A DNA stretch of 54,072 bases from Blautia sp. (GTDB taxonomy: Bacteria; Bacillota; Clostridia; Lachnospirales; Lachnospiraceae), in assembly GCA_022770365.1 (NCBI GenBank), contig JALEHU010000103.1, positions 1 to 54,072 on the forward strand, given 5' to 3'. A model generated the notes under the pieces. The model was given only the letters and a program-made list of their open reading frames with translations. It did not search any database and was not told the DNA's origin. Shown one piece after another: positions 1-54,072 of this stretch. A program made the position numbers and the translations under genes. Each line of letters opens with the position of its first letter. The first letter of the stretch is position 1.

Positions 1-20
1 ATGATGTAGGTGTCAAAAGT
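1..20 (+). repeat. IS1182 terminal inverted repeat, left end
   Basis: Twenty bases starting ATGATGTAGG, complementary to 1839-1858 with one mismatch. They form the outer left end of the insertion sequence. Confidence 0.88.
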
Positions 21-65
21 CGATTGTTCAATGGCTTTTGGCACGCATACAGTTACTTTTGTTCT

Positions 66-91
66 TTGACAACTGAATAAAACTATGTTTT
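66..91 (+). repeat. IS1182 subterminal inverted repeat, left copy
   Basis: A 26-base segment containing CAACTGAATAAA, inverted relative to 1789-1814 with two mismatches. It is probably a second transposase binding site inside the element; that role is an inference. Confidence 0.75.
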
Positions 92-128
92 TCAATGATG
101 CATCATGATAAGAAGGGGATTTATCCCT

Positions 129-1733
129 TTACGCCAGCTCAAAGCTTCTGCATCTTAACTTGCCTTTAGTAAAACGTATTAATTTACTGAAATTTAGGGC
201 AGCAACTTTAAAGCCAAAGAACTGCTTTGTCTTCAGCTTTCCTCTTACCGGCATTTTGTCCACCGTGTATTTATTTCTGAGTATAGATGGAACTGTTTCC
301 ACTCCATTGCGAATTCGTCCTATGAATGTTCGGATTTCATCATTCATTAGTTCTGTAGACTCCAGAATCCGTCTTCTTGATTTTAGTGGAATAATCAGGC
401 TGGCTGTCCTTTCTTTTACATTAGGATTACATTTGCTTTGGTAAGGGCAGCCTTCGCACTGATGTTTATAGAAAGATACTCGTATGGAATCTGTTTGTTT
501 TATATAAGAACCGCTTTTAGGAACGTTGCCTGCCGGACAGCTGGTTATTTTATGTCCAGTTTCATCAAGCTCAAACTGTCCCAGTATTTCTTTGGGTTTG
601 CGCCCAAGAAGTCCTGTAGTTAAAAGGTCCATGTTTTTATCGGCAGCCAGCCTGGAAGTTTCTTCGCTGGCATATGCACCGTCCGTAATGAGGGCAGATG
701 TTTCTTCTGAAACTTCAGCGTTTTCCAGATATTCTTTGATAAATGAAGCATCGCTTCTTGTGTTAACGTCATACTGGTAATCAACGATTACAGATCCTTT
801 TTCATCTACAGCTTCAACAAGGTTTGCAGAATAGCCTTTGTGGGGTTTGCCTGCCTTGCTTCTGTAGGTTGCATCCGGATCTGATGGATTTTGCAAAATA
901 TCAGGAGTCATCCCGTCTTCCTTGGCCTTTGGAATCCGGTTGCCTTTATCATCATTTTTGGTCTGTTCATCGATGGCCCTCTGCAAAAGCTGATAATCAT
1001 CCGTCTGACCATACTCATCCTTACATTTAGGCAGCAGGGAAATGGCATCGTTAATGACCTTTTGGATTTTTTCATTCTGTGGTGTGGACTGATCATGGTA
1101 AACTATGCGGTTTCTGTTATTCGGGTCTTCATAATCGTTCAGTCCTTCAAGAAGCTCCGTTTGTCCATTGCGTGCTATTTCACGAACGAGGTTTGCGAGA
1201 CAAGTATATAAAAGTTCCAAACGCCCCATCTGACGGATGTTGGACTCAATCATCATACTGTCCATCCGCTTGATTATCGGAGCAATATCCATATATTTTC
1301 GAATGTTTTCCGCAAGAGAAACGATACAGTCGTGAATAAGATCCCTTCCAGTAACCAGTTCGTATGCGGCGTTTCTCTCGCGAAATCTGCTGAACGTACG
1401 GTCACTCAAAGGCTGGTTTTCATAACTGGTAGTATGCAGCGCATACTGGTATCTAAAATCAAACTCACATTCCTCAAGGAGTTCATCATCGGTAAGACCA
1501 TTCAGTTCTTTAAGAATGAGTGCCCCTACGATAACATTAACCGGAGCATTTGGACGGGAATTTTTCTTATCACTGTAAAGAGGCGCAAACATCATCTCAT
1601 CGATATTAGAAAAAATATGTTCTGAAAACGGTTTTGCCCATGATTTATCCAGTATTTTTTGTTTGCGTTCAGATAAAAATCCGAGTGAATCAAAGAGAGA
1701 AATCTGCTGGTAATTATTTAAAACAAAAGACAT
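129..1733 (-). CDS. IS1182-family transposase
   Basis: This 534-residue protein matches the IS1182 transposase pattern: an N-terminal region with the FLSERKQKILDKSW stretch, a DUF772-like segment (NAPVNVIVGALILKELNGLT) and QPLSDRTFSRFRER, then the DDE catalytic domain. A likely catalytic Asp lies in ALITDGAYASEET. A cysteine-rich segment (CEGCPYQSKC) follows near residue 435. It should bind the ends of the surrounding element and move it by a DDE mechanism. Length is normal for the family and there are no internal stops, so it is probably functional. Inverted repeats lie on both sides. Confidence 0.93.
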   Translation of the reverse strand: MSFVLNNYQQISLFDSLGFLSERKQKILDKSWAKPFSEHIFSNIDEMMFAPLYSDKKNSRPNAPVNVIVGALILKELNGLTDDELLEECEFDFRYQYALHTTSYENQPLSDRTFSRFRERNAAYELVTGRDLIHDCIVSLAENIRKYMDIAPIIKRMDSMMIESNIRQMGRLELLYTCLANLVREIARNGQTELLEGLNDYEDPNNRNRIVYHDQSTPQNEKIQKVINDAISLLPKCKDEYGQTDDYQLLQRAIDEQTKNDDKGNRIPKAKEDGMTPDILQNPSDPDATYRSKAGKPHKGYSANLVEAVDEKGSVIVDYQYDVNTRSDASFIKEYLENAEVSEETSALITDGAYASEETSRLAADKNMDLLTTGLLGRKPKEILGQFELDETGHKITSCPAGNVPKSGSYIKQTDSIRVSFYKHQCEGCPYQSKCNPNVKERTASLIIPLKSRRRILESTELMNDEIRTFIGRIRNGVETVPSILRNKYTVDKMPVRGKLKTKQFFGFKVAALNFSKLIRFTKGKLRCRSFELA

Positions 1734-1788
1734 TGTCTGTACCTCGTAAAATATATTTTATGCTTATATTTTACCAGAAATCGACAAT

Positions 1789-1814
1789 AAAACATAGCTT
1801 TATTCAGTTGCCAA
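1789..1814 (-). repeat. IS1182 subterminal inverted repeat, right copy
   Basis: Reverse complement of 66-91 at 24 of 26 positions. It lies between the transposase start and the right terminal repeat, and probably overlaps the transposase promoter region. Confidence 0.75.
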
Positions 1815-1838
1815 GGAACTAAAATCAGATGTTGGTGT

Positions 1839-1858
1839 ACTTTTGACACCCACATCAT
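1839..1858 (-). repeat. IS1182 terminal inverted repeat, right end
   Basis: Reverse complement of bases 1-20 with one mismatch. A closely similar 18-base end sequence occurs again at 15358-15375 in the fatty-acid operon. Confidence 0.88.
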
Positions 1859-1882
1859 AACATAGAAACGACATATAAATGA

Positions 1883-2490
1883 CAGGAAAAGGAACTGGAA
1901 CGGGTAAAAGAAGAAATGCGTCAGGAACTGGAAGAAGCTCATCAGCATGAGCAGCAGGCACTGGAACGCGCATCTGCAGAAGCGCCCAGTATTTTCGGAC
2001 ATTTTGTGTTCCGTGTGATGACCGGAAGTATGGAACCGTCGATACCGGAAGATTCTCTGATCGTGGTTCGCAGAACGGAACCGTCAGAGATCAGAACAGA
2101 TGATATTATTTCATACTATTCTTCAGATCCGGAACTGAACGGTTCGGTAAACACCCATCGTGTTGTTTCTGTGGAGCAACACGAGGAGGGGACTGTTTTC
2201 TGGATAAAGGGAGATGCCAATGCACTGCAGGACCGTTATCCTGCCACGGAGAAGGAAGTACTGGGAAAAGTGATTTTTATTTCCTATCCACTGGGAATTG
2301 CAGTTAATTTTCTGTCAACGCCTGCCGATTTGTACTTCTCATTATACTTCCGCTGCTGGTGATATTTGTGAGCAGCCTGGTACGTATGGTTTCTTCTGCC
2401 AGAATGCTCATGTGTGAGGAAGAGGAAGCGGCTGTTCGTGAGGTGATGGAGGATTTGAAACGAAGAAAAGAGGAAATAGACGAAAAATAA
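1883..2490 (+). pseudogene. type I signal peptidase (SipW-like) remnant, 5'-truncated and frameshifted
   Basis: The readable part encodes an S26 signal peptidase of the Ser/His (archaeal/ER-like, SipW) type: the Ser region FRVMTGSMEPSIPEDS, the His region VNTHRVVSV and the conserved WIKGDAN segment. There is no start region: an in-frame TGA lies at 1880 only 22 bases from the IS1182 right end, so the N-terminal anchor is gone. The frame also breaks near 2327. Restoring one base there (GCC GGA TTT) continues into a C-terminal membrane helix (FVLLIILPLLVIFVSSLV) and a charged tail ending at 2490. Without that base, translation stops at 2362. An ATG at 1916 could give a soluble 148-residue product, but both defects argue for a dead gene. 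A sequencing error at the frameshift cannot be excluded. Confidence 0.82.
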
Positions 2491-2529
2491 AGAATGAATA
2501 ATAAACGAATTATAAAAGACGAGTGGATT

Positions 2530-2572
2530 ATGGGAGACTCAAAGTTTACTTTGAGACTCCCATTTCTTTTTG
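2530..2572 (+). terminator. intrinsic terminator overlapping the 3' end of the IclR gene
   Basis: A 16-base stem (2530-2545 with 2548-2563, one mismatch) is followed by TTTCTTTTT on the plus strand. It should end plus-strand transcription from the signal peptidase remnant. The right arm contains the last five codons and stop of the convergent iclR gene. Confidence 0.75.
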
Positions 2573-3313
2573 GATATTTTCTTTGACAGCCAGAATAAGA
2601 CTGCGGATTTCTTCAATCCGGTCATCACTCATCCTGTCCCTGGGCGCAGAAACACTGATCGCGTAGGTGGGTTTCCCCTTGTAGTTTTTTATGGAAACCG
2701 CAATGCAGCGGACACCAAGCTCATTTTCTTCATTATCAAGGGCGTAGCCGTTGCTGCGGATCTGCCGGATCAGATCCATAAATTGAGAATAGTCGGTAAC
2801 CGTATACTCTGTCAGTTTCCGGATATTGCTGGAATCCCAGATGAGTCTGATTTTATCGTCACTCATATCAGCCAGCATTGCTTTGCCCACACCGGAGCAA
2901 TAAAGAGGGATGGATTTTCCGACCATGGAAACAAGGCGGACGGAACCGCGGGAAGCTTCTACTTTATCAATATAGACTGCCTGACCGCCGTCGATTTCTA
3001 CCAGATGAACTGTTTCTCCGGTCTGTTCGGCAAGTTCTTTGATGTATGGACGGGCAAGGTCGATCATATTGTTCTGAGCAAGAATCTGGTTGGAGATGCC
3101 GCAGAATTTAAAGGTAAGGCTGTATTTCAAAGATTCCGGGTCCTGTCTGGCATAGTCCATGCAGATCAGAGAATTGAGAATCCTGTGTACGGTAGTTTTA
3201 TTCAGATTCAATTCTTTGCTCAGATCCAGAAGCCCCATGGGACCATTCTGGGCAAGACATTCGATTGCGTTGAAAATACGTTCAGATACCTGTATCGGGT
3301 TTTTTTCTTCCAT
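2546..3313 (-). CDS. IclR-family transcriptional regulator (KdgR-like)
   Basis: This 255-residue protein has the IclR layout: an N-terminal winged helix-turn-helix (about residues 10-70, core LSKELNLNKTTVHRILNSL) and a C-terminal effector domain with GKSIPLYCSGVGKAMLA and the late signature RCIAVSIKN. IclR proteins of this kind bind small acids and usually repress. The gene is divergent from kdgA-kdgK, so it probably controls 2-keto-3-deoxygluconate catabolism, as KdgR does in enterobacteria; this assignment rests on context. The intergenic region holds a strong promoter and a GAAAC-TGA-GTTTC palindrome that fits a KdgR-like site. The length is typical and the gene looks intact. Confidence 0.88.
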   Translation of the reverse strand: MEEKNPIQVSERIFNAIECLAQNGPMGLLDLSKELNLNKTTVHRILNSLICMDYARQDPESLKYSLTFKFCGISNQILAQNNMIDLARPYIKELAEQTGETVHLVEIDGGQAVYIDKVEASRGSVRLVSMVGKSIPLYCSGVGKAMLADMSDDKIRLIWDSSNIRKLTEYTVTDYSQFMDLIRQIRSNGYALDNEENELGVRCIAVSIKNYKGKPTYAISVSAPRDRMSDDRIEEIRSLILAVKENIQKEMGVSK

Positions 3314-3470
3314 GAAGTGACACTCCTGTCTGTGAAAATAAGTAACTGTTCAAAAACCGGGCTTATGCCTGCAGGTGCTGAACAGATACAGAAATAATAA
3401 ATCGTTTCAGTGGCTATTGTAGCACGATTATCAGAGAAGGGCAAATACGAAATACACATTCATGAAAAAC

Positions 3471-3520
3471 AGGAAAATGCATCAGCATGAGAAATGGGAA
3501 AATACATGAGCATGAAAAAG
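3471..3520. repeat. two imperfect 25-bp tandem repeats upstream of iclR
   Basis: Copies at 3471-3495 and 3496-3520 share a GGAAAAT(G/A)CAT...AGCATGA core. They lie in the iclR-kdgA divergent region, on the iclR side. They may be regulator sites spaced by about two and a half helix turns, but nothing proves this. Confidence 0.55.
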
Positions 3521-3596
3521 AGGGAAAAGGTTAAAATATCTTGTGGAATGTATTTCTAAAAAAACAAAAAAATCAATAAAAAAGCAGAGGAACGTA

Positions 3597-3624
3597 TTGA
3601 CAATAGCAGGAAAGTGAGTATAAT
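3597..3624 (+). promoter_or_regulatory. sigma-A promoter for kdgA-kdgK
   Basis: TTGACA at 3597-3602 and TATAAT at 3619-3624 are separated by 16 bases. Both boxes are perfect. Transcription should start near 3631, leaving a leader of about 210 bases before kdgA. Confidence 0.82.
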
Positions 3625-3649
3625 CAGAAACATAAAGAGTTCATAATAT

Positions 3650-3662
3650 GAAACTGAGTTTC
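3650..3662. promoter_or_regulatory. candidate IclR/KdgR operator
   Basis: GAAAC-TGA-GTTTC is an inverted repeat 25 bases downstream of the kdgA -10 box, where a bound repressor would block elongation or initiation. It resembles the enterobacterial KdgR site, which contains GAAAC and GTTTC half-sites. A further ATGAAACT half-site is at 3668-3675. Confidence 0.55.
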
Positions 3663-3839
3663 GTAACATGAAACTTGAAAAAAGAATTGAACGCAGACTG
3701 ACAAAAAGCAGAAATGCAACTAAAATGAAAATGCAGTTAAAATGAAAACACAGTACAAATCAAAATCACAAAAACAAATCATTGGGGATCGACAGTTGAG
3801 AATGACAGCAGAATAAGAAGGAAAGCAGGGGACAAAAAC

Positions 3840-4481
3840 ATGAATGAAGTATTAAAGAAAATCCAGGAGACCGGAATTATCCCGGTAGTAGTTTTAAACG
3901 ATGCCAAGGATGCGGCTCCGCTGGCAAAGGCTCTTTGTGAGGGAGGCCTTCCGTGTGCAGAGGTAACATTCCGTACAGCGGCGGCAGAGGAATCCATTCG
4001 GATCATGAGCAGAGAATTTCCGGAAATGTTCGTAGGAGCAGGAACAGTTCTTACTACAGAACAGGTTGACCGCGCAGTAGATGCAGGTGCGAAATTCATT
4101 GTCAGTCCGGGTCTGAATCCGAAGGTTGTAAAATATTGTATCGAGAAAGGCATACCGGTAACTCCGGGTGTCTGTACTCCAAGTGAAGTGGAACAGGCGA
4201 TCGAACTTGGTCTGGACGTTGTGAAATTTTTCCCGGCAGAACCGGCAGGCGGACTGAACATGATCAAAGCAATGGCAGCTCCGTATGTAGGAATGAAATT
4301 CATGCCGACCGGCGGAATTAATCCGAAGAATGTCAGAGAATATCTTGCATATGACAGAATCCTTGCATGCGGCGGAAGCTGGATGGTAAAAGGAAGTCTT
4401 GTAGAAGCCGGCGAATTTGATAAGATTAAAGAATTAACCCGGGAAGCAGTAGAAATTGTAAAAGAAAGCAGAGGAAAATAA
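3840..4481 (+). CDS. kdgA: KDPG aldolase (2-dehydro-3-deoxy-phosphogluconate / 4-hydroxy-2-oxoglutarate aldolase)
   Basis: This 213-residue class I aldolase cleaves 2-keto-3-deoxy-6-phosphogluconate to pyruvate and glyceraldehyde 3-phosphate. The Schiff-base lysine is K129 in DVVKFFPAE and the catalytic glutamate is E41 in CAEVTFRT, matching Lys133 and Glu45 of the E. coli enzyme. GAGTVLT and FMPTGGINPKN complete the family signature. An AGGGG ribosome site precedes the ATG. The gene is followed after 2 bases by kdgK, so the two are co-transcribed from the promoter at 3597. The pair forms the lower half of an Entner-Doudoroff type route, fed by the dehydratase at 8491. The length is normal. 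Confidence 0.93.
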   Translation: MNEVLKKIQETGIIPVVVLNDAKDAAPLAKALCEGGLPCAEVTFRTAAAEESIRIMSREFPEMFVGAGTVLTTEQVDRAVDAGAKFIVSPGLNPKVVKYCIEKGIPVTPGVCTPSEVEQAIELGLDVVKFFPAEPAGGLNMIKAMAAPYVGMKFMPTGGINPKNVREYLAYDRILACGGSWMVKGSLVEAGEFDKIKELTREAVEIVKESRGK

Positions 4482-4483
4482 TC

Positions 4484-5509
4484 ATGAGTAAAAAAGTAGT
4501 TACCTTCGGAGAACTGATGTTAAGACTTGCACCGGAAGGATATTATCGTTTCGTGCAGGCAGATAAATTAGGAGCAACCTTCGGCGGCGGCGAAGCTAAC
4601 GTTGCCGTTTCACTTGCCAACTATGGCTTTGATGCATCTTTTGTTACCAAGCTCCCGACCCATGAAATCGGTCAGGCAGCAGTGAACTCTCTGAGAAGAT
4701 ACGGAGTGGATACTTCAAAAATCGCCCGCGGCGGTGACCGTGTAGGTATCTACTTCCTGGAAAAGGGTGCATCCCAGAGACCTTCCAAAGTAATCTATGA
4801 CCGTGCAGGTTCCTCCATCTATACTGCATCTTCAGAAGATTTCAACTGGAAAGAGATTCTGGACGGCGCTGAATGGTTCCATTTTACCGGAATTACGCCT
4901 GCCCTCAATGACAATGTAGCAGCAATCTGCCTGGAAGCCTGCAAAGCAGCCAAAGAGCTTGGCGTTAAGGTTTCCTGCGACCTGAACTACAGAAACAAAC
5001 TGTGGAGCAAGGAAAAAGCCGGACAGGTGATGGGTGAGCTTTGCAAATATGTAGATGTCTGCATCGCCAACGAAGAAGACGCCGCTGACGTATTCGGCAT
5101 TAAAGCTGCCAATACCGATGTTACCGCCGGTACCGTAAACCATGAAGGATACAAAGACGTTGCAAAACAGCTTGCTGACCGTTTCGGATTCGAAAAAGTT
5201 GCCATCACTCTTCGTGAGTCTCTCTCTGCAAATGACAACAACTGGTCCGCAATGTTATACGATGGCAAAGATTACTACTTCAGCAAAAAATACAAAATGC
5301 ACATCGTTGACCGCGTAGGCGGCGGCGACAGCTTCGGCGGCGGTCTCATCGCAGCTACATTATGTGGCTATGATGCACAGGCTACCATCGAATTTGCAGT
5401 AGCAGCATCCTGCCTGAAACATTCGGTCGAAGGCGACTACAACATGGTATCCATGGATGAAGTTGCAAAACTTGCCGGAGGCGATGCTTCCGGACGTGTC
5501 CAGAGATAA
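4484..5509 (+). CDS. kdgK: 2-keto-3-deoxygluconate kinase (PfkB family)
   Basis: This 341-residue sugar kinase has the PfkB N-terminal glycine motif (GATFGGGEANVAVSLANYG) and the C-terminal catalytic motif RVGGGDSFGGGLIAA, whose Asp is the base. It should phosphorylate 2-keto-3-deoxygluconate at O6 with ATP, giving the substrate of KdgA just upstream. Only 2 bases separate it from kdgA, and its ribosome site (AGAGGA) lies within the kdgA end, so the genes are tightly coupled. Its codons end in C more often than those of its neighbours, which may reflect high expression or a separate origin. Sugar specificity comes from context, since PfkB enzymes vary. Confidence 0.88.
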   Translation: MSKKVVTFGELMLRLAPEGYYRFVQADKLGATFGGGEANVAVSLANYGFDASFVTKLPTHEIGQAAVNSLRRYGVDTSKIARGGDRVGIYFLEKGASQRPSKVIYDRAGSSIYTASSEDFNWKEILDGAEWFHFTGITPALNDNVAAICLEACKAAKELGVKVSCDLNYRNKLWSKEKAGQVMGELCKYVDVCIANEEDAADVFGIKAANTDVTAGTVNHEGYKDVAKQLADRFGFEKVAITLRESLSANDNNWSAMLYDGKDYYFSKKYKMHIVDRVGGGDSFGGGLIAATLCGYDAQATIEFAVAASCLKHSVEGDYNMVSMDEVAKLAGGDASGRVQR

Positions 5510-5718
5510 TAAGCAAATTTCTTTCCACAGACACAGTTCCTCCGGCTGTATCTGCGGAGATTCTGATAACCCAACCGTAACTGAATGCACATCAGTTACA
5601 GATACTTACATTTTACATGACGCAAAAGATAATCTGCAAGAATGCCATGATTGATACATTCGATGACAGCTTTTTGAAGCTGGTGTTGATCTTCTCGATA
5701 TTATGTACGAAATGTCAC

Positions 5719-5755
5719 ATATATAGAAAAGCTCCTGATGAGCATTCCTATATAT
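5719..5755. repeat. 16-bp imperfect inverted repeat (AT-rich hairpin)
   Basis: Arms 5719-5734 and 5740-5755 match at 14 of 16 bases around a 5-base loop (CTGAT). The right arm can also pair in part with GGAATGC near 5780, giving two alternative folds. There is no T-run, so it is not a standard terminator. Confidence 0.6.
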
Positions 5756-5901
5756 AGGAAAAACAGATGTTCCTGCTTCGGAATGCTTATCGTAGGTAAT
5801 GGTAGTATTAGTATACTACTCATGGTAGAAAGAGTAAAGCGTACTTTTGAGTCAAGATTGGGATTTCTGGATTTCTGAACAGTGTGCGCAGTATCTTTAT
5901 C

Positions 5902-5931
5902 TTGAAGGAATTTCAGTAAATGTGATAAAAT
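5902..5931 (+). promoter_or_regulatory. probable promoter for the GntR regulator
   Basis: TTGAAG at 5902-5907 and TAAAAT at 5926-5931 are 18 bases apart, 43 bases before the start codon. Confidence 0.5.
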
Positions 5932-5973
5932 AGAAACGATTCAGCAGACAATGCTTATAAAACGGAGAGAATT

Positions 5974-6732
5974 ATGTATCAGTTTGAAAAGGTAAATAAA
6001 AAATTATTAGGCTCCCAGGTAGAAGATGAGCTGATGAATTTTATCCTGGAAGAGCCATTGGAGGTTGGTCAGAAAATTCCTAATGAATTTGAACTGGCGG
6101 AAAAATTTGGAGTGGGCAGAAGTACCATAAGGGAAGCTGTAAAGGCTCTGGTTTCCAAGGGAATCCTGGAGGTGCGCAGAGGATCCGGTACTTATGTGAT
6201 CAGCACAAGTACGCTGGAGGACGATCCGCTGGGATTGTCACGGTTTCAGGACAAATATCAACTGGCATTGGAATTATTTGAAGTGCGTCTGATGCTGGAG
6301 CCGGAAATCGCCTCTATGGCTGCGGAATATGCCCTTCCGGAGGAGCGGGAACAGCTGAAAAAGCTCTGTGACGAGGTGGAAAACCTGTACAGAGCGGGGA
6401 AAAACCATATTAAAAAAGACATTGAGTTTCATACATTTATTGCCGTCTGCAGTAAAAACCGGGTTGTGGAAACCCTGATTCCTGTAATTAATACAGCAGT
6501 AATGACATTTGGCAATCTGACACACCGTTCGCTGATGCAGGAGACCATTGATACGCACAGGGAAATTACAGAGTCAATCCGGCGGGGAGATTCCCTGGGT
6601 GCGAAGTGCGCAATGATTATGCATCTGACGTATAACCGGCAGATCCTCATGAAGCAGCTGGAGGAGCACCGGGAAAAACAGCAGAAAACTATCAGAGATA
6701 ATAATAGAACAGGGAAGACATCAGATGAATAA
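5974..6732 (+). CDS. GntR-family transcriptional regulator, FadR/FCD subfamily
   Basis: This 252-residue protein has an N-terminal GntR winged helix (IPNEFELAEKFGVGRSTIREAVKALVSKGILEVRRGSGTYV split across about residues 28-75) and a C-terminal all-helical FCD domain. FCD metal-ligand candidates include D and H in KKDIEFHTFI and the later HREITESI region. FCD regulators usually sense organic or sugar acids. It lies directly upstream of a GntP permease and an IlvD/Edd dehydratase, so aldonate-responsive control of those genes is likely. Palindromes around the gntP promoter (6857, 6909, 6960), one of whose motifs recurs at its own 3' end (6718-6727), are candidate binding sites. Confidence 0.9.
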   Translation: MYQFEKVNKKLLGSQVEDELMNFILEEPLEVGQKIPNEFELAEKFGVGRSTIREAVKALVSKGILEVRRGSGTYVISTSTLEDDPLGLSRFQDKYQLALELFEVRLMLEPEIASMAAEYALPEEREQLKKLCDEVENLYRAGKNHIKKDIEFHTFIAVCSKNRVVETLIPVINTAVMTFGNLTHRSLMQETIDTHREITESIRRGDSLGAKCAMIMHLTYNRQILMKQLEEHREKQQKTIRDNNRTGKTSDE

Positions 6733-6793
6733 AGCCGAAGTGAAGTAACTTTCCTGGACAACTGTGAACAGCATCTGGTAATAATAGCCAAAA

Positions 6794-6829
6794 AAGCGGA
6801 TTATTTCTTTATAATTCGCTTCTTTTTTT
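6794..6829 (+). terminator. intrinsic terminator after the GntR gene
   Basis: An 11-base stem (6794-6804 with 6811-6821, one wobble) with a 6-base loop is followed by a seven-T run at 6823-6829. Confidence 0.8.
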
Positions 6830-6856
6830 GGTGAAAAAGTAGAAAAGAATCAAAAA

Positions 6857-6928
6857 ACATCTGATGTATTGACTTATTATAAGTTAAAATATATAATTTA
6901 GGCAAGATAACATAAGACGTCATATGTT
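6857..6928. promoter_or_regulatory. candidate GntR operators around the gntP promoter
   Basis: Two palindromes bracket the core promoter. ACATCTGATGT at 6857-6867 touches the -35 box. A 20-base palindrome at 6909-6928, centred on GACGTC and matching at 18 of 20 positions, lies just past the expected start site. A third related site, CATCAGATG, is at 6960-6968. This arrangement fits repression by the upstream FCD regulator. Confidence 0.55.
6869..6897 (+). promoter_or_regulatory. sigma-A promoter for gntP and the dehydratase
   Basis: TTGACT at 6869-6874 and TATAAT at 6892-6897 are 17 bases apart. The leader to gntP is about 130 bases and ends in a perfect AGGAGGT ribosome site. Confidence 0.82.
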
Positions 6929-7031
6929 GAAGGAGAAAACAAACAATAAAACACAATTTCATCAGATGTCATAGAAGAATGCTGGAGTGTTGGAGGGTGG
7001 AATTGAAGGGGTAAGATGAAGGAGGTATATT

Positions 7032-8393
7032 ATGGCTGCAGATACAGCTGTTATTTTGAATCCGACCAGACTGGTCATTGCTGCATTAATTGGTCTTGTG
7101 ATTTTGCTTGTACTGATTATCAAATGTAAAGTTCAGGCAATGGTGGCAATTTTAATAGGAGCGCTTACCATTGGACTGGCTGCCGGAATGCCGTTTGAAG
7201 ATATTATCACAGCGGTAAATGATGGTATTGGAAACACATTGAAAGGAATAGCACTTCTGGTAGGACTTGGTTCCATGTTTGGCGCGATCCTGGAAGCATC
7301 AGGCGGTGCACAGACTCTTGCAGTTACCATGGTAAAATGGTTTGGTGATAAAAAAGCAGCATGGGCTCTTGGAATTACCGGTCTTGTCATTGCAATGCCT
7401 GTATTCTTTGATGCCGGACTGATCATTTTGATTCCACTGGCATTTTCGCTGGCAAAGAAAACGAATCGTTCCTCTCTGTATTATGCGATCCCTCTGCTGG
7501 CCGGTCTGGCTGTAGGACATGCGTTTATTCCGCCGACTCCCGGTCCGGTTCTTGTGAGTACAATGCTGAATGTAGAACTTGGATGGGTAATCATGGTTGG
7601 AATCGCCTGCGGCGTACTTGCCATGATCGTAGCGGGACCGGTGTGGGGAGCAGTCTGCGGAAAGAAATTCATGATACCGGTACCGCAGCATGTGGCAGAC
7701 CAGCAGGATTTTGACGAGTCAAAGCTTCCAAACTTCTGGACAATTGTTGGAATTATCCTGATTCCGCTGGTACTGATCATTCTGGATTCCATTGCAGGTG
7801 TTGTTGATGCAATGGAGCCGGTTCGCCCGATTCTTGGTTTTCTGGGAGAACCTTTTGTGGCACTTTTGATTGCGACAATTGCCGCCATGCTGATTCTTGG
7901 TATGAAACATGGTTATAAAATGGATGAACTGGAAAAAATCATGACAAAGTCTTTAGAGCCTACAGGTCTGATTCTTCTGGTAACAGCCTGCGGCGGTGTT
8001 CTTCGTTACATGCTGCAGTACTCAGGCCTTGGTGATGTGATCGGAAATGCAGTATCCTCTGCAAATCTTCCGATTGTTGTGGTTGCATTTATTGTAGCAG
8101 CTCTTGTCAGAATCTGCGTGGGATCTTCCACAGTAGCCATGACCATGGCAGCCGGAATTATTGCGGCAATGCCGGAAATTGCCAGTCTTTCACCTCTGTA
8201 TCTAGCGTGTACGACAGCTGCGATTGCAGGCGGGGCAACAGTTTGCTCACATTTTAATGATTCAGGTTTCTGGCTGGTAAAATCACTTGTGGGAATGGAT
8301 GAAAAAACAACTTTGAAAACGTGGACAATTATGGAAACGCTTGTAGGCGGAACCGGATTTATTGTAGCACTGATTATTTCTCTCTTTACATGA
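7032..8393 (+). CDS. GntP-family permease (gluconate/aldonate:H+ symporter)
   Basis: This 453-residue membrane protein has about 12 hydrophobic helices and GntP family motifs: AMPVFFDAGLIILIPLAF, GHAFIPPTPGPV, and near the C-terminus VCSHFNDSGFWLV. GntP carriers import gluconate and related hydroxy acids with protons across the inner membrane. An AGGAGGT ribosome site lies 7 bases before the ATG. It is followed after about 100 bases by the dehydratase, with no terminator seen between, and preceded by an FCD-type GntR regulator. The substrate is likely an aldonate, since the products feed KdgK and KdgA. The length is typical (about 440-455). Some members carry D-serine or fructuronate, so specificity is not certain. 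Confidence 0.9.
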   Translation: MAADTAVILNPTRLVIAALIGLVILLVLIIKCKVQAMVAILIGALTIGLAAGMPFEDIITAVNDGIGNTLKGIALLVGLGSMFGAILEASGGAQTLAVTMVKWFGDKKAAWALGITGLVIAMPVFFDAGLIILIPLAFSLAKKTNRSSLYYAIPLLAGLAVGHAFIPPTPGPVLVSTMLNVELGWVIMVGIACGVLAMIVAGPVWGAVCGKKFMIPVPQHVADQQDFDESKLPNFWTIVGIILIPLVLIILDSIAGVVDAMEPVRPILGFLGEPFVALLIATIAAMLILGMKHGYKMDELEKIMTKSLEPTGLILLVTACGGVLRYMLQYSGLGDVIGNAVSSANLPIVVVAFIVAALVRICVGSSTVAMTMAAGIIAAMPEIASLSPLYLACTTAAIAGGATVCSHFNDSGFWLVKSLVGMDEKTTLKTWTIMETLVGGTGFIVALIISLFT

Positions 8394-8490
8394 CCTTCAT
8401 AATCCGGCAGTATACAATTGATAAAAGTGTAGTCAGTTAATCTGAAACGTAAGTATTAATATAAGTATAGAAATGAAAGGATGGTATATT

Positions 8491-10242
8491 ATGGAATTAG
8501 TAAGTCAGAAAATGCGTGAACTGGCACCGGAGCTGGATCCGCTTCGTATTGGAACCGGCTGGAAACCGGAAGATTTATCAAAACCGCAGATATTTATTGA
8601 GAGTACTTTTGGAGACAGTCATCCGGGAAGCGGTCATCTGGACATTCTGGTGGAAGAAGTTCGTAAGGGTGCGGAGGAAGCAGGCGGACATGGGGCAAGA
8701 TATCACTGCACCGATATCTGTGACGGCGAGAGCCAGGGAACTGACGGTATTAACTACAGCCTTGCAAGCCGTGAAATGATCGCTAATATGATTGAGATTC
8801 ACGCAAATGCCACACCATTTGATGCAGGTGTGTATCTGGCAAGCTGTGATAAAGGACTTCCGGGAAATCTTATGGGCCTTGCCCGTGTAAATATTCCTTC
8901 TATCGTGGTACCGGGAGGCACCATGAATGCAGGACCGGAGATGCTGACTCTGGAGCAGCTGGGGATGTACAGCGCAAAATATCAGAGAGGTGAGATTGAC
9001 GAGGAAAAGCTGAACTGGGCCAAATGCAATGCATGCCCAAGCTGCGGCGCATGTTCTTTTATCGGAACTGCTTCCACCATGCAGATCATGGCTGAAGCCC
9101 TGGGGCTTGCTCTGCCGGGAAGCACACTGATGCCTGCCACAAGCCCTGATCTTCTGGCTTTTGCCAGACAGGCAGGAAAACGTGCGGTAGAAATGGCTCA
9201 GGAGCCGGGAATGAAACCCGGTGAGATCGTAACTCTGGAAAGCTTTGAAAATGCAATTCTGGTGCACGCAGCTGTTTCCGGAAGTACCAACTGTCTTCTG
9301 CATCTGCCTGCCATTGCCCATGAATTCGGCATTGAGATCACTGGTGACACCTTTGACAGACTGCACAGAAATGCACGTTATCTTCTGGATGTCCGTCCGG
9401 CGGGAAGATGGCCGGCAGAGGTGTTCTATTATGCCGGCGGTGTGCCTGCCATTATGGAAGAAATCAAAGAACATCTGCATCTGGATGTAAAAACCGTGAC
9501 AGGCAAAACTCTGGGAGAAAATCTGGAGGATCTGAAAAAGAACGGCTTTTATGAACGATGCAACAAGTGGCTGCAGGATTTTAACGCCCGTTACGGTGTT
9601 TCTGTAACCAAAGAAGACATTATCCGCCCTTATGACAAAGCCATCGGAACAGATGGAAGCATTGCGATTCTCCGGGGAAATCTGGCACCGGAGGGTGCAG
9701 TGATCAAGCACACAGCCTGCCCGAAGGAAATGTTCAAAGCTGTTTTGAACGCAAGGCCGTTTGACAGCGAGGAAGAATGCCTGGATGCCGTTCTGAAGCA
9801 TAAAGTACAGAAAGGTGATGCTGTATTTATCCGTTATGAAGGTCCAAAAGGCAGCGGTATGCCGGAAATGTTCTATACATCCGAGGCAATCAGCAGTGAT
9901 AAGGAGCTTGGCAGAAGTATCGCGCTGATCACAGACGGACGTTTTTCCGGTGCGTCTACCGGACCGGTAATCGGACACTGCAGCCCGGAGGCCTGCGACG
10001 GAGGTCCTATTGCGTTGGTGGAAGAAGGCGATTTGATCGAAATCGATGTGATGGAACGTAAACTGAACATCATCGGTATTCGTGGTGAGAGAAAGACGCC
10101 GGAGGAAGTGGATGCGGTTCTTGCAGAGCGCAGGAAAAACTGGAAGCCAAGAGAAAGAAAGTATAAGAAAGGCGTATTACGCCTGTTCAGTGAACATGCG
10201 GTAAGTCCGATGAAAGGGGCTTACCTGGAATATGACGATTAA
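8491..10242 (+). CDS. IlvD/Edd-family dehydratase, probably an aldonate dehydratase
   Basis: This protein of 583 residues carries the family's iron-sulfur cysteines (ASCDKGLPGN and ACPSCGACSFIGTAST) and the late DGRFSGASTGPVIGHCSPEA motif. The family dehydrates dihydroxy acids: IlvD makes branched-chain keto acids, Edd acts on 6-phosphogluconate and others on gluconate, xylonate or arabinonate. Placement between GntP and the kdgA-kdgK region, with no ilvB/ilvC genes nearby, favours a sugar-acid dehydratase yielding 2-keto-3-deoxygluconate. I start it at 8491, since an AAAGGA site lies 8 bases upstream; an ATG at 8473 would add six residues but sits before that site. The exact substrate is unresolved, and an anabolic IlvD role cannot be excluded. 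Confidence 0.82.
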   Translation: MELVSQKMRELAPELDPLRIGTGWKPEDLSKPQIFIESTFGDSHPGSGHLDILVEEVRKGAEEAGGHGARYHCTDICDGESQGTDGINYSLASREMIANMIEIHANATPFDAGVYLASCDKGLPGNLMGLARVNIPSIVVPGGTMNAGPEMLTLEQLGMYSAKYQRGEIDEEKLNWAKCNACPSCGACSFIGTASTMQIMAEALGLALPGSTLMPATSPDLLAFARQAGKRAVEMAQEPGMKPGEIVTLESFENAILVHAAVSGSTNCLLHLPAIAHEFGIEITGDTFDRLHRNARYLLDVRPAGRWPAEVFYYAGGVPAIMEEIKEHLHLDVKTVTGKTLGENLEDLKKNGFYERCNKWLQDFNARYGVSVTKEDIIRPYDKAIGTDGSIAILRGNLAPEGAVIKHTACPKEMFKAVLNARPFDSEEECLDAVLKHKVQKGDAVFIRYEGPKGSGMPEMFYTSEAISSDKELGRSIALITDGRFSGASTGPVIGHCSPEACDGGPIALVEEGDLIEIDVMERKLNIIGIRGERKTPEEVDAVLAERRKNWKPRERKYKKGVLRLFSEHAVSPMKGAYLEYDD

Positions 10243-10251
10243 TTAGAATGT

Positions 10252-10296
10252 GAGCCATTGCCTTTGCAGATTTCTATCATGCAGAAGCAGTGGCTC
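10252..10296. repeat. 10-bp stem hairpin after the dehydratase gene
   Basis: GAGCCATTGC at 10252-10261 pairs with 10287-10296 with one wobble. No T-run follows, so it is either a poor terminator or the outermost stem of the structured element that begins at 10301. Confidence 0.6.
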
Positions 10297-10379
10297 GGTC
10301 GCTATTTAGTTCATTAAGCTTTCGCCGGGACTTTAGCACAAGGCGGTAAGTAGGGAGGGGGAGGCGTGAAAAACTGGAC

Positions 10380-10643
10380 GCGCAGAAGAGAGGCGGGAGA
10401 CCGGGGTGCGGAAGTGCTTACGTTCTGTTTCTGTGCGGGCTTCGGCGCCTAAGAAGTACTAATCCCCTGTATTTTTGCTAAAAACGCGAACCGTCTTTCT
10501 GGACTCGCCTTCGGCTCAAACAGTCAGAAATCCGGCCCGCAACGCAAAAATCCACGGGACAAATACTTCTAAGACGCCTGCAGAGTGCACTGAAACAGGA
10601 CGTAAGCACTTCCTCACCCCGGTCTCCCGCCTCTCTCCTGCGC
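10380..10643. repeat. 264-bp imperfect palindrome (arm 1 of the structured element)
   Basis: Outer arms 10380-10436 and 10587-10643 are complementary at 53 of 57 bases. Inner arms 10444-10478 and 10544-10578 continue the pairing at 28 of 35. The centre has shorter pairings and a GCCTTCGGC apex near 10507-10515. Such length is far beyond chance and beyond any ordinary terminator. Confidence 0.9.
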
Positions 10644-10792
10644 TGGCAGTTGGGTTTCCCTTAAAGGGGGAATGAAAAATCAGGGAGGGAATCGAGAGCG
10701 ATAGAGAGCTTGTGCGTTCATCACTGTAATCATACCGCGTGTCATAGCCTGCCGGGTTTTTCACCCACAACCTATAATGAAACCAACTGTCA

Positions 10793-11000
10793 GCCGGAGG
10801 GAGAGACTATGCACCCGTCACAGAACCTTTGGCGAAAAGAGAGTCCGAAGATCCAGCGCTTAGTAAGCACTTGGTGAGGAGCACACACGCGACGAACCTA
10901 CCCCGTAAGGGGTCCGGCGCGAAGCGCAGGAGTGCGGCTTAGCGCTTAGCTGAGGAGGAACGGGCCGTTCTGTGACGGGTGCATAGTCTCTCCCTCCGGC
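10793..11000. repeat. 34-bp perfect inverted repeat enclosing 140 bases (arm 3 of the structured element)
   Basis: Arms 10793-10826 and 10967-11000 are perfectly complementary over 34 bases. The enclosed segment has an ACCCC-GTAA-GGGGT hairpin at 10900-10913 and a repeated AGCGCTTAG at 10855-10863 and 10941-10949. Confidence 0.95.
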
Positions 11001-11284
11001 GTACTGTTTTTCATGCCACCCACTTCATGTTTTCATACTTGAATAAAACTATCGGCGAAAGCCAACGGATCCCCGGTAGTTCACTAAATAGCAATTTTTT
11101 CTATCGAAAAAACGTACTGCTGACATAGTAAAAATGAACAAATACTGCACTGTGATGCAATGCGCGTTTTTCACAAAAATATTTTATAATAAAACTTTTC
11201 TTTTGCGGGCCTGCGAAAAAACTGATAAAATAAACATAGGAAATATGTCGTAAGATGCTGTGGCTTGTATGGAAAGGATGTGGA

Positions 11285-11800
11285 ATGATGTTTGAGACAG
11301 GAGATTATATTGTTTATGGAGGCACAGGAATATGTCAGGTGATGGGTGTTACTACTATGAACATGGATGGAATCCCCAAAGACCGTTTGTACTATATTCT
11401 TCGTCCGGATGGTCATGGGGATGGAAAGATATTTACTCCTGTAGATAATGGAAAACTGGTCATGCGCCGTGTCATGACAAAAAAAGATGCAGAAGATTTG
11501 ATTCGTGAAATCCCTGATATTGCAACTCTGGATATTCAAGACGATAAGCTTCGGGAAGAGAAATACAAGGAGTGCTTAAGAAGCTGTGAATCCCGTGAAA
11601 TGATCCGCATCATAAAGACAATTTATATTCGCAAAAAAGAACACTTTGCCAAAGGAAAAAAGGTAACCGCCACAGATGAGCGCTATCTGAAACAGGCCGA
11701 GGAAAACCTGTATTCTGAATTGTCCATGCTTCTTGGCATACCCAAAAATGAGATGGAGGACTATATAACCGCAAGGCTGGATAAGGTACAGAAAGTATGA
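11285..11800 (+). CDS. CarD/CdnL-family RNA polymerase-binding regulator
   Basis: This protein of 171 residues begins MMFETGDYIVYGGTGICQV, the N-terminal Tudor-like RNAP-interacting domain of CarD/CdnL/TRCF proteins, which contacts the beta subunit. The remaining helical part (KYKECLRSCESREMIRIIKTIYIRKK...) matches the CarD C-terminal DNA-binding domain. CarD proteins stabilise open promoter complexes, often at rRNA and growth genes. The start is set by AAAGGA at 11273-11278; the next ATG at 11288 is equally possible. A TATAAT at 11185-11190 has no clear -35 box. It stands alone between the structured element and the fatty-acid operon, with its own terminator, so no functional link to either is shown. 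Confidence 0.85.
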   Translation: MMFETGDYIVYGGTGICQVMGVTTMNMDGIPKDRLYYILRPDGHGDGKIFTPVDNGKLVMRRVMTKKDAEDLIREIPDIATLDIQDDKLREEKYKECLRSCESREMIRIIKTIYIRKKEHFAKGKKVTATDERYLKQAEENLYSELSMLLGIPKNEMEDYITARLDKVQKV

Positions 11801-11898
11801 GAGAAAGAACTGTCCGGGAGCAGGAATAGCGTTAATTACAAGGAGCGGTTATATAATAAGACACGTTACAATCGATAGTAATAAAGCAGAGAATAAAA

Positions 11899-11978
11899 AC
11901 AGCAGCCAGATAAAAACTGACAATCTGTTTCTTAGAGAGCAGATACTGGCTGCTGTATTTTTGTGTATTTTTTTAATA
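11899..11978 (+). terminator. intrinsic terminator between carD-like gene and fabH
   Basis: ACAGCAGCCAG at 11899-11909 pairs perfectly with 11946-11956 across a 36-base loop. T-rich sequence follows (ATTTTTGTGTATTTTTTT). Confidence 0.75.
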
Positions 11979-11994
11979 AATTTGTAATTGCCTA

Positions 11995-12023
11995 TTGACA
12001 AATACGGAAGAATCATATATTTT
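11995..12023 (+). promoter_or_regulatory. sigma-A promoter of the fatty-acid operon
   Basis: TTGACA at 11995-12000 is followed by TATTTT at 12018-12023 (17-base spacing); TATATT at 12016-12021 is an alternative. It lies about 65 bases before fabH and just downstream of a terminator. Confidence 0.7.
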
Positions 12024-12034
12024 GATAATCAAAA
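12020..12034. promoter_or_regulatory. FabT-like palindromic operator
   Basis: TTTTGAT-A-ATCAAAA is a perfect 15-base palindrome overlapping the -10 and start-site region of the fab operon. It closely resembles the TTTGATTATCAAA-type sites bound by the MarR-family regulator FabT in streptococci. No fabT gene is seen in this window, so the regulator would be encoded elsewhere. Confidence 0.65.
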
Positions 12035-12088
12035 TACTTTAAAACCAAAACAAAAAATATTTAGACCAAAATAAATAGGAAAAGGACT

Positions 12089-13060
12089 ATGATAGGAAAA
12101 GTTTGCGGAACTGGTTCCTGCGTGCCGGCAGAGGTCTGGGATAATCAGAGGCTTGCCGAAATGGTGGAGACCAGTGATGAATGGATCAGAGAGAGGACAG
12201 GGGTGGCCAGGCGCCATATCGCCCGTGGGGAAGAAACCACAGTATATCTTGCGTCAAAAGCATCCATGAATGCTCTTGAAAATGCCGGTATGAAGCCGGA
12301 AGAAGTGGAACTGATCATAGCGGCAACGATTTCGCCGGATCAGATCATGCCAAGTACCGCCTGCGAAATTCAGAAAAACATCGGTGCGGTAAATGCGACA
12401 TGTTTTGATCTGAATGCTGCCTGTACAGGTTTTTTGTTTGCGCTGAATACAGCTCAGGCATATCTGAGTCAGGGGATTTATAAAACAGCTCTGATCGTCG
12501 GAGCGGAGACACTTTCCAACCTGACAAACTGGAAGGATCGCTCCACCTGTATTCTGTTTGGAGACGGTGCGGGTGCTGCTGTTCTGAAAGCAGAGGAGAC
12601 AGGGATTTTCGCACAGGTGACTCATTCTGACGGAGAGAAGGGCGGGGTACTGACCTGCACCAGCAGAAACCGGATTGATTATGAAAACCACGCTGCAGCG
12701 CCTGAAACATACATGCAGATGGATGGAAAGGAAGTCTTTAAATTTGCTGTATCAAAAGTTCCGGAAGCCATTGATGAGTTGTTGGAAAAAGCGCAGATGG
12801 ATGTTCAGCAGATCGATCATTTCCTTCTTCATCAGGCAAATGAAAGGATTATTCGCTCTGTGGCAAAACGTTTGAAGCAAAGCATTGACAAGTTTCCGAT
12901 CAATATGGAAGAATACGGCAACACCTCGTCTGCCAGTATTCCGATCTTGCTGGATAATCTGAACAGAGCCGGAGCATTGGAAAAAGGAGATAAAATAATT
13001 ATTTCCGGATTCGGTGCAGGACTTTCTTATGGAGCAAGCCTGATCGAATGGCAGAAATAA
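12089..13060 (+). CDS. fabH: 3-oxoacyl-ACP synthase III
   Basis: This 323-residue condensing enzyme starts type II fatty-acid synthesis by joining an acyl-CoA primer with malonyl-ACP. The catalytic Cys is C112 in LNAACTGFLFAL, with His in LLHQANERI and Asn in EEYGNTSSAS completing the triad. An AAAAGGA site precedes the ATG. It is the first gene of a ten-gene operon running to 21717, and the operon promoter carries a FabT-like palindrome. The length is standard. As in other Firmicutes the primer is probably acetyl-CoA or a branched acyl-CoA; the sequence alone does not decide this. Confidence 0.96.
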   Translation: MIGKVCGTGSCVPAEVWDNQRLAEMVETSDEWIRERTGVARRHIARGEETTVYLASKASMNALENAGMKPEEVELIIAATISPDQIMPSTACEIQKNIGAVNATCFDLNAACTGFLFALNTAQAYLSQGIYKTALIVGAETLSNLTNWKDRSTCILFGDGAGAAVLKAEETGIFAQVTHSDGEKGGVLTCTSRNRIDYENHAAAPETYMQMDGKEVFKFAVSKVPEAIDELLEKAQMDVQQIDHFLLHQANERIIRSVAKRLKQSIDKFPINMEEYGNTSSASIPILLDNLNRAGALEKGDKIIISGFGAGLSYGASLIEWQK

Positions 13061-13112
13061 AAGTAAACAGAGAAACAAATCGTTGGCAATAAGAAATTTT
13101 GAATAGAAAATA

Positions 13113-13139
13113 GAAGAAAAAGAAGAAAAAGAAGAAAAA
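13113..13139 (+). repeat. 9-bp tandem repeat, three exact copies, upstream of acpP
   Basis: GAAGAAAAA is repeated at 13113, 13122 and 13131 and runs straight into the GGAG ribosome site of acpP. Copy-number change would alter the leader but not the spacing of the ribosome site to the start codon. Confidence 0.85.
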
Positions 13140-13152
13140 GGAGAACAAAATC

Positions 13153-13377
13153 ATGTTAGAAAAAATCAAAGAAATCACAGCAGAAGCATTAGGAACCGAG
13201 GCAGACAATCTGACAGCAGAAACCTCTTTTAAAGAAGATCTGGGCGCAGATTCTCTGGATCTTTTTGAACTGGTAATGGCACTTGAAGAAGAATTTGAGG
13301 TAGAGATTCCTTCCGAAGACCTGGAAGATATCAAGACGATCGGCGATGTAGAAGCATATATTCAGAAGCTGCAGTAA
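13153..13377 (+). CDS. acpP: acyl carrier protein
   Basis: This 74-residue acidic protein carries growing acyl chains on a 4'-phosphopantetheine arm attached to S34 in the GADSLDLFELVMALEEEF motif. Length and composition are typical. A GGAG site lies 9 bases upstream of the ATG, directly behind a purine-rich 9-bp tandem repeat. It is the second gene of the fab operon, where high ACP output is needed; the purine-rich leader may favour translation. A hairpin between acpP and fabK could adjust relative expression, but there is no T-run. Confidence 0.97.
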   Translation: MLEKIKEITAEALGTEADNLTAETSFKEDLGADSLDLFELVMALEEEFEVEIPSEDLEDIKTIGDVEAYIQKLQ

Positions 13378-13404
13378 GAGACACAATCAAGCTGAAAAAA
13401 AGCT

Positions 13405-13442
13405 GTTCAGCAGATATTTTTAGAGTTATGAGTATGCTGAAC
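13405..13442 (+). repeat. hairpin between acpP and fabK
   Basis: GTTCAGCA at 13405-13412 pairs perfectly with 13435-13442 across a 22-base loop. No T-run follows. It may protect the acpP message end or weaken readthrough; this is speculative. Confidence 0.5.
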
Positions 13443-13477
13443 TGTCTCGATACAGTTTTCAAAACAGGAGGCATTTT

Positions 13478-14416
13478 ATGAGAACGAAAATCACCCGGTT
13501 ACTTGGAATCGAATATCCCATTATCCAGGGCGGCATGGCCTGGGTAGCGGAATATCATCTGGCTGCGGCTGTATCAGAAGCAGGAGGTCTCGGTATTATC
13601 GGGGCGGCAAATGCTCCTGCAGACTGGGTACGCCAGCAGATTCAGGAGACGAAAAAGCTTACAGAGAAACCTTTCGGTGTAAACATTATGCTTATGAGTC
13701 CATATGCTGATGAGATAGCCAGAGTAGTAGCGGAAGAAGGCGTCAAAGTTGTTACAACAGGTGCCGGAAGCCCGGAGAAATATATGAAAATGTGGAAAGA
13801 GGCAGGTATCAAGGTCATTCCTGTAGTTGCATCTGTGGCTCTTGCAAAACGTATGGAGCGCTGCGGTGCGGATGCAGTGGTTGCTGAAGGAACCGAGTCC
13901 GGCGGACATATCGGCGAGACAACTACTCTGGTACTTGTTCCTCAGGTTGTGGATGCGGTGAAGATTCCTGTTATTGCGGCAGGTGGAATCGCAGATGGAC
14001 GCGGTATCGCGGCAGCATTCATGCTGGGTGCACAAGGTGTCCAGATGGGAACCCACTTCATTGTCACAAAAGAATGCTGGGTACACGAAAATTACAAAGA
14101 TATGGTTATTAAAGCAAGAGATATCGACACAAGAGTTACAGGACGTTCAACCGGACATCCGGTACGTGCCCTGCGCAATCAGATGACAGGAGAATACCTG
14201 AAAAAAGAAGCCGAAGGTGCGTCTTTTGAGGAACTGGAGAAGCTTACTCTCGGGGGCTTGAGAAAAGCCGTCATTGACGGTGATGTGAAGACCGGAAGTG
14301 TGATGTCAGGACAGAGCGCAGGTCTTGTAAAGGAAAAAATGACCTGTGAAGAACTGATTCAGAAACTTGTAAAAGAGACGGACGATTTGCTGAAAGGAAC
14401 ATCCCTTTATGAGTAA
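13478..14416 (+). CDS. fabK: enoyl-ACP reductase II, FMN-dependent
   Basis: This 312-residue TIM-barrel flavoprotein reduces trans-2-enoyl-ACP in the last step of each elongation cycle. It begins TRLLGIEYPIIQGGMAWVAEY and has the FMN-phosphate loop segments AEGTESGGHIG and VIAAGGIADGRG, as in the FabK/nitronate monooxygenase superfamily. Location inside the fab operon separates it from nitronate monooxygenases. FabK replaces FabI in many streptococci and clostridia and is insensitive to triclosan; that is family knowledge. A strong AGGAGG site precedes the ATG. Its 3' end overlaps fabD by 8 bases, indicating translational coupling. Confidence 0.94.
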   Translation: MRTKITRLLGIEYPIIQGGMAWVAEYHLAAAVSEAGGLGIIGAANAPADWVRQQIQETKKLTEKPFGVNIMLMSPYADEIARVVAEEGVKVVTTGAGSPEKYMKMWKEAGIKVIPVVASVALAKRMERCGADAVVAEGTESGGHIGETTTLVLVPQVVDAVKIPVIAAGGIADGRGIAAAFMLGAQGVQMGTHFIVTKECWVHENYKDMVIKARDIDTRVTGRSTGHPVRALRNQMTGEYLKKEAEGASFEELEKLTLGGLRKAVIDGDVKTGSVMSGQSAGLVKEKMTCEELIQKLVKETDDLLKGTSLYE

Positions 14417-15329
14417 GATTGCATTTATTTTCCCGGGACAGGGAGCACAAAAAGCCGGAATGGGAAAAGATTTTTACGAGAAATTTGATACAGCAAAGAT
14501 GGTATTTGATCAGGCATCCCAGTGGCTGGATCTTGATATGAAAGAGCTGTGTTTTGAAGAAAATGACAGACTGGATCTGACAGAGTATACACAGGCTGCA
14601 ATGGTAACCACCTGCCTTGCCATGACAAAAGTTATTGAAGAACACGGACTTCACCCGGATGTAACTGCCGGACTGAGCCTTGGAGAATACTGTGCCATTG
14701 AGACAGCAGGAGGCATGAGCCTTAAAGATGCCATTAGAACTGTCCGTAAACGGGGAATTCTGATGGAACAGGCAGTACCGGCAGGCCAGGGCAGCATGGC
14801 GGCGGTTCTGGGTATGAAGGCGGAAGAGATTGAAAAGATCACAGATACCATGGAAGGTGTGACGATCGCCAATTATAACTGTCCGGGACAGATTGTGATC
14901 TCCGGTGTCAGAGAAGCCGTAGAACGGGCCGGCGAACAGCTGAAAAAAGCCGGTGCGAAGAGAGTGCTTCCGCTGAATGTCAGCGGTCCATTCCATTCCC
15001 GGATGCTGGAAGAAGCAGGAAAAGAGCTTGGAAAAGTGCTGGAGAATGTGGAACTTTCTCCTTTAAAGATCCCATATGTCACCAATGTGACTGCACAGTA
15101 TGTGGAGAATTCCGAAGAGACGAAAGCACTTCTGGAAAAACAGATTTCTTCTTCTGTAAGATGGCAGCAGAGTATGGAAAATATGATCGCCCAGGGTGTT
15201 GATACATTTGTGGAGATTGGACCGGGCAAGACCCTTGCCGGCTTCCTGCGTAAGATTGACAGAAGTGTAAAAGTGTTTAATATTCAGACTGCGGAAGATA
15301 TGGAAGCAGTATTGGAAGCGTGCAGATAG
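14409..15329 (+). CDS. fabD: malonyl-CoA:ACP transacylase
   Basis: This 306-residue enzyme moves malonyl groups from CoA to ACP. The nucleophilic Ser sits in AGLSLGEYCA and the catalytic His in GPFHSRM; the N-terminal FPGQGAQ motif is also present. The start codon overlaps the fabK stop (ATGAGTAA), so its translation is probably coupled to fabK. The length is typical. Downstream, before fabG, lies an unusual 10-bp palindrome that resembles the ends of the IS1182 element at the window start. Confidence 0.95.
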   Translation: MSKIAFIFPGQGAQKAGMGKDFYEKFDTAKMVFDQASQWLDLDMKELCFEENDRLDLTEYTQAAMVTTCLAMTKVIEEHGLHPDVTAGLSLGEYCAIETAGGMSLKDAIRTVRKRGILMEQAVPAGQGSMAAVLGMKAEEIEKITDTMEGVTIANYNCPGQIVISGVREAVERAGEQLKKAGAKRVLPLNVSGPFHSRMLEEAGKELGKVLENVELSPLKIPYVTNVTAQYVENSEETKALLEKQISSSVRWQQSMENMIAQGVDTFVEIGPGKTLAGFLRKIDRSVKVFNIQTAEDMEAVLEACR

Positions 15330-15343
15330 ATCCGTGTATCAGA

Positions 15344-15375
15344 GGGGTCAAAATATCTTTTGACCCCAACATCAT
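15344..15375. repeat. 10-bp perfect palindrome with an IS1182-end-like flank, between fabD and fabG
   Basis: GGGGTCAAAA at 15344-15353 pairs with 15358-15367 around TATC. The right part, TTTTGACCCCAACATCAT (15358-15375), matches the right end of the IS1182 element (1841-1858) at 16 of 18 bases. It may be a solo IS end, a small non-autonomous derivative, or an intragenic-operon hairpin; the weak TTTT context makes termination unlikely. Confidence 0.65.
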
Positions 15376-15411
15376 ATCATGGAATTCGTGATGAAGAGAT
15401 GAGGAAGATTT

Positions 15412-16152
15412 ATGACAGATAAAAAAGTAGCAGTTGTGACAGGCGCGGCGAAGGGAATCGGCAGAGTCATTGCCATGGAACTTGCCAGAGAAGGCGCCTT
15501 TGTCATTATCAACTATAACGGTTCTGCAGAAAAGGCAGAAGAGACCAGAAAACAGATCGAAGCAGAGGGTGGAGAAGCTGCAGTTTTTCAGTGCAATGTG
15601 GCTGATTTTACAGCCTGCGGCGAGTTTTTTAAGACCGTGATCAAAGAATACGGAAGGGTAGATATTCTGGTAAACAATGCCGGAATTACCAAAGACGGAC
15701 TGCTCATGGGCATGAGTGAAGAGGATTTCTCCAGGGTTGTGGATGTGAATCTGAAGGGAACCTTTAACTGTATGCGTCATGTTTCCCGTCAGATGCTGAA
15801 GCAGAGAAGCGGCAGGATTATCAGCCTGGCTTCTGTGGTAGGTGTCAGCGGAAATGCCGGACAGGCCAATTATGCGGCATCCAAGGCAGGTATTATCGGT
15901 CTTACCAAGTCCGCGGCCAAGGAACTGGCATCCAGAGGAATCACCGTAAATGCCATTGCGCCGGGATTTATCCAGACAGATATGACCAGCGTTCTTTCTG
16001 AAAAAGTGAAGGAAGCCGCTGAGGGAATGATTCCGATGGGAACCTTCGGAATACCGGAGGACATCGCAAAAGCAGCCGCTTTTCTGGCATCTGACGGTGC
16101 GCGCTACATCACAGGACAGGTACTTTGTGTAGACGGCGGAATGGCAATGTAA
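15412..16152 (+). CDS. fabG: 3-oxoacyl-ACP reductase
   Basis: This 246-residue short-chain dehydrogenase reduces 3-oxoacyl-ACP with NADPH. It has the Rossmann motif TGAAKGIGR, the structural NNAG motif, the catalytic Ser in SLASVVGVSGNAG and the YAASK motif with catalytic Tyr and Lys. The length matches FabG. It lies 82 bases after fabD, a gap containing the IS-end-like palindrome, and before fabF. SDR family members vary in substrate; the operon context makes FabG secure. Confidence 0.95.
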   Translation: MTDKKVAVVTGAAKGIGRVIAMELAREGAFVIINYNGSAEKAEETRKQIEAEGGEAAVFQCNVADFTACGEFFKTVIKEYGRVDILVNNAGITKDGLLMGMSEEDFSRVVDVNLKGTFNCMRHVSRQMLKQRSGRIISLASVVGVSGNAGQANYAASKAGIIGLTKSAAKELASRGITVNAIAPGFIQTDMTSVLSEKVKEAAEGMIPMGTFGIPEDIAKAAAFLASDGARYITGQVLCVDGGMAM

Positions 16153-16222
16153 AGAAAAATGGAACTGTAAAGACAGGAATTATTTTGAATAAAAAAACAG
16201 GACCGGATTTTTGGAGGTAAGT

Positions 16223-17464
16223 ATGAAACGTAGAGTGGTAGTAACAGGGCTCGGAGCAGTGACACCGATCGGAAATGATGTGGAATCTTTCTGGGAAGGA
16301 GTCAAAGCAGGAAAAGTCGGAATCGGGCCGATCACGAAATTTGACACCACAGATTATAAAGTAAAACTGGCAGCAGAAGTGAAGGATTTTGTGGCAAAAG
16401 AACATATGGATTTTAAAGCATCCAGAAGAATGGAACTGTTTTCCCAGTATGCAGTTGCTGCCGCTCTGGAAGCAATGAAACATGCCGGACTTGATATGGA
16501 AAAAGAAGATCCGTTCCGCGTGGGTGTGATCGTGGGCTCCGGAATAGGAAGCCTTCAGGCTGCGGAAGCTGCAGTAAAAAGAATAGAAGAAAAAGGTCCG
16601 TCCAAGATCGATCCGCTGATCGTGCCGAAGATGATTTCCAACATGGCGGCTGGAAATATTTCCATTGCCACAGGTGCCAGAGGGAAATGCACCAATGTGG
16701 TAACAGCATGTGCAACAGGAACACATTGTATCGGTGATGCATTCAGAGCGATCCAGTACGGCGATGCGGATGTGATGTTTGCGGGAGGTACGGAAGGTTC
16801 GATCTGTCCGGTTGCAGTAGCCGGATTTATGAATCTGACAGCATTAAGTACCGGTGAAGATTCTGCAAGAGCATCGATTCCATTTGACAAAGACCGGAAC
16901 GGGTTTGTGATCGGAGAAGGCTCCGGAATTGTTGTTCTGGAGGAGCTGGAACATGCAAAAGCAAGAGGGGCAAAAATTCTTGCAGAGGTCGTGGGATACG
17001 GTGCGACAGCAGATGCATTTCATATTACCTCTCCCATTGAAGATGGCAGCGGTGCTGCAAGAGCAATGACGGATGCCATGAAGGAAGCAGGGATCACACC
17101 TGCTGATGTGGATTATATCAATGCTCACGGAACCGCGACACATCACAATGATCTTTTTGAGACAAGAGCAATTAAAGCAGCTTTTGGAGATGCTGCAAAA
17201 GATGTGAAGATCAACTCCACAAAATCCATGGTGGGACATCTTCTGGGAGCTGCCGGAGGCGTTGAATTTATCGTATGTGTCAAAAGTATTCTTGATGGCT
17301 TCATCCATCAGACAGTGGGTACGCAGGAGTGTGAAGAGGAACTGGATCTGGATTACACCATTGGTGCTCCCGTACAGCAGGAAGTGCGTTATGCAATGAG
17401 CAATTCTCTGGGATTCGGAGGCCATAACGGAACGATTCTTGTGAAGAAATTTGAGGATCAGTGA
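16223..17464 (+). CDS. fabF: 3-oxoacyl-ACP synthase II
   Basis: This 413-residue condensing enzyme elongates acyl-ACP with malonyl-ACP. The catalytic Cys lies in VVTACATGTHCIGDAFRAI, and the two His residues in INAHGTATHHND and STKSMVGHLLGAAGG, giving the Cys-His-His triad of FabF. I place the start at ATG 16223, 5 bases after a GGAGG site; an in-frame TTG at 16211 overlaps that site and is unlikely. The gene follows fabG and precedes accB with short gaps. Length is normal. Confidence 0.95.
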   Translation: MKRRVVVTGLGAVTPIGNDVESFWEGVKAGKVGIGPITKFDTTDYKVKLAAEVKDFVAKEHMDFKASRRMELFSQYAVAAALEAMKHAGLDMEKEDPFRVGVIVGSGIGSLQAAEAAVKRIEEKGPSKIDPLIVPKMISNMAAGNISIATGARGKCTNVVTACATGTHCIGDAFRAIQYGDADVMFAGGTEGSICPVAVAGFMNLTALSTGEDSARASIPFDKDRNGFVIGEGSGIVVLEELEHAKARGAKILAEVVGYGATADAFHITSPIEDGSGAARAMTDAMKEAGITPADVDYINAHGTATHHNDLFETRAIKAAFGDAAKDVKINSTKSMVGHLLGAAGGVEFIVCVKSILDGFIHQTVGTQECEEELDLDYTIGAPVQQEVRYAMSNSLGFGGHNGTILVKKFEDQ

Positions 17465-17520
17465 CAGAGAACAGAGTCGAAGTAAGATTGGATATCGGAG
17501 GATAAAGGAGGCAACAGAAC

Positions 17521-17991
17521 ATGGAATTTGAACAGATCCTTCAATTGATTGACCATGTATCGGATTCAAAACTGACATCTTTTCAATATGAAAGTGACAG
17601 TGTAAAACTTTCCATGAAATGTGGAAAGGAAACGAAGATTATCGCCGGAGATGTGGATATATCTGCTGCCGGCGGAGCTGCTGTACTTCCGCTTGCCGGT
17701 ACAGCTTCTGCATCAGCAACTGAGCAGGAATCCTCACAGACACAGAAAGAACCGGAAGGAAATCTTGTAAAATCTCCTCTGGTGGGAACCTTTTATGCTG
17801 CTCCTGCGGAAGATGCAGAACCTTTTGTAAAGGTTGGAGATCATGTGAAAAAAGGACAGATTCTTGCCATTGTGGAGGCTATGAAGCTGATGAATGAAAT
17901 AGAGAGTGATTTCGACGGCGAAGTAGCGGAAATCTACGTGGAGAATGCACAGGCTGTAGAGTATGGACAGCCGCTGTTCCGGATCAGATAA
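17521..17991 (+). CDS. accB: biotin carboxyl carrier protein of acetyl-CoA carboxylase
   Basis: This 156-residue protein carries biotin between the two half-reactions of acetyl-CoA carboxylase. The C-terminal biotinyl domain has the EAMKLMNE motif, with K122 as the attachment site. The N-terminal helix-rich part is joined by an Ala/Ser/Glu-rich linker (about residues 60-85). An AGGAGG site precedes the ATG. Partners accC and accDA lie further down the same operon, with fabZ inserted between. Confidence 0.95.
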   Translation: MEFEQILQLIDHVSDSKLTSFQYESDSVKLSMKCGKETKIIAGDVDISAAGGAAVLPLAGTASASATEQESSQTQKEPEGNLVKSPLVGTFYAAPAEDAEPFVKVGDHVKKGQILAIVEAMKLMNEIESDFDGEVAEIYVENAQAVEYGQPLFRIR

Positions 17992-18079
17992 GGACGTAAG
18001 GTGCGGAGAAATCGATATTTATTCATAATGCTGCCTGTACGGGCAGATATTTCCGTAGATTATACAGGAGGACTGGAAA

Positions 18080-18508
18080 ATGAACAGTTTGAACGTGAAA
18101 CAGATTGAGGAGATCCTTCCTCACCGCCACCCGTTTTTGCTGGTGGATTATATTGAAGATTATGTACCCGGCGAGTTCGCCGTCGGATATAAATGTGTAA
18201 CCTTCCGTGAAGATTTCTTTCGCGGACATTTCCCGCAGGAGCCGGTAATGCCCGGTGTGCTGATCGTGGAAGCACTGGCGCAGACAGGTGCTGTGGCAAT
18301 CCTTTCCAAAGAAGAAAATAAGGGAAAAATTGCTTATTTCGGCGGTATCGATAAGTGTCGTTTCAAATATAAAGTAGTTCCGGGAGATAAGCTGCGTCTG
18401 GAGACAAAAATCATCAAACAGAAAGGTCCGGTGGGAATCGGGGAAGCCATTGCCACTGTTGACGGTAAGCTTGCAGTAAAAGCAGAACTGACATTTATGA
18501 TCGGATAA
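18080..18508 (+). CDS. fabZ: 3-hydroxyacyl-ACP dehydratase
   Basis: This 142-residue hot-dog-fold dehydratase converts 3-hydroxyacyl-ACP to trans-2-enoyl-ACP. Family motifs are [13 protein letters not shown] and [23 protein letters not shown], containing the catalytic His and Glu. The length is normal. It lies between accB and accC, and ends 10 bases before accC. No fabM or fabA homologue appears nearby, so how unsaturated chains are made is not explained by this operon. Confidence 0.96.
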
Positions 18509-18518
18509 AGGTGTAGAT

Positions 18519-19865
18519 ATGATTCGAAAGTTATTGATTGCCAATCGGGGAGAAATTGCCGTGAGGATCATCCGTGTATGCAGGGAAATGGGAATAGAAA
18601 CGGTGGCTGTTTATTCTGAAGCAGATAAAGACAGCCTTCATGCGCAGCTTGCGGATGAAGCAATCTGCATTGGTCCTGCGCCTTCTTCAGAGAGCTATCT
18701 GAATATGGAACGTATCATGAGCGCGACTCTGGTTTCCGGGGCAGATGCCATTCATCCAGGGTTTGGATTCCTTTCGGAGAATGCCAGATTTGCTGAGTTC
18801 TGTGAGCAGTGCGGCGTGACGTTTGTAGGTCCCGATTCCAGAGTCATTCAGAATCTGGGAAACAAGCAGATTGCCAGAAATACCATGGTGGCAGCAGGTG
18901 TTCCGGTCATTCCGGGTACCGATAAGCCGGTTATGGATGTAGAAACAGGACAGAAGGAAGCACAGCGTATCGGATATCCGGTCATTGTAAAAGCTGCCCT
19001 CGGAGGCGGAGGAAAAGGTATGCGTACGGCATATCAGCCGGAAGAATTTGCTCTTGCATTCCAGACTGCCCAGAAGGAAGCACAGATGGCTTTCGGGGAT
19101 GGAACCATGTATATCGAACATTATGTGGAGCATCCGAGACACATCGAATTTCAGATACTGGCAGACTCTCAGGGAAATGTGATCCATCTGGGAGAAAGAG
19201 ACTGTTCCATTCAGAGAAATCACCAGAAAACGGTAGAGGAATCTCCGTCAGCCGCAGTATCGGAAGAGCTTCGAAAGAAGATGGGGGAAGCTGCGGTAAA
19301 GGCTGCCAGAGCTGCTCATTATGTAAATGCCGGAACCATAGAATTTCTTCTGGAAAAGAACGATCGATTCTACTTTATGGAGATGAATACCCGGATCCAG
19401 GTGGAACATCCGGTGACGGAATGGGTGACCGGAATTGACCTTGTAAAGGAGCAGATTAAGATTGCATCCGGGATGACTCTTGGCATCACACAGGAGGATG
19501 TGATGATACGGGGTCATGCCATTGAATGCCGTATCAATGCGGAAAATCCCGCAAAGAATTTCCGCCCGTGCCCGGGAACCATCCGGGAACTGCATTTTCC
19601 CGGCGGACAGGGAATCCGCGTGGATACGGATATTTATGCGGGATATACCATCCCCCCGTATTATGATTCCATGGTTGCAAAACTGATCGTTCACGGTGAT
19701 ACCAGGGAAGAAGCCATTGCTAAAATGCAGAGTGCCCTGGGGGAAGTGATTATTGAAGGAATCGATACCAACGTGGATTTTCAGTTTGAAATTATCAGTG
19801 ATCCCAAATATCAGTCAGGAGATTTTGATATAGAGTTCCTCAGTGATTTTTCTCCTGTGCAGTAA
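18519..19865 (+). CDS. accC: biotin carboxylase of acetyl-CoA carboxylase
   Basis: This 448-residue ATP-grasp enzyme carboxylates biotin on AccB using bicarbonate and ATP. It opens with KLLIANRGEIAVRIIR, has the glycine-rich ATP loop ALGGGGKGMR near residue 165, and the EMNTRIQVEHPVTE active-site motif near residue 290. The length is that of bacterial AccC. It sits between fabZ and the fused carboxyltransferase gene, completing the carboxylase within the operon. Confidence 0.96.
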   Translation: MIRKLLIANRGEIAVRIIRVCREMGIETVAVYSEADKDSLHAQLADEAICIGPAPSSESYLNMERIMSATLVSGADAIHPGFGFLSENARFAEFCEQCGVTFVGPDSRVIQNLGNKQIARNTMVAAGVPVIPGTDKPVMDVETGQKEAQRIGYPVIVKAALGGGGKGMRTAYQPEEFALAFQTAQKEAQMAFGDGTMYIEHYVEHPRHIEFQILADSQGNVIHLGERDCSIQRNHQKTVEESPSAAVSEELRKKMGEAAVKAARAAHYVNAGTIEFLLEKNDRFYFMEMNTRIQVEHPVTEWVTGIDLVKEQIKIASGMTLGITQEDVMIRGHAIECRINAENPAKNFRPCPGTIRELHFPGGQGIRVDTDIYAGYTIPPYYDSMVAKLIVHGDTREEAIAKMQSALGEVIIEGIDTNVDFQFEIISDPKYQSGDFDIEFLSDFSPVQ

Positions 19866-19944
19866 GAGTTTCTTAGTGTAATTACGACAGCAGTTCGGAT
19901 GATTTGGGCTTCAGTAGTTCATGAGAGGAATGGAGTGTAACTTA

Positions 19945-21717
19945 ATGAAATTTCAGCATATGTTCAAAAAAACAGTGACAAAACCGGTGAAATCCGGAGA
20001 CGCTGACCGCCCGGAGGTACCGGATGGTCTTCTGAAAAAATGTAATGCCTGCAAAGCAGCAGTCTTTGTGGAAGAAGTCAAAAATAATTACTATATTTGT
20101 CCTCACTGCCGCAATTATTTCCGTGTTCATGCCCGCCGCAGAGTGGAGATGATCGCTGATCAGGGCAGCTTCCGGGAATGGGACAGCGATGTGGTCTCTG
20201 ATAATCCGCTGCAGTTTCGTGGATATGAAGAAAAAGTAAAGGCACTCCAGGAAAAGACGAAACTGAATGAAGCGGTTCTCACCGGAAAAGCAACGATCAA
20301 CGGGTTTCCGGTTGTTCTGGGAGTCTGTGACGGCCGTTTTCTCATGGCCAGCATGGGGGAAGCAGTGGGAGAAAAGATCACCCGGGCAGTGGAACGTGCC
20401 ACGAAGGAGAAGCTTCCGGTCATTCTCTATGCCTGTTCCGGCGGTGCCAGAATGCAGGAGGGTATTATTTCTCTGATGCAGATGGCAAAAACATCAGCAG
20501 CGCTGAAGCGCCACAGTGACGCAGGACTTCTGTATATCAGCGTTCTGACAGATCCCACCACAGGCGGTGTGACAGCAAGCTTTGCAATGCTGGGTGATAT
20601 TATTCTGGCAGAACCCAATGCACTCATCGGATTTGCAGGACCAAGGGTGATCGAGCAGACCATCGGACAGAAGCTTCCAAAAGGGTTCCAGAGAGCAGAA
20701 TTTCTTCTGCAGCATGGGTTCGTTGACGGAATCGTGGAGAGAGAGCAGCAGAGAGAAGTTCTGGGGCTGCTCCTGAAAATGCATCAGAAAAAAGAATATG
20801 ACAGGGAGGATCCTGAACAGAAAAGCACAGAAAAGAATAGCGAAGAACAGAAAAGTACAGAACAGAAGAAACAGACAGGGAAGAGCCCGAAAACATTGCT
20901 GCAAGAAGCATTTCAGCCGGAAAAACCACTTGGAAAGATGGACGCCTGGGAACATGTACAGCTTGCCAGAGACAAGGAGCGTCCTACCGGAAAAGATTAT
21001 ATCGAGCATCTTTATACAGATTTTGTGGAAATGCACGGAGACCGTTATTACGGGGATGACAGTGCGATTATTGGCGGAATTGCTTTTTTTGAGGGAGAGC
21101 CGGTGACGGTGATCGTTCAGGAAAAAGGATGCGGAACAAAGGAAAACATCGCTCATAATTTCGGTATGGTTTCCCCGGAAGGTTACCGGAAATCTCTGCG
21201 ACTGATGAAGCAGGCGGAAAAATTCGGACGTCCCGTCATCTGTTTTGTGGATACTCCGGGCGCATTCTGCGGACTGGAAGCGGAGGAGCGCGGACAGGGT
21301 GAAGCCATTGCCAGAAATCTTTATGAACTTTCCGGTCTGAAGGTTCCGATCCTTTCCGTTGTTATCGGTGAGGGAGGAAGCGGAGGAGCCCTTGCCCTGG
21401 CTGCGGCAGATGAAGTCTGGATGATGGAGCATGCCATTTATTCCATCCTCTCTCCGGAGGGATTTGCTTCTATCCTCTGGAAAGACAGCAAAAAGGCGAA
21501 AGAGGCTGCAAAAGTCATGAAGCTTACGGCAGGAGACCTGAAAGAACTTGGAATTGTAGAGCAGGTGATCCGTGAAGAGGAGAAACTCACCAGAGAAAAT
21601 ATGGATGAGACAGCCCGCAGACTCCGGATGGGGATCAGAGCCTTTTTGTATGAGTATGAGCCGATGAGCGGGGAAGCACTGGCACAGCACAGATATGAAC
21701 GTTTTCGCAATATGTAA
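19945..21717 (+). CDS. accDA: fused acetyl-CoA carboxylase carboxyltransferase, beta-alpha (AccD-AccA)
   Basis: One reading frame of 590 residues encodes both carboxyltransferase halves, which in E. coli are separate proteins. The N-terminal half is AccD: a Cys4 zinc finger (CNAC near residue 33, CPHC near 52), [12 protein letters not shown] and [16 protein letters not shown] charged, Gln/Lys/Ser/Glu-rich linker of about 40 residues contains two EQKSTE repeats. The C-terminal half is AccA, with [23 protein letters not shown] and [15 protein letters not shown]. It transfers carboxyl from biotin to acetyl-CoA, giving malonyl-CoA. I start at 19945, 9 bases after GGAG; ATGs at 19921 and 19930 are possible. 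It is the last gene of the fab operon. Confidence 0.93.
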
Positions 21718-21747
21718 ATGAAACGAAGGAGTCTCTCTGGATATATT

Positions 21748-21790
21748 TTACAGCATTATTTTACAGTTACTTAATAAAATATTGCTGTAA
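21748..21790 (+). terminator. AT-rich hairpin after accDA, possible weak terminator
   Basis: Arms 21748-21763 and 21775-21790 pair at 15 of 16 bases with an 11-base loop. Only a short TTT follows, so termination may be partial. Confidence 0.5.
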
Positions 21791-21802
21791 TTTGAATGGA
21801 AT

Positions 21803-21813
21803 TGTGTTAAAAT
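21803..21813 (+). promoter_or_regulatory. possible extended -10 promoter for pyk
   Basis: TGT-TAAAAT ending at 21813 is an extended -10 type sequence with no good -35 box. A leader of about 130 bases would follow. Confidence 0.35.
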
Positions 21814-21904
21814 AAAAAACAAACAGAGGATTTATAGGACTGGCTCAGCGCAGCCGGATAAAGAACACGCTTTACTTTTTTGAATCATTTATAACAGATC
21901 TATT

Positions 21905-21920
21905 CCGGCAGAAATGCCGG
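21905..21920 (+). promoter_or_regulatory. GAAA-tetraloop hairpin in the pyk leader
   Basis: CCGGCA-GAAA-TGCCGG is a perfect 6-bp stem closed by a GNRA tetraloop, about 30 bases before the pyk start codon. It is probably an mRNA stability or translation element; no riboswitch family is recognised. Confidence 0.5.
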
Positions 21921-21951
21921 ATAATTTCAGACGAATACAAGGAGGGCACAT

Positions 21952-23364
21952 ATGCGCAAGACAAAAATTATCTGTACCATCGGACCGGCCAGTGATAATG
22001 AAGAGACATTAACACAAATGTGCAAAGCAGGCATGAATATTGCCAGACTGAATTTTTCCCACGGAACTCATGAGGAGCATCAGGTAAAGATCGACCTGAT
22101 CAAAAAAGTCCGCAAAAAACTCAATCTTCCAATTGCCATTATGCTGGATACCAAGGGACCGGAATACCGGATCAAGACCTTCGAAAACAAAAAGATTGAG
22201 CTTGCAGACGGAGATACCTTTACGTTTACAACAGATGATATTGTAGGTGACCAGACAAGAGTTTCTGTTACCTATAAGCATCTGATCGATGATCTTAAGG
22301 TTGGAGATACCATTCTTGTCAGCAACGGACTGGTGATATTTGAAGTACAGAGTCTGGAAGGCAATGATGCGGTATGTAAAGTAATTGCCGGCGGTGTGCT
22401 GTCTGACAGAAAGAGCATGAACTTCCCCAATCGTCTGATGACCAATGATTTCCTCAGCGAACAGGATAAAGAAGATTTGCTGTTTGGAATTAAGAACGAT
22501 GTGGATTTTGTTGCAGCTTCTTTTGTATCCACGAAGCAGGATATGAAGGATATCCGTGATTTCCTTGACGCGAACGGCGGTAAAGACATCGATATTATTG
22601 CCAAGATCGAGAACCGCTCCGGTGTGGAAAATATTGATGATATCTGTTCTCTGGCAGACGGTATCATGGTTGCCCGCGGCGATCTTGGTGTGGAGATTCC
22701 GTTTGTGGAAGTGCCTTCCGTACAGAAATATCTTATTCGCAAATGCCGTATGATGGGCAAGAGAGTTATCACCGCAACGGAGATGCTGGAATCCATGATC
22801 CACAATCCCCGCCCTACCCGTGCGGAGATTTCTGACGTTGCCAACGCCGTTTATGACGGAACTTCCGCAGTTATGCTTTCCGGAGAGTCTGCTGCAGGTG
22901 ACTACCCCGTGGCAGCAGTGAAGAACATGGCTGAAATTGCGGAATTTACGGAGCAGAGAATTGACTATACAGAGTGGTTCAGAACGAACGATTATAAGAT
23001 TCACAGTAATCTGGATGCGATTTCCCATGGAACCTGCGCAATGGCAATTGACGTAAATGCGAAATGTATTGTGGTAAGCTCCCTTAGCGGTATGACAGCA
23101 CGCATGGTCAGCCGTTTCCGTTGTCCGGTAGATATTATGGGCATGACTACTTCCGAAAAGGTATGGCGCAAGCTGAATATGAGCTGGGCTGTGACTCCGG
23201 TATTAAGTGAAGAGTTCAATTCCCAGGATGTGATGTTCTATCACGGTGTTTACTGTGCAAAGAAAATTTTCGGACTGAAGAAAGGCGACAGTCTTGTCCT
23301 TACCGGCGGTCAGATCAACGGCAAGACAGGCAACACAAATACTATTAAGGTTGAGACTGTATAA
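21952..23364 (+). CDS. pyk: pyruvate kinase
   Basis: This 470-residue glycolytic enzyme converts phosphoenolpyruvate and ADP to pyruvate and ATP. It shows the N-terminal TKIICTIGPAS, the active-site segment DIIAKIENRSGVENID with the catalytic Lys, VARGDLGVEIP, and the TATEMLESMIHNPRPTRAE motif. It lacks the C-terminal PEP-utiliser-like domain present in some Bacillota pyruvate kinases. An AAGGAGGG site lies before the ATG. It stands alone between the fab operon and a convergent LysR gene, with a bidirectional terminator at its 3' end. Confidence 0.96.
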   Translation: MRKTKIICTIGPASDNEETLTQMCKAGMNIARLNFSHGTHEEHQVKIDLIKKVRKKLNLPIAIMLDTKGPEYRIKTFENKKIELADGDTFTFTTDDIVGDQTRVSVTYKHLIDDLKVGDTILVSNGLVIFEVQSLEGNDAVCKVIAGGVLSDRKSMNFPNRLMTNDFLSEQDKEDLLFGIKNDVDFVAASFVSTKQDMKDIRDFLDANGGKDIDIIAKIENRSGVENIDDICSLADGIMVARGDLGVEIPFVEVPSVQKYLIRKCRMMGKRVITATEMLESMIHNPRPTRAEISDVANAVYDGTSAVMLSGESAAGDYPVAAVKNMAEIAEFTEQRIDYTEWFRTNDYKIHSNLDAISHGTCAMAIDVNAKCIVVSSLSGMTARMVSRFRCPVDIMGMTTSEKVWRKLNMSWAVTPVLSEEFNSQDVMFYHGVYCAKKIFGLKKGDSLVLTGGQINGKTGNTNTIKVETV

Positions 23365-23434
23365 AAGAAAACTGTGTATGGCAAGTGAAATAAGTGCATG
23401 ACAAATGATATAAATGTATGAAAGATGACATAAC

Positions 23435-23478
23435 AAAAGCCATCAGAGAGCCGCATGACCGGCTTTTTGATGGCTTTT
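23435..23478. terminator. bidirectional terminator between pyk and the LysR gene
   Basis: AAAAGCCATCA at 23435-23445 pairs perfectly with 23468-23478, with an inner GAGCCG/CGGCT stem. Terminal A and T runs allow termination in both directions, which suits the convergent genes. Confidence 0.8.
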
Positions 23479-23482
23479 GCCT

Positions 23483-24376
23483 TTATGTTTTGTAAAAATC
23501 CTGTACGAATTTGATAAACTGTTTTACATGAGGTTTTAAAATCCGGTTCTTGTTGTAGACGATATAAAAATTACGTTTTCTGGTGTATTCGTCCAGGGGA
23601 AAAACAAGGATCTGTCTTGTTTTCTGAAGGTCTGTCACGGAGCGGGCGGAAAGAATGGAAATACCCAGTCCATTTACAATGGATTTTTTGATAGACTCCA
23701 GGTCATTCATACGGGCGACGACATTGAGCTGTGAAGCGGAAATTTCCTGATTTTCCAGAAACATATCAATTTCCTTACGGGTTCCGGAGCCGTTTTCACG
23801 GAGGATAAAAGGCTCATTCAGGAAGTCGCGGAAAACGGGTTTGCAGCTTTTGTGTGTAAGAAAGCGTTCATTGACCGGTGTGGCAATGACAAGAGAATCC
23901 TGGCAGAACGGGATAAAACAACAGGACTCGTCGTCCGTTTTCTGTCCGCAAAGGCTTAAGTCCACACTTCCGTCCAGCACCCTCTGGATCGCCCCCATAC
24001 TGTCTGACTGCCAGGAATGAAAAAAGACATCATCCGCTTCCTCACCGAAGGCACACAGAAGCTCCGGAAGAAGATAAGAAGACGGGATTGTGGAGACACC
24101 GATATCAATGATCTTTTTGTGAGTTCCGGTAAATTCTTCTACCAGATGATCGCGCATATTCAGCATCTGGATTGCACAGTCGTATAGCTGATAGCCTCTT
24201 GCAGTAACGGTGATTTTCTTGGTAGTGCGGATGATCAGGCGGGAATTCAGTTCCGTTTCCAGAGAGCGGATATGCGCGCTGATGGTGGGCTGCGTCAGAT
24301 AAAGATGACGTGCTGCTTCCGAAAAACTGTTGTATTCCACGACGGCAATAAATGCTTCCAGTTGTTTAAATTCCAT
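23483..24376 (-). CDS. LysR-family regulator of the selenium/sulfur cluster
   Basis: This 297-residue protein has a LysR N-terminal helix-turn-helix (EFKQLEAFIAVVEYNSFSEAARHLYLTQPTISAHIRSLE, shown here split around residues 1-40) and a substrate-binding domain with SYLLPELLCAF and GLGISILSARS. It lies 59 bases downstream of a cysteine-desulfurase-like gene on the same strand, and that gene is divergent from yedE. LysR genes beside yedE are commonly annotated as selenium-metabolism associated. It probably controls the divergent promoter region, where two ATAATCTATAAAT repeats lie 23 bases apart. The effector is unknown. Confidence 0.85.
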   Translation of the reverse strand: MEFKQLEAFIAVVEYNSFSEAARHLYLTQPTISAHIRSLETELNSRLIIRTTKKITVTARGYQLYDCAIQMLNMRDHLVEEFTGTHKKIIDIGVSTIPSSYLLPELLCAFGEEADDVFFHSWQSDSMGAIQRVLDGSVDLSLCGQKTDDESCCFIPFCQDSLVIATPVNERFLTHKSCKPVFRDFLNEPFILRENGSGTRKEIDMFLENQEISASQLNVVARMNDLESIKKSIVNGLGISILSARSVTDLQKTRQILVFPLDEYTRKRNFYIVYNKNRILKPHVKQFIKFVQDFYKT

Positions 24377-24435
24377 GATGCTTTCTCCCTGATTTCAAGT
24401 ATAATGGTTTGCTGACCGACCTCACGTAAAAGAGA

Positions 24436-25599
24436 TTAACATCCGGTAATCTCTGCCAGAGCATGAAGTGCAGTATCCAGTTCTTCTTTCGTATTCTCCG
24501 GTCCGAAGGAGAATCGGATCGTTCCGGAAGGATAAGTCCCCAGTGTTTTATGAGCATTGGGAGCACAGTGAAGGCCGACTCTTGTCATGACTCCATAAGT
24601 GCTGTCCAGTTCGAAAGCAGCCTGGGCCATGTCCATCTGAAGAGTCTGAATAGAGACAACAGCACAGCGTTTTTCGGTATCTTTTCTGCCAATGATACGT
24701 ATCTTTTCTTCTTCCGGATCCATACGCCGGATCCCGTTCAGAAAGTATTCTGTCAGCTGCATTTCCTTTTGAAATATTTCTTCCATGGAACTGTTTTCCA
24801 GATCTGTAAGGGCGGCATGAAGGCCGAGGATTCCGGGGATATTCGGGGTCCCCGGTTCAAAACGGTCGGGCAGGAATGCCGGAATCTCTTCTGTGTGTGA
24901 AATGCTTCCGGTTCCTCCGCTGATAAGCGGTTCTATTTGCCCGGCAAGTTCGCTGCGAATGAGAAAACCGCCGGTTCCCTGAGATCCTCGCAGGCCTTTG
25001 TGCCCGGTAAAAGCAAGTGCATCAATGTGCATTTCCTCCATATCAATAGGCAGGATCCCGGCGGTCTGTGCTGTGTCAAGAATGAAGAATATCCCATGCC
25101 TTCGGCAGATTTGTCCGATTTTCCGGACAGGGAGGATGGTGCCGCAGACATTGGAGGCATGAAGGCATACAAGTGCTCTGGTTTCCGGACGGATCAGCTC
25201 TTCAATCGCTTCCGGATCCATGCTTCCATCCTTTCTGCAGGGAATGCGGTCAAAGACGACTCCATGGGCGAGAAGCTGGGTCAGAGGACGCATGACAGCA
25301 TTGTGCTCCATGGAGGATACCAGAACATGATCCCCGGTTTTCAGCAGTCCTTTGAGAAGGATATTCAGGCTGGCTGTGATATTATTTGTAATAATTACAT
25401 TTCTGCAGTTCTTAAAATGAAACAGACGGCAGAGCTGTTCCCTGGTATCATAAATCTGTTCTTCCACGGAATAGGCAGTTTCGTAACTGCCTCTGTTGAC
25501 GTTTACTGCAAATCCGGACAGATACTGATAAACGGCGTCCGCTACGGACGGTGCCTTGGGAAAAGAGGTGCTTGCCTGGTCAAGATATATTTTTTTCAT
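24436..25599 (-). CDS. cysteine desulfurase-like class V aminotransferase
   Basis: This 387-residue PLP enzyme starts [20 protein letters not shown], carries the PLP-binding Lys in [14 protein letters not shown] and a possible catalytic Cys in [15 protein letters not shown]. These are the marks of the class V group (the EF2568-like branch) often found with selenium-dependent molybdenum hydroxylase genes. The likely reaction is release of sulfur or selenium from cysteine or selenocysteine for transfer to a carrier such as the TusA-like protein encoded divergently. It heads a minus-strand unit with the LysR gene. Whether it prefers selenocysteine cannot be read from sequence. Confidence 0.82.
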
Positions 25600-25661
25600 G
25601 AGGTTACTCCGTTTTTAGCAATCATGATGCCTGCGCAGGCAGACATTTCGTTTGGCTTCTA

Positions 25662-25687
25662 TTATATGGTTCTGTTATATGGTTCTG
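25662..25687. repeat. 13-bp perfect tandem duplication
   Basis: TTATATGGTTCTG occurs twice in a row, in the divergent region upstream of the desulfurase-like gene. It is probably a recent slippage duplication. Confidence 0.75.
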
Positions 25688-25730
25688 TTTTGGCTTTCAC
25701 TATGACCATATTATAACAATATTTATTGAA

Positions 25731-25766
25731 ATAATCTATAAATATTATAGAAAATAATCTATAAAT
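25731..25766. promoter_or_regulatory. candidate LysR binding region (two 13-bp direct repeats)
   Basis: ATAATCTATAAAT is present exactly at 25731-25743 and 25754-25766, 23 bases apart, about two helix turns. The second copy extends into an inverted ATAAT...ATTAT. Position between the divergent desulfurase-like and yedE genes suits the neighbouring LysR regulator. Confidence 0.5.
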
Positions 25767-25863
25767 TATTGGAAGAATCAGGGTCGGAATGGTATGATTA
25801 TCTGGAAAGCAGATAAATATATCTGCGATAGAGAGATTTTATAAGAGAAAGGAAGGGTTACAA

Positions 25864-26970
25864 ATGAAAAACGAAAAAACAGTCATTGCAGGTGCCGGTG
25901 TGATCATCGGTATCATTGCGGCAGCTCTTGTATTTTTTGGAAATCCGGCAAATATGGGATTCTGTATTGCATGTTTCCTGCGTGATACCTCCGGGGCACT
26001 GGGGCTGCATTCGGCAGCAGCGGTACAGTATATCCGTCCGGAAATTATTGGTCTTGTACTGGGATCCTGCATTCTGGCACTGGTAAACAAAGAATTCAAA
26101 CCAAGAGGAGGAAGCGCACCGGTTACGCGCTTTGTGCTTGGAATGTTTGTCATGATCGGTTGTCTGATGTTCCTTGGCTGTCCATTCCGTATGATTCTTC
26201 GCCTTGCCGGCGGTGATCTGAATGCAATTTTCGGATTTGTGGGATTTGCCGCAGGAATTCTTGCGGGAGTATTTTTCCTGAAAAAGGGTTATACACTGAA
26301 ACGTTCCTACAAAATGCAGAAAACAGAAGGTGCTCTTTTTCCGATCGTGGAAATAGTACTTCTGGTGCTTCTTATTGCAGCGCCTGCATTTATCCATTTT
26401 ACAGAACCGGATGGAGGCCCCGGCGCCAAACATGCGGCAATTGTGATTTCTCTGGCAGCCGGTCTGATCGTAGGAGCTCTGGCACAGAAGACACGTCTCT
26501 GTATGGTGGGCGGTATCCGTGACGCTGTATTGTTCAAAGAATACAAGCTTCTGATCGGCTTTGCAGCAATTTTTGTCAGCGCTCTTGCCGGAAATCTGAT
26601 TCTGACAGCTGTAACCGGAAACACTTATTTCCATCTTGGATTTGCAGGACAGGCGATTGCCCATACGGATGGTTTATGGAATGCACTGGGAATGATGCTG
26701 GCAGGATTCGGATGCGTGCTTCTGGGCGGATGTCCCCTTCGCCAGCTGGTGCTTGCAGGAGAGGGAAATACCGATTCTGCAGTTGCTGTGTTTGGTCTGA
26801 TCGTGGGCGCTGCTATTGCACATAACTTTGGCCTTGCATCTTCCGCAGATGGTCCGACTGCCAATGGAAAAATTGCAGTTGTGATCGGACTTGTCGCAGT
26901 GAGTGTGATCGCAGCAATGAATTCCTGCAAAAATGATTCTACAAGGAGAACTGCATATGAAAACGATTGA
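25864..26970 (+). CDS. yedE: YedE/FdhT-type selenium-associated membrane transporter
   Basis: This 368-residue protein has about nine to ten membrane helices of the YeeE/YedE superfamily. Diagnostic stretches are GNPANMGFCIACFLRDTSGAL and cysteine motifs GCLMFLGCPFRM, KTRLCMVGG and LLGGCPLRQL, likely to pass a sulfur or selenium species. The NMGFCIACF opening is typical of the selenium-metabolism branch rather than thiosulfate YeeE. The next gene, a TusA-like carrier, overlaps its last codons, and DUF3343 follows. An AAGGAAGGG site precedes the ATG. No selD or selenoprotein gene is in the window, so the selenium role rests on family and neighbours. Confidence 0.85.
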   Translation: MKNEKTVIAGAGVIIGIIAAALVFFGNPANMGFCIACFLRDTSGALGLHSAAAVQYIRPEIIGLVLGSCILALVNKEFKPRGGSAPVTRFVLGMFVMIGCLMFLGCPFRMILRLAGGDLNAIFGFVGFAAGILAGVFFLKKGYTLKRSYKMQKTEGALFPIVEIVLLVLLIAAPAFIHFTEPDGGPGAKHAAIVISLAAGLIVGALAQKTRLCMVGGIRDAVLFKEYKLLIGFAAIFVSALAGNLILTAVTGNTYFHLGFAGQAIAHTDGLWNALGMMLAGFGCVLLGGCPLRQLVLAGEGNTDSAVAVFGLIVGAAIAHNFGLASSADGPTANGKIAVVIGLVAVSVIAAMNSCKNDSTRRTAYEND

Positions 26971-27163
26971 TGCAAGAGGACTTTCCTGTCCGGAACCTGT
27001 GATTATGACAAAAAATGCACTTTCATCCGGTGAGGCAGAATATGAAATACTGGTGGACAATGTGACAGCAAAAGAAAATGTCACACGTTTTGCGGTTCAT
27101 CAGGGGTATCAGGTAAGCGCAGCAGAACAGGGAGAGGATTATCTCCTGAAACTGAAGAAATGA
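26957..27163 (+). CDS. TusA/SirA-like sulfur (selenium) carrier protein
   Basis: This small protein of 68 residues has the TusA fold signature DARGLSCPEPVIMTKNAL; the Cys of the CPxP motif carries persulfide or selenide. I start at 26957, 8 bases after AAGGAGA, so it overlaps the yedE stop by 14 bases. The stop overlaps the next start (ATGA). It resembles the N-terminal domain of YedF but lacks that protein's second domain. The tight overlaps show co-translation with yedE and DUF3343, which suggests one transfer chain from transporter to carrier. Confidence 0.87.
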   Translation: MKTIDARGLSCPEPVIMTKNALSSGEAEYEILVDNVTAKENVTRFAVHQGYQVSAAEQGEDYLLKLKK

Positions 27164-27405
27164 ACGAATATATTGCTACTTTTTATTCACATTTCGGTGC
27201 TGTGTGTTTTAAAAGGGCATGCGCTGCCTGCAATGTGCCGGCGGTGATCATGCCGGTTCCCAGAAGTCTCAGCTCTTCCTGCGGGACATGTGTGAAGTTT
27301 CAGGCTGGCACAGAACAGGATTTTCCGGAAAAAAATGAGGAAATAGAGCAGATCGTCCGGGTGGATGGCGGACGGTTTGTGCGGATTTATGAAGCAGAAG
27401 AATAA
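27160..27405 (+). CDS. DUF3343 putative Se/S carrier-like protein
   Basis: This 81-residue protein matches DUF3343: an N-terminal strand with a small hydrophobic helix, then VPRSLSSSCGTCVKF, where the SSCG cysteines would bind sulfur or selenium. The start overlaps the TusA-like stop by 4 bases. DUF3343 proteins often occur with YedE and YedF in selenium-handling clusters; no enzyme activity is known to me. It carries five cysteines, including the CAAC pair near residue 21. The start codon follows the carrier's end directly, so translation is likely coupled. Confidence 0.8.
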   Translation: MNEYIATFYSHFGAVCFKRACAACNVPAVIMPVPRSLSSSCGTCVKFQAGTEQDFPEKNEEIEQIVRVDGGRFVRIYEAEE

Positions 27406-27430
27406 AAAATGTACGATAATAAAGAAAGTT

Positions 27431-27446
27431 TCGGCGAAAGCCAACG
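27431..27446. repeat. copy of a 16-bp motif also present in the structured element
   Basis: TCGGCGAAAGCCAACG here is identical to 11052-11067, and both are followed by a CCCC...GGTA segment. The core GGC-GAAA-GCC can form a tiny GNRA hairpin. Both copies are intergenic. Confidence 0.6.
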
Positions 27447-27487
27447 TACCCCTGCCGGTAACAATATAATTATTCTGTGTATAAAAT

Positions 27488-27516
27488 TTGACATTTCTGC
27501 GAAGAACCTATAGACT
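27488..27516 (+). promoter_or_regulatory. sigma-A promoter for greA
   Basis: TTGACA at 27488-27493 and TAGACT at 27511-27516 are 17 bases apart; the leader to greA is about 85 bases. Confidence 0.65.
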
Positions 27517-27606
27517 AAAGGCAGTAATTATTTTTTTCGCTTATTTATTTGAGAATCATGATTCGGAAAAAGAGCGGATAAGAAAAGAAATAAGGAGCAT
27601 TGAAAC

Positions 27607-28107
27607 ATGGGAGAAAAACTTACGCAGAAAGATGTAGAAAAAATAGAGCAGGAAATTGAACACCGCAAGCTTGTAGTACGCAAGGAAGCCATTGAGGCTG
27701 TGAAAGAGGCGCGTGCACAGGGAGATTTGAGTGAGAACTTCGAGTATTATGCAGCCAAAAGACATAAGAACCAGAATGAAAGCCGTATCCGTTATCTGGA
27801 GAGAATGCTGAAAACAGCAGACATCGTTGCTGACACCTCAAATGACGGTGAGGTGGGGATGGATGATATTGTTGAAGTGGAATTTGAAGAAGATGGAGAA
27901 GTAGAAAAATACAAGCTGGTAACTTCCATTCGCGGAAACTCTCTGGAAAACCGCGTGAGCATTGAGTCACCAATCGGCAAAGCCCTGAAAGGACATAAAG
28001 TGGGCGACCGTGTGGAGGTTAAAGTCAACGACAGCTACAGCTATTTCCTTCTGATCCGTTCTATTGATAAAACCGGTTCGGAAGATGAAGAAATCCGTGG
28101 CTTCTGA
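27607..28107 (+). CDS. greA: transcription elongation factor GreA
   Basis: This 166-residue factor enters the RNA polymerase secondary channel and stimulates cleavage of backtracked RNA. The N-terminal coiled coil (about residues 10-75) has the conserved EARAQGDLSENFEYYAAKRHKNQNE region, split here, with the acidic DLSEN tip that acts in the channel. The C-terminal FKBP-like domain ends with ESPIGKALKGHKVGD. An AAGGAG site precedes the ATG. The gene is monocistronic with its own terminator. Confidence 0.94.
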   Translation: MGEKLTQKDVEKIEQEIEHRKLVVRKEAIEAVKEARAQGDLSENFEYYAAKRHKNQNESRIRYLERMLKTADIVADTSNDGEVGMDDIVEVEFEEDGEVEKYKLVTSIRGNSLENRVSIESPIGKALKGHKVGDRVEVKVNDSYSYFLLIRSIDKTGSEDEEIRGF

Positions 28108-28136
28108 TTTTACGGCAAACATAACGATTTGACAAT

Positions 28137-28179
28137 AAAGGCGAAAAAGCACCTGAACAGTGTTTTTTCGCCTTTATTT
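28137..28179 (+). terminator. intrinsic terminator after greA
   Basis: AAAGGCGAAAAA at 28137-28148 pairs with TTTTTTCGCCTTT at 28163-28175 (outer 12 bases), followed by ATTTT. The last bases overlap the first Pho-box-like repeat. Confidence 0.82.
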
Positions 28180-28227
28180 TACATAGATTTAACAATGAGC
28201 TGGGGAGAATTTTACATAATCTTTCTA
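28178..28227 (+). promoter_or_regulatory. Pho-box-like direct repeats upstream of the Na/Pi cotransporter gene
   Basis: TTTACA at 28178, TTAACA at 28189, TTTACA at 28211 and TTTCTA at 28222 all fall on an 11-base period, as in the TT(A/T)ACA repeats bound by PhoP dimers in Bacillus. The copy expected at 28200 is missing. A PhoP/PhoR-type pair is encoded downstream. Confidence 0.6.
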
Positions 28228-28257
28228 AAATGAGGTAAATCTCATTAATAGAAAGAT
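28219..28257 (+). promoter_or_regulatory. two-tier hairpin just upstream of the cotransporter ribosome site
   Basis: ATCTTTCT at 28219-28226 pairs with 28250-28257, and ATGAG at 28230-28234 pairs with 28241-28245, around a GTAAAT loop. It ends about 6 bases before the AAAGGAG site, so it could affect translation, or as DNA it could be a protein site. Confidence 0.5.
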
Positions 28258-28275
28258 GTGTAAAGGAGAAAAATC

Positions 28276-30045
28276 ATGGACTTTTTCAGTATTTTGACCC
28301 TGTTTGGCGGACTTGCCATGTTTCTGTATGGAATGCAGGTTATGGGTGACGGACTTGCCAAAGTATCCGGCGGTAAGCTGGAACGAATTCTGGAGAATCT
28401 TACTTCCAACCGTATCAAAGCAGTTCTTCTGGGTGCGGCAGTAACTGCAGTGATTCAGTCTTCCTCTGCCACGACTGTTATGGTGGTAGGATTTGTAAAC
28501 TCCGGAATCATGAAGCTTTCCCAGGCAATCGGTGTTATTATGGGCGCAAACATAGGTACTACCGCGACTTCCTGGATTTTAAGCCTTGCAGGAATTGAAA
28601 GCAGCAACTTTTTCCTGCGCCTTCTGAAACCCAGCTCATTTTCTCCGGTCCTTGCGATGATTGGAATAATTTTTCTAATGTTTACAAAGAGCCCGAGAAA
28701 AAAAGATATCGGAACGATTCTGGTAGGTTTTGCTGTCCTGATGTTTGGAATGGAATCCATGAGCGGTGCTGTGAAACCACTGGCTGATGTGCCGGAATTC
28801 ACGAATATTCTGCTGAAATTTTCCAACCCTCTGCTGGGTATGCTGGCGGGCACCATACTGACTGCCGTGATTCAGTCTTCTTCCGCATCTGTCGGTATTC
28901 TGCAGGCACTCTGTGTAACCGGTGCGGTGCGGTACAGCGTGGCGCTGCCGATTATTATGGGACAGAATATCGGTACCTGTGTGACCGCACTTCTGTCCTC
29001 CATCGGAGCAAACAAAAACGCAAAACGTGCTGCAATGGTGCATTTATATTTTAACCTGATCGGCACGATTGTATTTATGAGCGTGTTCTATTTTGTGAAC
29101 GGCATGCTTCATTTTAATTTCCTGAATGACACGGTAAATCCGGCACAGATTGCTGTGATCCACAGTGTTTTCAATATAATCGCCACACTCATCTGGCTTC
29201 CGTTCTCAGGACTTCTGGAAAAGCTTGCCTGCCTTACCATCCGCGATTCCAGAGAAGATATGGCAGCTTCCCTGGAGGATCAGGAGTTCATGATCCTGGA
29301 ATCACGTTTCCTGGAAAAACCGGCTTTTGCTGTGGAACAGGGAAGAAATGCAGCAAGACGTATGGCGAAAGAATCTCATCAGTCACTGCGTCTGGCACTG
29401 AGCCTGGTGGGAAATTATGAGGAGGAGATGGCGGACCGCGTGGACAAAATGGAGTCCAAAGTTGACCGCTATGAGGACGAGCTGGGGACGTATCTTGTGA
29501 AACTGAGCCACAAGGATTTATCTGAAAATGACAGTCACAGTGTGTCTATTATGCTGCACTGCATCGGGGATTTTGAGCGTATCTCCGACCATGCGGTGAA
29601 TATCATGGAGTCTGCAAGAGAGCTTTATGAAAAGGGCGCAAGCTTTTCTCAGAAAGCTATGGAAGAGCTTGGTGTTCTGTCTCAGGCAGTGGAGGATATC
29701 GTACAGCTTACCTACAATGTGTTTGATAAACAGGATGTGAAACTTGCGGAAAAAATCGAACCTCTGGAGGAATTGATCGATGAACTGAGCCAGGAACTGA
29801 AGCATCGCCATGTACAGCGTCTTCAGGCCGGGGCATGTACCATAGAAATGGGATTTGTTCTTTCTGATATTACGACAAGCCTGGAACGTATTGCAGATCA
29901 TTGTTCCAATATCGGCGTGTGCATTACACAGGTTCGTGAAGACCTGTATGATACGCACAGCCATCTGGATGTTGTGAAAAATGCTTCGGATGAATCCTTT
30001 TACCGTGAGCTGGAGGAAGTTCGCAGACAGTATGTTCTGCCGTAA
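28276..30045 (+). CDS. Na/Pi cotransporter family protein with PhoU-like C-terminal domain
   Basis: This 589-residue protein has two Na/Pi-cotransporter repeats, each with the QSSSA motif (AVIQSSSATTVMVVGFVN near residue 60 and AVIQSSSASVGILQ near 195). About eight membrane helices fill residues 1-320. Residues 340-589 form a helical PhoU-like domain with EDELGTYLVKLSHKDLSE and ERIADHCSNIG. Such NptA/YjbB-type proteins move inorganic phosphate with sodium. AAAGGAG precedes the ATG. Pho-box-like repeats upstream and a PhoP/PhoR-type pair just downstream point to phosphate-starvation control. The direction of transport is not certain, since YjbB-type proteins can export. Confidence 0.88.
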   Translation: MDFFSILTLFGGLAMFLYGMQVMGDGLAKVSGGKLERILENLTSNRIKAVLLGAAVTAVIQSSSATTVMVVGFVNSGIMKLSQAIGVIMGANIGTTATSWILSLAGIESSNFFLRLLKPSSFSPVLAMIGIIFLMFTKSPRKKDIGTILVGFAVLMFGMESMSGAVKPLADVPEFTNILLKFSNPLLGMLAGTILTAVIQSSSASVGILQALCVTGAVRYSVALPIIMGQNIGTCVTALLSSIGANKNAKRAAMVHLYFNLIGTIVFMSVFYFVNGMLHFNFLNDTVNPAQIAVIHSVFNIIATLIWLPFSGLLEKLACLTIRDSREDMAASLEDQEFMILESRFLEKPAFAVEQGRNAARRMAKESHQSLRLALSLVGNYEEEMADRVDKMESKVDRYEDELGTYLVKLSHKDLSENDSHSVSIMLHCIGDFERISDHAVNIMESARELYEKGASFSQKAMEELGVLSQAVEDIVQLTYNVFDKQDVKLAEKIEPLEELIDELSQELKHRHVQRLQAGACTIEMGFVLSDITTSLERIADHCSNIGVCITQVREDLYDTHSHLDVVKNASDESFYRELEEVRRQYVLP

Positions 30046-30083
30046 ACAGACAGATATTCCGTCACAGAAATCACGATAAATGC

Positions 30084-30112
30084 TTGTGAAAACAGCGGGA
30101 AAAAAGTATACT
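30084..30112 (+). promoter_or_regulatory. probable promoter for the two-component operon
   Basis: TTGTGA at 30084-30089 and TATACT at 30107-30112 are 17 bases apart, about 50 bases before the response regulator. Confidence 0.6.
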
Positions 30113-30162
30113 GAGTGAAGCGGAACAAAAAAGCTGATTTCTGCTGAAAAGGAGAGGATATC

Positions 30163-30834
30163 ATGATTTATTGTGTGGAAGATGAGAGAAATATCCGGGA
30201 ATTACTTGTATATACGCTGGAGACTACAGGATTCAGCGCGAAGGGAATAGACGGTGGCAAAGAACTGTGGGCTTCCCTGAAAAAAGAAACACCGGAACTG
30301 ATCCTTCTGGATATCATGCTTCCCGGTGAGGACGGTTATGCAATCCTTGAAAAACTGAAAAAAAAGCCATCTACAAGGGAGATTCCTGTTATCATGGTGA
30401 CAGCAAAAGAAGCGGAATTTGACAAAGTACGCGGTCTGGAAGCCGGGGCTGACGACTATATTACCAAGCCTTTCGGGATGATGGAATTTGTTGCCAGAGT
30501 GAAGGCGGTCCTGCGCAGATGCGGGCAGAAAAACAGTGAAGACAGGATGCTCCAGTACAAGGAACTGTGCGTACTGGTTGGCAGACACGAAGTGCGGTAT
30601 AAAGACGTAAAAATCGATCTTACCCGCAAGGAATTTGAGCTTCTGCAGTATTTGATGGAAAATAAAGGAATTGTCATGACCAGAAATCAGATCCTCTGCC
30701 GAATCTGGGGATATGATTTTGACGGTGAGACAAGGACTGTGGATGTACATGTGCGTACCCTGAGGCAAAAACTGGGAGAAGCGGGCAATTATATTGAGAC
30801 AGTACGCGGTGTGGGATACCGGATAGGAGGATGA
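30163..30834 (+). CDS. phoP: OmpR/PhoB-family response regulator
   Basis: This 223-residue protein has a receiver domain (residues 1-118) with acidic pair ED near the start, phospho-acceptor Asp in LLLDIMLPGEDG, VTAK and the KPF lysine, then an OmpR winged-helix domain (about 130-223) ending VRTLRQKLGEAGNYIETVRGVGYRIGG. It should bind direct repeats once phosphorylated by the kinase encoded one base after its stop. The Pho-box-like repeats and the phosphate cotransporter upstream support PhoP/PhoB, but a different OmpR-type specificity remains possible. AAAGGAGAGG precedes the ATG. Confidence 0.85.
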   Translation: MIYCVEDERNIRELLVYTLETTGFSAKGIDGGKELWASLKKETPELILLDIMLPGEDGYAILEKLKKKPSTREIPVIMVTAKEAEFDKVRGLEAGADDYITKPFGMMEFVARVKAVLRRCGQKNSEDRMLQYKELCVLVGRHEVRYKDVKIDLTRKEFELLQYLMENKGIVMTRNQILCRIWGYDFDGETRTVDVHVRTLRQKLGEAGNYIETVRGVGYRIGG

Positions 30835-30835
30835 C

Positions 30836-32167
30836 ATGAAGCAGAAAATCATGAATTACGGCAGTTTTCTGGTGATCCTGTCTGTACTGCTGACGTTTTT
30901 TGCTGCCAGTTTTGTCATGTATGATAAATTCAATACCAGCATGAAACAGGGTGTGAGAGCTGAAGCAGAATACATAAGAGCCGGAATCAAAGCCTGCGGG
31001 GAAGCCTATCTTACACAGGATGTGGGTGATCTGACTGACACCAGAATTACTCTGGCGGATTCCATGGGAAATGTCCTGTTTGATTCTGTAAAATCCCCAT
31101 CAAATCTGGAGAATCACAGTAACCGTCCGGAATTTATTCAGGCAAAAGAAGAAGGCAGCGGAGAACTGGTACGATTTTCGAATACGTTTTCCAAACAGAC
31201 ATTTTATTATGCACTGCAGCTGGAAGACGGGAATATCCTGAGAGTGGCAAGAACCACGGACAGTGTTTTTCATACGATGCTGTCAGGTTTTACCCTGCTT
31301 GGTTTGCTGATCGTCGTGATACTGATTTTAGCCTTTTTTCTGGTACAGAGACAGACGAAGGAATTGATTGCTCCCATCAATGAACTGGATCTGGAACACC
31401 CGCTGAAAAATGTCTGTTATGAAGAATTGCGGCCTCTTCTGGTTCGTGTGGATCAGCAGAATAAACAGATCATTCAGCAGGTGGAGGAACTGAAAGAAGC
31501 AGAAGCGATGCGAAGGGAGTTTTCGGCCAATGTCTCCCATGAATTAAAAACGCCTCTGATGTCGATTTCGGGATATGCAGAACTAATGATGAACGGTATG
31601 GTTCCTCCGGACAAGACAGCGGATTTTTCCGGCAGGATTTTTCAGGAAGCCAGTCGTCTGAGTTCACTGGTAGCGGATATTATACAGCTTTCCAGACTGG
31701 ATGAGAGAAATACGGAGATGGAATTTGAACCTGTAGATCTTTATGAACTGGCGGAGAATGTGGCAGTACATCTCAGGCCTGCAGCAGAGAAGAAACAGAT
31801 CACGGTGACTCTTGAAGGAGACACGGAGCTGGTAAGCGGCGTGCGTCAGGTACTCTATGAGATGATCTACAATGTGGCGGATAATGCAGTGCGGTATACC
31901 GGCGAGGGAGGAACGGTAAAGATATCTGTCGGCAAAAAGAGAGGACATGTATGCTGTCGTGTGGAAGATAATGGAATCGGTATTCCCGTGAATGAACAGA
32001 AGCGTGTATTTGAGCGGTTTTACAGGGTGGATAAAAGTCATTCCCGCCAGACTGGAGGAACAGGGCTTGGTCTTTCCATTGTGAAGCACGGTGCGGCTCT
32101 TCACCATGCAGATTTAAACCTGATCAGCGAACCGGGACGGGGAACGATTATGGAAATGATTTTCTGA
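30836..32167 (+). CDS. phoR: PhoR-like sensor histidine kinase
   Basis: This 443-residue membrane kinase has helices near residues 10-28 and 152-172, with an extracellular sensor of about 120 residues between. Then come a linker helix, the HisKA domain with phospho-acceptor His in FSANVSHELKTPLMSISGYAE (quoted in part), and an ATPase domain with N-box NVADNAVRYT, VEDNGIGIP and GGTGLGLSIVKHG. The start codon lies one base after the response regulator stop, so the pair is co-translated. The layout is that of PhoR without a PAS domain. Phosphate signalling is inferred from neighbours. Confidence 0.83.
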   Translation: MKQKIMNYGSFLVILSVLLTFFAASFVMYDKFNTSMKQGVRAEAEYIRAGIKACGEAYLTQDVGDLTDTRITLADSMGNVLFDSVKSPSNLENHSNRPEFIQAKEEGSGELVRFSNTFSKQTFYYALQLEDGNILRVARTTDSVFHTMLSGFTLLGLLIVVILILAFFLVQRQTKELIAPINELDLEHPLKNVCYEELRPLLVRVDQQNKQIIQQVEELKEAEAMRREFSANVSHELKTPLMSISGYAELMMNGMVPPDKTADFSGRIFQEASRLSSLVADIIQLSRLDERNTEMEFEPVDLYELAENVAVHLRPAAEKKQITVTLEGDTELVSGVRQVLYEMIYNVADNAVRYTGEGGTVKISVGKKRGHVCCRVEDNGIGIPVNEQKRVFERFYRVDKSHSRQTGGTGLGLSIVKHGAALHHADLNLISEPGRGTIMEMIF

Positions 32168-32175
32168 AAAAGCAA

Positions 32176-32214
32176 AAACGCAGATGCTTCGTAAACAGCA
32201 TCTGCGTTTTGTTA
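32176..32214. terminator. terminator after the histidine kinase gene
   Basis: A perfect 14-bp stem (32176-32189 with 32198-32211) has an 8-base loop and flanking A and T runs. It can serve both this operon and the convergent DUF6062 gene. Confidence 0.85.
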
Positions 32215-32234
32215 TGTGTTAATACGGCTGCATT

Positions 32235-33008
32235 TTATTTGTCTGAGGTGTACGGAGGGTCAGCCGGAAAGCCTCCGGAAGCTTTCTGCATCCCCCGCGG
32301 CAGGGCATCTTTGGAGTTTTTCCAGTCGGCATCTTTGTAGCGGTAGTCAAATTTATCGCAGAACCAGTCAAGATCCTCATAAAGACGCTGCATATTCGTC
32401 TGCATCAGAGGGAAAAGCTCATCATAAAACTGCTTTTTTTCTTTGTCAGAAAGAACTCTGTCTGCCTCATCGGCAAGCTCTCCGAAATGAGGAATGCAGA
32501 ATCCTTTACAATTCCGGAAGAGTTCCTGAAATTCAGGGTTCTTGCGGTACATGTCAAAAAAGGTATCAAGATATCGCTGATAAGTTTTTTTGTAAAAGTC
32601 GCAGATATAGCATTTCTCTTTTGTGGAAGCCGCCCAGGCGCCGATGGAAGTGCGGGCGGTATTCTCCGTGTTTTTTGACTTTTTAAGGCGTCCCATGAGA
32701 GATGCACGGGAAGGGGCAAACATTTTGATCTGTTCGTCAAGTTCCTGGTTCAGTTTTTTGAAATGGGTCTTAAGGATCAGGCCGGTACCGAGACGATTTC
32801 CATAATCATACAGCTTCTTAAAGTGTGTGCGGCAAAATCCCATGGCGTCAGTTTCTGCCCGGACATCGTCTTCCATGTAAGAAGCGCCCGGACCAAGGAC
32901 GAAGTCCAGAGTGTGTTCCTCCAGTGTGCGCTCTACATAACAGAATGGACATTCCCCGTCTGCCCGGAATGCATCCATCAGGGGAATGGTATACAGTTTT
33001 TCTTTCAT
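32235..33008 (-). CDS. DUF6062 family protein with duplicated cysteine/histidine motifs
   Basis: This 257-residue soluble protein of unknown function appears to be DUF6062, known from Clostridia. It contains two copies of one pattern: CPFC (near residue 20) then GFCRTHF (near 58), and CYIC (near 134) then GFCIPHF (near 171). The repeat of Cys-x2-Cys with GFC-x2-HF suggests two matching metal sites, or one shared site, formed from an internal duplication. There is no signal peptide or membrane helix. It is alone on the minus strand between the two-component operon and a divergent gene for a small membrane protein. No reaction can be assigned. Confidence 0.7.
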   Translation of the reverse strand: MKEKLYTIPLMDAFRADGECPFCYVERTLEEHTLDFVLGPGASYMEDDVRAETDAMGFCRTHFKKLYDYGNRLGTGLILKTHFKKLNQELDEQIKMFAPSRASLMGRLKKSKNTENTARTSIGAWAASTKEKCYICDFYKKTYQRYLDTFFDMYRKNPEFQELFRNCKGFCIPHFGELADEADRVLSDKEKKQFYDELFPLMQTNMQRLYEDLDWFCDKFDYRYKDADWKNSKDALPRGMQKASGGFPADPPYTSDK

Positions 33009-33113
33009 TTACAAAACCCTCCAAATCAGTGAATTGCTGTGTTTTACATTATTATCCTGCTAATAGAATAACACAAAGCGCCAAAAAAAGATAGTGCGCA
33101 GAAAGGGGGTACG

Positions 33114-33122
33114 TGCTATAAT
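33114..33122 (+). promoter_or_regulatory. extended -10 promoter for the small membrane protein operon
   Basis: TGC-TATAAT ends at 33122, a good extended -10 element; the -35 is poor. The start codon is about 74 bases downstream. Confidence 0.5.
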
Positions 33123-33195
33123 AATTACGGCAGAAAACAGACCATCGGAAGCTGCGGCACAATACTTCTGTCAGATAAAGAAAAGGAGAGATATA

Positions 33196-33639
33196 ATGGT
33201 ACAATCCATACTATGCGGAATTCTCGGGATACTTTTTCTGATTGGTGCATTCAGACAGTATCGCTGCCGCGGAGGAATATGGTCTGCTGAATATATTGCA
33301 GCATCTCCAAAAGAAAAAAAGAAAATGAGAACCCGCCGGACATATTATCTGTCTGCAACGGCCTGCCTTTTGACAGGACTTTCTTTTGCTCTTCTTGCAG
33401 TTTATACGCTGACAGAGATAGAAGGTTTTGCATACGCGGTATGTGTCCTGGTATTCCTTCTGTTTTTTGTGCTTGTTCTGGGCGGAATCAGTATGGTCAG
33501 AAAGGGCATGATCTATGGAACGGACCGGGCTGTCCGCCGCCGCAGACTGGAAGAAGAATTTGAAGAAAATGCTGCAGTCAGCTCCAAAAACAAAAATCAA
33601 AGAAAATCAGGAGAAACAAAATGGGAATCGTACAGGTAA
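33196..33639 (+). CDS. small membrane protein of unknown function
   Basis: This predicted protein of 147 residues has one N-terminal hydrophobic segment (VQSILCGILGILFLIGAF), a short loop with YIAASPKEKKKMRTRR, then two helices (about residues 48-70 and 76-98), and a charged C-terminal tail rich in Arg, Glu and Lys. GGAG about 8 bases before ATG 33196 sets the start. I do not recognise a family with certainty; the SPKEKKK loop recalls DUF3784-type proteins, weakly. Its end overlaps the next gene by 19 bases, so the two are co-translated, but no joint function is evident. Confidence 0.7.
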   Translation: MVQSILCGILGILFLIGAFRQYRCRGGIWSAEYIAASPKEKKKMRTRRTYYLSATACLLTGLSFALLAVYTLTEIEGFAYAVCVLVFLLFFVLVLGGISMVRKGMIYGTDRAVRRRRLEEEFEENAAVSSKNKNQRKSGETKWESYR

Positions 33640-34091
33640 GAGAATATTTCAGAAAATACAGTTTAGAGGACAGAATCATGGAATTTGAGGAATCTTCCGC
33701 CACTGTAGAACTGGCGGCTCATGCAGCCGGCTGCGAACCTGCGCGCATAGCCAAGACGCTTTCTTTCAAGGTGGAAGATAAGCCGGTATTAATTGTGGCT
33801 GCCGGAGATGCCAAAGTAGATAATGGTAAGTATAAAGCATTTTTCCACACAAAGGCAAAGATGCTTACGAAAGAAGAGGCAGTAGAACTCATCGGTCATG
33901 CTGTCGGTGGTGTCTGCCCCTTTGCCGTAAAAGACGGGGTGTCTGTCTATCTGGATGTATCCATGAAGCGCTTTGAGACTGTATTTCCTGCAGCAGGAAG
34001 CAGCAACAGTGCTATTGAGCTGAACATGGAAGAACTGGAAAAATATTCCGGAAGTCTTGGATGGATCGATGTGTGCAAGAACTGGGAATAA
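33621..34091 (+). CDS. YbaK/EbsC-family aminoacyl-tRNA deacylase
   Basis: This 156-residue protein has the YbaK/ProX editing fold: SSATVELAAHAAGCEPARIAKTLSF, the conserved GDAKVDNGKYKAFF segment with the substrate-positioning Lys, and GHAVGGVCPFAVKDGVSVYLD. Family members hydrolyse mischarged tRNAs, such as Cys- or Ala-tRNA(Pro), in the cytoplasm. The gene starts inside the 3' end of the preceding membrane protein gene. Which mischarged tRNA it edits is not clear from sequence. Length is normal for stand-alone members. Confidence 0.87.
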   Translation: MGIVQVREYFRKYSLEDRIMEFEESSATVELAAHAAGCEPARIAKTLSFKVEDKPVLIVAAGDAKVDNGKYKAFFHTKAKMLTKEEAVELIGHAVGGVCPFAVKDGVSVYLDVSMKRFETVFPAAGSSNSAIELNMEELEKYSGSLGWIDVCKNWE

Positions 34092-34131
34092 ATGTGTCTG
34101 CAGACAGTAATCAGTATTTACACACAACGTG

Positions 34132-35028
34132 TCATTCTTTCCATTCGGATAATGCTTTGATGGAAGAGGCGTATTCTGAGGGCGTCATCCCGGAAATCTT
34201 CTTAAACTGACGGGAAAAATAATGGATGGAAGAGTAACCCAGAAAATCAGAAATCTGGGTAAAGTTCATCTGATTTTCCCGTATGAGCTGTTTGGCAAAT
34301 TCTATTTTCATTTTTGAGAAAAATTCAATAACGCCGCACTGCTGGTATTCCCGGAACAGCTTTTGAAGCTGAGAACGCCCGATCAGATTATCATGGCAGA
34401 TGTCTTCGATGGACACATATTCACGGATATGCTCTTCCAGATAAAATACAATTTTGTTATAAGTTTCAGAATGGCTTTTGAGATTGCCGAAGCTGTTTAC
34501 CGGGATGGTGAGCTGTGGAAGGGTGTTCCTGCGTATCATACTGATCAGTAACTGTTCCAGAAAACTCATTACAAGCTGCTGGGAGCCGAACAGGCAGTCG
34601 GAACGCTTTTCCATTTTTTTCAGATAGGGATCATCAAGGGGGGAGTCAATACAGCGTCTTGCCTCCGCGATGAGCATTCCCATCAGGCTGCGTTCCGTAT
34701 CAGAAAGAGTAAGAATTTTATTCTCGAAAAAACTCATAGCCGGTGAATCACAGCCAAAAGAAACCACCACGATATTCGGGGCGGTTTTGCCGGTTGCGTT
34801 AAGGGTATGAAATTCATTGGGCTTATGAAAAATTACCTGGCCGCGGCTTAAGATATGTATTTCATTGTCCGTCTGCACCTGCGCTTCGCCTTTGTCTACG
34901 CATTGGAATTCCCAGAAATCGTGCTGTTCTCCCGCAAAATGAAAATCATTTCTGTATTCAAAATAGTGAATGGAATATATTTTATGAATATCGATGGATT
35001 TCTCCAGGTATATGCTTTCGTAGGGCAT
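34132..35028 (-). CDS. AraC-family transcriptional regulator
   Basis: This 298-residue regulator has an N-terminal cupin-like sensor domain (GEQHDFWEFQCVDKGEAQV and QVIFHKPNEFHTL) and a C-terminal double helix-turn-helix (about residues 195-290) with SIHYFSRQFKKISGMTPSEYA. It is divergent from the nucleotidyltransferase and NahK-like genes, so it probably controls them in response to a sugar. TGTACA-containing palindromes lie in the shared region, one at 35133-35150. AraC proteins of this layout usually activate carbohydrate genes. The ligand is unknown. Confidence 0.88.
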   Translation of the reverse strand: MPYESIYLEKSIDIHKIYSIHYFEYRNDFHFAGEQHDFWEFQCVDKGEAQVQTDNEIHILSRGQVIFHKPNEFHTLNATGKTAPNIVVVSFGCDSPAMSFFENKILTLSDTERSLMGMLIAEARRCIDSPLDDPYLKKMEKRSDCLFGSQQLVMSFLEQLLISMIRRNTLPQLTIPVNSFGNLKSHSETYNKIVFYLEEHIREYVSIEDICHDNLIGRSQLQKLFREYQQCGVIEFFSKMKIEFAKQLIRENQMNFTQISDFLGYSSIHYFSRQFKKISGMTPSEYASSIKALSEWKE

Positions 35029-35132
35029 TTCGTATTTCCTCGCAAAAAATCTGAATAATCAACGTTAATTTTTATTATAGCTCAAAAATTAGAAAAACAC
35101 CAGCGTAATGTGAAACAGAACAAGTGTCAAAA

Positions 35133-35150
35133 TTTGTACATTTATACAAA
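35133..35150. promoter_or_regulatory. palindrome in the divergent AraC/nucleotidyltransferase region
   Basis: TTTGTA and TACAAA pair around a 6-base centre. A second TGTACA occurs near 35180. These are candidate AraC regulator sites. An extended -10 (TGC-TAGAAT ending 35197) gives a likely promoter for 35227. Confidence 0.45.
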
Positions 35151-35226
35151 AGGAGTGAACGATTGTGTAAATACTAAATGTACAAAAATGCTAGAATGAA
35201 AATATGAAAAGGAGGGAACGGTTATC

Positions 35227-36156
35227 ATGAAAAAACCAGTATTAGTAGTGATGGCGGCAGGTATGGGAAGCCGTTATGGAGGACTTAAGCAGATCGACCC
35301 GATTGACAGAGAAGGACATATTATTATGGATTTCTCCATTTATGATGCAGTGAAAGCCGGATTTGAAAAAGTCGTTTTTATCATTAAAAAGGAAAATGAG
35401 GCAGATTTCAGGGAGGCTATCGGCAATCGTCTGAGCAGACAGATTGAGGTTGCCTATGTATTCCAGGATCTTCATAATCTTCCTGAGGGATATGAGGTTC
35501 CGGAAGGACGTGTGAAACCATGGGGTACAGGACATGCGGTACTCAGCTGTATTGATGAGATTGACGGATCTTTTGCTGTTATCAACGCTGATGATTACTA
35601 TGGAAGTCATGCATTTAAGATGGCATATGATTTCCTGTCGCAGAATGAGGACGAAGATAATTGTTATAAATATATGATGGTCGGCTACAAACTGGAAAAT
35701 ACATTGACAGATAACGGTCATGTAGCCCGGGGTGTATGTGTGACAGATGAAGACGGACATCTTGTAAAGATCAATGAGCGCACCCATATTGAGAAGCGTG
35801 ACGGAAAAGCAGAGTACACCGAAGATGACGGAGCAACATGGGTGGAAATTCCGGAAGGAAGCACAGTTTCCATGAATATGTGGGGATTTTCTGCAAGTAT
35901 CCTGAAAGAACTGAAAGATCGTTTTGCTGCATTCCTGGATGAAAATCTTGAGAAAAATCCTCTGAAGTGCGAATATTTCCTGCCGTTTGTGGTAGATGAA
36001 CTTCTTGGCGAAAAGAAAGCAACAGTAAAAGTTCTGAAATCCATGGACAAATGGTATGGAGTGACTTACAAAGAAGATAAGCCTGTGGTTGTCAGCGCCA
36101 TCCAGAAACTGAAAGATGACGGGCTGTATCCGCAGAAATTGTGGGAGGAAAAATAA
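35227..36156 (+). CDS. sugar-phosphate nucleotidyltransferase
   Basis: This 309-residue protein begins VLVVMAAGMGSRYGGLKQIDP, the nucleotide-binding loop of NTP-sugar pyrophosphorylases, and has the metal-binding VINADDYYG motif. It transfers a nucleotide to a sugar 1-phosphate. The next gene, only 3 bases after its stop, resembles NahK, which makes N-acetylhexosamine 1-phosphates. UDP-HexNAc production is therefore the likely outcome, though a UDP-glucose or other product is possible. AGGAGGGAACGG precedes the ATG. Length is close to bacterial UTP-sugar uridylyltransferases, but the sequence is not plain GalU. Confidence 0.8.
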   Translation: MKKPVLVVMAAGMGSRYGGLKQIDPIDREGHIIMDFSIYDAVKAGFEKVVFIIKKENEADFREAIGNRLSRQIEVAYVFQDLHNLPEGYEVPEGRVKPWGTGHAVLSCIDEIDGSFAVINADDYYGSHAFKMAYDFLSQNEDEDNCYKYMMVGYKLENTLTDNGHVARGVCVTDEDGHLVKINERTHIEKRDGKAEYTEDDGATWVEIPEGSTVSMNMWGFSASILKELKDRFAAFLDENLEKNPLKCEYFLPFVVDELLGEKKATVKVLKSMDKWYGVTYKEDKPVVVSAIQKLKDDGLYPQKLWEEK

Positions 36157-36159
36157 GAG

Positions 36160-37263
36160 ATGAATGACACAGTCATACAGGAAGTCATTAGCCAGTTTAA
36201 TTTTGCGGGGACTCGGGAAGAATGTATCCCATACGGGAACGGACATATCAATGACACCTATCTTCTGACATTCCGTACAGAAGAAGGCATCAGACGATTT
36301 ATTCTTCAGAAAATGAATAAAAATATTTTTACAAAACCTGTGGAACTGATGGAAAATGTCAGCGGTGTTACATCATGGCTGAAAAAGAAAATTCAGGAAA
36401 ACGGCGGTGATGAAACCAGAGAAACGCTGAATCTGGTAGCGTCAAAGGACGGAAAGCCATATTATGTGGATTCTGTGGGTGATTACTGGAGAGTTTATTT
36501 TTTTATAGAAAACGCCACCTGTTTTGATGTGGTAGAGAATGAGAATGACTTTTATCAGAGTGCAGTTGCTTTTGGACATTTTCAGGGGCTTCTGGCAGAT
36601 TATCCTGCAGAAACGCTTCATGAGACAATCGTGAATTTCCATAATACGGTGGATCGTTTTGAGAAATTTCAGGCAGCATTGAAAGCGGATGCCTTCGGCA
36701 GAGCCGCAGAAGTACAGGAGGAGATTAAATTTGTACTGGATCGTGAAAAGCTGACGCATACCCTGTGCGATCTTCAGAACAGCGGCAGACTTCCTCTTCG
36801 CGTGACTCATAATGATACAAAACTGAATAACATTATGATTGATAATGCTACAGGTAAGGCTATCTGCGTAATCGATCTGGATACGGTTATGCCCGGACTT
36901 TCTGTTAACGATTTCGGTGATTCCATTCGATTTGGCGCAAGTACTGCCCAGGAGGACGAAAGAGATCTCTCTAAAGTATCCTGCGACCTGCATCTTTACG
37001 AAGTTTATGTAAAAGGTTTTATTGAAGGCTGCAATGGAGCACTGACAGATCTGGAGCTTGATATGCTTCCTATGGGTGCCGTGCTGATGACTTTTGAGTG
37101 TGGAATGCGTTTTCTGACAGATTATCTGGAGGGAGACCATTACTTCAAAATTCACAGAGAAGGACAGAATCTGGACCGTGCCAGGACACAGTTCAAACTG
37201 GTGAAGGATATGGAAGAGAAGATGTCTCAGATGAAATCTATTGTTGAGAAATATAAAAACTGA
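36160..37263 (+). CDS. NahK-like N-acetylhexosamine 1-kinase (APH-type phosphotransferase)
   Basis: This 367-residue kinase has the aminoglycoside phosphotransferase fold. GNGHINDTYLLTF lies near the N-terminus, the catalytic loop reads RVTHNDTKLNNIMID and the metal-binding Asp is in VIDLDTVMPGL. These match bifidobacterial NahK, which phosphorylates GlcNAc and GalNAc at C1 for use of mucin and milk glycans. It begins 3 bases after the nucleotidyltransferase, so the pair would make a sugar 1-phosphate and activate it. No GNB/LNB phosphorylase is present in the window. Related kinases act on other sugars, so the substrate is inferred. Confidence 0.8.
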   Translation: MNDTVIQEVISQFNFAGTREECIPYGNGHINDTYLLTFRTEEGIRRFILQKMNKNIFTKPVELMENVSGVTSWLKKKIQENGGDETRETLNLVASKDGKPYYVDSVGDYWRVYFFIENATCFDVVENENDFYQSAVAFGHFQGLLADYPAETLHETIVNFHNTVDRFEKFQAALKADAFGRAAEVQEEIKFVLDREKLTHTLCDLQNSGRLPLRVTHNDTKLNNIMIDNATGKAICVIDLDTVMPGLSVNDFGDSIRFGASTAQEDERDLSKVSCDLHLYEVYVKGFIEGCNGALTDLELDMLPMGAVLMTFECGMRFLTDYLEGDHYFKIHREGQNLDRARTQFKLVKDMEEKMSQMKSIVEKYKN

Positions 37264-37338
37264 TCATACAGAATTCCAGTATTTGTTTGGCTGGTATTAT
37301 CCGTGAAGATACCGGGCAAATAGGAATGGTAATAAATG

Positions 37339-37400
37339 AAAGCTGCTGTAAAATGAACCGGTTTCGGACGGAATGGTGTCATTTACAGCAGCTTTTTATA
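37339..37400. terminator. terminator between the NahK-like gene and UPF0371 gene
   Basis: AAAGCTGCTGTAAA at 37339-37352 pairs with sequence ending at 37395, then TTTTTAT. It can act on both converging genes. Confidence 0.78.
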
Positions 37401-37432
37401 TTTGGTATATTTGCGTGTGCAGTAATATCTGT

Positions 37433-38911
37433 TTACTGATATTTTCTCTCTTTTTCAAACCTGGGTTCGCAGGTTAACTCAATACCCAGCTTGCGGAATT
37501 CCAGAATGTCCACGGAAGACAGCATAACAGAGGTATGAGCCTGGCAGCCTTTCAGCCTGGGAAGCTGTTCCAGAGCCAGTCTGGCTTCCCGATTGCTTGC
37601 TGCGCTGACAGAAAGAGCAATCAGGGTTTCGTCAGAATGCAGGCGCGGATTCTTGCTGCCAAGGTACTGAATCTTCAGTTCCTGAATGGGACGAATGGCA
37701 TCCGGAGAGATAACATGGTGTTCATGCGGGATTCCGGCAAGTTCCTTCAGTGCATTGAGAAGCAGAGCAGAGGATGCACCGAGAAGCTCAGAAGTTTTGC
37801 CGTATACAATACTTCCATCTGGCATTTCCAGAGCGGCAGCCGGAGCACTTGTTTCTTCTGCTTTGGAGAGGCAGGCGGGAACTACTCTGCGGTCTTCCAC
37901 GGATGCGTGGGCCTGTTTCAGAAGAAGTTCGATTTTGTAAGCTTCTTCTTCTGTGCCGGTGCCCGATACAAGTGCATTCATACTTTTATAGTATCTGCGG
38001 ATGATTTCCTGACGGGAAGCTTCCTTGCAGGCTTCATCATCTACAATACAGTTGCCGGCCATATTGACTCCCATATCTGTCGGGGATTTGTACGGGCATT
38101 CACCGATGATTTTTTCAAACATTGCCTGAAGGACCGGAAAAATCTCCACATCACGGTTGTAATTTACGGTGGTTACTCCGTAAGCTTCCAGATGGAAGGG
38201 GTCGATCATGTTCACATCATTTAAATCTGCAGTAGCAGCTTCATAAGCGAGGTTGACCGGATGCTTCAGAGGGATGTTCCAGATTGGGAAGGTCTCGAAT
38301 TTGGCATATCCTGCGCTGATTCCACGTTTGTATTCATGGTAAAGCTGGGAAAGACAGGTGGCCATCTTGCCGCTTCCGGGTCCGGGAGCCGTAATGACTA
38401 CCAGCGGTCTGGAGGTCTCGATATATTCATTCCTTCCGTAGCCTTCGTCGCTGACGATCAGAGATGTATTGCTGGGATAGCCCGGAATGGAGTAGTGGAG
38501 ATAAACGCGGATGCCCATCTTTTCCAGACGGTTTTTGAACAGATCGGCACTCTCCTGGCCTGCATAGCGGGTGATGCACACACTGCCTACGTAAAGTCCG
38601 CGCTCCGTGAACTCGTCGATCAGACGGAGAACATCCATGTCATAAGTGATGCCAAGGTCGCTGCGCATTTTATTTTTGTCAATGTCAGCAGCACTGATCA
38701 CGATTACAATTTCTGCCTGGTCACTGAGCTGCATGAGCATTCGCAGCTTGCTGTCGGGTTCAAATCCGGGGAGCACTCTGGATGCATGAAAATCATCAAA
38801 TAATTTGCCACCGAATTCCAGGTAGAGCTTGTTGCCAAACTGACTGATACGTTCTCTGATGTGCTGAGACTGCATTTTAAGATATTTTTCATTATCAAAT
38901 CCTATTTTCAT
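37433..38911 (-). CDS. UPF0371 (DUF1846) family protein
   Basis: This 492-residue protein matches DUF1846/UPF0371, a conserved Firmicutes family of unknown function. It opens MKIGFDNEKYLKMQSQHI and has a phosphate-loop-like TAPGPGSGKMATCLSQLYHEY near residue 175, followed by FETFPIWNIPLKHPVNLAYE. The loop suggests nucleotide binding, but no reaction is established to my knowledge. It is a single gene, convergent with the NahK-like operon and divergent from ftsH. The length is typical and the frame intact. Confidence 0.85.
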   Translation of the reverse strand: MKIGFDNEKYLKMQSQHIRERISQFGNKLYLEFGGKLFDDFHASRVLPGFEPDSKLRMLMQLSDQAEIVIVISAADIDKNKMRSDLGITYDMDVLRLIDEFTERGLYVGSVCITRYAGQESADLFKNRLEKMGIRVYLHYSIPGYPSNTSLIVSDEGYGRNEYIETSRPLVVITAPGPGSGKMATCLSQLYHEYKRGISAGYAKFETFPIWNIPLKHPVNLAYEAATADLNDVNMIDPFHLEAYGVTTVNYNRDVEIFPVLQAMFEKIIGECPYKSPTDMGVNMAGNCIVDDEACKEASRQEIIRRYYKSMNALVSGTGTEEEAYKIELLLKQAHASVEDRRVVPACLSKAEETSAPAAALEMPDGSIVYGKTSELLGASSALLLNALKELAGIPHEHHVISPDAIRPIQELKIQYLGSKNPRLHSDETLIALSVSAASNREARLALEQLPRLKGCQAHTSVMLSSVDILEFRKLGIELTCEPRFEKERKYQ

Positions 38912-39028
38912 TTGTCATTGATCCTTTCCCTCATCATTGATCATAAGCTGTTTGAGAACATTTTACATACTATTTTCTTAGTATACTACAAAAACAGAAG
39001 TTATGGTATTGTTTTTTTTAGATGGCGG

Positions 39029-39057
39029 TTGATTTATATGCAAAATCTCATTATAAT
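39029..39057 (+). promoter_or_regulatory. sigma-A promoter for ftsH
   Basis: TTGATT at 39029-39034 and TATAAT at 39052-39057 are 17 bases apart. The short leader holds a hairpin, ATTTCCG at 39089-39095 with 39104-39110, ahead of the AGGAGG site. No CIRCE element is seen. Confidence 0.72.
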
Positions 39058-39132
39058 AAGAAATAGTTATGCGCGAAATTCGTGCTGCATTTCCGTAGTA
39101 TTGCGGAAATGGATAACAAGAGGAGGAAAAGA

Positions 39133-41115
39133 ATGGATAATCATATGGACAACCAACCAGGTGGAAGACGTCCTGACAATCAGAATCCCAATAACAAACA
39201 GGGGCCAAATAAAAATCACCAGTCGATTCTTGCATTTCTGATCTGTCTTCTGGTTACGCTGGTCTGCCTAAGCCTGTTTACCAACATGCTGAAGGATAGT
39301 TCCAGTGAGATTACTTATGATAAGTTTATCGAAATGGTGGATAAGGATCAGATCAAAGAAGTTACACTGCAGTCCGGTACACTGACAATTGTGCCGAGAA
39401 CGCAGTATTCTGCTTATCCGGAAATGACATATTATACCAATCAGATGGAAGATGAATCAGCGCTGACACAGCGTCTGGAAGGCAAGGATATTGTTTTTAA
39501 ATATGAGCAGCCGGATGCGATGGGAGAATTCCTTGCGATGATGGTAAGCATCCTGCTTCCTACGATATTGCTTTTTGCCATGCTGATGTTCCTGATGCGG
39601 CGGATGAATAAAGGCGGAGGAATGATGGGTGTGGGCAAGAGCCGTGCCAAAGCCTATATTCAGAAAGAAACCGGAATTACATTTAAGGATGTAGCAGGTC
39701 AGGATGAGGCAAAGGAGTCTCTGCAGGAAGTCGTGGATTTTCTTCATAATCCGGGCAAATACACCACCATCGGAGCCAAACTTCCTAAAGGCGCACTTCT
39801 TGTGGGACCTCCCGGAACAGGTAAGACTCTTCTTGCCAAGGCAGTAGCAGGAGAGGCTCATGTGCCGTTCTTTTCCCTGTCCGGTTCGGAATTTGTGGAA
39901 ATGTTTGTAGGTGTGGGTGCTTCCAGGGTAAGAGATCTTTTTGAGGAAGCCAAAAAGAACGCACCATGTATTGTATTTATTGATGAGATTGATGCTATCG
40001 GCAAAAGCCGTGATTCCCGTTACGGCGGAGGCAACGATGAGCGTGAACAGACGTTGAATCAGCTTTTGGCGGAAATGGATGGATTTGATACTTCCAAAGG
40101 ACTTTTGATTCTTGCAGCGACCAACCGTCCGGAAGTTCTTGACCCGGCGCTTCTGCGTCCGGGACGTTTTGACCGTCGTGTTATTGTAGACCGTCCGGAT
40201 CTGAAAGGCCGTGTGGATATACTGAAAGTTCACGCCAAGAATGTACTCCTGGATGAGACTGTGGATTTCGATGCGATTGCACTTGCAACTTCAGGTGCAG
40301 TCGGATCGGATCTTGCAAATATGATCAATGAGGCTGCCATCCTCGCAGTAAAAAACGGCAGAAAAGCCGTATCACAGAAAGATCTTCTGGAATCTGTCGA
40401 GGTAGTACTTGTTGGTAAGGAGAAGAAGGACCGCATCTTAAGCACACAGGAACGTAAGATTGTTTCTTATCATGAAGTGGGTCATGCTCTTGTCAGTGCT
40501 CTTCAGAAAGACTCGGAACCTGTCCAGAAGATTACGATTGTTCCCCGTACCATGGGAGCTCTTGGTTATGTCATGCATGTACCGGAGGAAGAGAAATACC
40601 TGAATACCAAGAAGGAACTGGAAGCAATGCTGGTTGGCTATCTGGGAGGAAGAGCCGCCGAGGAAATTGTTTTTGACACTGTGACTACAGGAGCTGCCAA
40701 TGATATTGAGCAGGCCACAAAAGTTGCCCGCGCCATGATCACTCAGTATGGTATGTCTGATAAGTTCGGTCTGATGGGGCTTGCTACGCAGGAGGATCAG
40801 TATCTCAGCGGACGTGCAGTGCTTAACTGCGGTGATGATACAGCCACAGAAGTGGATCATGAAGTAATGAAACTTCTGCATACTTCTTATGAGGAGGCGA
40901 AGACTCTTCTGTCCGCTCATCGCACTTCGCTTGATAAGATTTCTGAATATCTGATTAAGAAAGAAACCATTACCGGTAAAGAATTCATGAAAATTTTCCG
41001 GGCCGTGGAACAGGGCAGGGATGTTCCGGAAAATCTGGATGAGCTGCCGGATGAGCCTGTTTCGGATCATGAGGAGACGGAAGCAGAGCAGGAAGTTCAT
41101 AATACTGATCAATAA
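39133..41115 (+). CDS. ftsH: ATP-dependent zinc metalloprotease FtsH
   Basis: This membrane protease of 660 residues degrades misfolded membrane proteins and some regulators. In order: an Asn/Pro/Gly-rich cytoplasmic start, a helix (about residues 32-52), an extracytoplasmic domain, a second helix (about 135-155), the AAA+ module with Walker A GPPGTGKT, Walker [10 protein letters not shown] and the arginine region LRPGRFDRR, then the zinc site HEVGH. HEVGH replaces the more common HEAGH but keeps HExxH. I start at 39133, just after AGGAGGAAAAGA; upstream in-frame ATGs lack a good site. The acidic tail is normal for FtsH. Confidence 0.95.
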
Positions 41116-41124
41116 GAAAATCAG

Positions 41125-41156
41125 CCCCGGAGCAGATACTCCGGGGTGTGTTTTAC
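41125..41156 (+). terminator. terminator after ftsH
   Basis: CCCCGGAG at 41125-41132 pairs perfectly with 41139-41146 around CAGATA, followed by TGTGTTTT. Confidence 0.72.
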
Positions 41157-41209
41157 CCATTCGGGTACAATGAATAATAAATAATCAGCTGTACGAAAGG
41201 AGTGCTGTC

Positions 41210-43072
41210 ATGTTCAATATTGAAGAAGAACTAAAGAAGCTTCCTGCCAAGCCCGGTGTTTACATCATGCATGATGAAGCGGATGAGATCATCTATGTGG
41301 GAAAAGCCATCAGCCTGAAAAACAGGGTGCGTCAGTATTTTCAGTCCAGCCGTAACAAAGGACCGAAAATTGAGCAGATGGTCACGCATATTTCCCGTTT
41401 TGAATACATTATCACCGATTCCGAACTGGAAGCCCTGGTCCTTGAATGCAATCTGATCAAGGAACACCGTCCGAAATACAATACCATGCTCAAAGATGAC
41501 AAGAGTTATCCCTTCATTAAGGTAACTGTTCAGGAAGCATTTCCCCGTGTTCTGTTCGCAAGAAGGATGAAAAAGGACAAAAACCGTTATTTTGGCCCTT
41601 ATACCAGTGCCGGAGCAATAAAAGATGTGATAGAACTTGTGCGGAAACTGTATCAGGTGCGTTCCTGCAGCCGTGTTCTCCCAAGAGATACGGGGAAAGA
41701 CAGACCATGTCTGTACTATCATATGAAACAGTGTACAGCCCCGTGTCAGGGCAATATCACACAGGAAGAATACAAAAAAAATATTCAGAATGTGATCCGG
41801 TTTCTCAATGGCGATGTAAAGGAGACCATTGACCAGCTGACAGAGAAGATGCAGCAAGCTTCCGATGACATGCGGTTTGAGGAGGCAATCGAATACAGGA
41901 ATCTGATCCAGAGTATCCGGAAGATCGGAGAACGCCAGAAAATCACAGGTTATGGAGAAGATGACCGGGATATCATTGCAGTCGCTATGGATGAGAGTCA
42001 GGATCTTCGTGAGCAGGATGCTGTTGTTCAGGTTTTCTTTGTGCGTGACGGCAAGCTCATCGGCCGTGACCACTTTTATCTGCGTGTAGCCCGTGGTGAC
42101 ACGAAGGCACAGGTGCTGTCCAGTTTCCTGAAGCAGTTTTATGCGGGAACACCTTTTATTCCCCGGGAAATTATGCTTCAGAAAGAAATAGAGGATGCGG
42201 AAATCATTGAAGAGTGGCTGACTTCCCGGAGAAAGCAGAAAGTCTACATTCGTGTTCCGAAAAAAGGAACCAAGGAAAAACTTGTGGAACTTGCGGAAGA
42301 AAATGCCAAAATGGTTCTGAGTAAAGACCGGGAGAGAATCCGGAGAGAAGAAGGACGGACGATTGGTGCAGTAAAAGAAGTGGAAGAGTGGCTGGGACTT
42401 AAAAATCTTGAACGTATGGAAGCTTACGATATTTCCAATATCAGCGGATTTGAATCTGTCGGTTCTATGGTCGTATATGAAAAAGGCAGGCCAAAACGCA
42501 GTGATTACCGTAAATTCAAGATTAAGTGGGTACAGGGACCAAATGATTATGCAAGTATGGAGGAGGTGCTGACCAGACGCTTTACCCATGAGAGCAATGG
42601 TGAATTTGACAGCTTTGCCAAAATGCCGGATCTGATTCTTATGGATGGCGGCAAAGGCCAGGTTCACATTGCACTGCAGGTTCTGGAAAAACTGGGAATT
42701 TCTATTCCTGTCTGCGGTATGGTAAAAGATGATCATCACCGCACCAGAGGCGTGTATTTTAATGATCAGGAAATCCCCATTGATACTTCCGGCGAAGGTT
42801 TCCGGCTTATCACCAGGATTCAGGATGAAGCTCATCGTTTTGCCATAGAATATCATCGTTCGCTCCGAAGCAAAGAACAGGTACATTCGCTTCTGGATGA
42901 CATTCCGGGTATTGGCGACACCAGACGCAAAGCGCTTATGCGTCGTTTTAAATCTCTGGAAAATATCAGGGATGCATCACTGGAGGAGCTTGCCGGGACA
43001 GAATCCATGAATGCAGCGAGCGCCCGCCAGGTTTATGATTTCTTTCATACTGTCAGAGAACAAACAGAATGA
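41210..43072 (+). CDS. uvrC: excinuclease ABC subunit C
   Basis: This 620-residue nuclease makes the two incisions of nucleotide excision repair with UvrA and UvrB. The N-terminal GIY-YIG domain starts [20 protein letters not shown], followed by a cysteine cluster ([13 protein letters not shown]), the UvrB-interacting UVR helix pair (about 200-235), the RNase H-like domain with AYDISNISG and [10 protein letters not shown], and a C-terminal HhH2 region ([18 protein letters not shown]). AAAGGAG precedes the ATG. It lies between ftsH and hprK; uvrC beside hprK is common in clostridia. Confidence 0.95.
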
Positions 43073-43132
43073 ATAAGCGTTTTGCTGAACTCTGGAAACA
43101 AAGATGGCTGTTCATAAAATCATCCGCATTCA

Positions 43133-43161
43133 TTGCAGTTTGGGATTGGATTTGGTATAAT
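43133..43161 (+). promoter_or_regulatory. sigma-A promoter for hprK
   Basis: TTGCAG at 43133-43138 and TATAAT at 43156-43161 are 17 bases apart, about 60 bases before hprK. Confidence 0.72.
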
Positions 43162-43220
43162 AAAAATAACTGCTCAACAGGAAATATCATATTGAGCATA
43201 CTGATAAAGGAGACAAGCAT

Positions 43221-44153
43221 ATGAAGGGTGTAGAATTGACCAAAATGATGCAGGAGCTGGACCTTACTAATCTGACTCCTGAAATTGACTTGAGCGGAAT
43301 GCGCGTCATGACTGCAGAAATCAACCGTCCTGCATTACAGCTTACCGGTTATCTGGAACATTTTGCGAATGAGCGTGTACAGATCATTGGTTATGTAGAA
43401 TTTACTTATCTGATGCAGCTCAGTGAAGAAGAGCGCACATTTAAGTATGAGCGTTTTATTTCCAGTAAAATTCCCTGTGTTATCTTCAGCACAATGACAA
43501 GACCTTCTCAGGGGATGATTGATCTGGCTCTGAAATATAATGTACCGACATTCGCCACAGACAGAACCACATCCAGTTTTATGGCTGAGATCATTCGCTG
43601 GCTTGGTGTTCAGCTGGCTCCATGTATTTCCATCCATGGTGTTCTGGTGGATGTTTATGGTGAGGGTGTTCTGATTACCGGCGAGAGCGGAATCGGCAAG
43701 AGTGAGGCGGCACTGGAACTGATCAAACGCGGTCATCGTCTCGTAAGCGATGATGTTGTGGAACTTCGCAAGGTAAGTGATGTAACGCTTGTGGGCTCTG
43801 CTCCTGACATTACCCGTCACTTTATTGAACTGCGCGGTATTGGTATCATTGATGTGAAGACCCTGTTCGGTGTGGAAAGTGTGAAGGATACTCAGTCTGT
43901 TGACCTGGTCATCAAACTGGAAGAATGGGATCGTGATAAGGAATATGATCGTCTCGGCCTTCATGAAGAATATACAGAATATCTGGGCAACAAGATTGTG
44001 TGCCATTCCCTTCCGATCCGTCCGGGAAGGAATCTGGCTATCATTGTAGAATCTGCGGCTGTCAATCACAGACAGAAGAAGATGGGCTACAATGCAGCAG
44101 AGGAGCTTTATAAACGTGTACAGGCGAACATTGCCAGAAAACGTGAAGAGTAA
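43221..44153 (+). CDS. hprK: HPr kinase/phosphorylase
   Basis: This 310-residue enzyme phosphorylates and dephosphorylates Ser46 of HPr and so sets carbon catabolite control in Gram-positive bacteria. The C-terminal domain has Walker A GESGIGKSEAALELI near residue 155, the catalytic His-Arg-Leu-Val-Ser-Asp-Asp segment RGHRLVSDD, and the family signature IELRGIGIIDVKTLFG. The N-terminal domain is complete. The next gene, a glucokinase, begins 26 bases downstream, so the pair links glucose entry to catabolite control. The murB-rapZ-whiA genes often found after hprK in clostridia are absent here. Confidence 0.95.
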   Translation: MKGVELTKMMQELDLTNLTPEIDLSGMRVMTAEINRPALQLTGYLEHFANERVQIIGYVEFTYLMQLSEEERTFKYERFISSKIPCVIFSTMTRPSQGMIDLALKYNVPTFATDRTTSSFMAEIIRWLGVQLAPCISIHGVLVDVYGEGVLITGESGIGKSEAALELIKRGHRLVSDDVVELRKVSDVTLVGSAPDITRHFIELRGIGIIDVKTLFGVESVKDTQSVDLVIKLEEWDRDKEYDRLGLHEEYTEYLGNKIVCHSLPIRPGRNLAIIVESAAVNHRQKKMGYNAAEELYKRVQANIARKREE

Positions 44154-44179
44154 ATATAAACAGAAAGGACAACGAAAAG

Positions 44180-45124
44180 ATGAAAACGTATTGTTTTGGA
44201 ATCGATGTAGGAGGAACAACCGTTAAATGCGGTCTGTTCCGCACAGAAGGAACTCTGGTGGAGAAATGGGAAATTCCTACCAGAACAGAGGATTGCGGCA
44301 AGGCGATCCTTCCGGATGTGGCAGAAACAATCCAGGCAAAAATGGAAGAGCGCGGTATTGATAAAAATGATGTGGAAGGTGTAGGAATTGGTATTCCCGG
44401 ACCGATCAATGAAAATGGTGAGGCTTTCTGCGCTGTAAACCTTTACTGGGGATTTACTCCTGTTGCGAAACAGCTCAGTGAACTCACCGGGTTAAAGGCA
44501 AAAGCAGGCAATGACGCCAATGTGGCTGCACTTGGCGAAGCCTGGAAAGGTGCTGCAGAAGGAGCGAAGGACGTTGTGCTGGTTACTCTTGGAACCGGAG
44601 TAGGCGGCGGAATTATTGTGAATGGTAGAATTGTGTCCGGTCATCATGGTGCCGGCGGAGAAGTCGGACATGCTGCTATGGATCATTCAGAGACAGAAGC
44701 CTGCAACTGCGGCAATAAAGGATGCCTGGAACAGGTAGCTTCTGCAACCGGTATTGTCCGTGTGGCACAGAAAGAACTGGCGGCATCCAACGATGCCAGT
44801 GTTCTGCGGGGAAGAGAACACCTGTCAGCAAAGAATGTTCTGGATGCTTTTAAAGCGGGTGATGCATTAGCTGTTCGTGTCATGGAAAAGGTTGGCGATG
44901 AGCTGGGCGGAGCTCTGGCAATCTTCTCCTGTGTAGTGGATCCGGAAACCATCGTTGTCGGCGGCGGTGTTTCCAGAGCAGGACAGCCTCTGATTGACTG
45001 TATTCAGAAATACTATAGGAAGTATGCGTTCTCTCAGTGCAAAGATACTCCTATAGTCATTGCAAAACTTGGTAATGATGCCGGTATTTATGGTTCTGCA
45101 CGTATGGTGCTTCAGGACGAATAA
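44180..45124 (+). CDS. glcK: ROK-family glucokinase
   Basis: This 314-residue kinase has the ROK ATP-binding start CFGIDVGGTTVKCGLF, the sugar-binding GTGVGGGIIVNG and GHHGAGGEVGH, and the zinc-binding CNCGNKGCLEQ motif. The zinc motif and EVGH mark it as a sugar kinase rather than a ROK repressor; there is no DNA-binding domain. It should phosphorylate intracellular glucose at C6. An AGAAAGGAC site precedes the ATG, and hprK lies just upstream. Specificity for glucose over other hexoses is inferred from GlcK-like length and motifs. Confidence 0.9.
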   Translation: MKTYCFGIDVGGTTVKCGLFRTEGTLVEKWEIPTRTEDCGKAILPDVAETIQAKMEERGIDKNDVEGVGIGIPGPINENGEAFCAVNLYWGFTPVAKQLSELTGLKAKAGNDANVAALGEAWKGAAEGAKDVVLVTLGTGVGGGIIVNGRIVSGHHGAGGEVGHAAMDHSETEACNCGNKGCLEQVASATGIVRVAQKELAASNDASVLRGREHLSAKNVLDAFKAGDALAVRVMEKVGDELGGALAIFSCVVDPETIVVGGGVSRAGQPLIDCIQKYYRKYAFSQCKDTPIVIAKLGNDAGIYGSARMVLQDE

Positions 45125-45169
45125 ATGACAGGCTGAATAAAGAAGAATAAGATTACTCAGATACATAAG

Positions 45170-45204
45170 AAAAGGATGCTTCATTTCGGGAAGCATCCTT
45201 TTTT
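45170..45204. terminator. bidirectional terminator between glcK and PBP1A genes
   Basis: A perfect 12-bp stem (45170-45181 with 45191-45202) with A and T runs at the ends serves two convergent genes. Confidence 0.87.
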
Positions 45205-45233
45205 GCGGGAATCTTCTGTTTTGATAAAGATTT

Positions 45234-47804
45234 TTAGTAGTAGTAATAATATTGTCCGGTTTCTTCGTCCCATTCCCCGGCTTCTTCGTTCCAGTCGGTT
45301 TCACCGCCGCCGTCTTCGCTATAGTCATCGTCTTCACTATAGTCGGTTTCACCGTCGCCTTCCTCAGCTATTTCGTCAGGATTTTCTCCCTCCGGTGTCG
45401 GTGTCGGCTCCAGGGTTTCTTCATCATAATTGTATTCTTCCACTTCGTAGAAGTGCTGATCACAGTATTCAGAAGGTTCTGTTCCGATTTCGAAGTATTC
45501 AGTAGTAACTGAACAGCCATCCCTCGGAAGAAGACCTGTTTCTTCACAGATACTGACGCTCTCAACACTTGCAGGCTGCGGGAATTCCATATATTCCAGT
45601 CCCTCATGAATACGGGTCATGACTCTTCTCCATAGATTTTTATGGAAATCACGGGCATAGTCCGGAAGCTTTTCGTTGTCATCGTACCCTGACCACACAG
45701 CGCATGTATAGTATGGAGTGTATCCTACGAACCAGAGGTCGTTGTAGTCCTCTGTAGTACCGGTCTTGCCGGCTACAGGCATATAATCAAGCTGGCATGC
45801 AGTACCTGTACCGTATTTTACAACATCCTCCATAGCATTTGTAAGGAGCCATGCAGTTGATTCTTTGAGCACAGAGCGTTCAGCAGCGGTGTTTTCAATC
45901 AGCACATTGCCGTTGTGATCAAGAATCTTGGTGTAATAAATCGGTTTGATATAATTTCCGCCATTGGCAATGGAAGCATATGCTGCGCAAAGCTCCACAT
46001 TCGTAACACCGTGAGTGATGCCGCCAAGAGCAGTAGAAAGATTTGCATCACTCCATATATTGCCCTGGGAATCGCGGTCTGCTTCTGTTCCGTGAGCCAG
46101 TGTGGTAAATCCAAAGTTGTCCAGATAGTCAAGACCAAATTCAGGGGTTACCTGTTCCAGACATTTGACGGCAACAACGTTGATGGAGTTCTGGATCGCT
46201 TTACGGATCGTTGTGGTTCCCCCATAAGTACGGGATGCATTGTTAACCGGTGCACCGTTTGGATAAAAGTATTCCTCATCCTCAAAGGTGGTAGCCAGTG
46301 TCATACCCTTGTCGTTCAAAGCCGGTGCATAAGTGGAAAGGATCTTGAAGGTGGAACCGGGCTGACGTGTTGAGTCTGTGGCACGATTCAGCGTAAGGCT
46401 GGCTGTCTTCTCACCCCGGCCTCCTACAATGGCTTTTACATAGCCTGTGTACTGATCAATTACGCTCATGGAGGACTGAGGCTGCGGCGCAAAGCTGATG
46501 TTCTCTGCCACAACAGTGCCGCCATTCGCGAGAATGTTCTCTTTATACCGGTCTACATAGGCCTGCCCTTCTTCCGGAGAATCGAACAGCAGATCAAATC
46601 CGGGATCTTCATTCTGGAAATAAAGAGTCATCATTTCTTTGCTGTAGTTGACTTCATTGCCGTCAGCATCCGTAACAGTCAGTGCATAGTCAAGAAGATA
46701 CTGTACAGTACTCGGATAGTTCTCCGGATTGGCATATTCTTCGTCAAGAATACTCTGGATATAGGGATCCTGAGTGGTATAAATCTTCAGACCGCCGCTG
46801 TAGAGCATGTTGCGGGCCTGTGTCTTTGTATAACCTTTGATATTCATCAGGTCATTGATAACCTGATCGATAAGTTCGTCTTCAAAGTAGGAATATACCT
46901 GTTTGCGCTCACTGGAAGTTGCTTCCTGAGCTGCACTGATGCGGGTATAGACATCATCATTCAGAGTTTCGTCATATTCTGCCTGTGTGATGTACCCCTG
47001 ATCCAGCATATGATCCAGGACTTCTTTTCTTCTTTTGGCATTGTCTTTGGGATTGTCGATCGGATTGTACCGGCTGGGGTTCTGGGTGATTCCTGCCAGT
47101 GTGGCGCATTCCGAAAGGTTGAGATCCCACACATCCTTATTGAAGTACTGACGTGCAGCAGCCTGGACACCGTACGATCCGGCACCAAGGTTGATGGTGT
47201 TCAGGTAATTTTCAAGGATGACATTTTTGTCATTGATTTTTTCTTCAATCTGGATTGCAAGGTACTGCTCCTGAATCTTACGGGTAAAACGTTCCAGCCA
47301 GGTGGATTCCTCCGTCCAGTTGGTAAATACATTATTCTTCAGAAGCTGCTGCGTAATGGTACTTGCACCTTCAGAGAGACCGCCGGAACTGATATTCCGG
47401 ACAAACGCACGAAGGATACCTTTGACATCGATACCATTATGTTCATAAAATCGCTCGTCCTCAATGGCAACAACCGCATGCTGCAGAGCTTCCGGAATCT
47501 GTTCAATGGATACCGGAAGACGGTTGGAATCAGGCGCCGCCAGCTTGCGGATCTGATTGCCCTGGTCATCATACAGGAAGGTCGCGTAACCTAGAGGCAT
47601 AATGTCCACATCGTCCACATCCGGTGCATTGTCAATGACGCCCTTGAATGCGCCGAGGCCGAGACATGCGACAACTACACATAATGTGATCAGGGATATG
47701 AATAAAACTCTGATAAACGAAACATGTGCCCGCTTTCCCATCATGGATGAACTGGAAATGAGGGCGTTCCGTTTCTTTGAGATCGCTTTTTTTCCGTAAT
47801 TCAT
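45234..47804 (-). CDS. class A penicillin-binding protein 1A
   Basis: This 856-residue bifunctional murein synthase has a cytoplasmic start, a membrane anchor (about residues 28-50), a GT51 glycosyltransferase domain (AVVAIEDERFYEHNGID, GASTITQQLLKN) and a transpeptidase domain with the SxxK nucleophile in PGSTFKILSTYA, SIN and KTGTTEDYNDLWFVGYT. It polymerises and cross-links peptidoglycan outside the membrane. The last 65 residues are an unusual acidic tail rich in Glu, Asp, Gly and Tyr, ending in a run of five tyrosines. The gene is convergent with glcK and divergent from yigZ. Confidence 0.93.
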   Translation of the reverse strand: MNYGKKAISKKRNALISSSSMMGKRAHVSFIRVLFISLITLCVVVACLGLGAFKGVIDNAPDVDDVDIMPLGYATFLYDDQGNQIRKLAAPDSNRLPVSIEQIPEALQHAVVAIEDERFYEHNGIDVKGILRAFVRNISSGGLSEGASTITQQLLKNNVFTNWTEESTWLERFTRKIQEQYLAIQIEEKINDKNVILENYLNTINLGAGSYGVQAAARQYFNKDVWDLNLSECATLAGITQNPSRYNPIDNPKDNAKRRKEVLDHMLDQGYITQAEYDETLNDDVYTRISAAQEATSSERKQVYSYFEDELIDQVINDLMNIKGYTKTQARNMLYSGGLKIYTTQDPYIQSILDEEYANPENYPSTVQYLLDYALTVTDADGNEVNYSKEMMTLYFQNEDPGFDLLFDSPEEGQAYVDRYKENILANGGTVVAENISFAPQPQSSMSVIDQYTGYVKAIVGGRGEKTASLTLNRATDSTRQPGSTFKILSTYAPALNDKGMTLATTFEDEEYFYPNGAPVNNASRTYGGTTTIRKAIQNSINVVAVKCLEQVTPEFGLDYLDNFGFTTLAHGTEADRDSQGNIWSDANLSTALGGITHGVTNVELCAAYASIANGGNYIKPIYYTKILDHNGNVLIENTAAERSVLKESTAWLLTNAMEDVVKYGTGTACQLDYMPVAGKTGTTEDYNDLWFVGYTPYYTCAVWSGYDDNEKLPDYARDFHKNLWRRVMTRIHEGLEYMEFPQPASVESVSICEETGLLPRDGCSVTTEYFEIGTEPSEYCDQHFYEVEEYNYDEETLEPTPTPEGENPDEIAEEGDGETDYSEDDDYSEDGGGETDWNEEAGEWDEETGQYYYYY

Positions 47805-47903
47805 GATATTCCTCCTTTATAATCCGTTTCATTATAACAAATATAAATAAGTAAATAAAGTGGAAAATAAAAACTTCACATTTTCTTCTGAAATATTCTA
47901 TGA

Positions 47904-47933
47904 TTGACAGAAATGATGGGGAAAATGTACAAT
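47904..47933 (+). promoter_or_regulatory. sigma-A promoter for the YigZ-family gene
   Basis: TTGACA at 47904-47909 and TACAAT at 47928-47933 are 18 bases apart. The leader of about 95 bases includes the hairpin at 47951-47974. Confidence 0.68.
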
Positions 47934-47950
47934 AACTTAATCACAGAATG

Positions 47951-47974
47951 ATCTCCTGTGGTGATGCAGGAGAT
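47951..47974 (+). promoter_or_regulatory. 8-bp perfect hairpin in the yigZ leader
   Basis: ATCTCCTG pairs with CAGGAGAT around TGGTGATG. The right arm looks like a ribosome site but has no start codon at suitable spacing. Confidence 0.5.
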
Positions 47975-48036
47975 ACTGTTATTATAAACATGAAATACGA
48001 AGAATTGTAATCTTAAGATACCGGAGGCGGGAACTT

Positions 48037-48693
48037 ATGCTGGAGAGCTATAAGACTTTACTGGAAGGCGGTACCGGAGAAATTGTGGAGAAAAAATCCA
48101 GATTTGTCGCGACTGTCCGTCTTGTTGAATCGGAAGAAGAGGCGTTGGCATTTATTGAAGAAATGAAGAAGAAATACTGGGATGCACGTCACAACTGTTA
48201 TGTTTATTCCGTTGGTATGAACCGGGAATATACCAGATGCAGCGATGACGGAGAACCATCAGGAACAGCCGGAAGACCAATGCTGGATGTGATCCTGGGA
48301 GAAGATATCTATAATGTGGCGGTTGTGGTGACCCGTTATTTCGGAGGTATCCTTCTGGGAACCGGCGGACTGGTACGGGCTTATTCAAAAGCAGTGCAGG
48401 AAGGGCTCGCCGGCAGCAGGATCATTGAGAAAAAATATGGGATTTCGCTGGAAGTTACCACGGATTATACAGGAATCGGCAAGATCCAGTATATAGCGGG
48501 CGAGAGGAAACTCCCGGTTCTGGATACAGAATACACAGATAAAGTTGTGATGAAGCTTCTCGTACCTGCCGGTGAAGCGGATTCTGTCCAGAAAGCCATC
48601 ACGGAAGGCACCAGCGGCCGTGCACGCATGCGCAAAGATAAAGATCTGTATTTTGCGGTCCTTGATGGAGAAGTACACATATTCGATAAGTAA
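48037..48693 (+). CDS. yigZ: YigZ/IMPACT family protein
   Basis: This 218-residue protein has the UPF0029/IMPACT N-terminal domain: KKSRFVATVRLV, a KYWDARHNCYVYSVG segment, SDDGEPSGTAGRPMLDVI and VVVTRYFGGILLGTGGLVRAYSKAVQEGL (quoted in part), followed by a ferredoxin-like C-terminal domain of about 70 residues. The eukaryotic relative IMPACT modulates GCN2; the bacterial role is not firmly known. A GGAGGCGGG site precedes the ATG. It is a single gene, divergent from the penicillin-binding protein and convergent with a cyclophilin. Confidence 0.9.
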   Translation: MLESYKTLLEGGTGEIVEKKSRFVATVRLVESEEEALAFIEEMKKKYWDARHNCYVYSVGMNREYTRCSDDGEPSGTAGRPMLDVILGEDIYNVAVVVTRYFGGILLGTGGLVRAYSKAVQEGLAGSRIIEKKYGISLEVTTDYTGIGKIQYIAGERKLPVLDTEYTDKVVMKLLVPAGEADSVQKAITEGTSGRARMRKDKDLYFAVLDGEVHIFDK

Positions 48694-48695
48694 AA

Positions 48696-48733
48696 AAGGT
48701 GCCTTCCAAAGAGGGCACCCTTACTTTTCTTTT
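48696..48733. terminator. bidirectional terminator between yigZ and the cyclophilin gene
   Basis: A GGTGCC/GGCACC stem with flanking AA/TT pairs and A- and T-rich ends separates the convergent genes. Confidence 0.7.
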
Positions 48734-48771
48734 GTTTTATTCTGATTAAGAAATGGAATGAAGATCCGGGA

Positions 48772-49290
48772 TCAGCATTTCTCCGGTTCCGGATATTCAA
48801 CACCAAATGTTTCTACTGTGACGGATTTCATTTTCTGTTCATCAAGCGGTTTGTCTCTGTAATCCGTATCTTCTTCTGCAATGCGGTCTACGACATCCAT
48901 TCCTTCGATCACTTTGCCGAATGCGGCGTAGCTCCCGTCAAGATGCGGAGCAGCTTTGTGCATGATAAAGAACTGGCTTCCCGCGGAATTGGGATTCATG
49001 GCTCTTGCCATGGAAAGCACGCCTGGAGTATGTTTCAGATCATTTTTAAATCTGTTCTGGGAAAACTCCCCTTTGATGGAATATCCCGGGCCGCCCATAC
49101 CTGTTCCGTCCGGACATCCTCCCTGGATCATGAAACCATTGATCACACGATGGAAAATCAGTCCGTCATAAAATCCCTTTTTCACAAGGCTGATAAAGTT
49201 ATTAACCGTATTCGGGGCAATTTCCGGATAAAGTTCTGCCTTGATGACATCACCATTCTCCATAGTAATTGTAACAACTGGATTTGCCAT
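48772..49290 (-). CDS. cyclophilin-type peptidyl-prolyl isomerase
   Basis: This 172-residue cytoplasmic protein catalyses cis-trans isomerisation at prolines during folding. It has the cyclophilin core FHRVINGFMIQGG with the catalytic Arg, GSQFFIMHKAAPHLDG and FGKVIEGMDVVDRI. There is no signal peptide. It is divergent from tsaE and convergent with yigZ. The length is typical of bacterial PpiB-type proteins; the final EPEKC tail is not conserved. Confidence 0.93.
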   Translation of the reverse strand: MANPVVTITMENGDVIKAELYPEIAPNTVNNFISLVKKGFYDGLIFHRVINGFMIQGGCPDGTGMGGPGYSIKGEFSQNRFKNDLKHTPGVLSMARAMNPNSAGSQFFIMHKAAPHLDGSYAAFGKVIEGMDVVDRIAEEDTDYRDKPLDEQKMKSVTVETFGVEYPEPEKC

Positions 49291-49316
49291 ATTTTCAGTC
49301 TCCTTTTCAAAAAGTA

Positions 49317-49345
49317 TTGTTTTTCTCTGTTCGCTCTATTATAAT
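49317..49345 (+). promoter_or_regulatory. sigma-A promoter for the tsaE operon
   Basis: TTGTTT at 49317-49322 and TATAAT at 49340-49345 are 17 bases apart, in the divergent region with the cyclophilin gene. The start site would fall near 49352. Confidence 0.68.
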
Positions 49346-49414
49346 ATGCGAAGAACAATTCTGCAAGAAAAAGGTAACCGGATGTTGCTTTTTGCACATA
49401 TAGAGAGGGATAGC

Positions 49415-49864
49415 ATGGTAATAGAAACGAGAGCAGCGGAAGAAACATTTGCGTTGGGAGAAAAGATCGGTAGAGCGGCCATACCGGGACAGATCTATAC
49501 GCTGACCGGAGATCTGGGTGTGGGGAAGACCGTTTTTACCCAGGGAGTTGCCGCCGGTCTGGATATCACAGAGCCTGTCAGCAGTCCGACATTTACCATT
49601 ATTCAGGTGTATGAGGAGGGCAGGCTGCCATTTTATCATTTTGATGTATATCGTATCGGTGATATTGAAGAAATGGAAGAAATCGGCTACGATGATTATT
49701 TCTTCGGGGAAGGCATCTGCCTGATCGAGTGGGCGGATCTCATTGAAGAAATCCTGCCTGATCACCTTATCAGAGTTACGATTGAAAAAGATCTGGAACA
49801 GGGATTTGATTACCGCAGAATCACAATTGAAGGTTTGGATGAGAATTTTGGAGGACAAAAATGA
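49415..49864 (+). CDS. tsaE: tRNA threonylcarbamoyladenosine biosynthesis ATPase TsaE
   Basis: This protein of 149 residues is the ATPase that resets the TsaBDE complex during t6A37 synthesis on ANN-decoding tRNAs. It has the Walker A GDLGVGKTVFTQGVAAGL and the SPTFTIIQVYEEG and YHFDVYRI segments of the family. I start at 49415, 4 bases after GAGAGGGA; ATGs further upstream, such as 49382, lie beyond the promoter but have poorer sites. It overlaps tsaB by 4 bases. With tsaB and tsaD in the same operon, three of the t6A genes are here; tsaC is not seen. Confidence 0.92.
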   Translation: MVIETRAAEETFALGEKIGRAAIPGQIYTLTGDLGVGKTVFTQGVAAGLDITEPVSSPTFTIIQVYEEGRLPFYHFDVYRIGDIEEMEEIGYDDYFFGEGICLIEWADLIEEILPDHLIRVTIEKDLEQGFDYRRITIEGLDENFGGQK

Positions 49865-50604
49865 AAATATTAGCATTGGACAGCTCCGGAATTGTGGCAT
49901 CTGTTGCTGTTGCGGAGGATGACACGCTTCTGGCGGAATATACGGTAAATTACAAAAAAACGCATTCTCAGACACTGCTTCCCATGCTGGACGAGATTGT
50001 AAAAATGACAGAACTGGATATGAATTCGGTAGATGCAATTGCTGTTGCAGCCGGACCGGGGTCATTTACAGGACTGCGTATCGGTTCTGCCACAGCCAAG
50101 GGGCTGGGACTTGCTCTTAAGAAACCATTGATTCACGTGCCGACAGTGGATGCACTTGCTTACAATCTGTACGATACCAGGGGACTGATCTGCCCGATTA
50201 TGGATGCACGGAGAAATCAGGTCTATACCGGTATTTACCGTTTTGAGGAGCATAAATTATCGGTTGTGAAAAGTCAGTGGGCGGGAGCAGTCGCAGAACT
50301 GCTGGAAATATTGAATGACATGGGAGAACAGGTGACTTTTCTCGGGGATGGTGTGCCTGTATTCAGAGATGTGATTGAAGAGACATTGAAGGTGCCGTTT
50401 TCTTTTGCACCGGCGCATGTGAATAAACAGAGGGCAGCAGCTGTTGCAGCGCTCGGGCTGGAATATTTTAAAGAAGGAAAAACAGAGACTGCAATGGAAC
50501 ACTGTCCGGATTATTTAAGGGTTTCCCAGGCAGAGCGTGAACGCGCTCAGAAGGAAAAAGCCTCCAAAGCGGCTGAGCAGAAAAGCGGGGAGGCTGCTTT
50601 ATGA
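49861..50604 (+). CDS. tsaB: tRNA threonylcarbamoyladenosine biosynthesis protein TsaB
   Basis: This 247-residue ASKHA-fold protein is the non-catalytic partner of TsaD. Family marks are ILALDSSGIVASVAV and VAAGPGSFTGLRIG, and PIMDARRNQVYTG. It overlaps tsaE and rimI by ATGA junctions, showing translational coupling on both sides. The C-terminal tail (QKEKASKAAEQKSGEAAL) is charged and probably disordered. The length is slightly above average because of that tail. Confidence 0.93.
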   Translation: MKILALDSSGIVASVAVAEDDTLLAEYTVNYKKTHSQTLLPMLDEIVKMTELDMNSVDAIAVAAGPGSFTGLRIGSATAKGLGLALKKPLIHVPTVDALAYNLYDTRGLICPIMDARRNQVYTGIYRFEEHKLSVVKSQWAGAVAELLEILNDMGEQVTFLGDGVPVFRDVIEETLKVPFSFAPAHVNKQRAAAVAALGLEYFKEGKTETAMEHCPDYLRVSQAERERAQKEKASKAAEQKSGEAAL

Positions 50605-51038
50605 CTCTTCGCGAAATGATGGTGGATGACCTGGATCAGGTGATGGAAATTGAGCAGGATCTGTTCGCGGTTCCATGGACAAAGGAAGGATATTTTACAT
50701 TTCTTACCAGAGAGAACACCATGTTTCTGGTAGTGGAAGAAAAAGGCCGCATTCTTGCTTACTGCGGACTTCTGATGGTGATGGATGAAGGCGATGTTAC
50801 CAATGTGGCTGTGCGAAGAGACAGGCAGAGAGAGGGAATCGGTAATTTTCTCATGGAAAGTCTGGTCAGGCTGGCAGACGGCATGGGTGTGACGACGATT
50901 CATCTGGAAGTACGTTCGGGAAATGAGACGGCAATCCGGTTATATGAACGCAATGGATTTACCAGAGATGGTATCCGCAAAAATTATTACACAGACCCGA
51001 CGGAAGATGCGCTTCTTATGACCAGACATTCGCAATAA
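50601..51038 (+). CDS. rimI: ribosomal protein S18-alanine N-acetyltransferase
   Basis: This 145-residue GNAT acetyltransferase has the acetyl-CoA loop VRRDRQREGIGNFLMESL and the C-terminal LEVRSGNETAIRLYERNGF that is characteristic of RimI. It should acetylate the N-terminus of a ribosomal protein, S18 in E. coli. It overlaps tsaB by 4 bases; rimI beside tsaB and tsaD is widespread. The substrate in this organism is not known. Confidence 0.9.
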   Translation: MTLREMMVDDLDQVMEIEQDLFAVPWTKEGYFTFLTRENTMFLVVEEKGRILAYCGLLMVMDEGDVTNVAVRRDRQREGIGNFLMESLVRLADGMGVTTIHLEVRSGNETAIRLYERNGFTRDGIRKNYYTDPTEDALLMTRHSQ

Positions 51039-51066
51039 GAAGGTTATCAGGAGGAAACAGAAATAT

Positions 51067-51978
51067 ATGTTAGACGTTTGTTTGTTAGGAACCGGGGGAA
51101 TGATGCCTTTGCCAAGAAGATGGCTGACGGCGCTGATGACCCGTTATAATGGAAGCAGTCTCCTGATTGACTGCGGAGAAGGTACTCAGGTCGCAATCAG
51201 GGAAAAGGGATGGACATTTAAGCCCATCGATATTATTTGTTTTACACATTATCATGGTGATCATATCAGCGGGCTCCCGGGGCTTTTACTTTCCATGGGA
51301 AATGCAGACCGTACGCAGCCGCTGACACTTGTGGGTCCCAAAGGCCTTGAACGTGTGGTGAATGCTTTGCGTATTATTGCGCCTGAGCTGCCATTTGAAC
51401 TGAAATTTATTGAGATCACAAAGCCGGAAGAAGTACTGGAACTGAATGGCTATCGTATTACCGCGTTCAAGGTAAATCATAACGTTCTCTGTTATGGCTA
51501 TACGCTTGAAATTCTGCGCAAAGGAAAATTCTCTCCGGAAAGTGCCAGAGAACATGATATTCCCCTGAAGTTCTGGAATCCTCTCCAGAAAGGTCAGATT
51601 GTTGAAGAGGACGGACGTATTTTTACCCCCGACATGGTTCTTGGGCCGGAGAGAAAAGGTATTAAGCTGACATACACTACGGACACCAGACCCACAGAGT
51701 CAATTCTTCGCAATGCGGCAGATTCGGATCTGTTTATCTGTGAGGGTATGTACGGGGAAGAGGATAAGGCAGAAAAAGCAAAAGGCTATAAACACATGAC
51801 GTTTAAAGAAGCAGCTGCTCTTGCACGGGATGCACATGTGGAAGAAATGTGGCTTACTCATTACAGTCCGTCTCTGATCCGGCCGGATGACTATATGGAA
51901 AGCGTAAGAAATATTTTTCCGAATTCATATGCCGGCAAGGATGGCAAGAGTGTGGAATTGAATTTCGAGGAGGATTGA
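51067..51978 (+). CDS. rnz: ribonuclease Z
   Basis: This 303-residue metallo-beta-lactamase-fold endonuclease cuts tRNA precursors 3' of the discriminator base. The zinc motif is [14 protein letters not shown], with later His ligands in KHMTFKEAA and WLTHYSP. This function fits the tRNA-Ser gene nearby, whose CCA is not encoded. An AGGAGG site precedes the ATG. Its stop overlaps the start of tsaD. The length is that of the short bacterial form. Confidence 0.92.
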
Positions 51979-53006
51979 TGAAAGAAATGAAAGATACGCT
52001 GATTCTGGCAATTGAGAGCTCCTGTGATGAAACAGCGGCTTCTGTTGTCAAAAACGGAAGGACAATTCTGTCAAATGTAATTTCATCTCAGATAGAACTT
52101 CACAAATTATACGGGGGCGTGGTTCCGGAGATTGCGTCGCGCAAACATATTGAGAAAATCAACCAGGTGATTGAAGAAGCTCTTGAAACTGCAGGGGTGA
52201 CTTTGGATGATCTGGATGCGATCGGAGTGACATACGGTCCCGGACTGGTAGGAGCTCTCCTTGTAGGCGTTGCGGAAGCAAAAGCAATTGCATATGCCAA
52301 GAATCTTCCGTTGGTGGGAGTACATCATATTGAAGGACATGTTTCTGCAAATTATATCGAAAACCCGGATCTGGAGCCACCGTTTTTGTGTCTGATCGTT
52401 TCGGGAGGACATACACACCTTGTGATAGTGAAGGATTACGGGGAATTTGAAATTCTCGGACGTACCAGAGACGATGCGGCGGGAGAGGCTTTCGATAAAG
52501 TAGCGAGAGCAATTGGTCTTGGATATCCGGGCGGTCCGAAAATTGATAAATTATCAAAAGAAGGAAATCCTGATGCTATTGAGTTTCCGCGTGCAAAAAT
52601 CGGAGACTGTCCCTATGATTTCAGTTTCAGCGGTGTAAAGTCGGCGGTACTGAATTACCTGAATAATGCAAAAATGAAAGGTGAGGAAGTCAATCGTGCG
52701 GATCTGGCAGCATCATTCCAGAGAGCAGTTGTGGATGTATTGGTGGAACACACTATGCTGGCTGCAAAGGATTATGGTATGAATAAGATTGCTATTGCAG
52801 GCGGCGTTGCTTCTAACGGAACACTCCGGGAAGCTATGAGAGAAGCCTGTGAGTCCCGTAAATATCATTTTTATCACCCGTCACCGATTTTCTGTACAGA
52901 TAATGCAGCGATGATCGGTGTTGCCGCTTATTACGAATTTATAAAAGGAACAAGACGCGGATGGGATCTGAACGCGGTTCCCGGTCTGAAACTGGGAGAA
53001 CGATAA
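51978..53006 (+). CDS. tsaD: tRNA threonylcarbamoyltransferase TsaD
   Basis: This protein of 342 residues transfers the threonylcarbamoyl group to A37 of ANN-decoding tRNAs, working with TsaB and TsaE from the same operon. It has the Kae1/Gcp start [15 protein letters not shown], the metal-binding [12 protein letters not shown], and SGGHTHLV. The start at 51978 overlaps the rnz stop and lies 4 bases after AGGAGG; ATG 51987 is an alternative. Order tsaE-tsaB-rimI-rnz-tsaD is compact and coupled. Confidence 0.95.
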
Positions 53007-53021
53007 GTGGAGTTATCAGAT

Positions 53022-53726
53022 ATGACAGATATGAAATGCACAGCAATTGTTCTGGCTGCAGGACAGGGCAAACGAATGAACAGTAAAATACAGAAACAGT
53101 TTATTGAGCTTAAGGGATATCCGGTCCTTTATTATTCTCTGAACTGTTTCCAGAAAAGTCCGCTGATTCAGGACATTGTTCTGGTAACAGGGGAAAGTGT
53201 TCTTTCATATTGTAAAAATGAAATTGTAGATAAATATGGATTTACAAAAGTGACCAGTATTATCGCGGGCGGAAAAGAACGGTATGATTCTGTATATGCG
53301 GGACTTCGTGCGTGCGTGAACTGCGATTATGTTTTTATTCATGACGGAGCAAGACCGTTTATTACGGAAGAGATACTTGAACGGGGGCTGGAAGGGGCAA
53401 AGGAGACAGGAGCCTGTGTAATTGGCATGCCGTCCAAGGATACAATAAAAATTGCGGATGAATCCGGGTTTGTAAAAGAGACGCCGAACCGGAGCAGAGT
53501 CTGGGCAATCCAGACCCCTCAGATATTTTCTTATCCATTGATAAGAGGAGCTCATGAAAGTATTCGAAAAAAGGATATGACAGCGATCACGGATGATGCC
53601 ATGGTCGTAGAACAGGAAACAGGAACAGGTATCCGCCTTGTAGAAGGTTCTTATCAGAACATAAAAATTACAACACCGGAAGATCTGACTGTTGCAGAAG
53701 CATTTTTGAAAAAGTTGGTTTTATAG
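53022..53726 (+). CDS. ispD: 2-C-methyl-D-erythritol 4-phosphate cytidylyltransferase
   Basis: This protein of 234 residues joins CTP and MEP in the non-mevalonate isoprenoid pathway. It has the nucleotide loop AIVLAAGQGKRMNSKIQKQF, FIHDGARPFI and AIQTPQIF, with ITDDAMVVE. I start at 53022, 9 bases after GGAG; a GTG at 53007 directly follows the tsaD stop and is also possible. The gene could in principle be a TarI-like ribitol-phosphate enzyme, since the families overlap, but motifs fit IspD. It ends the operon. Confidence 0.88.
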   Translation: MTDMKCTAIVLAAGQGKRMNSKIQKQFIELKGYPVLYYSLNCFQKSPLIQDIVLVTGESVLSYCKNEIVDKYGFTKVTSIIAGGKERYDSVYAGLRACVNCDYVFIHDGARPFITEEILERGLEGAKETGACVIGMPSKDTIKIADESGFVKETPNRSRVWAIQTPQIFSYPLIRGAHESIRKKDMTAITDDAMVVEQETGTGIRLVEGSYQNIKITTPEDLTVAEAFLKKLVL

Positions 53727-53736
53727 TTGGTTATAG

Positions 53737-53783
53737 TTTTGCAAAAAAAAGAAAAATCTCTTTTGCAAAAAAAAGAAAAATCT
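53737..53783 (+). repeat. 24-bp period tandem duplication after ispD
   Basis: The 23-base unit TTTTGC-A8-G-A5-TCT occurs at 53737-53759 and 53761-53783, separated by one base. The second copy abuts the tRNA promoter, giving an A-rich upstream region like an UP element. Confidence 0.82.
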
Positions 53784-53785
53784 TA

Positions 53786-53814
53786 TTGACATGCTGCGGG
53801 AATGGTGATAGAAT
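53786..53814 (+). promoter_or_regulatory. sigma-A promoter for tRNA-Ser
   Basis: TTGACA at 53786-53791 and TAGAAT at 53809-53814 are 17 bases apart, about 50 bases before the tRNA. Confidence 0.8.
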
Positions 53815-53864
53815 ACAACTTGCGCTGACAGTGATGCGCTGTAAATAGCGATTGAGACGCATCT

Positions 53865-53950
53865 GGAGAGATATCGAAGTGGTCATAACGAGGCGGTCTT
53901 GAAAACCGTTTGTCCGCAAGGGCGCGTGGGTTCGAATCCCACTCTCTCCG
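53865..53950 (+). tRNA. tRNA-Ser (anticodon UGA)
   Basis: The acceptor arm GGAGAGA pairs with TCTCTCC at the 3' end, with discriminator G at 53950. The anticodon loop CTTGAAA gives anticodon TGA, reading UCA codons. A long variable arm (TGTCCGCAAGGGCG) marks a class II tRNA, and GTTCGAATCC is the T loop. CCA is not encoded. RNase Z, encoded upstream, could trim its 3' end. Confidence 0.95.
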
Positions 53951-53995
53951 CTCGTTGAGTACAAAAATAATTTTCAAAAGAAATTAAAAAAGTAC

Positions 53996-54025
53996 TTGAC
54001 AAAAAGTGACAAAGAGATATATAAT
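53996..54025 (+). promoter_or_regulatory. strong promoter for a transcript leaving the window
   Basis: TTGACA at 53996-54001 and TATAAT at 54020-54025 are 18 bases apart, preceded by an A/T-rich stretch like an UP element. This strength is typical of rRNA or tRNA operons, but the transcript is outside the window. Confidence 0.75.
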
Positions 54026-54072
54026 AACTGCTGTTGAGCCCACGTGAGTGAGCAAAACGGAAATGGTAAGTA

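Follow-up and report, generated by a model that had tools for sequence, protein, structure and literature searches.

The 0.8-kb folded stretch described here is one copy of a large repeated DNA hairpin family of gut Lachnospiraceae (Blautia and relatives). It lies in the window, by which we mean the whole 54,072-nucleotide stretch of Blautia DNA that was analysed, and in it an outer palindrome specific to the species encloses a type A hairpin unit and a type B unit in inverted orientation. On balance, and with modest confidence, we favor the reading that the window element is a composite copy of dispersed DNA hairpins that act as giant REP/REPIN-like single-strand elements. The dispersal, unit ends, structure, pair arrangement and replication orientation were observed directly; from them we infer single-strand transposition.

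The first-pass annotation had described this stretch as one closed four-way junction of helices nested beyond chance. The nesting was borne out: the minimum-energy fold of the element (-408.8 kcal/mol) shows three closing helices with three arms inside, and none of 20 dinucleotide shuffles folded as low (mean -270.9, z -17.6). Read from the sequence, the helices 10301-10310/11083-11092 and 10318-10327/11053-11062 are perfect and 10363-10374/11006-11017 has one G-T, and a separate inverted-repeat detection found arms that are 65 nt (89% complementary) and 42 nt (93%) long. The fold thus stands, but what looked like a single junction is built up from palindromes that are nested or lie side by side (Table 1). 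Likewise, the T6 run reported after the outer stem exists, but T follows the right end in only one (L038) of nine other readable copies, so the run probably does not belong to the element.

Table 1. Features of the window element and its surroundings, in positions of the window.
Feature	Position	Strand	Basis and remarks
Composite palindromic element, 792 bp	10301..11092	.	Ends common to other own-genome copies, and fold
Neighboring genes, one on each side: ilvD/edd-type dehydratase gene and CarD-like gene			Pfam
Left end of outer palindrome, GCTATTTAGT...GGCGG	10301..10346	+	Also on 67-bp, 422-bp and 1034-bp copies
Right end of outer palindrome, inverted	11048..11092	-	Partly diverged from left end; ACTAAATAGC and CGGCGAAAGC blocks retained
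Hairpin unit type A	10376..10645	+	Foot GGAC 10376-10379, hairpin 10380-10643, TG after stem; ends by copy comparison
Type A core	10441..10582	+	Conserved internal loops CTAAG, GCTAAA, GACTCGC...GCTCAAACAG, AACGC, CTAAG, CCTGCA
Middle arm, spacer between units A and B	10647..10789	.	Outer parts palindromic; center varies between copies
Hairpin unit type B, inverted relative to A	10790..11004	-	Foot GTAC 11001-11004; relatives in L004/L035, L009, L010, L013, L016
Type B core	10821..10972	-	CTAAG repeats in common with type A; alignment of five sequences
T6 run past right end	11095..11100	+	Probably host flank, outside element

About a dozen copies with the ends GCTATTTAGT...ACTAAATAGC occur in the window's own genome (3.0-Mb assembly, 130 contigs, 85% complete). 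They range from 44 to 1034 bp, and in most of them the ends extend to CGCTATTTAGT...ACTAAATAGCG. The outer palindrome also stands alone as a 67-bp hairpin (L033, L037, L039, L040), and other copies measure 44 bp (L044), 422 bp (L034), 792 bp (the window) and 1034 bp (L031). L038 resembles the 67-bp hairpins with its right end diverged, and an end is altered, missing or cut in L034 4467, L035, L036, L042 and L032, the last of which runs off its contig. At up to three mismatches, the end pattern matched 18 times in the own genome versus once for the control. The ends shared by the 67-, 422-, 792- and 1034-bp copies of one genome support the initial suggestion of a palindromic mobile element with GCTATTTAGT ends. 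The end pattern had no exact match in genome_contigs or viral_contigs, both of which may lack the own genome's record; on this sequence evidence, the outer ends look confined to the window species or its closest relatives.

Inverted repeats common to copies of 44 to 1034 bp, mostly with the same extension, fit a classical MITE, which is derived by deletion from a DDE transposon and moved by cut and paste when a resident transposase acts on its terminal inverted repeats. However, no target duplication is visible at the edges of the outer-end copies or at the ends of a unit pair in the complete chromosome G037, and no transposase was seen inside the own-genome copies read. One-ended copies were also considered as parts of a larger element with a transposase; L036 and L042 adjoin AICARFT/IMPCHase-type and radical-SAM-type genes, which are metabolic. 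Because the assembly is 85% complete, an intact transposon may be missing from it. We consider a MITE unlikely as an account of the family, and it may apply to the outer GCTATTTAGT ends alone, with the inner units moving otherwise.

Two of these copies differ in content from the window element. In L032 (4015-5055), about 500-600 bp of AT-rich unique DNA lies between two type A arms before the contig end cuts the copy, so composites may carry passenger sequence. L035 (2845-3690) is a composite copy between a penicillin-binding-protein-like and an mraY-like gene (recognised by eye), and the upstream gene's stop codon appears within the element's edge. An apparent 680-aa open reading frame (ORF) across the joined L035 flanks was discarded as two genes spuriously fused.

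The inner hairpin units have a defined anatomy, with limits set by G(G/T)AC at the hairpin foot and TG at the other end. From stem end to stem end they measure a median of 215 nt (range 192-362, 145 units), with an outer stem of 31 bp in one clade and up to about 90 elsewhere. The first half of the + strand reads foot G(G/T)AC, outer stem, GGTTTCGG, CTAAG motifs one helical turn apart, stem, GCTAAAnnC and stem; the second half reads apex ACTCGC...GCTCAnACAG, then AACGC, CTAAG and CCTGCA, outer stem and TG. Of 145 measurable units, 94 have GGAC or GTAC ahead of the stem (GGAC in 66, background 0.30%; GTAC in 28, background 0.25%) and 104 have TG behind it. CTAAG stands opposite CTAAG in many copies, which places an A-A mismatch in otherwise palindromic DNA, and both this A-A and the asymmetric loops are kept across the sampled genera. 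Type B units have the same CTAAG repeats and a different apex (five aligned sequences).

Covariation of the helices, proposed at first reading as a check, was found. In an alignment of 13 type A cores built without structure, 32 of 44 pairs have two-sided changes; when 97 matches were aligned by fitting to the model, 43 of 44 do. Both results exceed shuffled and slid controls. The resulting type A covariance model, R1, scores the window core at 152.5 bits, with the window sequence itself among the 13 seed sequences.

The units are widespread but patchy. When 60 genus genomes were searched at the DNA level, eight had matches, counting the own genome; among 13 loci from other genomes, 11 have a large inverted repeat at the match, one (L011) runs off its contig and one (L018) has none. 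R1 matched 29 of 64 genus genomes (E<=0.01, strict filters, 50 candidates scored per genome; 35 without a match), including 19 of the 34 of good quality. Four genomes searched together had 40, 16, 30 and 2 matches, i.e., up to 40 per genome. Ten candidates were scored per genome in the wider samples, which makes those counts lower bounds: at least 27 of 298 genomes and at least 26 of 280 genera in the Lachnospiraceae sample, and at least 4 of 299 genomes in the phylum sample, with the own genome counted and one match borderline. A gapped DNA pattern of the core found at least 118 stretches in genome records, and the labels among the matches listed are mostly Lachnospiraceae, Blautia and other Clostridia, with one Gastranaerophilales MAG. 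The same pattern had no match in viral contigs, and blastn of the 792-bp element against plasmids and phages gave none.

For unit-level counts we pooled 154 distinct units, leaving out L009. One set of 92 matches contributed 75 after 17 opposite-strand duplicates were left out, and another of 97 contributed 90 after removal of five that locus ends truncate, one lying at the edge of its locus and one opposite-strand duplicate; the model-fitted alignment above kept all 97. No unit (0 of 154) lies inside an ORF of >=90 aa, with ORFs lying within 140 nt of the unit set aside.

Such strong covariation, together with conserved internal-loop motifs and intergenic placement, could indicate a structured non-coding RNA family, or an mRNA-acting element, in many scattered copies whose fold acts as RNA. 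RNA under selection tolerates G-U on its working strand, not A-C. On the + strand, the outer stem (147 units) has 91 G-T versus 103 A-C, about equal, beside 5538 Watson-Crick pairs; the inner stem (130 units) has 20 versus 46, stem B (130 units) 28 versus 75 and stem A (47 scorable units) 7 versus 3. These per-stem counts replace one over 70 units that included conserved mismatches (305 A-C versus 154 G-T), and they stand without an internal RNA control, as just six tRNAs were usable (4 G-T, 2 A-C). Overall, the + strand carries no sign of RNA, and because G-T does not exceed A-C in the outer stem, its pairing looks kept as DNA. Read on the - strand, the inner stem (46 versus 20) and stem B (75 versus 28) have G-U above A-C but the outer stem does not, which would favor RNA if the - strand is the transcript; the inner part may have a - strand function.

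Gene context and signals were also compared with the expectations for RNA. Unit orientation relative to flanking genes is nearly even (38, 32, 26 and 25 of 121 classifiable units; 33 of 154 unclassified at locus edges), although the 5'-side gene points toward the unit somewhat more often than not (70 of 121), which leans to the RNA side. Consensus scans of 10200-11260 gave no promoter-like site (0.8 in shuffles) and four terminator-like sites (1.3 in shuffles, sd 1.1), none of them at the element's right end, where the original reading had placed the RNA's own terminator. Given the mismatch counts, the missing promoter-like site, the mixed gene orientations, the replication-linked orientation described below and up to 40 matches per genome, we do not favor an RNA gene with its own terminator, and we judge the RNA family as a whole decidedly unlikely. 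GOLLD, ROOL, OLE and raiA are large, folded, intergenic RNAs. The element was initially not recognised as any of these, and this agrees with Rfam, whose sole match in the whole window at gathering scores is a tRNA at 53.9 kb. At E<=10, positions 10200-11200 gave three sub-threshold miRNA-type matches: arm A matched MIR408 on either strand, and mir-278_2 fell immediately beyond the element. Unlike those RNAs, the present units occur in many copies per genome.

Preferred arrangement and orientation relative to replication instead point to a DNA element. Among 38 distinct neighbor pairs within 3 kb (L114 and L229 are the same locus and were entered once), 31 are (+,-), i.e., inverted with the feet outside, six are (+,+), one is (-,-) and none is (-,+). 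In G037, which has dnaA and dnaN at its start and whose sampled GC skew flips sign at 2.20-2.32 Mb with a few small windows deviating, 30 of 40 units are oriented with the fork (25 of 30 after leaving out pairs). Across all loci, 106 of 153 cases have the + strand as the G-rich one; with orthologues collapsed, the counts are 71 of 105 for |skew|>0.03 and 62 of 82 for |skew|>0.1. The bias is present where flanking genes oppose each other (39 of 50), and where skew and gene strand conflict, the unit goes with the skew in 11 of 14; gene strand and unit match each other in 77 of 117. As the + strand is G-rich and oriented with the fork, it corresponds to the lagging-strand template, the same template on which IS608-type elements act according to the accessible text of PMC6006769.

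One locus combines the units with other palindromes. In L372 (1066-3480; G028:C2:2149000-2154000), four tandem hairpin units are interleaved with five GTTTCACGTGAAAC palindromes, which we take to be parS-like, and a ParA-type ATPase gene is adjacent; a link of this arrangement to chromosome segregation is possible.

Replication-polar orientation and conserved loop motifs are also compatible with a domesticated chromosomal element, now immobile, where a host protein (nucleoid, gyrase, segregation or replication factor) would bind at sites of polar orientation, as is the G028 locus with its ParA-type neighbor. Two observations speak against this: the distribution is patchy (35 of 64 genus genomes without a match at E<=0.01), and near-identical units at separate places point to recent dispersal. 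We therefore find domestication distinctly unlikely.

Copy comparisons bear on how the units spread. Two G037 units 8.8 kb apart are near-identical from CAGC on the TG side to GTCCC at the foot and unrelated directly outside, with no target duplication visible at this one copy pair. In one genome, several pairs of >=93% identity have their starts no more than a few bases from the GGTAC foot, with varying 3' edges. Many close pairs of the same genome match in the inner part only, and their outer stems differ on both arms with symmetric limits. Orthologues show related changes: L093/L149 have 16 two-sided versus three one-sided changes, L093/L136 have eight paired and two unpaired two-sided changes and seven one-sided ones, and very close orthologues have single changes only. 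Some concerted process acts on the hairpin arms, and gene conversion or template switching could change arm pairs without transposition.

Taken to its limit, template switching would yield covariation without function, with quasi-palindrome correction keeping the arms complementary. The joint differences of both outer-stem arms between close copies, their symmetric limits and the two-sided changes among orthologues are in line with this. Yet such correction should erase conserved mismatches, whereas the A-A and asymmetric loops persist across the sampled genera, and it leaves the foot, pair order and replication orientation unexplained. As the whole explanation it is highly improbable.

Empty sites with target duplications, suggested early on as a sign of transposition, were sought at a few loci and no clean one was found: the L111/L177 and G022/G001 absences are deletions leaving remnants, a further locus had no flanking pair, and the window insertion site in G027 holds other DNA.

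We also searched for a partner enzyme, and no autonomous one was found. PF01797 (Y1 transposase, E<=1e-4) is present in 40 of 64 genus genomes and absent from G028, which has 28-30 R1 matches; a RAYT/IS200 enzyme was rejected on this ground as a needed resident mobiliser. Among 50 stretches around Y1 hits (a part of all Y1 hits, with two overlapping pairs), units were found only in L379 (one, about 0.6 kb from a Y1 gene) and L387 (one, about 3 kb away), and in none on both sides. PF12784 (PDDEXK_2, E<=0.001), considered as an Rpn/PDDEXK_2 partner because of a neighboring ORF in L021, is present in 42 of 64 genus genomes and absent from G051, which has 16 matches, and the L147 ORF has no Pfam hit. 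Thus, neither Y1 nor PDDEXK_2 is required as a resident partner, and the enzyme may be lost or undetected. ORF clusters near units are ordinary host families as judged by eye, which left no recurrent neighbor gene.

Two inverted pairs include genes. An IS605-type tnpA-tnpB element in G051 (L371, 3306-5024), at one stage read as an autonomous IS605 bounded by units, actually lies within the second hairpin of the pair. In L021 (1445-2888), an inverted unit pair flanks a GNAT acetyltransferase gene with the PDDEXK_2 gene alongside, and it is possible that this is a composite carrying a gene.

Integron attC sites are folded single strands with conserved extrahelical bases and a variable stem, and the units here likewise fold with conserved loops and a variable stem. 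Insertion by IS200/IS605 makes no target duplication, and none is visible here at one copy pair. The CGTC tag of some REPs stands 5' of the hairpin, whereas CGTC in the units is confined to the opposite strand and lies, partly paired, on the hairpin's 3' side. Our units resemble GTAG-tagged REP/REPINs (TnpA-REP/RAYT), as far as the available text of PMC3733652 and PMC6006769 describes these, in their many intergenic copies, a conserved tetranucleotide 5' of the hairpin foot, inverted pairs with tags outside and alternative complementary stem residues among copies. The 31 of 38 inverted pairs with none in (-,+) match the REP dimers with tags outside (HH arrangement) defined in the accessible part of PMC3733652, and the high-copy intergenic habit of REPs is matched by up to 40 matches per genome and 0 of 154 units in ORFs. 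The differences are that REPs carry a GTAG/GTGG or CGTC tag where the foot here is GGAC or GTAC, i.e., G(G/T)AC; that REPs are 20-65 nt with a short stem-loop where the units are a median of 215 nt with several conserved internal loops; that RAYT-mobilised REPs flank a Y1 gene, an arrangement not seen in the 50 stretches scanned; and that the units are found in Lachnospiraceae. Since foot and size both differ, the units fall outside the defined REP families. CGTC-tagged REPs are, in the text available from PMC3733652, also palindromic intergenic repeats without a dedicated transposase, but their stems are 8-9 bp. IS200/IS605 elements share hairpins at their ends and orientation with replication (PMC6006769, accessible text); the replication orientation is found here too, but the units have a far larger hairpin and no internal transposase gene, and Y1 genes are absent from one unit-rich genome. 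By analogy, the units appear to work like REP/REPIN or IS200/IS605-type single-strand hairpin elements at several times the size.

We recognised no paper on this hairpin family in the open-licence literature searched. As described in the accessible text of PMC8040213, 250 palindromic candidate structured RNAs were found in human microbiomes, 20 of which were not predicted terminators; the examples given there are 80-132 bp and from Bacteroidetes, whereas our units are longer and from Lachnospiraceae. The hairpin family could nonetheless be among those candidates.

Under the favored reading of single-strand hairpin elements, the lagging-strand template would be single-stranded at the replication fork, allowing the unit's + strand to fold. 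A putative single-strand recombinase would read the foot and mismatched loops and then copy the unit onto, or move it to, a further exposed strand, leaving no target duplication. Inverted pairs with the feet outside might be a mobile doublet or two insertions. The outer palindrome of the window species, which has GCTATTTAGT ends of its own, holds one type A unit and one type B unit in inverted orientation. More tentatively, and with rather less confidence, we suggest a new class of single-strand mobile DNA: Lachnospiraceae-wide hairpins of about 200-350 nt in which conserved A-A mismatches (CTAAG/CTAAG, one helical turn apart) and asymmetric loops mark the strand and would be read, folded at the lagging strand, by a putative non-Y1 recombinase. 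Such hairpins would be able to assemble into nested composites. If the mobile reading is true, some Lachnospiraceae hold dozens of hairpins per genome moved by a new single-strand enzyme, a tractable discovery target. Covariation usually proves RNA structure, and here nearly all pairs covary in a repeat with DNA-type outer-stem mismatches and replication orientation. This combination is a warning for RNA-discovery pipelines on gut metagenomes.

Two further observations concern individual units. A type A hairpin in L009 encloses a second palindrome (about 496-661, roughly 170 bp) that has AGAGCGTGTTTGAAAA ends and may be edged by CTAG on either side; its sequence suggests another palindromic repeat family. 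A comparison of L107 (1411-1500) and L178 shows three tandem copies of the foot region TTTTCTATGCGTCCC in G037 and a single one at the orthologous B. wexlerae locus.
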